A DNA stretch of 41,645 nt, taken from a virus. Positions within the stretch are counted from its first letter, which is position 1; every line of letters starts with the position of its first letter. This document shows positions 1 through 41,645 of the stretch, piece after piece. The translations under genes and the position numbers were made by a program. The notes under the pieces were generated by a model, which saw only the letters and a program-made list of their open reading frames with translations, made no database searches and was not told where the DNA came from. The stretch covers positions 1 to 41,645 of the IMG/VR virus record IMGVR_UViG_3300029922_000137; one strand, 5' to 3'.

Positions 1-105
1 GCGCAGCATTAGTTCTTCAAATGAGTCGGCGCTCAGGCGAAAGCGGGGCACATCGGCTGCCTCCATCGTTGGGACATGCTCTGGTCTGTCGGGTTTATCA
101 AACAT
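1..105 (-). CDS. Partial CDS, unknown protein (N-terminal 35 codons)
   Basis: A minus-strand reading frame opens with ATG at 105 and stays open for 35 codons to the window edge. The residues begin MFDKPDRPEHVP and end with an Arg/Ser/Glu-rich stretch (RFRLSADSFEELMLR). The start lies 8 bases inside the end of the upstream minus-strand gene (stop at 98-100), the overlap expected for translationally coupled genes in one operon. Nothing in 35 residues identifies a family. Because it directly follows a replication-initiator-like gene it may be a helicase loader or helicase, but that is only inference from context. Confidence 0.6.
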   Translation of the reverse strand, partial: MFDKPDRPEHVPTMEAADVPRFRLSADSFEELMLR

Positions 106-961
106 CTTCTTCTACGTTCTCCCTTGGTATTTTGGCTATGAAAGCGTCAATTGCCGCACTGTAATCTACTAACCAGTGGGGTAGACATTTTTCCAGGTAT
201 GACCAAGCAACTTTTGCTTTCTGGACGTTCACTTTTAACTTCATACTCGTTGCCGCTGTATCATCCTCGATGCAGGCAAACAGTGACCACAAGCGGAGCG
301 GGGAACCGGCGAGCCTAACCATAATGGGAAACCGTTTGGTCAGCGCTACCTGCTCTTTGACGGTGCATAAACATGGTGGCGTACTGAATGCTCTTAGGAT
401 TGCGTTCAGAATGAGCGTGTTGTTGTCGTCCGATAACGGCTCAAGCGCCGCTACTTTAGGCGGATGAGCCTTTGCCACCGGTGAGTCTGGAAGTGACATG
501 TTGTGATCTTTACCCTCTTCGGTATGCAGATCCGTAACCTCATCAAGCGCCTTGATGCGCTCTTCACACGTCTCATCGGATTTCAGCGGCGTAGTGAAGA
601 TGTATGTCACGTTGGACTGGCGGCCAGGTCTGTGTTGCTTCGCTACCATTCCAATCGATATGAGATCTTCTAACACATCATTCAGTTTCGATTGAGGAAT
701 ACCGGCATAGAAAGACAACTTAGAGTAGGAGCACCAGGTATGAGCTACGTTGCCGACAAGGGAGTGTGCCATAGCCACCAACGATTGCCACACGCTATAG
801 TGACTACTATCAAGCGTAAACGTGCCGGTACTTGATATTGGATCTTTGAACCGCTTTGGCTTGCGGCTCATATATTTCTCTTTATCGCCGAAGGTTGCCG
901 ACATATGTTGGATTGCAGCAAGCCAGCGAAGCAGATCAATCTGCTCTCGTCGTTTACTCAT
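98..961 (-). CDS. Winged-helix protein, replication-initiator/DnaD-like candidate
   Basis: This 287-aa protein starts with ATG at 961. Residues about 55-120 have the layout of a winged helix-turn-helix. A helical stretch is followed by 'YSKLSFYAGIPQSKLNDVLEDL', where a recognition helix picks a site, then 'IGMVAKQHRPGRQSNVTYIF', a basic beta-hairpin wing. The remainder is a hydrophilic linker and a helical C-terminal domain without catalytic motifs. Phage and plasmid replication initiators and loaders often have this N-terminal wHTH plus helical C-terminus. A transcription regulator is the main alternative. The gene is transcribed away from the tail operon and is coupled to the next minus-strand gene by an 8-base overlap. 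The intergenic region behind it carries repeats and hairpins that could be its target. No clear ribosome-binding site precedes the start. Confidence 0.65.
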   Translation of the reverse strand: MSKRREQIDLLRWLAAIQHMSATFGDKEKYMSRKPKRFKDPISSTGTFTLDSSHYSVWQSLVAMAHSLVGNVAHTWCSYSKLSFYAGIPQSKLNDVLEDLISIGMVAKQHRPGRQSNVTYIFTTPLKSDETCEERIKALDEVTDLHTEEGKDHNMSLPDSPVAKAHPPKVAALEPLSDDNNTLILNAILRAFSTPPCLCTVKEQVALTKRFPIMVRLAGSPLRLWSLFACIEDDTAATSMKLKVNVQKAKVAWSYLEKCLPHWLVDYSAAIDAFIAKIPRENVEEDV

Positions 962-997
962 ACACCATCTGAGTGACTAGCAGATTGAAAATATCTC

Positions 998-1059
998 AGT
1001 GGACACAACCTCGTAAGTCTACCGGTCTAGAAACCGTTGTCTGAAACTAGTTGTCCACT
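998..1059. repeat. Imperfect inverted repeat upstream of the wHTH gene
   Basis: AGTGGACACAAC at 998-1009 is mirrored by GTTGTCCACT at 1050-1059; the arms pair except for an extra CA in the left arm. They enclose about 40 bases and lie 37 bases upstream of the minus-strand start at 961. This is a reasonable position for an operator or a regulatory stem-loop of that gene. Function is inferred from position only. Confidence 0.45.
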
Positions 1060-1237
1060 CTCCTTTGGCGCTTAGTCTTTATCCAGTGCCTTTGGTAGAC
1101 TGTTCTTTCGCCACCTTCCTTTGTCGGGAACGATTGTTGCTTGTTTCTAATTTAGGCGTGCCGCGAAGCGCCATAAGGTTCATGCACTTAGAGCGCTTAG
1201 ACCGCCTCAGGAGCGTTGTGGCCGATTCCTGACTAAC

Positions 1238-1286
1238 TTATAACTCTTAAACTCTGAATATTAAGTTTAAAATTATAAACTCTGAA
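1238..1286. repeat. A+T-rich repeat block (iteron-like)
   Basis: In about 50 bases of mostly A and T, AACTCT occurs three times in the same orientation (1242-1247, 1250-1255, 1278-1283). Two copies are extended to TAAACTCTGAA (1248-1258 and 1276-1286), and TTATAA precedes the first and last copies. TTAAACT (1247-1253) and AGTTTAA (1264-1270) form an inverted repeat inside the block. Short direct repeats next to an A+T-rich, easily melted stretch near an initiator-like gene resemble an origin. An array of regulator-binding sites is the alternative. Confidence 0.45.
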
Positions 1287-1306
1287 GGAAAGTCCTTTCG
1301 CTATCG

Positions 1307-1424
1307 CTCAGGCCCCTGAGTTTCCCGACGTCGCTTCGCTCCGAAGAGGCGTCGGCGGAGAGCCTCCGCACGAACAAGCTGTTGGACAGGGTACTATGGT
1401 CTGCTATCGGGGCACCGCAGGTGC
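1307..1424. other. Cluster of four short hairpins (structured RNA or ssDNA element)
   Basis: Four inverted repeats follow one another. They are CTCAG-GCCC-CTGAG (1307-1320); CCGACG...CGTCGG with an inner CTTCG-CTC-CGAAG stem (1325-1355); GCGGAG-AGC-CTCCGC (1355-1369); and GCACC-GCA-GGTGC (1412-1424). All stems are exact apart from a 3x3 internal loop in the second. No U-tract follows, so these are not ordinary intrinsic terminators. Possible roles are a structured leader or small RNA, or a single-stranded-DNA initiation structure beside the A+T-rich repeats. Confidence 0.45.
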
Positions 1425-1462
1425 TAACTTTCTTCGCGCCGCCGCCCGCCCGCCCCTGGCTG

Positions 1463-1853
1463 AGTCTCATCCGCTACCTTAAAAATAATTCAAAATAACT
1501 TGGTCGTCCTGGCGCTGGAGGCGGTATTAGCTATTCAGATGGAACATTTTAGTAGCCGCCTGACCTACGACAGGGACGAATCTTTGACCTCCATCCAGTT
1601 GTTCAGTGAGTTGGCATCGTAATTACCAGTAGTCACCTGACTCCGTGGGACCAGGGACGAACCTTCAATTCTGCCATATGGTGTGCCGTTCGCCTTTGAG
1701 GGGCGTCCTGCCTAAACGCAAGCATTACCTGCCGCTGAACCCTGCCCATCCAGGGCGCGACACCGTTATTCCGACAGTGATGTAGGGGGCTACTTCCTGC
1801 GTACGCACCACGATCCAGAAACGTTTCCCGCCTCCAGAACTTCTTATTGTTAA
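1463..1853 (+). pseudogene. Possible decayed reading frame upstream of the tail operon
   Basis: Read in the same frame as the gene that begins at 1857, this stretch gives protein-like segments separated by in-frame stops. About 52 codons run to TAA at 1620, about 24 codons run from 1641 to TAA at 1713, and about 45 codons run from 1716 to TAA at 1851. An extra TGA lies at 1638. The segments have normal composition (for example RLTYDRDESLTSIQLFSELA), but no family is recognised and no good start site is visible. It may be a remnant of a lost tail gene or simply chance. Confidence 0.2.
1571..1665 (+). repeat. Short direct repeat CAGGGACGAAYCTT
   Basis: CAGGGACGAATCTT at 1571-1584 recurs as CAGGGACGAACCTT at 1652-1665, 81 bases apart. 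Each copy is preceded within 6-10 bases by CCTGAC. The spacing is a multiple of three, so it could be a repeated coding motif in a decayed gene. It could equally be a pair of protein-binding sites upstream of the tail operon. Confidence 0.4.
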
Positions 1854-1856
1854 GTG

Positions 1857-2330
1857 ATGGAGTTCGTTGAAATCCCCCTAAACTCGTTTCGCTACCGCTT
1901 CCGGCGTTTGGCTTGGTATGAAGAACTGAAGATCCCGTTCACAAAGACGGAAGATCAGCGGCTCACCTTCCTTGCCCAGGCGCTCACCAGCGTCTCCGGC
2001 CTGCTAATTGCTACGCCAGCCGACGCTACCAAAATTCTAACCCAGCTTCCGCCAGCGATTTTCTGGCGCATCTGGATTCTGTACCGGGGAGGATTGCCCG
2101 ACGACCGTTACTTTTCCACCAAGGGGCTATATCAAGCGCCTGACCAGAAAACGTACGTCAAACGGCTGTATGAGGACGAACAGGTTGTCGAAGAACAGGT
2201 GGACGAAGCCACCCGCCATATGGAAGCGGAGTTCGGCGTAGCTGAAGTGCGCGAAGCGCGGGCGCTGGAGCAACAACTCTTCCAGCACGCGAAGAAAGCC
2301 GGAACACTCACCAAGGCGAAGGAGAGCTAG
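1857..2330 (+). CDS. Small tail-module protein, chaperone candidate
   Basis: This 157-aa protein starts at ATG 1857; a GTG at 1854 directly after an in-frame TAA would add one residue. No Shine-Dalgarno site is evident at this start. The N-terminal part is basic and aromatic, the middle contains a hydrophobic helix-forming stretch (QLPPAIFWRIWILY), and residues about 100-157 are strongly charged and likely coiled-coil. No family is recognised. As first gene of the run leading into the tape measure, it occupies the place where contractile and flexible-tailed phages keep tail-assembly chaperones or tube-completion factors. It ends in TAG at 2328-2330, and the next gene resumes in the same frame one codon later. 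Confidence 0.6.
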   Translation: MEFVEIPLNSFRYRFRRLAWYEELKIPFTKTEDQRLTFLAQALTSVSGLLIATPADATKILTQLPPAIFWRIWILYRGGLPDDRYFSTKGLYQAPDQKTYVKRLYEDEQVVEEQVDEATRHMEAEFGVAEVREARALEQQLFQHAKKAGTLTKAKES

Positions 2331-2333
2331 CCC

Positions 2334-3392
2334 ATGCCGAACATCACCCGTGGCGCTGAGTTGATGCAGCGGCTGAATGACGGCACGCTTCAACAAGCTC
2401 CATCCGCTTTCCTGTCAAAGACCCGCGAAGACGTATCAACGGCCATTGAAGAATTGCTGGAAGTGGGCGCACGCATCCGCCCCCTGCTCGTGGCTGGCAT
2501 AAGAACCGGTTGGGTGCGCGGCGTGCATCCTGCGGAGCGTAAGACGCTGAAGCGCTGGCTTACCGATGACGTGGAGTTGATCGAACATCTTATCTTGCTG
2601 GGAACGACTCTCAGCATTGAAGAGATCCGCGCCATGAGCATGATCGAAATGCGGTCGGTATCCCGTGTGATCCGGGAAATGACGGAAAGTGACCTCCGGC
2701 TCTATCCGTTCATCAGCGCCTTCGTCACAACCAATACCAGTGAGCAAATGTGGTATTCACAAGGGTCTTCACTGGCTAGCTTCCGGGACAAAGTGATCAC
2801 CCTGCCCGATGGGAAGGCGTTGCGTATAACCGTCCCCTGTGACCAGGCGCGGCTGTGGTCTACATTATGCAATTACCGCGTACAGGCGAAGCAGCGGCTG
2901 GAAGCTTCCCAGAATGCTGTCCTGATCATCCGGCCTTGGGTGGGCAAAGGCGCGAACACCCTGGTTGCCGATCTCAAAACCATTGGTCGTTCCCTACAAA
3001 CCGACACCCTGGACCCCTGGAAGGAAGCCGTTCAAACAAGAGCGGACCGGAATTTTGATGATGGTTGGGCCCACAGCGAGGATGAGTCCGTAGAGGGGCT
3101 ACAGCGCGAATTGAAGGGCATGCTGAATGATGACCGGCATGAGAGGCTCATTGCCCGTTTCGATGCCCAGGAACGCGCTAAAGCCGAAAAGCGCCAGCGC
3201 GATATCGATGAGCGGATTTCAAAGCGTGGCGGCAAGGGATTCTTCGAACAAGCGGCTCCCGGCGCTCCCATGACGCAGGAAGACGTGGACAACCGCTCCC
3301 GGACGTTGAAGCTAGGGCGGCCCAAGCTGGGACCCACCGCATCCCCCGATTCACAGTCTTCCCTGGTGGATCGTCTAGCCAAATACAGGTAA
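2334..3392 (+). CDS. Unknown 352-aa tail-module protein
   Basis: The ATG at 2334 has a good ribosome-binding site (GGAG at 2321-2324, inside the end of the previous gene). The N-terminal two thirds look globular and mainly helical. Residues about 255-310 are highly charged (repeated Glu/Lys/Arg, 'ERAKAEKRQRDIDERI'), suggesting a long helix, and the C-terminus is basic and probably disordered. No enzymatic motif is visible. It lies in the same frame as the preceding gene, separated only by TAG and one proline codon, so a readthrough product is conceivable. From its position it is likely an assembly factor or minor structural protein of the tail. That role is inference. Confidence 0.6.
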   Translation: MPNITRGAELMQRLNDGTLQQAPSAFLSKTREDVSTAIEELLEVGARIRPLLVAGIRTGWVRGVHPAERKTLKRWLTDDVELIEHLILLGTTLSIEEIRAMSMIEMRSVSRVIREMTESDLRLYPFISAFVTTNTSEQMWYSQGSSLASFRDKVITLPDGKALRITVPCDQARLWSTLCNYRVQAKQRLEASQNAVLIIRPWVGKGANTLVADLKTIGRSLQTDTLDPWKEAVQTRADRNFDDGWAHSEDESVEGLQRELKGMLNDDRHERLIARFDAQERAKAEKRQRDIDERISKRGGKGFFEQAAPGAPMTQEDVDNRSRTLKLGRPKLGPTASPDSQSSLVDRLAKYR

Positions 3393-3399
3393 GGATCAT

Positions 3400-3996
3400 A
3401 TGAGCGAAACAGAAACAGTAGTTCCCGAAAAGACACCGGCTTCTTTGGCCGACGTGCTGGCCGACCTGCGCGGCTTCGGTATTGAAGAGTTTGAAGAAAT
3501 CCTAACCATGGACATCTCCGGGAAGAAACTTCAGATCAAAATGTCGAACGTGCCCACCGATCAGGACTTGATCGCGATGTTGGCGGTCGAAGGCACGAAG
3601 GGGTACGTGTTCTTCCAGGAAATCAAAGTGGAGCTTCTTTCGCGGGCGGTAACGTGGATCAACGGATGTGACATCAGTAAGCTGGAAGGCAAAGACCGGC
3701 TGGTGATCGACCGGCGCGACGGCTTCCCTAAGGATATTCAAATCATCATCCGCGACACCATCAAAAGTTGGGGGATTGAGATCATGCAGGTCCTTTGGAA
3801 AGTCCTGATGGTTCATTCCCAGACGATTGAGAACCGGCTGTTTGAAAGCTTCCCGGAAGCGGCGGTATTGACGAATACGGAACGCCGGTACCGGGACCGC
3901 GTAGATAAAGAACTTACCGAGTTCGCGCAGAACGCCATCCAGGAGCAAATATCAGAAATGCTGGATACGGAGTCGAATGACACGACGGATAAGTAA
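3400..3996 (+). CDS. Tail assembly chaperone candidate
   Basis: This 198-aa acidic protein has a strong Shine-Dalgarno site (AAGGA at 3391-3395, four bases from the start). It begins with a flexible acidic N-terminus and is then predominantly helical, with no catalytic or metal motif. Its stop codon overlaps the tape-measure start by one base (TAATG at 3994-3998). In tailed phages the gene directly before the tape measure normally encodes the chaperone that keeps the tape-measure protein soluble, and this gene matches in size and place. I saw no -1 frameshift extension into a longer product. Assignment rests on context. Confidence 0.55.
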   Translation: MSETETVVPEKTPASLADVLADLRGFGIEEFEEILTMDISGKKLQIKMSNVPTDQDLIAMLAVEGTKGYVFFQEIKVELLSRAVTWINGCDISKLEGKDRLVIDRRDGFPKDIQIIIRDTIKSWGIEIMQVLWKVLMVHSQTIENRLFESFPEAAVLTNTERRYRDRVDKELTEFAQNAIQEQISEMLDTESNDTTDK

Positions 3997-6900
3997 TGCC
4001 TATTTCACCTCAACCGCCACCTGAAGATCCCGGTCCCCGCGCCGGAGAACCGCATGGGGAGGATCAAGAGAAGGCCAGCAAGGGAGGTTTTGCTCCAGAC
4101 CAGTTGCAACAGGTAACAGACGCCTTGTTGAATGTTCTTACTACCCTTGGTAAAGCAGTGGGCGATTTCGGCGAAGTAATTAAAAAGACAGATACCTCCG
4201 CTAATTCGCTAAGCAAGAAGCTCCTTGGCCAAAGCTCTGAGTTGCGGCAGCACTTGGCGTGGCAAACCACCATTACGGATAAGGTTAAGCTTCAATACGA
4301 ATATCAGAAGAAGCTGCTGTTGGATGCCAGCAAGGGGGCACTTACCAACAAACAAGTTCTTCTTTATTTGGAGGAGATCGCCAAACTCAATCAGGAAATC
4401 GGGGAACACGGGTTTGTCTCAAAAGAGCACAGGGTTGGGTATGAAGCAGTAAATGCCGAACTAACAGAGATGCGGAACACCCTGCAAGACGTTGGCACCG
4501 ATATGAATGCGCTTGCCAGCGATAGTGTAAAAAAAGCGCTCAGCGGCCTTGGCGCGATGGCTGCTAAAGCGCAAACATTAGGCACGGCTATGAAGGGGGT
4601 CCAACTTAAAGGCTTTCAGAAGGACATCGCGGCATCGCATAAAGCGCTGCAAAACCTTTTCAACATGCCGGATCGCACGGCAAAGTTCAGGGCATACGGT
4701 GATAAAGCCGCTGATATGAAGAGTGACCGTATAGACCGTGAGCGTGTCCGGAATAAAACATTAAAAGAACAAAAGGCGGAGATTGACAGGCGGCTTACCG
4801 ATGCGGGGATCGCCGTTAAAGACCGTAAAGGACAAGGCACCGCTGACGCTCTAAAAGCACACGGCCTGAGCGGCTTTGCACATTGGATACATGCCCGGTC
4901 ACTAGCGGAGGAATCTGAAGGCGGTAAGGCAGGGTTTGTTTCGCGGATGGGGCATAACCTGCTCACGCGCGGCGACGGCTCACTGGTGAGGGGCGCTCTA
5001 TCGGCTGGGGCCGAAGGTGTAGAGTCTCTTGCGGGCAGCGCGGCGTCGTTAATTAGCAAGGGGGCACCACTTCTAGCCTTCGTTGAGCTTACTAAGATGG
5101 CTTTCGATAAGAACCAAGTCATGAATAAGGAGCTTCATGACAAGTTAGGTAAAAGTGGAATATACAGCGGTGGCGGGAGCGTGAAGGGTACCTACGAGAT
5201 GATTACTAAGAACTTGATGAGCGGTGGGGCTGGCAACTCGCTGGGGATCGGTTATGAGAAGAATCTGGCAATCATGGCCTCTCTATCCGATGCTGGACTT
5301 TCCAACAAGAATCTTGGTCGCGCCGAAGTAGGTGCTAGCGGACCCGGCTTTCTTAATAACAGCTTTGGGACGATGCAACGCAACGTCTACGCTTATGGCA
5401 AGATGGCGGGCCTAGACAGTAGCACGACGATGACGCAGACCATCAAACTCATCACCCAGTATAAACAGTCGTTAAGCGCGACGGAAGATTTCTTTGTGAC
5501 GATCAGAAGGGATGCCGAAGCGGCCAACATCACGACAACTGAGTATATCCGCCTTATTGATGATGTTAACTCGCACTATGACCGTTATAACAAACTTCTT
5601 TTGACCACCGTCGATACCATGCGCCTTCTCTCCCTTACGGGCCGTCATACGGCGGAAGACTTGAAAGACAACCTTGATACGATCACCAATCATGGTAAGG
5701 ATCGGACTATGGAGCAAAACACCCTCCTATACCATCAGATTTTGACGGGGCCGGATAAAGGCCAGGGGATGGCCAATTCACGCAGCCTGGAGCTTGACGA
5801 TTCCATTGACAAGATCGTTTCGGCCATGGAAGGCGCAAAAAGGGACGAACAAGGACATGGGTGGGATAAGGATAGCGTTAGGGCTGCGCTCCAAAGCGGA
5901 AATGACTCTTCAATCATCACTTCTTCTCAAAACGCTTTTGGCGATGACGTTCTGAAGAAGCAGGTTGTCACCGGGGCAGTCAACGCTGGTGTGAAAAACA
6001 CCCTTAAATCAGAGGAATGGAGGCAGAACATGGAACAGGCACAGCATGATCCTTGGGCTGCCGCTCTGAAGGCCGCACAGCAGGAAAAAGCAGATGGTAA
6101 GGACCTTCAGTCAGAAACTTACACAACCGGAGCGGCGAATCAATATATTGCACAACGACTGAATATTCATGCTGCGGATTTGCTTGATCCGGCAAAGATG
6201 GCTGGGGTTCAAGGGAACTTAGCTGCCCATGGCATGTCTGGGGCGTTGGGGGGTAGTGATCAAGATTTCCGGGACGCTCGCGCGACTCTTTATGACTCCG
6301 CATATGCGAACACTGAAGTTGCCAGGAGGGGTATGAAGGAGGGTGATAACGATCCCGAGCTAAAAGCTTTCTTAGAGAATATGCGTACCACCCTGGTGCA
6401 GAACGGTCAGAAGATTGAACCGGGTGCCGCTGGCCTGAAGAAATACATGGATAACGATGCGAACCGCGCAAAAGCGATTGACATCGGAGTTAGGCAAGAC
6501 AGCACATGGCAGGACGCTTACCATAATCCTGTCGCCAGGAAAGCTCTGCATGACTACCAGACGGAGGCGGAGAAGAAAGTCGATAGGGATAAGGCCGCTG
6601 AGCAAACCACAGCGACAATGACCACCAACGACAGGATCGCTGACGCCTTTGTCTACCTGTTTTTATGGTTAAAGGGACCGTTGGATACCATAGCTTCAGT
6701 CGTTAACTTAAAGTGGGGTAATAATGATGCGAACAAGGATTTGGTGAAGGAGTACTTACACTCCGGCAACGCTCAGATGGACTTGGAGGCAACTCAGAGG
6801 AAACTCGCCGAGGTGGAGCAGAAGCCCGACGAAGATCCTACTAAGAAGAAAGAGTTAGACATTTTAAAACCCAATGTGGTAGGTCTCCAGAACCTCATAA

Positions 6901-7316
6901 GAATGGGTCAAGATGGCACATTGGATGAGGTTGGCCCAAGTACTGTTACAGATATGCAAAGGTTCCACGATCAGACTCCCCCGGAGAAGAGGACCTTAGA
7001 TAAGGAGCGTGGAAAGCGAGTGTTCGGTGAACTTGGGTTGAACACTGACACCGGGGCGGGTACTTTCACTCAACAGCAACTAGACGATCATTTCCAGGAT
7101 GTCCGAGACTTAGTGAATTCCGGTACATACTCCGCTGTCCTAGCCCCCAACCAAGCCGCTGGCCATACGACTTACATCTTCCAACAAACTAATGTTGGTG
7201 TGCAGGTGCCTCAACAAGGAGCGACAGTCACCCAAACAGCGAAGAAAGCCGGAGAAGACGCACAAAGGGGGCCGGTAGTCGGTCAGCCAATAACGGGAAA
7301 GCCGGTACACCAATAA
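3996..7316 (+). CDS. Tape-measure protein
   Basis: At 1106 aa this is the longest gene of the first tail operon, and it sits in the tape-measure position. The N-terminal 200 residues are helical and heptad-like, with many Lys/Gln/Leu. A hydrophobic segment near residues 350-370 (ISKGAPLLAFVELTKMAF) and another near 883-905 (AFVYLFLWLKGPLDTIASVV) fit membrane-interacting stretches common in tape measures. The rest is rich in Asp, Lys, Asn and Gly, with no enzymatic motif visible. The protein would set tail length and be injected early in infection. By the usual rule of about 0.15 nm per residue, 1106 aa predicts a tail near 165 nm, which is an inference. Both ends overlap neighbouring genes by one base. 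Confidence 0.85.
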   Translation: MPISPQPPPEDPGPRAGEPHGEDQEKASKGGFAPDQLQQVTDALLNVLTTLGKAVGDFGEVIKKTDTSANSLSKKLLGQSSELRQHLAWQTTITDKVKLQYEYQKKLLLDASKGALTNKQVLLYLEEIAKLNQEIGEHGFVSKEHRVGYEAVNAELTEMRNTLQDVGTDMNALASDSVKKALSGLGAMAAKAQTLGTAMKGVQLKGFQKDIAASHKALQNLFNMPDRTAKFRAYGDKAADMKSDRIDRERVRNKTLKEQKAEIDRRLTDAGIAVKDRKGQGTADALKAHGLSGFAHWIHARSLAEESEGGKAGFVSRMGHNLLTRGDGSLVRGALSAGAEGVESLAGSAASLISKGAPLLAFVELTKMAFDKNQVMNKELHDKLGKSGIYSGGGSVKGTYEMITKNLMSGGAGNSLGIGYEKNLAIMASLSDAGLSNKNLGRAEVGASGPGFLNNSFGTMQRNVYAYGKMAGLDSSTTMTQTIKLITQYKQSLSATEDFFVTIRRDAEAANITTTEYIRLIDDVNSHYDRYNKLLLTTVDTMRLLSLTGRHTAEDLKDNLDTITNHGKDRTMEQNTLLYHQILTGPDKGQGMANSRSLELDDSIDKIVSAMEGAKRDEQGHGWDKDSVRAALQSGNDSSIITSSQNAFGDDVLKKQVVTGAVNAGVKNTLKSEEWRQNMEQAQHDPWAAALKAAQQEKADGKDLQSETYTTGAANQYIAQRLNIHAADLLDPAKMAGVQGNLAAHGMSGALGGSDQDFRDARATLYDSAYANTEVARRGMKEGDNDPELKAFLENMRTTLVQNGQKIEPGAAGLKKYMDNDANRAKAIDIGVRQDSTWQDAYHNPVARKALHDYQTEAEKKVDRDKAAEQTTATMTTNDRIADAFVYLFLWLKGPLDTIASVVNLKWGNNDANKDLVKEYLHSGNAQMDLEATQRKLAEVEQKPDEDPTKKKELDILKPNVVGLQNLIRMGQDGTLDEVGPSTVTDMQRFHDQTPPEKRTLDKERGKRVFGELGLNTDTGAGTFTQQQLDDHFQDVRDLVNSGTYSAVLAPNQAAGHTTYIFQQTNVGVQVPQQGATVTQTAKKAGEDAQRGPVVGQPITGKPVHQ

Positions 7317-8731
7317 TGACGCCAGCGCAAATCAAAGTCGTGTACGCTTCACAGATCACGGCTTACTCTCAAGCTTCTGGCCTGGACCCTGACCTTGTAG
7401 CCGCTGTTATTTATGCCGAGTCAGCAGGAGACCCGCAGGCCGTGAGTAATAAAGGCGCGGTCGGTCTCATGCAACTGGAGCCAACAACAGCCAATTTGAC
7501 GCCCGCTCAACTCACCTACGCAGATACAAATATAAAGGCAGGTTGTGTTTACCTAGCTCAACTGATGACTAAGGAGCAAGGTAACGTTCCGGCAGCGCTG
7601 GCCGACTACAACGCGGGCCCCTACCACAAAGGCCCTTTGCCGGATAAGACAGTGGAGTACATCAACAACGTGAGCACAGCCTACGCCAGCTTAACAGGTA
7701 AGGCCCTTGCTGCCGGTGCGTTTGTCATCACCACCGACTATGTAGCTGATGCGGCGGGAGCGCCGGAAACCGTTGCGGTGTCCGGCACTGCTTTGACGCC
7801 GGAACAATATAATAGCATCTATGGTTTCCTTAGTCCGTCGCTGATCATCCATACCAACCTTGAAGATCAACTAGCATGGTTTGACGATCCTGATATCAAC
7901 TTGATGAGGCACCGCCCCAAGAAAGAGGGGCTTCTGGAAGATTTTCCCGTATCTTTCCAGGTTTACTTTGGGCCAACCCCGAGTTCTTCGCGCTTACCGG
8001 TTAGTAGCATCAAATTGAAGGCGTCGATCAATTCTTATGAAAAGTCCATGCAGCATGTCATCTCTAAAGGCAAGACCCGCACTGGCCTCATGGTCGATTT
8101 ATGGGGTATGCAGCTTGATACCATTACCGGCCAGGGATCTACCGGGTTGATGCAGAATCAATTGGGCGTTACCGATTACATTAGCTTGATGCGCCCGAAC
8201 GATGAAGCGTTGGCGGAGGTTAAGTATGGCTTTTCCATCCCCTCCACATCCGATTTATTGTTTGAGAACGATAAATCCCTTCAGGCGGACGCTCAAGCCG
8301 CAGTGGACGCTGCCGTAAGGCAAGGGTTCGCGACACCGCGAGTACGTGTAGACGGGCAAACTCAACTTGCCCTCAGCCCGAACTCATTCCGGGTCGCGGC
8401 GCGGGATGCTTTCGCTGAACTCCTCGCGCTTTTCAAGAATAATGGCACCGTCTGGTACCGCAACGAAGCCTATAGCGGCCTTACTACTCAACAATCCCAA
8501 GTCGGTCCCGATGCGTGGTCGCCTACGAACGGGTTGTCAACCTTTCAAACGATGTCGAGTCGTAATGACGTCATGACGCGCGGTAAGGTTCAGATGAACT
8601 TTCGCAATGGTGTTTATAGCGGCTATTTCAAGAGTCTTACTTGGACTATGGATGCGAAGAATCCGTTTCGCTGGAACTTTACTTTTGTGTTTGCCGTGGA
8701 GAAAACAACACTGAGCTTGAGGGTGGTTTAG
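7316..8731 (+). CDS. Lytic transglycosylase (SLT) fused to a baseplate domain
   Basis: This 471-aa protein has two parts. Residues 1-125 are a classical soluble-lytic-transglycosylase fold. They carry Glu35 in VIYAESAGDP as the predicted catalytic acid, the GAVGLMQL motif (48-54) and the YNAGP motif (98-102). This domain cleaves the MurNAc-GlcNAc bond of peptidoglycan. After a short linker, residues about 175-471 form a beta-rich domain with the pattern TRTGLMVDLWGMQLDTITGQG (from about 252). The 310-aa protein encoded next shares this pattern. The fusion would place a wall-degrading enzyme at the tail tip, acting during penetration. Its start overlaps the tape-measure stop by one base. The transglycosylase assignment is firm; the baseplate role of the C-terminus is inferred. 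Confidence 0.85.
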   Translation: MTPAQIKVVYASQITAYSQASGLDPDLVAAVIYAESAGDPQAVSNKGAVGLMQLEPTTANLTPAQLTYADTNIKAGCVYLAQLMTKEQGNVPAALADYNAGPYHKGPLPDKTVEYINNVSTAYASLTGKALAAGAFVITTDYVADAAGAPETVAVSGTALTPEQYNSIYGFLSPSLIIHTNLEDQLAWFDDPDINLMRHRPKKEGLLEDFPVSFQVYFGPTPSSSRLPVSSIKLKASINSYEKSMQHVISKGKTRTGLMVDLWGMQLDTITGQGSTGLMQNQLGVTDYISLMRPNDEALAEVKYGFSIPSTSDLLFENDKSLQADAQAAVDAAVRQGFATPRVRVDGQTQLALSPNSFRVAARDAFAELLALFKNNGTVWYRNEAYSGLTTQQSQVGPDAWSPTNGLSTFQTMSSRNDVMTRGKVQMNFRNGVYSGYFKSLTWTMDAKNPFRWNFTFVFAVEKTTLSLRVV

Positions 8732-8735
8732 GTTT

Positions 8736-9668
8736 ATGGTAGCTGGACAACAGAATATCAATATAAGCGACATCTCCCCGCCAACCGTCAACAACGGTGG
8801 AGCGATGACCCTACCTATCCGTTCCGAGAAGGTGTTCCAGAAGGATAGTTCAGGCTCCAATGATCCTCCCGCCAGTTATCACATTGAACAAAGGGTTTTG
8901 GCGGCTCTTACCAAGTATGATCAATACGTTACCATCCGCATCAAAGGGCGCACTTCGCAGCTTGGCGAGTTCAATGCATCCTCAACCGCATCATTTCAAT
9001 TCCTTATCAACCCAGAACAGGCTGCAATTAATCGTCAAACCGTGGATGAGCAAGCGCAAACCAGATCAGGATGGCAGGTCGGCGTTTGGGGTGAAGATTT
9101 CATCTCAATCACGCTCAACGGCAAGACCCCAGGCCGGTATTTCACCGCAGGCTTGACAAATAACTATGCTCCCTGGACGCACTCGTACCGTAGCTTAATG
9201 GCTTTGGAAATTCTATTTGAAAATAACGGTTGCTGGTTTGAGGGGGAGCAGGTTGAAGGAACATTGGGTCCTTCTACGCGCCGGATTAAAGCTCACCAGG
9301 ATGTGGAATTGGTCATTGGTGAATTCATCTGGTATGGAATGTTTGAGTCAATGAGCATCAGTGAAGCGGCGGATTCTCCTTATTTAGCGAGTTTTAGTTT
9401 AGGATTCACGGCGTGGCGGGAAGAGTTCGCCAAGGGAAGCCCCTACAATATGCCGCCGCTTGGAACCGAACAACAGAAGGGGCATATCCTGCATAACCTA
9501 CCCGTTCCGCCAGCGCCGCCACAGGGCTTTATCGTAACATCGATGGTACTTAGCGACTCCGGTTCCGATGAACCGACTACCCCCGCCGTTGAACAGGGTT
9601 GGTGGAATTCGTCTAACACCGGCATCTTTCTACCGGACGCACCAGCGCCGCCTTCTGGAAAACAATAA
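8736..9668 (+). CDS. Baseplate/tail-tip protein paralogous to the transglycosylase C-terminus
   Basis: The 310-aa protein starts at ATG 8736, four bases after the previous stop. Its core has 'FLINPEQAAINRQTV' and then TRSGWQVGVWGEDFISITLNG (about 109-129). It closes with a 'WYGMFESMSISEAADSPYLASFSLGF' beta-strand pair. The same order occurs in the C-terminal domain of the upstream 471-aa protein, which implies an ancient tandem duplication. The C-terminal 60 residues are proline-rich and probably flexible. Its location between the transglycosylase and the hub suggests a tail-tip or hub adaptor linking the tube end to the baseplate. No catalytic motif is visible. Confidence 0.65.
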   Translation: MVAGQQNINISDISPPTVNNGGAMTLPIRSEKVFQKDSSGSNDPPASYHIEQRVLAALTKYDQYVTIRIKGRTSQLGEFNASSTASFQFLINPEQAAINRQTVDEQAQTRSGWQVGVWGEDFISITLNGKTPGRYFTAGLTNNYAPWTHSYRSLMALEILFENNGCWFEGEQVEGTLGPSTRRIKAHQDVELVIGEFIWYGMFESMSISEAADSPYLASFSLGFTAWREEFAKGSPYNMPPLGTEQQKGHILHNLPVPPAPPQGFIVTSMVLSDSGSDEPTTPAVEQGWWNSSNTGIFLPDAPAPPSGKQ

Positions 9669-9669
9669 A

Positions 9670-12288
9670 ATGCTACCCGCCTTCCTCGCCAAGAGCGTCA
9701 ATAAGAGTCTCAAGAAGAAGCGATCCCCGGCTCCTAAAGTTCCCTCCAAGACCTCAACAATCAGAAATATCCAGCAGTCGGTGCAGAGCCGGGATGTTAT
9801 TAAGCAGGCCGCAGACGTCATTGTTTACATTGATGGCCAGGATTACCTGATCAATCCCTACCTGGGAATTGCCGGTCAAGCCATTCCGTTGAACAACTTC
9901 GTGAATAGCTGGCAGTCTAGTTACGCTACCGACATGATGACGCCAAGCGGCACTCTAACCCTCATGGTGCCGATCCAAGACGATCATCTATTTAGAGGGC
10001 CGGGTGGTAATAACATTCTGAAGACGATGGCGGAGATTCGGGTTTTTGCAAAGGGGTATTACTTTTCGGTGAACCAGAATACGCTCTACCACCAAATCTT
10101 CAAGGGGTTCATCACATCCATTAACTACAACATGACCGGCAAGATGACGACGATTTCAATTAGTTGTTCAGGGGCTCTTGGGATGTTGGAGAAGATGCAG
10201 GTGGAGTTATCGCCGAGCGTTATGAGTTCATCGCCGCAGGAGATGGTTGGTTTCACATCCACCAACTGGAATTTCGATCCCTACCAAGCTATCGCTTGGG
10301 CGTTTCTCTACTCCTCAATGATCGATGGCTTCGTGAACGACTCGTTAGTGCAGGCTAGGATGGACGGTACCAGCGTTTATGCGGCGGCCATGAGCAGTCC
10401 GTACATTGCTAAATGGCAGGCCCTGCTTTATGACATAGCGCGGGATGTTCACATCTTCGGTTGCCAGAATGTGGTTGACATTCTTCAGCAGATCAAGAAG
10501 AACACCAAGCCCTCGGATGCCGCCAATGAGTCGTTTAACAAACAGAATATGGGCGCGGTGGGGGATCTTATCAGCACTTTTTCAGAGACCGTGACCCACG
10601 CCAACCAAAATGATTTTTATGAGCGTCTCAGGCATTATATGCCTGATATGGGTATCAGCACGATTCAACTCCTGAATGGCCGCACGACCAGCCGCCTGGA
10701 GCGTCTTCGTTATATGACGGAATTGATCGGGTTTGAAGCATACCAAGACATTGATGGGGCGGTGATCATAAAGCCACCGCTCTACAACTTGGATGTGATG
10801 ATGTTGGAACCATCCGCCGACTCCGGCTTCACTCCCCATTCGTCTTTGAAGGACATGACGGACGCGACGAATCCCTTTGTCGTCCAGTTGAGTGAGATTA
10901 GCTCTGAGTCGGAAGTAGAGGATGAGGCAGCCGTGAAGGTCACACGCATCACCGCTAGAGGATCGTACTGCGCTCAATTCAGTACCGGACTTCCCTCTAA
11001 TCTTCAACCCACCGCTGAGGATATTGACATTGCAAAACTTTCCCAATTTGGTCTTCGCACGGAGAAGCCGGTTGAATGCCATTGGTATGAGAATGGCGAT
11101 CCGCACGCCGTCTACGCCTATGCCGCGTCGGAGATGGCAAAGGCGAATCGCGCCTTCAGAACCTATTCGGTTGTCATACCGATGCGCCCTGAACTGAAGC
11201 TGGGCTTTCCTATGTACTTTCCGCATAAAGATTGCTACGGCTATATTCGGAGCGTGTCAATGAATTGGGTGCGCGGATCGGCGGCCACAACGTCAATTAC
11301 GGTGGATAGCTTACGCCGCCGCCCATTATTTCCAGTAGATCAACCCGTCACCGATCCGGGGCCTAATCAACACCCAAAGACGATCCGGTTGATGACGCCG
11401 CACATCAATCTTATTAACAAATTGACTACACCTCCCAAGGGAACGGAACATGATGCCGCTGGCCATACGTGGGTTGCCGCTCACCAGCCGGGATGGGGTG
11501 TCCTGCTTCCATTAGTAAGCACCTTACCTTTAGCTACACCCGTATCGGCGCAGGAGCGGCAGATGATCGCTGCGCGGCAGGCGGGAACCGACTATGGTAT
11601 AAACTCAGACGACACCACGTTGTGCTGGCGTATTCAGCCGGACACGGACACGCCCGCAGGTTTGACGGAGACGATGGTGGATGGCAAGGTGGTGAAGTCT
11701 CCCGCGATACCGGGCAAGCCGCTTTTTGATAAAGAGATCCCACTGAGTGAGGCATACTACAACGCTCTCCGTGGTGCCCGTCCTTACACTGACGGAAAGG
11801 GTTATGAAGTGGTTGGGCCGTTCCCGTGGGGGCGATTCAAGTCTTTGAAGGAAGCGCTGACTATTTTTACGATCCAAGACGCTTTGGGGGAGGGTACTTC
11901 GGCGTCGTCCGCTATTCATCCGGTTAACGAGGGAGCGGATAGCTTAACGGATGCCGCAGCTTTTCTTTTCACCGGCGATTCCGTGGCCGCTGTCACGGAT
12001 AGCGCACTTACATTAATTGGTAATCTTGAAACTCAGACTGCCCTCATTAAAAACTACAAGGTTTTTGAGTTGTCTTATGAGGGTTCAACCGGCACCACCA
12101 CTGGGGCTCCGCCATCCACGCTCACCGCCAACACTCCAACACCCCCAAAGGCGGCAACGGCAGAGGCCGTTGCCAAGACAATGGTTTCACACACGCCGAC
12201 TTTCACTTCTATCTTCAAGTCTATTATCCACTCTATTCCGCTTTCGTGGGTTACCGCCGCCTTTAAGAAGTCTAACCAAGATGAGTGA
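9670..12288 (+). CDS. Baseplate hub-like protein (gp27/gpD type candidate)
   Basis: I place the start at ATG 9670, directly after the preceding stop (TAA at 9666-9668). A longer frame from 9568 would lie inside that gene. The 872-aa product begins with a basic segment rich in Lys/Arg/Ser, then beta-rich sequence (VIVYIDGQDYLINPY; 'SGTLTLMVPIQDDHLF'; 'IFKGFITSINYNMTGKMTTISI') of the kind found in tail hub proteins, which form the ring holding the spike. Residues about 400-560 continue this with 'SVVIPMRPELKLGFPMYF'. The last 300 residues are variable and rich in Thr, Pro and Ala. It is followed by the spike gene with an 8-base overlap, the usual hub-spike order. Family membership is judged by pattern and context. 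Confidence 0.65.
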   Translation: MLPAFLAKSVNKSLKKKRSPAPKVPSKTSTIRNIQQSVQSRDVIKQAADVIVYIDGQDYLINPYLGIAGQAIPLNNFVNSWQSSYATDMMTPSGTLTLMVPIQDDHLFRGPGGNNILKTMAEIRVFAKGYYFSVNQNTLYHQIFKGFITSINYNMTGKMTTISISCSGALGMLEKMQVELSPSVMSSSPQEMVGFTSTNWNFDPYQAIAWAFLYSSMIDGFVNDSLVQARMDGTSVYAAAMSSPYIAKWQALLYDIARDVHIFGCQNVVDILQQIKKNTKPSDAANESFNKQNMGAVGDLISTFSETVTHANQNDFYERLRHYMPDMGISTIQLLNGRTTSRLERLRYMTELIGFEAYQDIDGAVIIKPPLYNLDVMMLEPSADSGFTPHSSLKDMTDATNPFVVQLSEISSESEVEDEAAVKVTRITARGSYCAQFSTGLPSNLQPTAEDIDIAKLSQFGLRTEKPVECHWYENGDPHAVYAYAASEMAKANRAFRTYSVVIPMRPELKLGFPMYFPHKDCYGYIRSVSMNWVRGSAATTSITVDSLRRRPLFPVDQPVTDPGPNQHPKTIRLMTPHINLINKLTTPPKGTEHDAAGHTWVAAHQPGWGVLLPLVSTLPLATPVSAQERQMIAARQAGTDYGINSDDTTLCWRIQPDTDTPAGLTETMVDGKVVKSPAIPGKPLFDKEIPLSEAYYNALRGARPYTDGKGYEVVGPFPWGRFKSLKEALTIFTIQDALGEGTSASSAIHPVNEGADSLTDAAAFLFTGDSVAAVTDSALTLIGNLETQTALIKNYKVFELSYEGSTGTTTGAPPSTLTANTPTPPKAATAEAVAKTMVSHTPTFTSIFKSIIHSIPLSWVTAAFKKSNQDE

Positions 12289-14626
12289 TTTCAATACCAG
12301 AACGAGTGCCCTTGAACTCCGCCGCGACGTGGAAGAATTTCAGATCTTCATGGCGGATGTGCTGACCATCGACTACGAGCGCATGGTTTGCACGATCTTG
12401 GATATTCGTTCCAATGTCCCTTACCAGAACGTCCGTTACTTACCGGCAAACCACTCCTCCGCTGAGAGTACCGACGCACAGATGCCGGAACCGGGCAGTA
12501 AGTGTTATGCCGCTCATATTTCAGCACACGCCGGATTCTCCGATGTGGCGATTCTTGGTTGGGTAGCTTCAGACATAGGTAGGGCGCAGCAGGGCATAGC
12601 GATCAGGGATGTTGATGCAAAGGATCTACAGGGCTGGAACCAGCGCGTGCGCGGCAGCTACCGGAAAGCCTACCCCGGCCAACATACGACAACCAACTCC
12701 CATGGTTACTCCGAACGCCACGATGACGGCTGGGACCGCTTGGCCGCCGACTTCAGCCGCGACTACCTGGACCCAGATACCCGGACCTGGGCGCATACCA
12801 CGTCGCGCGTCGTCGGCTACAATGACGGCTCAACCACCTTTGAAGGGCCTATTAACCGCCCCGGTGGCGTCGGCTTAGGTGCTGAGGTTCTACCGGATGG
12901 CAATACCCGGCAGGTAGTCTACCTCTCACCCGGCGCGGTCGCTACAGATCGCTACGTGAGCGGGAAACAAGACGTGATCGCGTTGGTTGAAAAGACAGAA
13001 AAGATTCAGGAGTTCGCTTTGGATTTCCCGATCCCGGTTGAGGTCATTGGCACGGCTTTCATGGATCAGGCGCTTGGCACCACCGCCGACGCCTGGGGCC
13101 GGACAACGGTTCTTGATACGATTCCACATCCCACCGTTCCAGGTGGTACGTTAGAATCGCCGGTCAGCTACGATAGTCAATCGTTCATCATTAACCAGAA
13201 TTGGGATCATCCCTATGACAGCACCGCTAAGTCCGTGGGGCCGACAACCGCCGAAGGCGTCACACCCTGCCGCCGTGGCTACATTATTGAGCGGTCGCAA
13301 GGCACGCTGGTGGGCTCCAATGTCTTCGACCCAACCACCTACGGCCAAGTTCTGAAGCCGGTGATCTTCCCCTACAGCAAGCAAGGCCGCTTCGCAACCG
13401 ATACCCACTCAGGTTACCTGCCTGTCGCGGCCTCAACGGACCACAGTGAGACGCGGCTAGCCGCCAGCGCCTACTCCGTCCGCTTCCCGCACGAGGCCAA
13501 TACAACGCGCTGGGACGTCACGAAAGAGGGAATGCTTCTGGTGGAGGTCGGCTCCACGCTCCCGAAGGAGAACAACCCGCTGCTACCGCAAGGAAACTAT
13601 GAGCATCCCCACGGCGCGGGCCGGTCTGTTGAAGCTAACTTAGTCGGCAGCTTGAAGATGGTGATCGGCAAGAACCGGGACGAGGAAGAAGCCATCGATT
13701 TACAGGCTTTGGGCCAGACGGTCATCCGGCTTGGTGCCGACGATACTTCCGCACCCAACGTCGATAGAACTGTAAAACGCGACTTATCTACGCAGATGCG
13801 CGGGCAAAGCGACCGGGTTCTCCCACGGACCCTGCAATATTGGAAGCCCTCGATCCCGGCTGGCGATGCAGTTAATCTGGCTGCCAAGCAAGGCATGGAG
13901 AATATCAGCTTACGCGGCGCATTCGATGGTGGTACTGTTCTTCGCCTGGGGGCGCGTAATCAGAACTCACGGCGGCGGCATTTGATAAATGGGTACATAG
14001 ACGGGCCGGGTGTTAATCCATATGATGTCAATGACGCCAGCCGGATAGACTCCAAGACCTCAGGACGCCCGATTTATGGCGTCGGTGATTCGGTGTATCA
14101 ATTTCATGATCTAACCCAAGCCGGTAAGCCGCAAGTGGGTCAGCTTCCCTATTATTGGTCCGGTTCGCCGGTCGCCAACATGGATCAGGCGGGGCTTTCG
14201 TTGGATCTCCACCTCGTGCGGGACGCCTTGTTGCGGATCGGGAGGAACCCCACATCCGGGCAAAGCCTGCTGTTGGATCTAGCTGGGGGAATTGCGGCGG
14301 CGGTCGGTATGGATACTCAAAATCGGTCGCTGACTGCAACGCTAGATGGTGGCGTTGAGTTGGTGATCGGCCCGAACAAACAGCAGAAGGGGTTGCGCCT
14401 GGAGATTCGTGGCGACGTAGACTGGACCATCCAAGGCAATTGGCAGGTAAATGTCACGGGTGACATTGTGATGGAAAGCACCGGCTTGTTTCAGACGGCG
14501 CGAACGGATATAGTGACCAAAGCCCAATGCCAGCACCATATGGCGTTGACCAGCATCACGCACGAATCGCCGGAAATCCTGCATAACCAGGGCAGCTTCG
14601 CCGGAAGCACCACGGACAATATCTAG
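12281..14626 (+). CDS. Baseplate central spike protein (gp5/VgrG-like)
   Basis: The start chosen is ATG 12281, giving 781 aa; an upstream extension to 12017 lies wholly inside the hub gene in another frame. Residues about 25-105 look like the OB-fold collar of spike proteins (repeated beta strands ending in 'SDVAILGWVASD'). The long middle is Gly/Asp/Asn-rich. The C-terminal 130 residues show short alternating strands (LVIGPN...LRLEIRGDVDWTIQGNWQVNVTG, then 'DIVMESTG') typical of a trimeric beta-helical needle. Such spikes pierce the outer membrane when the sheath contracts. No lysozyme domain is present, consistent with the separate transglycosylase upstream. Its TAG stop is shared through CTAG with a convergent gene. 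Confidence 0.75.
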   Translation: MSDFNTRTSALELRRDVEEFQIFMADVLTIDYERMVCTILDIRSNVPYQNVRYLPANHSSAESTDAQMPEPGSKCYAAHISAHAGFSDVAILGWVASDIGRAQQGIAIRDVDAKDLQGWNQRVRGSYRKAYPGQHTTTNSHGYSERHDDGWDRLAADFSRDYLDPDTRTWAHTTSRVVGYNDGSTTFEGPINRPGGVGLGAEVLPDGNTRQVVYLSPGAVATDRYVSGKQDVIALVEKTEKIQEFALDFPIPVEVIGTAFMDQALGTTADAWGRTTVLDTIPHPTVPGGTLESPVSYDSQSFIINQNWDHPYDSTAKSVGPTTAEGVTPCRRGYIIERSQGTLVGSNVFDPTTYGQVLKPVIFPYSKQGRFATDTHSGYLPVAASTDHSETRLAASAYSVRFPHEANTTRWDVTKEGMLLVEVGSTLPKENNPLLPQGNYEHPHGAGRSVEANLVGSLKMVIGKNRDEEEAIDLQALGQTVIRLGADDTSAPNVDRTVKRDLSTQMRGQSDRVLPRTLQYWKPSIPAGDAVNLAAKQGMENISLRGAFDGGTVLRLGARNQNSRRRHLINGYIDGPGVNPYDVNDASRIDSKTSGRPIYGVGDSVYQFHDLTQAGKPQVGQLPYYWSGSPVANMDQAGLSLDLHLVRDALLRIGRNPTSGQSLLLDLAGGIAAAVGMDTQNRSLTATLDGGVELVIGPNKQQKGLRLEIRGDVDWTIQGNWQVNVTGDIVMESTGLFQTARTDIVTKAQCQHHMALTSITHESPEILHNQGSFAGSTTDNI

Positions 14627-14856
14627 CGTCTTCTTTTATCCAAGAAGCTCTCAGCCGCCACCATCAGAGGTATCAGCAAGGCCCGCATTTGCGAATCCGG
14701 GGCTATGACTTTCTCATCCTCACCACCAGGGTTTTGAGTGATCTTTTCATTGAGGAACCGCACGGCCTGACAATCCGGGCCGCCCAACGCCTCACAGAGA
14801 TCGCGGTACTCACCTAGCGTTTCTGGAGCTTCGTCCCCATCTTCGTCCAGCCTCAT
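14623..14856 (-). CDS. Small unknown protein, 77 aa
   Basis: This acidic 77-aa protein on the minus strand starts at ATG 14856, immediately after the stop of the 128-aa gene (TAA then ATG). It is probably translated by reinitiation. The sequence is Glu/Asp-rich in its first half and ends with a basic KRRR tail. No family is recognised. It converges on the spike gene, and both stop codons lie in a single CTAG (14623-14626). With the 128-aa gene it forms a two-gene cassette against the direction of the tail operon. Confidence 0.55.
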   Translation of the reverse strand: MRLDEDGDEAPETLGEYRDLCEALGGPDCQAVRFLNEKITQNPGGEDEKVIAPDSQMRALLIPLMVAAESFLDKRRR

Positions 14857-15243
14857 TTAATTAGCCGCCCGAACAACTTCGACCGCCTTTTCAAGCTCAT
14901 CGGCCCACGCCAGAAATACCTCCGGATTTGCTACTAGAACCTCAAGTTCCATCGGGAAGAAGCTTTCTACGAACTGTTTAGCTACATTAGGAATAACCTT
15001 GATTGGCAGGTCATCCGTCTCGTAAGACAGATTACCAAATGCTTTACGGATTTCTTCTCTAAACCACTTAACTAAAGACAGCGCCCCACTCGGAGTGTTA
15101 GCCACGGCGGAAAGGTTTGTTCCAAAATTCATCACAACGCGGCGTTTTTTTTTAAGGATCTGGAAGGAAGCATAACAGCCACCCCGATCCCCGTCCGTCA
15201 ACGGGACGGATCGGGGATATTCGCCAGTAGGACCAATTTTCAT
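14857..15243 (-). CDS. Small unknown protein, 128 aa
   Basis: Two starts are possible: ATG 15243 (128 aa) or an internal ATG at 15132 (91 aa). I prefer 15243 because an extended -10 element (TGTTAGAAT, 15250-15258) ends six bases before it, fitting a leaderless message. The first 37 residues are polar and basic and are encoded across a strong hairpin and a run of nine T (A on the coding strand). The remainder is helical, with Phe, Leu and Glu, and ends in a long acidic helix. No family is recognised. It heads a two-gene minus-strand cassette. Confidence 0.55.
   Translation of the reverse strand: MKIGPTGEYPRSVPLTDGDRGGCYASFQILKKKRRVVMNFGTNLSAVANTPSGALSLVKWFREEIRKAFGNLSYETDDLPIKVIPNVAKQFVESFFPMELEVLVANPEVFLAWADELEKAVEVVRAAN
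15182..15216. other. Strong hairpin inside the 5' end of the 128-aa gene
   Basis: CCCCGAT (15182-15188) pairs with ATCGGGG (15210-15216). CCGTCC (15191-15196) pairs with GGACGG (15204-15209) around a 7-base loop, with a two-base bulge on one side only. The 13-bp stem sits 27-61 bases after the start at 15243. Neither strand has a downstream T-run, so it is not an intrinsic terminator. It could modulate translation of the minus-strand mRNA or hide the internal start at 15132. Confidence 0.45.
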
Positions 15244-15249
15244 ACCCGC

Positions 15250-15258
15250 ATTCTAACA
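15250..15258 (-). promoter_or_regulatory. Extended -10 promoter for the 128-aa/77-aa cassette
   Basis: On the minus strand TGTTAGAAT matches the extended -10 pattern TGn-TAtAAT at five of six hexamer positions. The ATG at 15243 follows after six bases, so transcription would begin at or next to the start codon, giving a leaderless mRNA. No good -35 box is visible, as is usual for extended -10 promoters. Confidence 0.45.
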
Positions 15259-15295
15259 ACTTTATTCCAGCCCATTAACTTCCCGTTCTTCCAAT

Positions 15296-18262
15296 GTGGG
15301 AACGTTAGCGATATCAAATCCAATTATTTCCGTGACCGGCGACCTGACCGGCTACGCTCAAAAAGTGATGGCGCAAGCGGCGGCGATGGCCGCGCAAGGT
15401 CCGGTGGCCGACAAATCTAATTTGTGGCCCATGCAACTGCTGGGCGCTGCCGACCGCAAGATCTTGGCGGGGACGTCCAACATTGAGGCTGGCTTTCATC
15501 AAGTGCTTCAGGGCGGCCAGTTCCTGGAGCGTAATCTGGGTGACGCTATGTCTGAGATCCAGAAAGAAAAGAAGCGCATTGAGGACAACATCACGCACTG
15601 GTTAGGATTAAACCGGCTGGCAATCGACGGGCAATTATCCGACCACCCACGCGCCATCAAATTCATCGCGGACAGCATTCAGTTCGTAGATGAGATTCAA
15701 AAGTGCATCAAGGACACTTACGCGCTGGTGGCGGCGATGCAGGCGAACATTCAAATGCTGCTGGCTATCGAACAGCGCATGCTCCAGATGATCCAGGCGA
15801 ATATCAACTCCATCGCCAACCTGCTGAGTGAAATCTGTAACTGGGGTCTTCCCAGTCTGCTGTCCATGGTGGCGCAGCTAGGCAACTTGTTTCATTTCAA
15901 CGGCTTCAATTTCAACCTGCTCGCTGGCTTCAACATCTTGAATAATCTGAACCTGAAGCCAAATTTGACGTTCGGTTTTTCCTTCAACCAATGTATTAAG
16001 CGGAGCGCTAACTTCTCCGGCTTCTTTGGCACCCTGAGCAACATGGTGAATGCCGACGTATCCACGTTGACGTTCACCGTACCTTCCCCGCTGGGTGGTT
16101 ACTATGGCGACCCCAACCAGTTCACGGCTCCCGACTACATCGCGAAGATGCGGGCGACCAGCACGCCCGTCTTCAACCCTAACGTTGCCGCCAGCAGCAG
16201 CAGCACTCCCTCATCCCTTCCGGCACCGGCCTCCATCATCTCCAATTACGCCCTCACGCCCGCCTCATACGAAAGCAATATCGTTTCTATTGTTCCGGCG
16301 TTGCAGCCCGCCATGATCCAGCCATCCACCCTGCGGTCGCAATTGCTGAACTTCGTGACGTTGGGTGACGTTGTGGCGTCGAACTATGACCCGAATACCA
16401 CGGCGGCTTGGTTGTTCTACCTGAACCTGAATCGCACAGGGCGCGGCGGTCAGTGGATCAGCGCGTACGAAACCGCTTATCAATCGCTGGTTACGCCCTC
16501 CCTGAACTACCTTGCCGCCACGCCCGTCCCGTGGAACCAGGTTCTAGGCTCAACCACCATGAACGATTCGCCGCCCGCCATCCCCTTGATCCCCACGCTG
16601 CAAGCGGACACGACGCGGAACCTCCTCTGGAAGCTTTCTTACGTTGAGGCTTCCTTGTTGGGCTACCCGCGCAACTCCTCCTGGGACGCTGGGGCTGATA
16701 CGCTTTATACGTCTTCATTTACGCAAGCTGCGTTTGATTACCTCAGCACACCCTTGGTGGCCGGGGCCCCTACCACCACGACGATGTTAGGCGTTGGCAC
16801 AGCAGCCTACCCGGTAAGCGCCACCTATCCAACGGCCATAGCGGGTAATCTTACCCAAGTGATCGCATTGGCGACGGTCAATATCGCCAATACGCCAAGC
16901 TACCAGAGCAACCGGCCTCAGTTCCGCTTCACCTACGATATGTTCGCGCAAGCTACGCTGGTGGATCGCTACTCCCAGTTCTGGCGCGACTTCAACGCCA
17001 ATCTGGTATCGCTTCTCGCGCAAGATCCTTACGTGATTTCTTACGTGGTCAGTTATGTCGCCACGCTGAACGGCGCGGTGAACCCGCTGGCCGATCAGAC
17101 GGCTTATAACCAGCTTGAGGCTGACGCCATATCCAGGAACCGGACCTGGAGCTTTGGGTCCAACCTCCCGCTGATACCGGAAGCGCTGGTAAACACGGCC
17201 AGCTACCCTAGTCCCACGGCGGAAAATAACGGCTGGACTTCCGGCACCTTGAACGCAACGGCTTTCCTTTCACGGCCCGATATTCAGGCGCAAACCCTGC
17301 CCGTTCAGATCGCCATGCTTCGCACGAATCAGAGTTATGCTTCTTTGTTATCCACCCAGGCAAACGTCCAGAGCGCCGTGTCTGATGCATTAGCACAAGC
17401 GAACGCTGGCATTCAATCGATAGGGCTCTCCGGCTGGAGCATGGAAACGAACGCGGTCATTGCCGTGCAGCCGGGGGCGACCGGTCAAACCGTGGCCTTC
17501 GGTCAGACTGATTTCGACCAGACCGGGTATATTCAGGACTCCGAAACCGTCGTCGTCCCACAAAGCAACACGTTCATCGTGACCGCCAGCCTTGCTTTCG
17601 ATCCCACGGGAAGCATCGGGACCAGAACCGTCAACCTGCTTCAGAATGGCGTCGTACAAGCCACGGCCTATGGCGATAACACGAGTATTGATCCGTTTAC
17701 GGTTCAGTTCTCCACAATCATGGCCGCGAATACCGGCGACATCCTGCAAATCCAGGTGCTTCATTCGCTCCCGACCTCACAGAACTTGCTTGTGGGAAGT
17801 TCCTTCATGGGGCTGATCGACGTGAGCGCCACACCTACGAATACGACGGTCATTCCTTCGGCACCGGCCAGTTTGGACGGCAGCACCGGCTTTAATAGCG
17901 GAACGGCATTCCCGGTTCTCAGCGCGGTATTTGTCGGCTCGGACGGGAACATCTACCCGATCAACCCCGCCAGCACGGCAGTGGGGCAGATACCGCTTGC
18001 TGACGGCATAGCCTTGGCTGCTTCCACCGCCGCAGGTGAAGCCATTCAGGTGGCTGTGGTGTACGGCGCTCGTTTTCCAACGGTGGGTACGACGTGGATG
18101 CCGGGGGGACTCCTTTACGTGGGGGCGGACGGCACCTTGACACAAGACTACGCCACCATCTCCACGACCGTCCGGTGGATCGTCTGCATCGGGCGGGCGG
18201 TGACAGCGACCAGTTTCATCTATGAACCGCACATTCCGACCAACTATGTTCAGAAGTTTTGA
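15296..18262 (+). CDS. Large fibre/baseplate protein with coiled-coil N-terminus
   Basis: The frame opens with GTG at 15296 and encodes 988 aa; no clear ribosome-binding site supports the start. Residues about 15-190 are helical and likely coiled-coil. An odd segment rich in Phe, Asn and Leu follows (about 196-232). The middle is rich in Ala, Thr, Asn and Tyr with little charge, as in beta-structured fibres. Residues about 870-988 (SAVFVGSDGNIYPINP..., then GGLLYVGADGTLTQ and WIVCIGRA) resemble the compact C-terminal domain that phages attach to fibre and decoration proteins. It is probably a fibre or baseplate-attached adhesin. The exact role is unknown. Confidence 0.6.
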   Translation: MGTLAISNPIISVTGDLTGYAQKVMAQAAAMAAQGPVADKSNLWPMQLLGAADRKILAGTSNIEAGFHQVLQGGQFLERNLGDAMSEIQKEKKRIEDNITHWLGLNRLAIDGQLSDHPRAIKFIADSIQFVDEIQKCIKDTYALVAAMQANIQMLLAIEQRMLQMIQANINSIANLLSEICNWGLPSLLSMVAQLGNLFHFNGFNFNLLAGFNILNNLNLKPNLTFGFSFNQCIKRSANFSGFFGTLSNMVNADVSTLTFTVPSPLGGYYGDPNQFTAPDYIAKMRATSTPVFNPNVAASSSSTPSSLPAPASIISNYALTPASYESNIVSIVPALQPAMIQPSTLRSQLLNFVTLGDVVASNYDPNTTAAWLFYLNLNRTGRGGQWISAYETAYQSLVTPSLNYLAATPVPWNQVLGSTTMNDSPPAIPLIPTLQADTTRNLLWKLSYVEASLLGYPRNSSWDAGADTLYTSSFTQAAFDYLSTPLVAGAPTTTTMLGVGTAAYPVSATYPTAIAGNLTQVIALATVNIANTPSYQSNRPQFRFTYDMFAQATLVDRYSQFWRDFNANLVSLLAQDPYVISYVVSYVATLNGAVNPLADQTAYNQLEADAISRNRTWSFGSNLPLIPEALVNTASYPSPTAENNGWTSGTLNATAFLSRPDIQAQTLPVQIAMLRTNQSYASLLSTQANVQSAVSDALAQANAGIQSIGLSGWSMETNAVIAVQPGATGQTVAFGQTDFDQTGYIQDSETVVVPQSNTFIVTASLAFDPTGSIGTRTVNLLQNGVVQATAYGDNTSIDPFTVQFSTIMAANTGDILQIQVLHSLPTSQNLLVGSSFMGLIDVSATPTNTTVIPSAPASLDGSTGFNSGTAFPVLSAVFVGSDGNIYPINPASTAVGQIPLADGIALAASTAAGEAIQVAVVYGARFPTVGTTWMPGGLLYVGADGTLTQDYATISTTVRWIVCIGRAVTATSFIYEPHIPTNYVQKF

Positions 18263-18280
18263 TCACTTTGTGTCCACAGC

Positions 18281-18285
18281 GGAGG
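18281..18285 (+). promoter_or_regulatory. Ribosome-binding site deciding the start at 18297
   Basis: GGAGG at 18281-18285 lies 11 bases before ATG 18297. It favours this start over upstream in-frame ATGs at 18222 and 18246, which lie in or at the end of the preceding gene. Confidence 0.6.
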
Positions 18286-18296
18286 TATTAACCAAC

Positions 18297-18524
18297 ATGA
18301 TTGTCCTCACGTTTGAACACCCTAAACAGTACGAATTCCTGAAGCACGTGTTTGAGAGTTACGTGCGCGGCGGGCTGCCCACGGACGAACTACCAATCGC
18401 CGCCGATACCTACATGCGGATCATGAGCGCCCAAGACATCCCGGTTCAACAGAGCTTGGGGAAAGCATCGATCTCTGAGATCGGACCCAAGGGAGTTACG
18501 TTGGAGTTCCCGGAAGGTAGTTGA
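18297..18524 (+). CDS. Small unknown protein, 75 aa
   Basis: The 75-aa product begins MIVLTFEHPKQYEFLK and is soluble with mixed helix and strand. It ends in a beta-like 'ISEIGPKGVTLEFPEGS'. No family is recognised. It lies between the 988-aa structural gene and a membrane/coiled-coil gene in a plus-strand run leading to the muralytic enzyme. It may be a minor structural or lysis-cassette component, but nothing in the sequence shows it. Confidence 0.6.
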   Translation: MIVLTFEHPKQYEFLKHVFESYVRGGLPTDELPIAADTYMRIMSAQDIPVQQSLGKASISEIGPKGVTLEFPEGS

Positions 18525-18530
18525 TAGTGT

Positions 18531-18818
18531 GTGCCCGCGCCTTTCCCGCGCGTGTGGTACGTTAATCAAAGAGTGGATAACAGTCTCGTCATCGCCATTA
18601 TTGCCAGCGTTACCACGGCTAGCAGCACGGCTGGAGTAGCGATCACGGCACTGGTGATCTCAAACAAAAGAATCGACCGGGTGGAAGCCGCTTTGGATCG
18701 ATTTGGCGCAAAATTAGAATCGATAGATACCCACCTTGAGATGCTGACCGGTTCAATCCACGATCTTGACAAGCGCCTCTCCCTCCTCGAAGACCGGATT
18801 CTCAACCGGCCCCAATAG
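18531..18818 (+). CDS. Membrane protein with coiled-coil tail, holin-like candidate
   Basis: The frame starts with GTG at 18531 (GGAAGG at 18512-18517, spacer 13) and encodes 95 aa. Residues about 19-44 form one hydrophobic, Ala/Val/Thr-rich transmembrane segment. Residues 46-92 carry regular heptads (RIDRVEAALDRFGAKLESI...) predicted to form a coiled coil. A single membrane span plus coiled coil directly before a peptidoglycan-degrading enzyme fits a holin or lysis accessory. Many unrelated phage membrane proteins look similar, so the lysis role is inferred from context. Confidence 0.55.
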   Translation: MPAPFPRVWYVNQRVDNSLVIAIIASVTTASSTAGVAITALVISNKRIDRVEAALDRFGAKLESIDTHLEMLTGSIHDLDKRLSLLEDRILNRPQ

Positions 18819-18864
18819 ATCCACGTTCCCCGACTTCCCGGATACCTCTTAGGGGGATATCCAC

Positions 18865-19632
18865 GTGGAAGACGAACAGCTTCTTGACATCTGCCTGAAG
18901 GTGACCGGCGCTTTTGAAGGCGGCACACCGCGTTACGACGCCGTGACCGGCAACTTCGACGGTCAAGGGATGTCCATTGGCATCCTGCAATGGAACATGG
19001 GCCAGGGTACTCTCCAAAAACTCCTGGGCGAGATCGGCGCATCCATGGGCTGGATAAAAGCCCGAGCATTCTTCCCTCTCTGCAATATTGAAGCGTTGGC
19101 GCTCATGTCGCCGCGCGTGGGGATCGCCTATGCAATTGAGCACTTCCTGCATGTTGGCAACAATCGTGTTCTCAGCTTACTATCAAGCATCGCTTGGAAG
19201 CTTTTTCTTAACACGCCAGAGTCCATCGCCGCGCAACGGGCCTATGCCACCAGCACGGTATTAAGATCAGCGCATCTGTTGGCTAGGAGGTTTGTGCCGG
19301 AGGCTGCCAATAGCACCCGCGTCATCGCGTTCTTCTTCGATGTCGTCACGCAAGAAGGTTCCATGCGTACCGTTGAACCTATTGAAGGCCCTGCCAGTAG
19401 CGGGCCTGCTCTTTATTACGCCGCCACGGAGAACCTTGCCTGTACTGAGAGGTGGCGCTCCGTCGTCGGCACCGATCTACTGGCGCAGAAGCTACTCTAC
19501 TACGCCTATGAACGGGCAAAGCTTGGCAATCCAGAGTATATGTGGGATGCGCTGGCCAGACGCGGCACGATTGCTACGCGCGTGGGGATCGTCCACGAGA
19601 CGCCGATTGATTTGACCGCCGTTTTGGACTAG
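18865..19632 (+). CDS. Muralytic enzyme, chitosanase/lysozyme-like
   Basis: GTG 18865 is preceded by AGGGGG (18851-18856, spacer 8). The first 55 residues read TGAFEGGTPRYDAV, then GNFDGQGMSIGILQWNMGQGT. I associate this pattern with the lysozyme/chitosanase-like superfamily (GH46 type). The Glu of FEGG is the likely acid and the Asp of NFDGQG the likely second carboxylate. The remaining 200 residues are helical, as expected for that fold. The 255-aa protein has no signal peptide. Within a tail module it could be a tail-associated hydrolase; next to a holin-like gene it could be the endolysin. Its TAG stop overlaps a convergent gene in CTAG. Confidence 0.65.
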   Translation: MEDEQLLDICLKVTGAFEGGTPRYDAVTGNFDGQGMSIGILQWNMGQGTLQKLLGEIGASMGWIKARAFFPLCNIEALALMSPRVGIAYAIEHFLHVGNNRVLSLLSSIAWKLFLNTPESIAAQRAYATSTVLRSAHLLARRFVPEAANSTRVIAFFFDVVTQEGSMRTVEPIEGPASSGPALYYAATENLACTERWRSVVGTDLLAQKLLYYAYERAKLGNPEYMWDALARRGTIATRVGIVHETPIDLTAVLD

Positions 19633-19880
19633 CTTTCAGGCTCATCCCTGCCTAGAACCATCAACGCATACTTCACTTCCGCCGCGTCATGGCATTCTTT
19701 GCCGCAGACAACGCCAAACTCCTTGTGGTGCATAAAAAGACGAGGTTTGTTCTGATCGTAGCGGATCGCAGTGCCGCATACCGGACAAAAGAGATTTACG
19801 ATACCGGTGTGCATTCCGTTCGCTAGAGACGCTTGGGTTGGCAGGTAGGTATCGTAAAAGCTAAGTCGTGACGCTTTCAA
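19629..19880 (-). CDS. Zinc-ribbon protein, 83 aa
   Basis: The frame uses TTG at 19880 as start, 20 bases inside the preceding minus-strand gene, so the two are coupled. Residues 32-35 (CPVC) and Cys59/Cys63 (CGKEC), with His51/His52 between, form a plausible four-ligand zinc site. A later internal ATG (Met23) would keep the whole zinc site. The product is small and soluble and may act as a regulator or adaptor for the HTH protein encoded before it. No family name can be given. Confidence 0.6.
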   Translation of the reverse strand: MKASRLSFYDTYLPTQASLANGMHTGIVNLFCPVCGTAIRYDQNKPRLFMHHKEFGVVCGKECHDAAEVKYALMVLGRDEPES

Positions 19881-20130
19881 GTCTATCGGCCAACACGAGG
19901 GGATCTATTCGAAAGTCTGATCCCCATCGCGTGACCGGGATCAAACCCGATTTGACCTGCGCGTAGAACGCCGTTTTTTCGATATTAAGAATTTTCATCG
20001 TCGCGGCGCTGTCAATGTAGCCAGTTATTTCGCATAGCTGCGCGGGGATGCTCTTTGCTGAGGGGACTAATGGCGTGGGCGCTACCACGGATCGGTCTGC
20101 TCGTTTTTGTTGCTTCAACGGCTTTGCCAT
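19861..20130 (-). CDS. AlpA/excisionase-like HTH protein, 89 aa
   Basis: After a basic, disordered first 35 residues, residues 38-85 have the MerR-like short winged-helix pattern of AlpA/excisionase (HTH_17) proteins. It reads 'YIDSAATMKILNIEKTAFYAQVKSGLIP', then 'RWGSDFRIDPLVLADRLE'. These proteins bind DNA to control integration, excision or local transcription. The ATG at 20130 lies seven bases after a perfect TATAAT, so the mRNA is probably leaderless. The gene leads a minus-strand pair with the zinc-ribbon gene. It could autoregulate the divergent promoters around 20140-20690, which is inference. Confidence 0.65.
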   Translation of the reverse strand: MAKPLKQQKRADRSVVAPTPLVPSAKSIPAQLCEITGYIDSAATMKILNIEKTAFYAQVKSGLIPVTRWGSDFRIDPLVLADRLESVTT

Positions 20131-20137
20131 ACGCTTG

Positions 20138-20146
20138 ATTATATCA
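20138..20146 (-). promoter_or_regulatory. Extended -10 promoter (TGATATAAT) for the HTH gene
   Basis: The minus strand reads TGATATAAT, a perfect TATAAT with the TGn extension. Seven bases then lead to the ATG at 20130. This spacing puts transcription initiation at the start codon. The element lies just after the TGA of the upstream 164-aa gene, giving the HTH pair its own promoter. Confidence 0.65.
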
Positions 20147-20151
20147 GGAAG

Positions 20152-20646
20152 TCAAACCCGCGTGTTGCCGTAGATCCTATCCTCCACGAAGTCAACGGTA
20201 AGAACGAAAGGCGCTTGCGGAGCCGCGCCTGGGTCGGGCGGCATGGAAACCGTGAGCCGCCCGTTGGCCCAACTCGCTTCGCTAGCCAGGAACCCGGCCT
20301 CCTGCGCGAAGGGATTGTTCGGATAGGCGTTCGTATCGGCCATATAGAACAGCATCCATAAAGGCAGGAACGATTGGGTGGCATCCACGATGGCAAGAGA
20401 CGCTCTTGAAACGATCACTAACGCCTGCGCCGGGAAGCTAGGCAGCGGGCCGCGCGTGGTGCTGGCTCCCTCCGATGACCAGGACGCCACCTCCGCTATG
20501 TTCTTCACCCCCGCCGTGTAAAAGTACCCGTCGGCGGCGAACCCATTATGGCTCAAGGAGATAGGGGTGAAAAAGGAATCCTGATCCTTCTGAAAGATGA
20601 GCAGGGATGCCAGGGTCGGTTGGTTTAGGTAGTCGTAGGTGATCAT
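20152..20646 (-). CDS. Unknown 164-aa protein
   Basis: The ATG at 20646 is preceded by GGGAAAG, a fair ribosome-binding site. The protein looks beta-rich and globular, with a conserved-looking middle (SRASLAIVDATQ, then LPLWMLFYMADTNAY) and an acidic C-terminus (FVLTVDFVEDRIYGN). No catalytic motif, signal peptide or membrane segment is evident. Its style resembles phage particle proteins more than regulators, though it lies on the opposite strand to the structural genes. It is divergent from the 1257-aa gene across a 48-base gap. Function unknown. Confidence 0.6.
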   Translation of the reverse strand: MITYDYLNQPTLASLLIFQKDQDSFFTPISLSHNGFAADGYFYTAGVKNIAEVASWSSEGASTTRGPLPSFPAQALVIVSRASLAIVDATQSFLPLWMLFYMADTNAYPNNPFAQEAGFLASEASWANGRLTVSMPPDPGAAPQAPFVLTVDFVEDRIYGNTRV

Positions 20647-20680
20647 TCTTTCCCGAAATGAACTTTCTTCTACTTAATAA

Positions 20681-20686
20681 GAGGGG
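20681..20686 (+). promoter_or_regulatory. Ribosome-binding site supporting a TTG start
   Basis: GAGGGG at 20681-20686 lies eight bases before TTG 20695, supporting that rare codon as the start of the 1257-aa gene. Confidence 0.6.
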
Positions 20687-20694
20687 TATCGCTT

Positions 20695-23600
20695 TTGCTC
20701 ACTAATGCCGGTTCGTCACGCACGCTCGACCCAAGCACCCGCTCTTTTGTTGGAGTTACCGGACTGCATGATAAGAAGTTGTCCGATGCCGACTTAAATC
20801 TCATTCAATCCGTGCAGGACTTGAAGCGGCAGCAGGTGTTGGGCGACCACGTGTGTTCAGGTGCATTGACCTACGCGCCTTTCATCTTTTCGGCGCGAAC
20901 CATCTGGCCGCAATCCTTGAGCTTCACAGTCCCTGCTTTTGACGCTTTGGTAAATGGGCAAGTGGTAACGGTTGGCGGCAATCTATCCAACAGTCTTTCC
21001 CTCAATTCCGTTGTTATTCCCCCGCCTGTCTTCTGGTCTCCCGGCTCAACGTCGCCAGCCGCTTCCATTTACATTACATTCGTTGAGTTCTGGTATCAGC
21101 GGGTGGAAGCCATCGCAGGCACGGGCTACTACAAAGATCCGGGGACCGGCCTTCTTTACTACTACCCGAACGGCTGCGTCAACGCGGTGGTGGCCAACAT
21201 GATCTCAAACGACTCCATCGATCCCTTCCAAGGTGTCGAAACAACGGAACGAGCGCAACTGCAATGGGCCATCAGAGTCCAAGCCGTCGATCTTGCTTAT
21301 GACTTCACCAAGTATGCTTTCGGCCTGGACCCAGGCGCAACGACGGCGGAGACGGTGTATGGACAGGCCAGCCAAGCCGCGCCCTCCAACGGTTCACCAT
21401 ACCAGTTCACCAATATGGGTGGCCTCACGGGTGACACCGGCTTATGGCGTAGCGGCAATGGCAATTACCTGAATGAACTGGGTTCGATGGACGGTTACAG
21501 CTATGCGCTGCCTTTGGCTGTCATCTTTCAGCGAAATACCGGCGTCTATTCACCCGATCAAAACCCTTTCGGTTCGGCCAACCCCACCGTTGCCGGGTCA
21601 GGAACCTTAGCAAGTGCTTTCACCGCGCGGTATGACGGTAAGTTCGCGGATCTGGTATTTCCCGAAGATGTGGTAGACACCCGTTCCGTCATCGCGCTAG
21701 CAGGATGGGATAACAAGCTCTTGCTGCAAGGCGGCTTCGTCGATGTGATATCAGGCAAAACGCAAATTGCTCTGGCGCGTGGTCAGACGCCGGGGAGTCT
21801 CTCCAGCGCGGTTGGCTCCATACTGGATTACACGATCACGGTTGCGCCCACATCGGTCGCTAACACGAACACCATTGGCGCGTTTGACGGCTACCGCAAT
21901 GGCTTCTCTTCCGCCAGCTACACTTCCTATAGTTGTCAGGCCATCACGGTCGATCAGAAGAGCACGGGATTGGCGGGATCGCCTTGGGTATTGAATGACA
22001 GCTTCGTAATCACCCTACCGGCTGGGGTGGGGGCCACGATTGAGTACGCGCAAGTGCAGGGCTTGGTGAATGACGCGGTGAACAACATCAGGACGCCGGT
22101 TCTATTTCTCTCCGGCCAGGTCACAGTCAGCGGCTTGGGCACGAAATCCATCACGGTTCAGTTCGTCAAGAATCTCACTGGAACCACTTACGATCCCGGC
22201 ATGAATCCGCTTTATGTCACGCTTGGCCTTGCGTATGTGGCGAACGGCGGCATGGATCTGGTTCAGATTCCGGCTTACGTTTCGGGCGGCACACTGAAAG
22301 ACGCTAGCTCCGGGAAGACGATCCCGGTATTCGGCGTCTCTACTTATCAGGTGTCGGCGAATCTTCCGATTCTCACCAGTAACTTGGTCAGCCCTACCTT
22401 GCCCGCGCTCACCAGCGTTTCCGCTTATGCTTACAACCCTGGCTACAGCAACATTGTCTTCGGCACGCGCATTGGCATCGCGTTTCTGGGATCGAACGGG
22501 ACGGCCTCCGTGGATTCGGCGGGCAATCCCTCCACCACCTTTGCTTTGAGCAGGACTGGTTTGAATACCACCTTGACCGGCCTGTACGTGGTGAGCGCCA
22601 GTGACATGGTAACTGGGAAAGTCTACCCGATCATCAACCGCTCCATCTCCGGCCTCTACTTTACACTTCAACTTGAGGGCGCGGTAGCGGCCACCGCCGT
22701 CATCGTAGCCGTGTTCCTGGCTGCCGATACCGCCCAACTCTCCTACACGGCTCCGGTGAAAGCGGTCACTCTGCTGGAAGAAACCGTGATTGCCGGTACC
22801 GTCACCGATATAACTCTTCAGCAAGACCCCCGAGTTTCCGTGGTTTCGGTGAAGAATTATCCATCGGATCATAATTCGGTTGTTCTTGCCACCACCAGCG
22901 GCATGCTGACCGGCATAGCGGGCGATGACATCAACAAACTCATTTGGGTGAAAGACACCAATGGCAATTACAACGCCGTTCAGATCGCTAGCGCCACCTT
23001 CGCGAACGGTTTTGTGACTTTGAACGTGCCGCCTAGCGTCAATCTGGAAGTGCAGCCCTTCTTTGTTGTCGCCGCGCTGCTTCCCGCCTTCACCAGCAAC
23101 AGCCAACTCACGCTCATTGAGAGCTACGTTCCTTACCAAGGCGAAGGATTGACGGCGCGGGATTATGAGATTCTTTCAACCGATGGGTTTGCCTTGGTGA
23201 CTACTAACGGCACGGGAACCGCGCCGGTACCGGGGCTAAGGGACATCTACCCGTACAACCGGGAGTTCCCCGTCGCCTCAGCGCTTCCGGCGCAGGTTGC
23301 TTGGAGCGATGCTACGTTATTGAATCAACCGGTCGCCAGCTTCTTCGATTCCAACTTCGTCGCCAAAGCCTTCAACAACGTGGAACACACGTTTGAAGTT
23401 CCGGCGCATACCAACGATTTCATTCAGCCGATTAACGGCGGCAAGCGCAAGAGCTTCCAGCTATCCATCGCGGGCGGGCGCGGTTATGCGAGGGCGATCC
23501 CACATTTTGGGTTTGCTATTCAGCCGGTCAATGCGAAAACAGCCTTGGGTGTCGATGTGACGTCCACGGTGGCAGCGGTCACCCTCTATGTCAATAACGG

Positions 23601-24468
23601 GACTGGGAACGACTCTAATGACGGCTTAACGCCCGCTACGGCGCTTCTCACCATCGGCGCGGCTCTTGAGGCGCTCCCCTCCGTACTGAAGCATCCTTGC
23701 TCCATCCAACTAGTTGCAACGGGCCTGCCTTACTTAATGTCGTCCCTTTCTTCATCATTACAGGTGGTAGCTTTGGGCGACGGGTTAATCCGCCAAGCCA
23801 AATACTACGCCTTGGGCGTCATCGGCTTTCAGATTCAAGGCTCCGGGCGGCTGGTCATCACAGCGCAAGCGGGTACCACCGGCGTCGTTACGATTGATGC
23901 CACGGGATTTGCGGGCTTCGGTGATGGGCCGACATCAGCTTTCTTCATCGATAATAGCCGGGTGCTTTTTAACCAGATTGCATTTGAAGGTTTCACCAGT
24001 CCAGCGGTGAAAGGACTTGACGCCGATGTGGAATTTGTCAATTGCGTATTCACTGGTAACCTCACGGCGGGTAGCTTCGAACAGGGCTCCACAATTATCG
24101 TGAGCGGTGGCACGATCACGTTAGGGAATGCAGGTACCGGCTTCATATTGAGTGAGTCTGAGTTGGATGCGTCCGCCGTGACACTAACTGTTCAGGCCGG
24201 TGCGGCTCCAGGCGCTTTCTTTGTCGCAGAACGGGGCTCCAGCTTGACGTTGATGACGCATGGGCCATCTGAAGAAATCAATATGTCCGCTGGTGTCGTG
24301 ATCGCGAATGCTGAATTGAATTCGTCCGTGGTAGTTTCAGCCGATTTCTCCAGCCAAGGGACGGCCACGATTTCAAAAAACTCAGTTCTAGCGAGAACTG
24401 TGGCTGTCAATCCATTTAACGGAGGGGTCACGTTGGATTCGTCGTCTTCTGTCTCCACCAGTCTTTAG
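20695..24468 (+). CDS. Large tail/baseplate protein with beta-helix-like C-terminus
   Basis: This 1257-aa protein begins at TTG 20695. Its first 45 residues (RSFVGVTGLHDKKLSDADLNLIQ, then a QDLKRQQV helix) resemble the N-terminal docking segment of proteins that attach to baseplates. The long middle is Thr/Ser/Ala/Val-rich and beta-structured. From about residue 962 the sequence 'LYVNNGTGNDSNDGLTPATA' opens a domain typical of right-handed parallel beta-helices of the pectate-lyase-like type, continuing to the C-terminus with repeated hydrophobic rungs. Such domains in tail spikes bind or cleave surface polysaccharide. No catalytic residues can be assigned. A tailspike or baseplate adhesin is most likely. 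Confidence 0.65.
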   Translation: MLTNAGSSRTLDPSTRSFVGVTGLHDKKLSDADLNLIQSVQDLKRQQVLGDHVCSGALTYAPFIFSARTIWPQSLSFTVPAFDALVNGQVVTVGGNLSNSLSLNSVVIPPPVFWSPGSTSPAASIYITFVEFWYQRVEAIAGTGYYKDPGTGLLYYYPNGCVNAVVANMISNDSIDPFQGVETTERAQLQWAIRVQAVDLAYDFTKYAFGLDPGATTAETVYGQASQAAPSNGSPYQFTNMGGLTGDTGLWRSGNGNYLNELGSMDGYSYALPLAVIFQRNTGVYSPDQNPFGSANPTVAGSGTLASAFTARYDGKFADLVFPEDVVDTRSVIALAGWDNKLLLQGGFVDVISGKTQIALARGQTPGSLSSAVGSILDYTITVAPTSVANTNTIGAFDGYRNGFSSASYTSYSCQAITVDQKSTGLAGSPWVLNDSFVITLPAGVGATIEYAQVQGLVNDAVNNIRTPVLFLSGQVTVSGLGTKSITVQFVKNLTGTTYDPGMNPLYVTLGLAYVANGGMDLVQIPAYVSGGTLKDASSGKTIPVFGVSTYQVSANLPILTSNLVSPTLPALTSVSAYAYNPGYSNIVFGTRIGIAFLGSNGTASVDSAGNPSTTFALSRTGLNTTLTGLYVVSASDMVTGKVYPIINRSISGLYFTLQLEGAVAATAVIVAVFLAADTAQLSYTAPVKAVTLLEETVIAGTVTDITLQQDPRVSVVSVKNYPSDHNSVVLATTSGMLTGIAGDDINKLIWVKDTNGNYNAVQIASATFANGFVTLNVPPSVNLEVQPFFVVAALLPAFTSNSQLTLIESYVPYQGEGLTARDYEILSTDGFALVTTNGTGTAPVPGLRDIYPYNREFPVASALPAQVAWSDATLLNQPVASFFDSNFVAKAFNNVEHTFEVPAHTNDFIQPINGGKRKSFQLSIAGGRGYARAIPHFGFAIQPVNAKTALGVDVTSTVAAVTLYVNNGTGNDSNDGLTPATALLTIGAALEALPSVLKHPCSIQLVATGLPYLMSSLSSSLQVVALGDGLIRQAKYYALGVIGFQIQGSGRLVITAQAGTTGVVTIDATGFAGFGDGPTSAFFIDNSRVLFNQIAFEGFTSPAVKGLDADVEFVNCVFTGNLTAGSFEQGSTIIVSGGTITLGNAGTGFILSESELDASAVTLTVQAGAAPGAFFVAERGSSLTLMTHGPSEEINMSAGVVIANAELNSSVVVSADFSSQGTATISKNSVLARTVAVNPFNGGVTLDSSSSVSTSL

Positions 24469-24475
24469 GTAATTT

Positions 24476-27400
24476 ATGAGCCTCGCCTTAACCGCCAGTT
24501 TCGCTCCGCAAACGAACTTATCCCTGCCCTTGGCCCAAAGCGCCAGCAAGCCAGGACTGGCGGTGCGCGTCGTCTCAGCCGGATCTGGCACGTTAGGCAC
24601 CTTGACTGCTTCAGGACAAGCCGGAACAAAGGTAAGCTGGACGCTTACACAGAATCCTGCCTGGGTCACGCTTGTCGTCGATCCAACTACTCTCATTGCG
24701 ACGTTGATCTTCTCAAACGCCCAGGCGCAAGCAACGGCGTATCAGTTCTTCCTTAGCGCAACCGATGGCACAACCACCGTAAACTATCCCTTCTTCCTGG
24801 AAGTTCGCGTACCGCTTGCCTTGGCCGCGACCAATGGCGCGACTACTTTTTCGATACCGTCCTACGACAACACGGTGGCCGACATTGTGTTTCAAGGCGT
24901 CGGCCTGAACGGTGGCATTGACCAGGGAGTCCAATTTATTACACCAGCAGCTATCCCGGCTGGCATGAAGTTCATCACGTCGAACGGTAATTCGATGGCG
25001 CTGCGCGTCAACGAATCCTCCGCCGCCAGTGTCTCAGGTGGTGCCATCCTGTTCACCGGCAGCCCGGTCTCCACCAACATCGCCCTACAAGCCTACAAGC
25101 AAGGAACTTTCTACGACAATCCGACCCGTTGTTTCACGTACAACGTCACTCTGGAAAGCCTGACGGCCACGCAGGGAGTGTTAGATGTTGGCGTGACGGT
25201 GAGCTACAACACTTCTCTCAATGCTTTTCAACTCACCAGTTACCTTGACTTCCTGAATGGCCAAGCACAAGCCGTCGTTTATGAATGGGACACCACAGGC
25301 ACGGCTACAGGCAACATCACAGCCGGGGGAACCCCCACCGATACCTCAATGACGTGGGTACCGGCCACGGCTGGAAACGTGGGATTCATCCTTAAAGTCA
25401 AGAATGCCGCCAACAATCTGGTCATCGGTGAGACAGTCATCAACCCAACGCTCAATACCACACCCGGAATCCCCTGCTTGAATGCGTTGGACGCGATCAA
25501 ACTGAGTTTCGTCAACTCTGTAGAGCGCGGTTACGCCGGTGATTCGCCCTCCATAACCATTTCCACGCCCGCTGACGAACTGGGTCCAACGGAAACGGTC
25601 ACCGTAAATTTCGTGGTGAACACAGCCAGCGTCCTGGAAGGCGCGGCCACGCTACCCGTGACCTCCGTAACGTTGACCGCCGCCGAGCCTTCCGCGAGTG
25701 TCGCGCTCACAATCCCCCCGTCCACTTTTAATCAGAAGTGGATCTTAACCGCTTCCGCCGCGAATGCCTTGACCGGGGCAACCCGCACCGGCTATGCGCA
25801 GGTGGTGTTTGAATCAAATGGTGGTCAACCGCTTGCGATCACCTCTTCGGCGGGCACCTCCCTGACCTCCAACGTTGGTCAGGCGATACCGCCGATCTCC
25901 CTCACCGCTACCAATGGTGGTATGTCGGTGGCAGGCGTAGCATTCTCCTTATGCGGGGCACCGGACGGGCTCTATATCAACTCCTCCGGCCAGTTGACGG
26001 GCAATGTCCTTCAGCCAGGTACTTACACATTTACTTTCTTGGCGGACAAACTTGGCTACGCCCGCAGCTACTCTTCCCCCATCACTTTGGTAGCCAGCGC
26101 CTTTGCTTCGCCGCTAGCGATCACCGATGCAATTCCCAGTGTGGCATCGCTCCCGGACAATACACAATTCAATGTGAACTGGGGCTACTCCGGTACGCCT
26201 TTGACCTTGAATCTGCTGCAAGGCTACACGGTGCGGTCAGTCTTGGGCACAACGACGGCGGCCACCTCAGAAGTGGGCTCATCCGTTCTCACGGTCTATG
26301 GCAGCAGCTTCTATGGCGATGCCTACTCGATCCCAGCTTTAGTGCTGTCGTCCTCCATCCTGGCGCTTGGTCCGCTGCTGGATGCGGTCACCATTGGCAT
26401 CATTGACGAATTCTACAACTTGGCGCTCAACTGGAACCCGCTAACGGTTGATGGAACTTATCAGGCGTACAAGGCATGGAATATCTGGCTCAAAGCTCTC
26501 CCGAACGGGATTGCCGCGCTTCAATCGATCAATGGTAGTTTACCGACCGGCCTGGAACCGGCTGGCGCAACACCCGATTCACGTGAATTCGCTACAACGC
26601 TCTCCACCGGTGACTGGCAGGTCAGCATGCAAGCGCTCACGTCTAATACGGCGGTGGCGGCGAATGCTCTTGGCTGGGACAACCCGCACAACTTCCCGAC
26701 CGCCATCACCGCCGCGTCCATTCTTTTTGACAACCCCACTTTGTTGCTGGGGCAAACGGTCACCATCAGCCTGAATGCGGATTACATCGGCGCGGATACC
26801 TGGCAAGCGATCTACCCGGACGGCTCTACCTCAGGCTGGATGCCGATCTCAGTGAAGAGCATCGCCAAATCGTTTACGATACCCGGAAGCACGCCTATCG
26901 TGATTCAAACGCAGCGGGATTATTCAAGCGCAAATCCATCCGTGAAGCTTCGCCGCCAAGTCGCTGTCACCGTCTTCGTGATGAACCAGCAGTATACGGC
27001 TGTAGGAGCCGCCAACGACCTCACCGGTTCGCTAGGCATCGGCGGCGCGGCTGGCTTTGAGATCACCGACGCCAGCAACACAGACGCGGCGCTGGCTCCA
27101 TACGAAGTTGTGGTTCGCGCCTTGGTTCGCGACATGGTATCGAACGAACTGAAGGTGATGATCGCCACGTCACGCACCGCCGATGCCAGTTCTCTCCTTG
27201 GCACGATGGCGGTTGATGTGTTCCCGATCCGGGGGCGTCCCCGTATCAAGGATTTGGTCGATCCCACGCTTTATCTTTCAGCCTCCATGACCCAACCAGG
27301 CAATCCGGTCAAGATCGCTACCAGCACGCTGCCAAACATTATCGTAGGCAAGCCGATGAGCGATTTCCCGTTATCGGTTGTGGCCAATTCCGGGGTGGCT

Positions 27401-30361
27401 CCTTTTAGTTGGTATGCCGATGGGCTGCCTTTTGGGATCAACTTGAGTTCGAACGGAACACTGACGGGCACGGCCCTGGCGTTAGGGTCTTTCCCCATCA
27501 CTTTGGTTGTGATGGATTCCAATATTCCAGCCTTTATCGCCAATACCATGCTGACGCTCGTGGTCGAAACCGATCTGGCCCTCTTGACGACAACACTTAC
27601 GCCAGCGTCCACGACTGTACCTTACACGGTGCAGGTGGGCAGCAAGGGTGGCTTGCCGCCGTATGCCTGGGAGATCGTGAGCGGAGCGCCGCCTCTCGGC
27701 TTAAGCATCAACACCGCCACAGGCATCCTATTCGGTACGCCTGCCACTTACAATTCCACGACCGACTTCCATAAGATATTCGGTTTCACGATTCAAGTCA
27801 CGGATGCTATCGGCGCGATGGCTTCCGGGGCCTTGACAATGACGCTCGCTCCAGCAGCGCTGCAATTCGGAGCGGCGGATCAGAGTGAAGTGTTCGTGAA
27901 TCAAAAGTTTGAGTTGGCGATTCCTGTTTTCGGCGGCGCAGCGCCTTATAATCTAGCCAGCTTCACCGACGACGGGACCATCGGAACCGGCCTTCAAGTG
28001 GTGAATCCGCAGATCATTGCGTTACCCGCTGGTATTGAGCCACCCACACTGGCGATTACTTCGCCGCCGCAGATGTTCTACCCGCAGAACCTCCCTTTTG
28101 ATCCAACCTTCCAGCTGACGGCCTTCGGCGGATCGACTCCCTACACGTTCGCCATCGTGGCCGGGAGCGGCACGGCGATCCCTTCAGCGGCCATTTATGG
28201 GACGACCTTCACGGGCCTTATCAGCGCAAATGGGACGTATGCCGCGTCCATACAGTGTACCGATTCCCTTGGCAATAGCGCCACGGCTAACATTCCAGTC
28301 GTCATCAAAAGGAAGAACAGCGGCATTCACACGATTCAGGCGGTATCGATTAACACGAATGGGTCCAGTTCCATCTCCGCCTGGACGGTGACGCCTATCG
28401 CCAACCTACCGGATGCCAAAAACGGTGTTCCCTACAACGGTGGGACGAACATCTACTATGGCTTGGCGCTCTATCAGAACAATGTCCTTCTCGCCAGCCC
28501 GAACGCGGGTGGCACGCCGATGAACTTCTCCATACGCTCCGGCTCCCTGCCTGCTGGCATCGTTCCTTTCTCAGGAACCGCCTATACCACAGGCGGCGGT
28601 GGAAGCGGAATTCAGATCTTCAATATCTCAGGCGGCGCGAACGCAACGGCCAACGGTTCTTATAGCTTCGAAGCGGAATGGTCCAACATCCTTGGTTTGG
28701 ACGGCAACATTTACACCGCCGTAGCCAGGGAGTCGATCACGGTCACAACGGCGGGCGGCGGTACGACGGGGGTGGTTGTCCTGACGATGAACGCGCAAGG
28801 CATTACAGTAGATTTAGCGACCGCGACGGCACTTCCCTATCCTTGGTATTACCCGCTCACCGCCGAAGGCGGGACAGGTCCTTATGTATTCTCTATTCTC
28901 TCAGGAACAACCCTCCCCGGCGCGGTGATTACCTACCTCAACGGCCTACCGGCGCTGGCTTCTGCGACTCAGGCAACCGGCAGCTACGTCGTGAACCTCA
29001 ATGCTTGGGGCACGGCTGGCAATGTGTCTCCAACCGAACAGGTCCCTATCACAATTATGCAGTCGCCGACGCAGCCCATCCACATCGTGGCGTCCCATGT
29101 TCCGACGATTCTTTACGCCAATCAGCCGATCCCGGCGAACACTTATTACTTTGAATCTGACCTGAACGCCAACTGGTCCTCAACCGGCCTGCCTGCCGGA
29201 ATGTCGCTTACGACCACATCGGGGGCCACCGCCTACCTGATGGGAACGCCTACCGCCACTGGCAACTTCAGTCCTGTTGTGACGGCCACTTCCGTCTCTT
29301 TCGGCACCACCGCCACCACGTCGGCCACCTTCCAAATCGTCGCGCAAAGCGCGGTATTCGTGAACCCGCCGACAACCGCCCTGTTGGGAGTCGCTTATCG
29401 CGTGGTGACTAACAATGCAATCATCAGCGTTCAGTATGTCGGCTACCAGCCGGGGGATGCCACGCTGCCGCTGGTGACCGCCCGCCATGGCGTCCTGGGC
29501 GCTCCGGGCCTATCGAACAATGGCTCTCCGACGACCGGCGTATCCAGCTTGACGGCGGCGGGATTCACGTTGACTTACGATTACTCCTGCACAGTTGTTG
29601 GAACTGATGTTCTGACCATCGGTGTCGGTGGCCCAACGCTCCCCCTGTTATTGGCTAACCCGGCGCTCATCGCAACCGGCAAGACAGTTCCCGCGACGGT
29701 TTCCGAATACTCCGCGAACGCATCTTTCGCCCCCCCGGTAACGGTAAGCGGTGGTTTAGCCCCCTACACCATCACTTTGTCGGGCTTCTCCGATCCACGC
29801 TTCTCCGCGCTGGCGGGTCAAGTGACCGTGCCGGTTCCTTCCTTGACGGCGGGGCAGACAACCCAATGCTCCGTCTCCATGTTGATCGTGGATTCAGGTG
29901 GAAGCTCCGTCACCGCGACCGGCGTGCTGCAAGTCACGGTTCGCATCGAAACCTATGAGCAAATCACCTATAACAACGTCCCCTGGGCAGTTAGCATCGG
30001 CTCAGCGCCCTTTACATCCTTTGTGATTCCCAGCCTACTGGGATCGGTGCCGGTCCTCGGTCATGCGCCTTATCAGTTTTACGTCGATGCGGTTGCCATA
30101 CCAGTGCCGCTGATAGGATTCGTGGCACAATCACCTAGCTCCCGCGTATTGGCGATTCAATGCAACGCCGGATCGACATCGGCGTCCATTTCGGACGTAA
30201 GTCCATTTCTAATGGACACGGGGACATTCACGGTGGCGGCGGTAGCGCCCAGCGCGGCTCCGCCCACCGGCCTCTATAGCATCCCGGTTACCCTTCGCGT
30301 GGTGGACAACGACGGTTTGACCTCAACGCAGGTGGTAAACGTCAATCTAACGATAAGTTAG
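24476..30361 (+). CDS. Giant Ig-like repeat protein, 1961 aa
   Basis: The start ATG 24476 follows AGGTAA with a short spacer, eight bases after the previous stop. The protein is almost entirely beta-rich and low in charge. Putative-Ig (He_PIG-type) repeats recur, recognisable by PxGLxxxxxGxLxGTP and then 'GxYxxxVxxTDxxG'. Examples start near residues 495 (PDGLYINSSGQLTG), 983 (PFGINLSSNGTLTG) and 1080 (PLGLSINTATGILFGTP), with further degenerate copies. I count about seven clear copies. There is no signal peptide or anchor. In phages such Ig repeats decorate fibres and other exposed surfaces and are thought to bind carbohydrates weakly. Between two baseplate-associated genes, a long fibre or whisker is likely. 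Confidence 0.65.
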   Translation: MSLALTASFAPQTNLSLPLAQSASKPGLAVRVVSAGSGTLGTLTASGQAGTKVSWTLTQNPAWVTLVVDPTTLIATLIFSNAQAQATAYQFFLSATDGTTTVNYPFFLEVRVPLALAATNGATTFSIPSYDNTVADIVFQGVGLNGGIDQGVQFITPAAIPAGMKFITSNGNSMALRVNESSAASVSGGAILFTGSPVSTNIALQAYKQGTFYDNPTRCFTYNVTLESLTATQGVLDVGVTVSYNTSLNAFQLTSYLDFLNGQAQAVVYEWDTTGTATGNITAGGTPTDTSMTWVPATAGNVGFILKVKNAANNLVIGETVINPTLNTTPGIPCLNALDAIKLSFVNSVERGYAGDSPSITISTPADELGPTETVTVNFVVNTASVLEGAATLPVTSVTLTAAEPSASVALTIPPSTFNQKWILTASAANALTGATRTGYAQVVFESNGGQPLAITSSAGTSLTSNVGQAIPPISLTATNGGMSVAGVAFSLCGAPDGLYINSSGQLTGNVLQPGTYTFTFLADKLGYARSYSSPITLVASAFASPLAITDAIPSVASLPDNTQFNVNWGYSGTPLTLNLLQGYTVRSVLGTTTAATSEVGSSVLTVYGSSFYGDAYSIPALVLSSSILALGPLLDAVTIGIIDEFYNLALNWNPLTVDGTYQAYKAWNIWLKALPNGIAALQSINGSLPTGLEPAGATPDSREFATTLSTGDWQVSMQALTSNTAVAANALGWDNPHNFPTAITAASILFDNPTLLLGQTVTISLNADYIGADTWQAIYPDGSTSGWMPISVKSIAKSFTIPGSTPIVIQTQRDYSSANPSVKLRRQVAVTVFVMNQQYTAVGAANDLTGSLGIGGAAGFEITDASNTDAALAPYEVVVRALVRDMVSNELKVMIATSRTADASSLLGTMAVDVFPIRGRPRIKDLVDPTLYLSASMTQPGNPVKIATSTLPNIIVGKPMSDFPLSVVANSGVAPFSWYADGLPFGINLSSNGTLTGTALALGSFPITLVVMDSNIPAFIANTMLTLVVETDLALLTTTLTPASTTVPYTVQVGSKGGLPPYAWEIVSGAPPLGLSINTATGILFGTPATYNSTTDFHKIFGFTIQVTDAIGAMASGALTMTLAPAALQFGAADQSEVFVNQKFELAIPVFGGAAPYNLASFTDDGTIGTGLQVVNPQIIALPAGIEPPTLAITSPPQMFYPQNLPFDPTFQLTAFGGSTPYTFAIVAGSGTAIPSAAIYGTTFTGLISANGTYAASIQCTDSLGNSATANIPVVIKRKNSGIHTIQAVSINTNGSSSISAWTVTPIANLPDAKNGVPYNGGTNIYYGLALYQNNVLLASPNAGGTPMNFSIRSGSLPAGIVPFSGTAYTTGGGGSGIQIFNISGGANATANGSYSFEAEWSNILGLDGNIYTAVARESITVTTAGGGTTGVVVLTMNAQGITVDLATATALPYPWYYPLTAEGGTGPYVFSILSGTTLPGAVITYLNGLPALASATQATGSYVVNLNAWGTAGNVSPTEQVPITIMQSPTQPIHIVASHVPTILYANQPIPANTYYFESDLNANWSSTGLPAGMSLTTTSGATAYLMGTPTATGNFSPVVTATSVSFGTTATTSATFQIVAQSAVFVNPPTTALLGVAYRVVTNNAIISVQYVGYQPGDATLPLVTARHGVLGAPGLSNNGSPTTGVSSLTAAGFTLTYDYSCTVVGTDVLTIGVGGPTLPLLLANPALIATGKTVPATVSEYSANASFAPPVTVSGGLAPYTITLSGFSDPRFSALAGQVTVPVPSLTAGQTTQCSVSMLIVDSGGSSVTATGVLQVTVRIETYEQITYNNVPWAVSIGSAPFTSFVIPSLLGSVPVLGHAPYQFYVDAVAIPVPLIGFVAQSPSSRVLAIQCNAGSTSASISDVSPFLMDTGTFTVAAVAPSAAPPTGLYSIPVTLRVVDNDGLTSTQVVNVNLTIS

Positions 30362-30429
30362 CGTCACTGCTTCTGAGCCTTAAGTTAAGCCGCGTGACCA
30401 AACTAGCTGGCTTCTATAAAGAGGTCAGG

Positions 30430-33400
30430 ATGAGCGCTACAAATACCACAGCAGTCCCGCTAGTCGGCGTTGGAGGGACGGCCCCTTACGTGTTTACGGT
30501 GATCGCCAGCGGCACAACGATTCCCGCGACGATAACCGGTGGCACCCTTACCGTGGATGCCAGCCTGCTCGAACCCGGTGTTTATAACGTTCAAATCGGC
30601 ATCACCGATCAGCGTTCCGCAACGTCCCAACAAAGCGTCATGGTGGAGGTGGTCGATCAAGCGCAGTTCAGCATTCTCAACCGGGATGTCAGCTACCAGC
30701 CCACTGCTTTTCCTTTCGTAACGTCCATTCCGCTGGCCTCTATTGGGGGTTTAGGTCTCATATCGTGGACGTTATTGAGCGCCGTGACTACGCTTCCCGG
30801 CGTCAGTATTTCAGGTGCAACCCTTTCTTTCTCCCTAGCGTCCTTCGGTGATTGGACGGTGGGCATCCGGGCCACGGATAGCGTGGGCCATTCAGTCACG
30901 CAGGTGATTCAGATTTCCGTCACCTATTCGCAAGTGGTAGCGGTGGTGGATGGACATGCCTTAATCAAAGTGGCCGCGAACGCTGCGGAGCTTGGGGCGC
31001 ATCAATTCACGATAGTGGTTGCTGATTCCAACGCTCAGACAAGCAAGAGATCCTTCAGTTATCAAGTCAAGCCAGCCGTTTCCGCCGTGAACATTTCAGA
31101 GACGGCGATAGACCACTTCTGGTCTTATGGCGACACGACGACGGTGGTGTACCCGATTGCCGGGGATCTGGTAGGTTTTGGCCTGGGCACCACCGGGCCG
31201 CTGATTGCAGGCAACGGCATCTCCGTCACGATTGACCCGGTCAGTAATTCATTAATTGCTACTGGCCCGCCGACCAGCTTCGGCAACGCCGAACTCGAAG
31301 TGCCGATAGTGATCCTCCACGGCACGACCCAAGTCGCTACCATAATGAAGGAGTTCACGCTGCTTTCGCATGACAACGTGTACATGCCGACATTCACTAC
31401 CGTGCCGACCGAATCCTGGCAACAACTGAACGTCGGTTATATGGTGGCTCCGACCGGCCTCTTAAGCATTCTCCTGGTCACCGGCGCGGGCTCCCCGACA
31501 CTCTATTGGGACGATATCGTGGTTTCGCCGGTCACGGCCTTGGCGAATGGTGGCTTCGAAACGGGCCTCATAGCGCCTTGGATTGTCGCCGGAACCGGCG
31601 CTAGCGCGGTCAGCGCCACATCCCATACTGGCGGTTTCGGCTTGGCCTTGACGCCTTCCGCTGGTACGATGACCGCTTTGCAGACCATCGGCAATCTGAC
31701 GCCGGGACAAGTGTATAATGTGTCGGCCTGGGTCAAATCCTCAGCCCCGACGACGGCATCAGCCTTGCTGCAAGCCTATGATCCGCAAACACCCGTGGTG
31801 ACGGCTGGTTTGGGTGGCATGACGTGCGCAACGCGGCCCTACATCGTGGGTGAAACCGTGGGGCTTGATCCGCTTCGCCCCTATTTCAACTCGCCGACGA
31901 TTATCAAGAATCAAGGCTACACGGTTCGCATGGCGCTCAGTTCGACGCTGGCCACGCTTCCCTTAGGCTTGAGCCTAGATTCAGTGACCGGCTTAATCTA
32001 TGGGGTGGTTCTCGCCGCCGATGTGAAGCAGTCGGTTCTTGAGTATGTCGATACGTCCAGTGTTGTCCAAGGCACGCTCACGATTGTCTGGGATATCGTG
32101 CAAAGCAGCTTCCAGTTGATTGACGGCCTGAGCGATGGTCAACTGCAAGCTCCCTACTCGTCATCCATCACCACTTCTTCCGCCGCGCTCTTAGCCACGG
32201 TTTCGGTTTATCGCGGGATGCTGCCGACCGGACTTTTATTCTCCCTTTCCGGCGATTTTAAATCAGTGGTGTTGAGTGGCGCACCTACCGCAGCCGGATA
32301 TTTTGACATCTGGATTGAAGTGACCAACGCGAACGGCCAGCAAGCCTACCTGAAAAAGCGTTTGGTGGTCGATTACATCCCGCCGCTCGTGATCCTGACC
32401 GATGAGCTTCAGCGGCTTGTCAGCAACGCCGTGTTCACCCAGGAACTAAATGCTTTTGGCGGGGTGCAGCCCTACACATGGGCGCTGGTGAATGGCGCTC
32501 TACCCGCTGGTATCACCCTGAATCCATCGTCCGGCACCCTGGCCGGGACAACGGCGGTTACCGTTTACGATCAGGACCTCACTTTACAAGTCACGGACGC
32601 ACGCGGCGTGGCGGTTACAGCGGTGCTGCCGTTCGTCATTAATAACGCGCTGACGATCACTACACCGACGTTGCCGTTAATTCTAACCGGCTCCTTGTAT
32701 CACTTTCAGATGCAGGCGGAAGGCGGCCAGGGTGCATACACCTGGGCTCTGGCTACGTCCTCCCCAGCGCTCCCTGGCGGGATCACACTCTCAGCTAGCG
32801 GTTTGTTGTCCGGCGCAACCAGCCTTTCCAGCTATACCGCGAACGTCATTTTGACTGTCACCGACACGGCGGCGAATACCGCTTCGCAAGCGTTCCAACT
32901 GAAAATCGGCTTGGCCAGCCAACTCTATATCGACACCGAAGGGATGGGCCCGCTCGTGCGGGGCTCCTCTTACAAAGGCATCCTTCAGGTGGAAGGGCCA
33001 TCCGTTGCGCCTTATTCGTGGGCGGTAGCTGTCGGCACTCCGAATCCACTCCCTGCGGGACTCACGCTCAGCGGCGATCTATCGACCAATGGCGCGTCCG
33101 CTACCATCTCCGGCAATACCACGGCGACTCTCCTGAACTATCTGGTAGAAGTTCAGGTGATTGACGCCAACGGCAACATCGCCTTTGCTTTCATTTCCCT
33201 GAATACCTATTCGTCGCTGGCGATCACCACGGCCTCGCTGCCGCAAGCGACGGCAGGCGGAATCTATTCAACTCAACTGGCTTGCTCCGGGGTCAACCCA
33301 AGCTTCACCTGGACACTGGATGCTTCATCGCCCGCGCTTCCAGCGGGCCTGAGTATCACTTCACCGGGGCTGTTGCATGGCACGCCCGCCGCAGCCTCAG

Positions 33401-35496
33401 ACGTGTTCTTAGTGTTCCGCGTGACGGATTCGCTGCGTGATTTTACGACAAAGCCGTTGGAGTTTGTCGCCAAGGTTTCAACGCTGGCGATTACTTCTAC
33501 GACGCTTGCACAGTACACCGCTGGCTTGAATGGCGCGAACACCCTGCTAGCTACTGGAGGTGCACCCGCCTACGCTTGGTCAATTTCGCCGTCCTCGCCT
33601 AACCTCTTACCCACAGGCTTGACTTTGGATGCCGGAGCGGGCACCATCACAGGAGTCACTTTAGCGGCTGGATTTTCAAAGCCCATCACATTTCGCGTAA
33701 CGGATTCCATCGGCGTCTACCGGGAGACAACTCTTACCTTATCGGTCATCACCGCCATTAAGCTCTACGCCGGACCTGATTGGGTGAATGGTACAAACTT
33801 TGGAGTTCTAGGCGTCATTCCTGTTGGCGGTAACACGGCGGGAATCGCGCCACGACCGAATTACAGCTTCCTGGTCGTGATGACGAATCTCCTATCGACC
33901 TCAATAAATCAGCTAGGCTTTGGGTTTCCTGGTTCTTTTGGCGTGAACGTCTTATCTTTAGCCGGAGGGACCGCTGTTGTCCAAATCACCGACCCTCCTG
34001 GTTCAGGTTTCGGTTCCGGCGCGATAGGCTCAAACTCGTTCACATTCAATGTGGGGGATAATGGTGTCAGTGCGTCGGCGGTATTCACCTGGATCGTCTA
34101 CCCACAAGCGAATATTTCCTTAGTCACCGATTCGCTTCAAAGTCTTCCTACCTTTGCAGGCCAGCCCTACCTACCTTTGTGGGCGGGGATTCCAATATCT
34201 AACAACGGATACGTTAACACAGGACTGCCAACATCCACCGGCTGGCTGGACATCAGCAATGGAAGGGGTGCAGGCTTCAGCTTCCCGGCGCTGCCCAGCG
34301 GCGTTGCGCTCACAGCCAGCGATTATGCGGCGGCTACTGCATCCTCATTCACATTGTCTAGTGATAACGCGGTCGCCAATAGCCTTTTGAGCATCGTGCC
34401 CAACGGTAATGTTGGGTACCGTTTACAGTATAACGGCGGAGCCACGCCAGTCGATACCACCCCCACCACCGTTACGGTGACGAATAACGAGATTGCTTGG
34501 TGGAATCCGGCAATCGCCGCTGGTGATTTCTTTACTAATGGCAGTGGTGGTTCAACGACGACTCCACTTTCGATTCAGTGGCTGGTTTCTATTAACAGGG
34601 ACTTTATGAACCTGACCAGTGCTTCGAGCGGCGGCGGAGCAGGTTATGAAGGTAACGGTCAAGCGGGAGAAACCTTTACCATCAACCTCCCCACCCCGCT
34701 GCCGCCATTGCAGTCAAAAACGATTGTGGTCACGGTCAACTTACAGGGCGGCCTTGGCACCGTCAACTCAATCGCGCAGATTTTAAATGGCAATGGGTTC
34801 TTGACGGGTTGGACGGTCAGCTTTACCACCCCCAAAGTCACTAGCTACACAACGACGAACGTTTCAATCACCGCGTCTGATACTTTAACTTGGCTTCAAA
34901 ACGGAAGCATTGTAACGGAGGGCGTCACTTATCTGAATAGCGAAGTGATCGGCTGGGTAGGGTTCAACGGCCCCGCGATCAAACAGACACAGATGTCGTA
35001 CAGCAACAACTGCTCTGCGCCTACATGTAATTCTTACATTGAACTAACCGCTGGCAACAACATCTACAACGGCGTCCACTGCTCCGAGTTCTACCAGATT
35101 TCAAGCGGGCCAAATAATAACCCGTATTCCGGTCAAGTCACTTACTCTTTCATCGCCGCGAACAACATTCTGGGGCCGCCTTGGGACTTATCCAACATTT
35201 CTTCCATCAACGCTTTCATGGCTTGCCAAACCTTTAGTGGTAACTACTATGGCGTTGCCATCGGCTTGAAGGATTGGCATGGCAACATCTGGTGTACGAA
35301 ATTTCAGTCCGTGGGTATAGCTGGCGCGATTATTTCGAGCGGCCCGACTCCCCAAGACAGTACGTCTTCCTTCGACCCTACCCATGTGTCGGCAATTGTC
35401 TTTTTTCTCGAAGCGCTGAGTGGCGCTCAAGGGGCTACCTGGTGCATTGGAACGCCCAGCGCCACGTTCACCATCAATGCGGAGAGTTATAGCTAA
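30430..35496 (+). CDS. Giant Ig-like/CBM adhesin, about 1688 aa
   Basis: I place the start at ATG 30430, supported by GAGG (30421-30424, spacer 5). A GTG at 30394 would add 12 residues. The protein starts directly in an Ig-like domain and contains at least six further He_PIG-type repeats (PAGITLNPSSGTLAG, PGGITLSASGLLSG, PAGLSITSPGLLHGTP, PTGLTLDAGAGTITG). Residues about 318-450 look like a carbohydrate-binding module of the CBM4/9 type, with WDD at 360-362 and NGGFETG at 373-379. The last 145 residues form a cysteine-containing, aromatic beta domain resembling a jelly-roll lectin, probably the distal receptor-binding head. It would act as a host-recognition fibre. Confidence 0.65.
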   Translation: MSATNTTAVPLVGVGGTAPYVFTVIASGTTIPATITGGTLTVDASLLEPGVYNVQIGITDQRSATSQQSVMVEVVDQAQFSILNRDVSYQPTAFPFVTSIPLASIGGLGLISWTLLSAVTTLPGVSISGATLSFSLASFGDWTVGIRATDSVGHSVTQVIQISVTYSQVVAVVDGHALIKVAANAAELGAHQFTIVVADSNAQTSKRSFSYQVKPAVSAVNISETAIDHFWSYGDTTTVVYPIAGDLVGFGLGTTGPLIAGNGISVTIDPVSNSLIATGPPTSFGNAELEVPIVILHGTTQVATIMKEFTLLSHDNVYMPTFTTVPTESWQQLNVGYMVAPTGLLSILLVTGAGSPTLYWDDIVVSPVTALANGGFETGLIAPWIVAGTGASAVSATSHTGGFGLALTPSAGTMTALQTIGNLTPGQVYNVSAWVKSSAPTTASALLQAYDPQTPVVTAGLGGMTCATRPYIVGETVGLDPLRPYFNSPTIIKNQGYTVRMALSSTLATLPLGLSLDSVTGLIYGVVLAADVKQSVLEYVDTSSVVQGTLTIVWDIVQSSFQLIDGLSDGQLQAPYSSSITTSSAALLATVSVYRGMLPTGLLFSLSGDFKSVVLSGAPTAAGYFDIWIEVTNANGQQAYLKKRLVVDYIPPLVILTDELQRLVSNAVFTQELNAFGGVQPYTWALVNGALPAGITLNPSSGTLAGTTAVTVYDQDLTLQVTDARGVAVTAVLPFVINNALTITTPTLPLILTGSLYHFQMQAEGGQGAYTWALATSSPALPGGITLSASGLLSGATSLSSYTANVILTVTDTAANTASQAFQLKIGLASQLYIDTEGMGPLVRGSSYKGILQVEGPSVAPYSWAVAVGTPNPLPAGLTLSGDLSTNGASATISGNTTATLLNYLVEVQVIDANGNIAFAFISLNTYSSLAITTASLPQATAGGIYSTQLACSGVNPSFTWTLDASSPALPAGLSITSPGLLHGTPAAASDVFLVFRVTDSLRDFTTKPLEFVAKVSTLAITSTTLAQYTAGLNGANTLLATGGAPAYAWSISPSSPNLLPTGLTLDAGAGTITGVTLAAGFSKPITFRVTDSIGVYRETTLTLSVITAIKLYAGPDWVNGTNFGVLGVIPVGGNTAGIAPRPNYSFLVVMTNLLSTSINQLGFGFPGSFGVNVLSLAGGTAVVQITDPPGSGFGSGAIGSNSFTFNVGDNGVSASAVFTWIVYPQANISLVTDSLQSLPTFAGQPYLPLWAGIPISNNGYVNTGLPTSTGWLDISNGRGAGFSFPALPSGVALTASDYAAATASSFTLSSDNAVANSLLSIVPNGNVGYRLQYNGGATPVDTTPTTVTVTNNEIAWWNPAIAAGDFFTNGSGGSTTTPLSIQWLVSINRDFMNLTSASSGGGAGYEGNGQAGETFTINLPTPLPPLQSKTIVVTVNLQGGLGTVNSIAQILNGNGFLTGWTVSFTTPKVTSYTTTNVSITASDTLTWLQNGSIVTEGVTYLNSEVIGWVGFNGPAIKQTQMSYSNNCSAPTCNSYIELTAGNNIYNGVHCSEFYQISSGPNNNPYSGQVTYSFIAANNILGPPWDLSNISSINAFMACQTFSGNYYGVAIGLKDWHGNIWCTKFQSVGIAGAIISSGPTPQDSTSSFDPTHVSAIVFFLEALSGAQGATWCIGTPSATFTINAESYS

Positions 35497-35497
35497 T

Positions 35498-36121
35498 ATG
35501 GCAACTTTTGCACAAACCGGACCGCCCTTCAACTTCCTGGGCAACATGTCGGAGACACAAAGGAATGCCTTCTCCGCCTGGGTCGCTTCTCAGTCGCCCT
35601 CACTGCCGGACGTCCAGGTGTTCCACCAGATTCGCGCCCAGCAGTTGCGGAAGACGGGCGGCTTACTGGAGCACTTCCACGCGCAGGCAGCGGTGCCGCT
35701 AGCGCCTTCCTTCATCAAGGACACCTGGAAACCCACGATGAAAGGTCACTTCGCCTACGGCTACCGGAACGATCATCTGCCCGCCATGACGGTGTTCAAC
35801 GTGAAAGAGTACTTCCGCCCGAAGCTGGTTCATATGGACGACGCCGTGTTTCACATGAATCATTTGCGGACGCAGGTGGAGCGGCATGAAGACTTGGCGC
35901 AGTACGCAAATGACGGCGTACAGAAAGTGCCGCTGCTGATGGACCGCTTGCAGACGATGTTCGGCCAGCCGGAGTACCAAGGATGTTTGGTGAAGGACAT
36001 CACCGATCAATATTGCGGACAGGCCCGGTTCAGGACCAACCAATTCGACACGCCGACGCCGTGGGAGTTAGCTACACGAGGGTCGAACAGCCCGGTCAAG
36101 GCATGCCCAGTGAAGGCATAG
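35498..36121 (+). CDS. Unknown 207-aa baseplate-region protein
   Basis: ATG 35498, two bases after the previous stop, is preceded by GGAGAG (35481-35486). A longer frame from 35420 would overlap the adhesin gene and is rejected. The product is soluble and His/Gln/Arg-rich. It begins FAQTGPPFNFLGNMSETQRNAF and has helical segments in the middle ('HMNHLRTQVERHEDLAQYA'). No motif is recognised. Placed just before the gp25-like wedge candidate, it is probably a baseplate component or adaptor between fibre and wedge. Confidence 0.55.
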   Translation: MATFAQTGPPFNFLGNMSETQRNAFSAWVASQSPSLPDVQVFHQIRAQQLRKTGGLLEHFHAQAAVPLAPSFIKDTWKPTMKGHFAYGYRNDHLPAMTVFNVKEYFRPKLVHMDDAVFHMNHLRTQVERHEDLAQYANDGVQKVPLLMDRLQTMFGQPEYQGCLVKDITDQYCGQARFRTNQFDTPTPWELATRGSNSPVKACPVKA

Positions 36122-36132
36122 GATGGAGAAGC

Positions 36133-36900
36133 ATGAGTTATGATCTTTCCTCCATCGCTCAGACTTGCGACCATCTAATCTTGCTGGAGCGGTATCGCGT
36201 CAGCGTCAGCGACTTCCAGACGCTTCAGTTCTCATCGCCGCCCGCCGCGACGGTCAACATGCGCGCTCCGATCAATGGCGTTGCCATGCTGAAGCTGTTT
36301 ATCAAGGGCGTGCAAGTGTCTCCGACCGACCCCAATTTCGGCTATTCGATTGTGCCTGATCCATCGCGCGTCCTGGCGGATTACGTCTTTTCCAAGATCA
36401 TCTTCAACCAACCCGTGCGGCAGGTAGGCTCCTTGATTGAGGTGACCTATTTTACCCGCGAAGACTTCTGCCTGAAGTGCGGGGGAACGGGGCAGGTCAT
36501 CGATTGGCAAACGTCGCAATCGGGCGGTTTACTCCATACTTTTGGCGACAAGAAACTCAGCCAGCAGGTATTCAAGTACATCTTGACGTCCATCAATCCG
36601 TTCAACCCTAACTTAACGTGCCCCATTCGCAGCTACGTGGGCAAGAAGTTCGGTTTGAGCATTACCGATCAGGACATCTCTTCCGCCGTGACGACCGCGT
36701 TGGCAACTTACCAGACAATCCAGGCGGCGCAAAAGACGGTACAAACGTTAAGCCCGCAGGAGATGATCAAGAATGTAACATCGGTGGAAGCCCGCCAGGA
36801 CCCTACCGACCCGCTAACCATTTACCTTGCGCTTCAAGTGACGGTGTATGGGCTGGCGCAGCCGATTCCGTTGAACATTACTTTGCAGACCAACTCGTAG
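36133..36900 (+). CDS. Baseplate wedge candidate (gp25-like C-terminus)
   Basis: The start is ATG 36133, five bases after GGAGA (36124-36128), giving 255 aa; extension to 35983 is unsupported. Residues about 150-250 read CPIRSYVGKKFGLSITD, a helix, then SVEARQDPTDPLTIYLALQVTV. This 'VxxVExRxDPxDP...LxVxLxV' layout is the signature of gp25/GpW-type wedge proteins. Residues 113-120 are CLKCGGTG, a single CxxC knuckle. The gene precedes the J-like wedge gene, interrupted only by three small island genes, and the gp25-like to J-like order is typical of contractile systems. Confident as baseplate, moderate as gp25-like. Confidence 0.6.
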   Translation: MSYDLSSIAQTCDHLILLERYRVSVSDFQTLQFSSPPAATVNMRAPINGVAMLKLFIKGVQVSPTDPNFGYSIVPDPSRVLADYVFSKIIFNQPVRQVGSLIEVTYFTREDFCLKCGGTGQVIDWQTSQSGGLLHTFGDKKLSQQVFKYILTSINPFNPNLTCPIRSYVGKKFGLSITDQDISSAVTTALATYQTIQAAQKTVQTLSPQEMIKNVTSVEARQDPTDPLTIYLALQVTVYGLAQPIPLNITLQTNS

Positions 36901-36910
36901 TTGTAAGCGG

Positions 36911-36916
36911 TATTAT
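36911..36916 (+). promoter_or_regulatory. -10-like element for the first island gene
   Basis: TATTAT at 36911-36916 ends six bases before ATG 36923, and no ribosome-binding site is present. It is preceded by GCGG, as is the -10-like element of the next gene (GCGGTATTAT versus GCGGTACAAT). No convincing -35 is visible. Confidence 0.35.
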
Positions 36917-36922
36917 CATTTT

Positions 36923-37591
36923 ATGAACCGCCGCGAACTTCTCAGCCTCATTCCTTCTATCGCTATCGGTGCCGCCGCGCAGCCGTTAGCGAAATCGGCC
37001 TCACAATCGGCATCAACGCCCACGCTTCAAATAATGAAATCGCTGTCAAAGCAAAATCTTTTGGATGCATTTGACGAATTTAAACGCCAGCACGTTAAGG
37101 CGAACTGTTTGGATATCAACCCAACAGACATGCCACTTCTGCGGGAAATGATGGGTTTTAGGGGTGCGCCATTTACACCCAAAATATCTATGTTTGGTGC
37201 AACGGTACGCGAAGATCCAATGCAGTACCCAGGAACGTTTTTCATGAACCCGATAGTGGATACAAATGCCGATCTAAGGTTCGCATCACGCTATACTCCT
37301 TGCCGATCAGAAGAACAGGCCGAGGGGATGACGCGGCTTGCGGATGCGTTTGTGGGATTCAGGACGCTATTCCATGGCCGTGCGGTCGCTGGGTTGCTTA
37401 TGAACGCAGTTGATTCACCGCGCTTAGCGATTAACTTTGACGTGGACCACTATGTATCTGATTTGGTATGGCCCAAAGAGGTCATAGGTACATTGTGGGG
37501 GGCTGACGTCATCGTCCACAATTCAAATCGTCCTGGCTTTAGTTTGTTGCTAGCGGGGAATGGCCGTGGGCTCGTGGAATTTGAATGGTAA
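36923..37591 (+). CDS. Exported protein of unknown function with Tat-like signal
   Basis: The 222-aa protein opens MNRRELLSLIPSIAIGAAAQPLAKSA. A twin arginine followed by Leu-Leu and a hydrophobic Ala/Ile stretch with an AxA-type end is a Tat-like signal, although the motif is not perfect. The mature part has no recognised domain; conserved-looking pieces include FFMNPIVDTNADLRF and LWGADVIVHNSN. Exported proteins are unusual in a baseplate operon, so this looks like a moron (lysogenic conversion or superinfection gene). Transcription probably starts just before the ATG. A phage structural protein with a coincidental hydrophobic N-terminus is the alternative. Confidence 0.55.
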   Translation: MNRRELLSLIPSIAIGAAAQPLAKSASQSASTPTLQIMKSLSKQNLLDAFDEFKRQHVKANCLDINPTDMPLLREMMGFRGAPFTPKISMFGATVREDPMQYPGTFFMNPIVDTNADLRFASRYTPCRSEEQAEGMTRLADAFVGFRTLFHGRAVAGLLMNAVDSPRLAINFDVDHYVSDLVWPKEVIGTLWGADVIVHNSNRPGFSLLLAGNGRGLVEFEW

Positions 37592-37630
37592 GCCGCTCAA
37601 GCTATTGGTCAGATCGGCCCCAAACCCTAA

Positions 37631-37647
37631 AATGCGGTACAATGCGG
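37631..37647 (+). promoter_or_regulatory. Direct repeat with -10-like TACAAT before the nucleotidyltransferase gene
   Basis: AATGCGG occurs at 37631-37637 and 37641-37647, one helical turn apart. TACAAT (37638-37643, five of six consensus bases) straddles the junction and ends eight bases before GTG 37652. No ribosome-binding site is visible. The repeat could be an operator overlapping a leaderless promoter. Confidence 0.4.
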
Positions 37648-37651
37648 ATAG

Positions 37652-38260
37652 GTGTCACAGCAAGCCAATAAATCGGTGGTAGAGAGCTTGGACGCCGCGT
37701 TTCACCGGGAGGCGCGTCTTATTCGTAGAGTGAGCGGTAGCACCAAATTAGAGACGGCGATGCGCAAGGCGGTTAAGATATTGGCAGACAACGGCATTCC
37801 ACATCTGATCGCCGATGGCATGGCTATCACTGAGCGCGGATACCCCCGGACCACAAAGGATGTTGATATTATCGTCCCTGACATTTACATCGCGCACGAC
37901 ACACTTATCAAAGCTGGATTTAAGCAGAGCAAGAAAAAACGCACCGATGTGGTCGATCCGAAATCTGAGGTCTTAATCAACTTACTGGCTGGCGGCGAGA
38001 AAGTTTTGGATCAAGGGCTGCCGTTACCTCAACCTACAGTCGTAAGCGACAAGCCGCAAATTGCATCGCTGGATAATCTCATCCATATGAAGTTATCAGC
38101 GGGCAGGTCCCAAGATTTTGCTGATGTCGTGGCGCTTATAAAGGCAAACTCGTTGCCCAAGGACTACCGCGTCCACAGGATGGTTAAAGTTGATTACCTA
38201 GAGGCGTGGGACACGGCGTCGGTAGAACAAGCGACGGAAGACTTGCTGGGTGGATCTTAA
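37652..38260 (+). CDS. Nucleotidyltransferase, AbiEii-like toxin fold
   Basis: GTG 37652 starts a 202-aa protein. Residues 53-72 (IADGMAITERGYPRTTKDVD) match the polymerase-beta-type nucleotidyltransferase core, in which a G-x-A turn precedes R-x-T-x-D-x-D. Asp70 and Asp72 are predicted metal ligands. Residues 147-158 (KLSAGRSQDFAD) match the helix with K-x3-x-R-x2-D seen in the AbiEii/DUF1814 group. Such proteins transfer nucleotides to tRNA or other acceptors and often act as type IV toxins or abortive-infection effectors. The usual AbiEi-type antitoxin is not adjacent. It may be a defence or superinfection-exclusion moron, or a tRNA-modifying enzyme. Confidence 0.75.
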   Translation: MSQQANKSVVESLDAAFHREARLIRRVSGSTKLETAMRKAVKILADNGIPHLIADGMAITERGYPRTTKDVDIIVPDIYIAHDTLIKAGFKQSKKKRTDVVDPKSEVLINLLAGGEKVLDQGLPLPQPTVVSDKPQIASLDNLIHMKLSAGRSQDFADVVALIKANSLPKDYRVHRMVKVDYLEAWDTASVEQATEDLLGGS

Positions 38261-38280
38261 CCTTTCAGTGCAACTCGTAG

Positions 38281-38298
38281 TTTCAACAATTGTTGAAA
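38281..38298. promoter_or_regulatory. Perfect 18-bp palindromic operator
   Basis: TTTCAACAATTGTTGAAA is its own exact reverse complement. Its right edge contains the -35 box (TTGAAA) of the promoter below, so a dimeric repressor binding here would block transcription of the 69-aa gene. The binding protein is not identified. Confidence 0.65.
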
Positions 38299-38320
38299 AT
38301 AGCCGCAACTATGATAAAAT
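38293..38320 (+). promoter_or_regulatory. Promoter TTGAAA-N16-TAAAAT of the 69-aa gene
   Basis: The -35 TTGAAA (38293-38298) and -10 TAAAAT (38315-38320) each match consensus at five of six positions with a 16-base spacer. The ATG at 38330 follows nine bases after the -10 and lacks a ribosome-binding site. The mRNA should have a leader of at most a few bases. Confidence 0.6.
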
Positions 38321-38329
38321 TGCACTCAA

Positions 38330-38539
38330 ATGGAAAAACTATATCAGGAACATCCGACTGAAGAGGTTCTGGAGCGTTTTATCCTGAACACATCTTCTGA
38401 AGACGAGCTTGAATCAGTCGAAACGCATATACTCGCTTGTGAGCATTGCGTGAATCAATTGGAGACTATTGAGACTGATATTGCCGCGACCCGTTTAGCC
38501 CTGCAAAATGTGGAAACCAACACAATCGGTGCCGGATAA
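38330..38539 (+). CDS. Zinc-finger anti-sigma-like (ZAS) protein, 69 aa
   Basis: The 69-aa protein carries His33-x3-Cys37-x2-Cys40 (ETHILACEHC), the metal-binding signature of ZAS anti-sigma domains, in an acidic helical context (PTEEVLERFILN, then a C-terminal helix). It resembles small proteins I associate with acidobacterial genomes, where many copies exist with unclear role; this recollection cannot be checked here. It lacks a membrane anchor. It could bind a host sigma factor to redirect transcription or control island expression. It is preceded by the only complete promoter/operator pair of the island and has no ribosome-binding site. Confidence 0.65.
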   Translation: MEKLYQEHPTEEVLERFILNTSSEDELESVETHILACEHCVNQLETIETDIAATRLALQNVETNTIGAG

Positions 38540-38619
38540 GAAGGGCCGATTCGCCCGTTGGCGGTCTTAGGTAAAGGCACGAACTCAGCTTTAGGCCGTA
38601 AATAACCTTTTGGCTTCCT

Positions 38620-38640
38620 TTCTAGAGGTTGTTCTAGAGG
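38620..38640 (+). repeat. Tandem direct repeat TTCTAGAGG before the J-like gene
   Basis: TTCTAGAGG occurs at 38620-38628 and 38632-38640. The first AGAGG (spacer 12 to ATG 38641) is a usable ribosome-binding site; the second abuts the ATG and is too close. The duplication may be a recent local repeat or may tune translation. Confidence 0.5.
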
Positions 38641-41600
38641 ATGCCCACTCAGCTAGCCGCACTTACCATCGTTTCTCCATCGTTCCCGGCGAACAGCACG
38701 ACGCTTTCGGTCGCTACCTCCCTGCTCCCGCTGGTGATCGATGCCGACACGAATACGATAGCCGTTGATGTTGTGCTGGGCGCGGATGCCACGCCCACGA
38801 CGCTCACCGCCTTCACGCTGGTGAATGGCCTGAATCAGTTCACCGGCACCGTCCCCGTCTCCTCCTCTACCGACCCGCAAACAGTTAGCATCGTGGGCCG
38901 TAATTATAGCTCCACCGTCACCCCGGCCACGCCCCTGACGACGCCCACCATTCAATTTGACCTTCTTTACAGCGCGACCCGGCTCGGCTTCAGCATCGGC
39001 CCTCCCTCCGGTGTGACCGTCTATAAGAGCCAGAATACCTGCCAGGTGGAGTGGGCCATTCCCACCTATAGCGGCTTCCAGGGCGTCCGGGTTCAATGGT
39101 CCACCGATCCTTCCGGCGTCACCGTACCCTTTGTCCAGATTGGGGGGCTTCAGACCGAACTTACCCGCAGCGCCGACGTGACGGTTGTGGCCCCGGTTGC
39201 CTCTACGGCTTCGGTCGCGCAACCGATTGTTCCCGGCTTGGCCCCCACGAATCTGGTCACCACCACATCGGTTGAGACAACCGTAACAGTGGACTACAGT
39301 TCCCTCACCATCCCGTCTTCCACCGTCAATACGGACGTGTTCTACGTCATTTTGAGTAGCTTGATGCAAGATCCGGTGACGAATCAAGTCTATGAGTCGC
39401 AAGACGCAGGCCCGTTCTTGTGTGGTTTCGTCAATCTGAAGAAAGTCAACCCCACCGACTTCCTGGCCCTGCAACAGTCGTCCGATATCGCCACTCGCCT
39501 GATTACTGAAGTGACGCGGCGGAGGCCGGATCTAGATCTCACCGCCCGTGCTGAAATCCGCGACCTCATCATCAATCCGCTTTCGCTGGAGCTAGCAAAC
39601 ATGAGCGTGAGGGAGTGGTTTTCCCGCTGCGCGATATCCATTTCGGCCATTTCTCAGATTGATGACGCCAATGGCGACGGGATCTCCGATCCGGTGGCAT
39701 CGTCCGCCGTCAAACAGCAGATCGCCCGTGCTTATGGGCTTTCGGCGACCGCCGTTCAGACGTTCATTGATGGCCGGTTCGACATCCTGGGCGAACAGGC
39801 GGGGGTCGAGCGCGGCGGCGCAACGGCGGCGGTGGTTCCCCTAACCTTCTACGTCTATTCACTGCCCACGAGTCTCATCACGATTCCCGCTGGCATCATT
39901 TGTTCCACGCTGCCGAATGGCGTGGATACAGCGGCGGTTTCTTTCGTCACCCAAGGATCGGCCACCATTGATCCGACGAACGCCAGCGCCTATTACAGCC
40001 CTTCCTTTGGCTGGTGGGGCGTGACCGTTCCCGCACAGGCCCAAGTCGCCGGAGCCGCCAGCACGGTGGGAGCCGAAACGATCAGGCAAGTCTCCACCGG
40101 AGGTCCATCCGGTATATCGGTGATCAACCTGACCGCTTCCTACGATGGTACGGATGAGCAGGCTAATGCCGATTATGCGGCCATGATCCAGAACCGCCTG
40201 GTGGCGGGTAAAGATTCAGGCACCCGCAATGGCTACTGGAATACCACCATGTCCATTCCCGGCATCACGAACGCCCTGGTGGTGGCGGCGGGCGACTTGG
40301 ACATGCTGCGCGACTGGTCCTCCATCATTGCCCGACACACCTATGGCTGTGTCGATATCTATGCCAGAGGGACGACGCTTTCACAGCAGACGGAAGAAGT
40401 GCCCTTCACGCTTCCGGCGACCTCTACCTATGGCGTCTACTCGACCTACCTAAACGCCGTCTTGGCGGATAAAACCAAGCCTAGCTTCAAAATTCTTGAC
40501 TTCGCCGCGCTCACGCAGCCGCTTTATTCCCTGGTGGAGATGACCGTCAGTTATGCGGGCCAAACTATCTGGTTGGGCACTACCAACGCCCAGATCGATA
40601 ATTCCGGTGGCCAATTATTCCTCAACCCGAATGACCTCACCTACGTCATCAACGCGGATGGCACGATCACCCTCTGGCAGATTAACGGCGTGAACGCCAC
40701 GAATTTAGCGTTCATTCAGGCATTGAGCGCCGTACCCGCCACGTATGCGTTCCTGGCTCAGTATCAAAGTGGCATCACGCACACGCCCATCCTCCAACCT
40801 GTCGATGCCGTCGATTCGATTACCGGGAACCTGAGCGGCGCGATTCCCGCCGCCGATATAGAACTTGTCTACACCAACGATTTCCTGTTGACGGGCGGTT
40901 CCAATAATGCGGGCGACCTGGTTACGGTCGGCGGCGCTCTCTCGTCCATCGTCACGAATACGTTGACTTTGGCCACCGCGACTACCGTGATCGACAGCAA
41001 CATGAATATCGGCGTCAACTCTGCCGGTCAATTGCAAAACATCCTGTCCGTACGCTCCGCCGATCTTTCGACCGTCTACACGTTTGGTTTGGATTACACA
41101 CTCGTGGCGGCGGGCCGGTACCATACCTACGCGCTGCAAGTGCTGAACGACCAAACCGGCGCTCCGCGTATCCCGCTCGGCACCAATACGGTGATCGTTG
41201 CTTACTATCGCTTCTTATTGCGCGAATCGGTCACGTTGCAGACCGATAACTTGACTTTGAGCGGGTCCACGCCCACGCCGCTGTCCCATGGCGGCTTTAT
41301 CTATAATTCATGGCTCCCGGCCAGCCACGGGGACACGACTCTTCTCTTGGACGGCTACGTGAGCCCAACGCTGGCGTATACGGGCCTGTTGGGCGCTGGC
41401 GTTCCCGCCGCTTCGCGTTACATAAAAGTCACCTATAACAATGGCGTGGCGGCGGTAGTCATGATCGAAGGGAAGGACTTCACGCTCAGCGTCGATCCAG
41501 TGACGGGCAATGCGGCGCTCACGCGCGTACTGGGCGGATCTCTGCCGGATGGGGGCGCGGTGACGGTTCTTTACTTCACAGCGGAAGTATTCACGATCCA

Positions 41601-41645
41601 GACGGAATACCCCGCTTACGTGCAGGAACTGGTTTCGGCGGTAGC
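38641..41645 (+). CDS. Baseplate J (gp47)-like wedge protein, C-terminally cut by window end
   Basis: The frame opens at ATG 38641 and stays open for 1001 codons to the window edge. The first 300 residues are beta-rich, Thr/Pro/Val-rich repeats, perhaps Ig-like. Residues 341-350 (DDANGDGISD) match a calcium-binding EF-hand/dockerin loop. From about 395 to 580 the baseplate J pattern is clear: ITIPAGIICSTLPNG, YDGTDEQANADYAAMI, GTRNGYWNTTMSIPGITNA and GCVDIYARG. The region after that adds further beta domains. J-like proteins form the wedge ring that triggers sheath contraction. The length far exceeds the core domain, as in large myophages. Identification of the core is strong. Confidence 0.8.
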   Translation, partial: MPTQLAALTIVSPSFPANSTTLSVATSLLPLVIDADTNTIAVDVVLGADATPTTLTAFTLVNGLNQFTGTVPVSSSTDPQTVSIVGRNYSSTVTPATPLTTPTIQFDLLYSATRLGFSIGPPSGVTVYKSQNTCQVEWAIPTYSGFQGVRVQWSTDPSGVTVPFVQIGGLQTELTRSADVTVVAPVASTASVAQPIVPGLAPTNLVTTTSVETTVTVDYSSLTIPSSTVNTDVFYVILSSLMQDPVTNQVYESQDAGPFLCGFVNLKKVNPTDFLALQQSSDIATRLITEVTRRRPDLDLTARAEIRDLIINPLSLELANMSVREWFSRCAISISAISQIDDANGDGISDPVASSAVKQQIARAYGLSATAVQTFIDGRFDILGEQAGVERGGATAAVVPLTFYVYSLPTSLITIPAGIICSTLPNGVDTAAVSFVTQGSATIDPTNASAYYSPSFGWWGVTVPAQAQVAGAASTVGAETIRQVSTGGPSGISVINLTASYDGTDEQANADYAAMIQNRLVAGKDSGTRNGYWNTTMSIPGITNALVVAAGDLDMLRDWSSIIARHTYGCVDIYARGTTLSQQTEEVPFTLPATSTYGVYSTYLNAVLADKTKPSFKILDFAALTQPLYSLVEMTVSYAGQTIWLGTTNAQIDNSGGQLFLNPNDLTYVINADGTITLWQINGVNATNLAFIQALSAVPATYAFLAQYQSGITHTPILQPVDAVDSITGNLSGAIPAADIELVYTNDFLLTGGSNNAGDLVTVGGALSSIVTNTLTLATATTVIDSNMNIGVNSAGQLQNILSVRSADLSTVYTFGLDYTLVAAGRYHTYALQVLNDQTGAPRIPLGTNTVIVAYYRFLLRESVTLQTDNLTLSGSTPTPLSHGGFIYNSWLPASHGDTTLLLDGYVSPTLAYTGLLGAGVPAASRYIKVTYNNGVAAVVMIEGKDFTLSVDPVTGNAALTRVLGGSLPDGGAVTVLYFTAEVFTIQTEYPAYVQELVSAV

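Follow-up and report, generated by a model that had tools for sequence, protein, structure and literature searches.

Morons have been described in the late regions of phage genomes. The gene pid of phage P22, for example, forms an independent transcription unit among late genes (PMC3573128). For leaderless genes, a signature of the form TANNNT about 12 nt upstream has been published (PMC3160421). In the nucleotidyltransferase (NTase) MenT1 the residues K137, R146, D149 and D152 have been named (PMC11375011), and D41, K137 and D152 are essential. Here, we compare a three-gene island of a soil phage contig with these systems.

The window, i.e. the complete stretch of DNA analyzed, comprises 41,645 bases and is the whole IMG/VR record. 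A scan of its full length gave no tRNA or Rfam RNA match. The island (36901..38640, + strand) fills a gap of 1,740 bp between the stop codon of a gp25-like gene and the start of a J-like gene. All three ORFs that had been listed in the preliminary description were found again, at the coordinates given there. They encode an orphan protein of 222 aa with a Tat-like N-terminus (36923..37591, +), a MenT1/AbiEii-like NTase of 202 aa (37652..38260, +) and a soluble zinc anti-sigma-like (zf-HC2) protein of 69 aa (38330..38539, +; here referred to as ZAS).

The identities proposed for the two flanking genes could be confirmed as well. The family of the left one (gp25/sheath-initiator-like baseplate wedge gene, 36133..36900, +) matched the PHROG baseplate wedge subunit phrog_43 (2.8e-6) and Pfam Sheath_initiator (7.8e-4) by family alignment. 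The right one (J-like baseplate wedge gene, 38641..41643, +) reaches the window end and matched Pfam Baseplate_J (6.4e-10); its start coincides with the start in relative L005. The gp25-like family of the window and its relatives contains an invariant CxxC at residues 113 and 116. Such a motif is not usual in sheath initiators and is possibly a metal site. At the opposite window edge, the region 98-961 (- strand) gave a weak match to phrog_8540 (replication initiation O-like, 4e-4).

We interpret this locus as a moron island, as initially proposed, and its genes as independent cargo at a baseplate joint of a contractile-tailed phage. To this reading we assign a probability of about 0.72, because the related junctions are empty, the GC content is low, the genes have promoter-like elements of their own and a repeat is present at the boundary. 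Three features that mark a moron were found together: an empty site, an own promoter (at the sequence level) and a composition differing from the flanks. It is well supported that the island is an ordinary moron-type insertion with a new combination of cargo and not a new kind of system. Functions of the individual island genes are doubtful in each case.

For the J-like protein 26 relatives were found in IMG/VR, and the phage group includes large members, with contigs of up to 512 kb. In 25 related loci carrying both wedge genes the gap between gp25 and J ranged from -1 to 30 bp, so the two genes are indeed normally adjacent. After identical junctions had been removed 20 distinct ones remained, and the proposed search for this junction with and without the island showed all of them (20/20) to be empty, in near as well as distant relatives. 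The nearest empty sites belong to phages that share 38-49% identity in gp25, too distant to date the insertion or to define its unit.

The island may plausibly have entered by gene conversion of the homing type, because an HNH-like and a GIY-YIG-like ORF are present in relatives. The HNH-like ORF (183 aa, L007 5945-6496, same in L011), recognized by eye, lies between the gp25 homologue and that of window gp233. In these relatives it represents a further insertion into this operon, one gene ahead of the studied joint. The GIY-YIG-like ORF, also recognized by eye, precedes the NTase homologue in L032 by about 1.2 kb (14747-15496 of the reversed sequence). Within the island no homing gene of the HNH or GIY-YIG type was found. 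Elsewhere in the window, an ORF of 164 aa ahead of a 1257-aa tail gene (20152-20646, -) resembles by eye an ORF, likewise on the minus strand, at the corresponding position of L033 (2460-2990), which is possibly a second, shared accessory site.

The GC content of the island (0.491) ranked first among 799 windows of the same size, i.e. below nearly all others. Codon use gave z values of -5.2 for the Tat gene, -2.0 for the NTase and -2.6 for the ZAS gene, compared with +2.4 and +5.8 for the flanks, which are typical. The suggested comparison of codon use and GC with the flanks was positive in codon use for all three genes and in GC for the island as a whole. However, such deviations in codon use also occur outside the island (g1106, z -8.4; g906, z -4.4), including some long structural genes. 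The dinucleotide signature was dropped as proof of foreign origin, as that of the island was not deviant.

Each island gene is preceded by its own -10-like element on the + strand and no Shine-Dalgarno sequence was found upstream of any of the three, as had been noted before. The box TATTAT (36911..36916) ends 6 nt ahead of the ATG of the exported-protein gene, TACAAT (37638..37643) 8 nt ahead of the GTG of the NTase gene and TAAAAT (38315..38320) 9 nt ahead of the ATG of the ZAS gene. The background of TATAAT-like boxes in the window is about 0.5% per site, and the island boxes are far above it. Such ORFs with a box before the start were few in related phage contigs. Judged from these letters, the layout of the three genes is that of leaderless genes. 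The additional statement that they differ in this from most structural neighbours was only partly right, because just 11 of 26 window ORFs had a Shine-Dalgarno-like match in a crude count. An origin of the layout within the NTase family was rejected, as the upstream regions of the relatives are without it.

The box of the ZAS gene forms a -35/-10 pair, TTGAAA-16-TAAAAT (38293-38320). Over the -35-like hexamer lies a perfect palindrome of 16 bp, TTCAACAATTGTTGAA (38282..38297), which occurs a single time in the window even when 3 mismatches are allowed and is a possible operator. No intrinsic terminator-like site was found after the ZAS gene in the scan.

The boundary of the island is marked by an imperfect direct repeat of 33 nt. 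The left copy (36870..36902, +) is the 3' end of the gp25 gene including the stop codon, the right copy (38250..38282, +) is located at the 3' end of the NTase gene, and both are identical at 25 of 33 positions. In 400 simulated islands the identity was at most 21/33, a significance that is somewhat overstated as the reference copy was picked after the repeat had been seen. The 12-nt core occurs twice in the 41.6-kb window, at the gp25 stop and at the end of the NTase gene, and nowhere else even at one mismatch. Read in the gp25 frame, the right copy encodes WILTFQCNS* compared with LNITLQTNS*. Because the repeat is present both where gp25 stops and where the NTase gene ends, an assembly in two steps is suggested, and the simplest reading would be that a cassette of the Tat-protein and NTase genes came with or made a copy of the gp25 end, with the ZAS gene as a separate unit. 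The repeat may thus record the manner in which the cargo was inserted.

The NTase itself gave no match at E <= 1 to the Pfam, PHROG, NCBIfam and PADLOC models, and as a single query it found nothing in the viral and genome contigs. Relatives were found only with a family alignment. This family matched AbiEii, NTP_transf_5 and DUF2204, so that the designation "AbiEii-type" is true at the clan level and does not extend to a family-model match of the window protein. The AlphaFold2 model (pLDDT 91.5) predicted an NTase fold of the MenT/AbiEii class. Its best Foldseek match was MenT1 (E 4e-6, probability 1.00), followed by ANT(2'')-Ia, with modest full-length TM values (0.41-0.47). The equivalents of T39, D41 and D43 of MenT1 are retained, with D70/D72 aligned, and K147 and R152-D155-D158 fit K137, R146, D149 and D152 by spacing only. 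The window protein lacks both the GG/GS-motif glycine and the third acid conserved in the family. Among 30 aligned members the window protein alone has Asp55 (Gly in 29/30) and Asn110 (Asp/Glu in 29/30). It may therefore be a weakened or repurposed enzyme, going by these substitutions. That it is surely dead was rejected, since it seems to retain the essential residues of MenT1.

NTase relatives were present at other positions in three related phage records and in further phages and bacteria. In the Acidobacteriota, 49 of 297 genomes had a match at 1e-5, about 24 of them strong. In the checked neighbourhoods no constant partner was found beside these relatives, and both other island genes were missing there too. 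In a Bryobacteraceae MAG (L049, 3926-4540) a stand-alone NTase is located between 2-isopropylmalate-synthase-like and isopropylmalate-dehydrogenase-like genes, so the family also inserts into host biosynthetic operons. In the related phage L033 a CCA-adding-enzyme-like C-terminal ORF (59-1614, PolyA_pol_RNAbd 5.6e-18) overlaps the start of a stand-alone homologue. In large phage contigs the NTase match overlaps an ORF of 633 aa (L065 607-2508, L066 4554-6455), possibly a fusion.

An active MenT/AbiEii toxin with a neighbour such as ZAS as its antitoxin, serving stabilization or superinfection exclusion, would be in line with MenT1 as the best fold match, with the kept T39, D41 and D43 equivalents, with a later K and an RxxDxxD that fit the MenT1 residues (PMC11375011), and with the diversity of MenA antitoxins. 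However, the change of two nearly invariant positions (G55 to D, D/E110 to N), found in the window protein alone, weakens the toxin reading. Furthermore, the relatives lack a constant neighbouring partner, the promoters are separate and do not form an operon, and among the neighbours of the island NTase the Pfam, PHROG, NCBIfam and PADLOC models detected no known antitoxin family. We therefore consider a toxin-antitoxin cargo unlikely.

The putative exported protein starts with MNRRELLSLIPSIAIGAAAQPLA, an N-terminus with a hydropathy maximum of 1.67 at residue 5. No relatives were found in any search made (Pfam, PHROG, NCBIfam and PADLOC models, viral and genome scans). Similarities to LpxC, CpaF or MurB were rejected as chance matches, and the single-sequence fold was useless (pLDDT 31.5).

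The ZAS protein carries the four zinc ligands (H8, H33-x3-C37-x2-C40), which are conserved in host relatives. Its initial naming holds by this ligand pattern, while the zf-HC2 match (E 0.0074, 16.8 bits) is under the Pfam cut-off of 22.2. The best relative (E 3.8e-7) came from a Bryobacteraceae MAG. The nearest relatives are N-termini of longer membrane anti-sigma-like Bryobacteraceae proteins with a hydrophobic segment; as ZAS is without this segment it would be soluble. No phage relatives of ZAS were found in the scans made, including a ZAS-profile scan of viral contigs. The Bryobacteraceae relatives of both NTase and ZAS would hint at an acidobacterial host.

According to the preliminary description, the three genes could jointly make up a system for exclusion or host takeover, in which an exported protein, an NTase effector and a sigma-binding protein cooperate. 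They are adjacent, on the same strand and have the leaderless -10 layout in common. However, the co-occurrence analysis that had been proposed never found the three families together elsewhere, and a conserved three-gene system was rejected for the lack of co-occurrence anywhere searched. The NTase relatives stand alone with both partners missing from their neighbourhoods, and the exported orphan and ZAS, the latter without phage relatives, are absent from 27 related viral records. Additionally, the internal repeat sets the ZAS gene apart from the other two, and two family-invariant NTase positions are changed. This suggestion was thus not supported, and one functional system appears very improbable. 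Very improbable, too, is a joint module, expressed ahead of or apart from the late genes, with which a large soil phage would control its host; its membrane-free anti-sigma domain would silence a host envelope-stress sigma factor, and the exported and NTase-fold proteins would act on envelope and tRNA.

The island is known from a single contig. A near-identical contig (L002, 99.98%) stops at window position 36787, which is 115 bp short of the island border. Strains with and without the island could differ here, or the break may be a coincidence. Both facts would be expected of an assembly artefact, i.e. a chimera in which foreign sequence was placed between two phage genes. However, the synteny is correct on both sides, since gp25 is followed by J on one strand, as it is in the relatives, and the left border repeat as well as an NTase common to related phages fit a biological insertion, which makes an artefact very improbable as well. 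That the genes are ancestral baseplate components lost in all relatives is hardly credible, since their position on the same strand inside the baseplate operon is outweighed by their absence from all 20 distinct junctions of near and distant relatives, by the low GC and own promoter-like boxes, and by the fact that no gene resembles a virion protein.

For the moron island of independent cargo genes we propose the following course. The 1.74-kb island would have entered the intergenic joint of the baseplate operon, probably assembled in at least two steps from the Tat-protein and NTase cassette, bounded by the copy of the gp25 3' end, and the ZAS gene with its dyad-marked promoter. Each gene would be transcribed alone from a host-type promoter, so that its expression need not be confined to the late burst. 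As an anti-sigma domain without a membrane part, ZAS would hold a host ECF sigma factor. Any activity of the NTase would be a reduced nucleotide transfer of the MenT/AbiEii type, and the exported orphan would work in the envelope. The three genes would be independent pieces of cargo and not one system.

Compared with known systems, the island NTase shares the fold, the T-x-D-x-D motif, the later K and the RxxDxxD with the MenT1/AbiEii NTases. It differs in having no adjacent antitoxin gene, in the changes of Gly55 to Asp and of Asp/Glu110 to Asn, and in relatives that are single genes. With the ZAS/ZASD domain of ChrR, RsrA and RsiW the island protein has the four zinc ligands and H-x3-C-x2-C in common; however, its 69 aa comprise the domain only, with no membrane helix or sensor domain and no adjacent sigma factor gene. 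Should it bind an ECF sigma factor of the host, this would be an anti-sigma domain that is carried by a phage, is free of the membrane and was probably taken from a host of the acidobacterial type. The island genes share the box sequence, its distance and the lack of a Shine-Dalgarno sequence with published leaderless genes (PMC3160421), whereas here the layout is concentrated in the island. In contrast to pid of P22 (PMC3573128), the island consists of three genes of leaderless layout in late-gene orientation at a baseplate joint. It provides an example of a moron made up of several genes at a position of the baseplate operon where all relatives found have no insertion.

Follow-up and report, generated by a model that had tools for sequence, protein, structure and literature searches.

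The fourth helix of class I anti-sigma domains contacts sigma-2 in known complexes (PMC7406223). In phage T4, the genes e, soc and I-TevI possess start-sequestering hairpins in long transcripts (PMC2988022, PMC3014915). Tunturi_5 (PP885688.1), a jumbo myovirus of 309 kb, infects Acidobacteriota (PMC11924767). The locus described here lies in a phage fragment of 41,645 nt (IMG/VR record IMGVR_UViG_3300029922_000137; this whole stretch of DNA is called the window in the following) and combines features that recall each of these systems, namely a gene for a 69-aa protein with homology to zinc-binding anti-sigma domains, a predicted RNA fold around its start codon, and a position between two baseplate genes that are neighbors in Tunturi_5. 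The -35 hexamer in front of the gene is contained in a perfect palindrome, and the original prediction for this locus had been a compact repressible switch for a sigma-binding protein in a phage.

Results

Extra genes between two baseplate genes of a phage related to Tunturi_5

Protein matches and gene order indicate that the window is a piece of a jumbo phage of a soil bacterium, related to the Tunturiibacter phage Tunturi_5, which has an acidobacterial host. The two large window proteins tested gave matches to Tunturi_5 only, the gene order across the fragment is identical to that of Tunturi_5 with the strand reversed, and the tail/baseplate regions are syntenic with protein identities of 25–69%, so that the original assignment to a phage is borne out by large-protein matches and shared gene order. 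In Tunturi_5 and in two metagenomic viral contigs (L146 and L147), the genes for the gp242-like and gp241-like baseplate proteins touch or nearly touch each other, whereas in the window they are separated by 1.74 kb and three genes, encoding ORFs of 222, 202, and 69 aa (Table 1). For the 222-aa ORF no match was obtained in the protein searches made. The nucleotidyltransferase-like ORF of 202 aa weakly matched a structure of the AbiEii type (E 0.03), and no toxin-antitoxin partner was recognized adjoining its gene. Downstream of the 69-aa gene, no terminator-like site was detected between 38539 and 38641 and the RNA fold past the gene had a z of -1.8.

Positions 36870–36902 and 38250–38282 form a direct repeat of 33 nt (76%, the final 11 bases being identical), whose copies end at the gp242-like stop codon and at the start of the palindrome, respectively. 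This repeat may mark an event that brought in the first two extra genes, or it could be due to chance.

Table 1. Features of the locus and its surroundings, in positions of the window.
Feature	Position	Strand	Basis or remark
Inserted segment of ~1.7 kb, flanked by two baseplate genes which adjoin each other in three relatives	36901..38640	+	Comparison with relatives
222-aa ORF in the insert	36923..37591	+	ORF call
202-aa nucleotidyltransferase-like ORF	37652..38260	+	Relatives with 49% identity on chromosomes of the host order
Nested imperfect inverted repeat with the palindrome inside (arms 38263–38273 and 38320–38330); predicted read-through hairpin reaching the start codon	38261..38333	+	Folding
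Exact 18-bp palindrome TTTCAACAATTGTTGAAA	38281..38298	none	Candidate operator or RNA hairpin core; single copy in the window
Sigma-70-like promoter TTGAAA-16 bp-TAAAAT with extended TG	38293..38320	+	10/12 matches
Expected transcription start, 0–3 bases ahead of the ATG	38327..38330	+	Expected 7–10 bases after the -10
69-aa protein, putatively soluble, with a zinc anti-sigma domain (H8, H33, C37, C40)	38330..38539	+	Homology, motif, profile
Baseplate wedge gene, homologue of Tunturi_5 gp241, 63% identical	38641..41645	+	Runs off the fragment

A host-type promoter with its start codon close to the -10

Every promoter element named in the original prediction was recovered, with TTGAAA (38293–38298) at the right end of the palindrome, TAAAAT (38315–38320) after a spacer of 16 bp, which falls within the 16–18 bp of sigma-70 hexamers, and the ATG nine bases past the -10, at 38330. 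The TG is located one base before TAAAAT. Sites scoring at least 10/12 numbered two in the window over both strands, with one on the + strand, and a single match of this quality was found in the about 294 kb of Tunturi_5 sequence that the promoter and palindrome counts for this phage cover. No related promoter region was found among the relatives searched. With respect to the leaderless promoter that had been proposed, the geometry is real and the leaderless start itself is deduced from the distance to the -10. As no Shine-Dalgarno-like stretch precedes the ATG at 38330 and transcription would start at or just ahead of it, the mRNA is predicted to be leaderless.

The longest palindrome of the window covers the -35

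The palindrome TTTCAACAATTGTTGAAA proved to be exact over all of its 18 bp, as originally described, and is the longest perfect palindrome in the window, the runner-up having 12 bp; the roughly 294 kb of Tunturi_5 sequence contain none of 18 bp, the longest there having 16 bp. Its length alone is not significant, because perfect palindromes of at least 18 bp were present in 32 of 200 simulated windows (Markov-1). It contains, however, the whole -35 of the promoter that scores best on the + strand and lies at the right spacing from an ORF start, and such a coincidence is unlikely to have arisen by chance (about 1e-3 by a post hoc estimate), since the next palindrome has 12 bp, intergenic DNA accounts for just 7.7% of the window according to the gene list made in the analysis, and promoter sites of at least 10/12 are rare in both the window and Tunturi_5. 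This position speaks against a reading in which the promoter is real and the palindrome either stands there by neutral coincidence or was left behind by the insertion. Such a reading is nevertheless favored by the frequency of equally long palindromes in the simulations, by the presence of the exact 18-mer in many unrelated contigs and by the finding of nothing conserved, and we consider it somewhat unlikely.

The exact 18-mer was found in 25 viral contigs, several of which are near-duplicates of each other, and in 69 genome contigs, scattered over many phyla, for which reason a general operator was dropped as a candidate. The reversed palindrome occurred in 2 viral contigs only, so the real 18-mer is commoner than this control; the near-duplicates and the in-frame reading FQQLLK may account for much of the excess. 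In 200 genomes sampled from the host order, by which is meant the order of genome G188 reached via an Acidobacteriota record, 13 palindrome sites were counted versus 7 for the reversed control, mostly within coding DNA, and as this enrichment is not clear, a host operator was dropped as well. An intrinsic terminator at the palindrome was ruled out because no T run follows it on either strand.

Three related phi29-like (Arthrobacter-phage-like) contigs carry the identical palindrome with similar flanks (L005:5922–5939, L015:8775–8792, and L016:135–152), in each case after a large structural gene and with a large tail-type gene following closely, and no repressor gene was seen adjoining it there. 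One host-order genome contains a comparable perfect palindrome (L137:1501–1518), TTTCCACAATTGTGGAAA with TAGCC after it; a tRNA-like sequence lies upstream, and an AbiEi-like gene follows some 600 bases later.

Candidate regulators of the promoter

The repressible switch of the original prediction has so far found no support beyond the placement of the palindrome over a core promoter element. The palindrome, further copies of which had been proposed as a check, occurs only once in the window, no other site with up to three mismatches exists in the window or in Tunturi_5, and the host-order genomes display no clear enrichment. Neither repetition nor conservation in relatives speaks for an operator. 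A gene for a cognate dimeric DNA-binding protein, the other check proposed, was not recognized within the 41.6-kb fragment. The switch is plausible and unproven.

Alternatively, the palindrome might bind an activator or a phage regulator instead of a repressor. Class II activator sites usually lie close to the position of the palindrome's center, near -39 relative to the expected start, and the annotation of Tunturi_5 includes a sigma factor of its own and a MarR-type regulator. However, the two annotations get no supporting Pfam match and the palindrome site is absent from Tunturi_5. An activator site is also made less likely by the closeness of the promoter to consensus (10/12 matches plus the TG), and altogether this alternative appears improbable. 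Upstream of Tunturi_5 gp72, the gene annotated as MarR, several short GTTC/GAAC inverted repeats are present (record positions about 60101–60560), for example GTTCACGTTACGTGAAC.

A predicted hairpin that reaches the start codon

RNA corresponding to 38261–38345 folds with a z of -3.6 (-3.8 in separate shuffles), which is the most extreme value of 208 sliding windows and of 21 start-site stretches, among which those at 12300, 35540, and 36136 are not start codons, so that 18 are true starts. When the palindrome was masked, the outer stem was still better than 988 of 1000 shuffles. A DNA operator is therefore not the sole reading, because the same bases form the core of this predicted hairpin. 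If the palindrome were a hairpin core and not an operator, read-through RNA from the tail operon would be poorly translated, because the stem partly covers an ATG without Shine-Dalgarno sequence, whereas the local transcript, devoid of the left arm, would be translated. In agreement with such a mechanism, for which T4 e, soc, and I-TevI provide a precedent, the G of the AUG is unpaired at 0.07–0.11 in the read-through RNA versus 0.24–0.27 in the leaderless RNA. However, strong as the predicted fold is, the ATG is only partly covered and its U stays mostly open, the test employs one sequence and hence no covariation, and any fold score is inflated by a perfect palindrome. We regard the hairpin as quite unlikely to be the role of the palindrome; to distinguish it from an operator, related sequences would be needed.

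The 69-aa protein corresponds to part of a zinc-binding anti-sigma domain

In 139 of the 200 host-order genomes there is a protein whose N-terminal domain is matched by the 69-aa protein. The nearest relative of the latter, a host-order protein of 201 aa with an apparent membrane segment, is 64% identical over residues 3–63, and the phage protein stops short of the membrane part of its relatives; small stand-alone versions of about 57–100 aa also exist in host-order chromosomes. In an alignment of 21 sequences, H33, C37, and C40 are invariant and H8 is nearly invariant, in keeping with an H-x3-C-x2-C signature and its upstream His ligand position. Comparison of the family profile with PDB resulted in matches to ChrR (6.4e-6), RslA (2.7e-5), and DdvA (2.1e-4), RsiW being matched too, and 20 of the 21 family members matched zf-HC2, the phage protein by itself remaining below the Pfam cut-off. 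These data support the view that the 69-aa product comprises the conserved part of a zinc-binding anti-sigma domain of class I, and because the family profile matches the solved ChrR, RslA, DdvA, and RsiW, the original description as a sigma-binding protein seems a fair one, at the level of homology and motif.

A single-sequence structure model (pTM 0.47) contains helices at 11–20 and 24–66, and a Foldseek search with this model gave no PDB match. No separate helix follows residue 66 and the protein ends at residue 69, before the fourth helix of class I domains, and therefore any inhibition would have to depend on helices one to three. With the search made, no zf-HC2 relative of the protein was found in Tunturi_5.

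Discussion

In the simplest reading of the locus, the 69-aa gene is autonomous cargo expressed from a host-type promoter of its own. The explanation that we prefer, tentatively, goes further and proposes that a host-derived anti-sigma piece was inserted in a jumbo phage and is transcribed from its own sigma-70 promoter into a leaderless mRNA under the control of a repressor on the palindrome. The piece would have entered between the baseplate genes, beside two other extra genes, and its product would be the cytoplasmic zinc-binding anti-sigma domain only, acting as a soluble protein on a host ECF-type sigma factor or possibly on the phage's own sigma. The promoter would make expression, and presumably its timing, independent of the surrounding tail operon. 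As the palindrome spans about -47 to -30, including the whole -35, a dimer bound to it would block RNA polymerase; this dimeric DNA-binding protein might be the host's or might be encoded by the phage outside the fragment. A more elaborate version is highly improbable. In it, the phage would have captured the zinc anti-sigma domain from a stress-response regulator of the host and cut away the membrane sensor, the gene would be held by two locks made from the same palindrome (an operator at the -35 and a hairpin over the start codon), and the product would jam the host's or the phage's own sigma at a set time.

If our preferred explanation is true, the locus would constitute a phage-captured ECF-type zinc anti-sigma domain, a class of protein for which no close phage relative was found in the viral and phage collections searched, and the switch would be compact enough for testing in one reporter. 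Phages of Acidobacteriota are little studied, and Tunturi_5 together with its cultured host offers a laboratory system for testing whether host sigma factors are targeted.

Compared with described systems, the phage protein shares with the class I domains (ChrR, RslA, RsrA, RsiW; zf-HC2) the H-x3-C-x2-C motif and a His 25 residues upstream, but differs from them in being phage-borne and only 69 aa long, too short for a fourth helix, and in having no membrane part and no adjoining sigma gene. To anti-sigma-type membrane proteins of the host order it is up to 64% identical, the closest of them having about 200 aa and an apparent membrane segment. The locus resembles phage morons in that an extra gene with its own host-type promoter lies between genes that are contiguous in relatives, but there are three extra genes instead of one and no intrinsic terminator was found for the 69-aa gene itself. 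Finally, whereas the locus differs from T4 I-TevI, e, and soc in that its start is predicted to be leaderless, it has no Shine-Dalgarno sequence, its fold is a predicted one, and its gene is not one for a homing endonuclease, it is similar to them in that transcripts from the local promoter would be devoid of the hairpin's left arm and long transcripts could hide the start codon.
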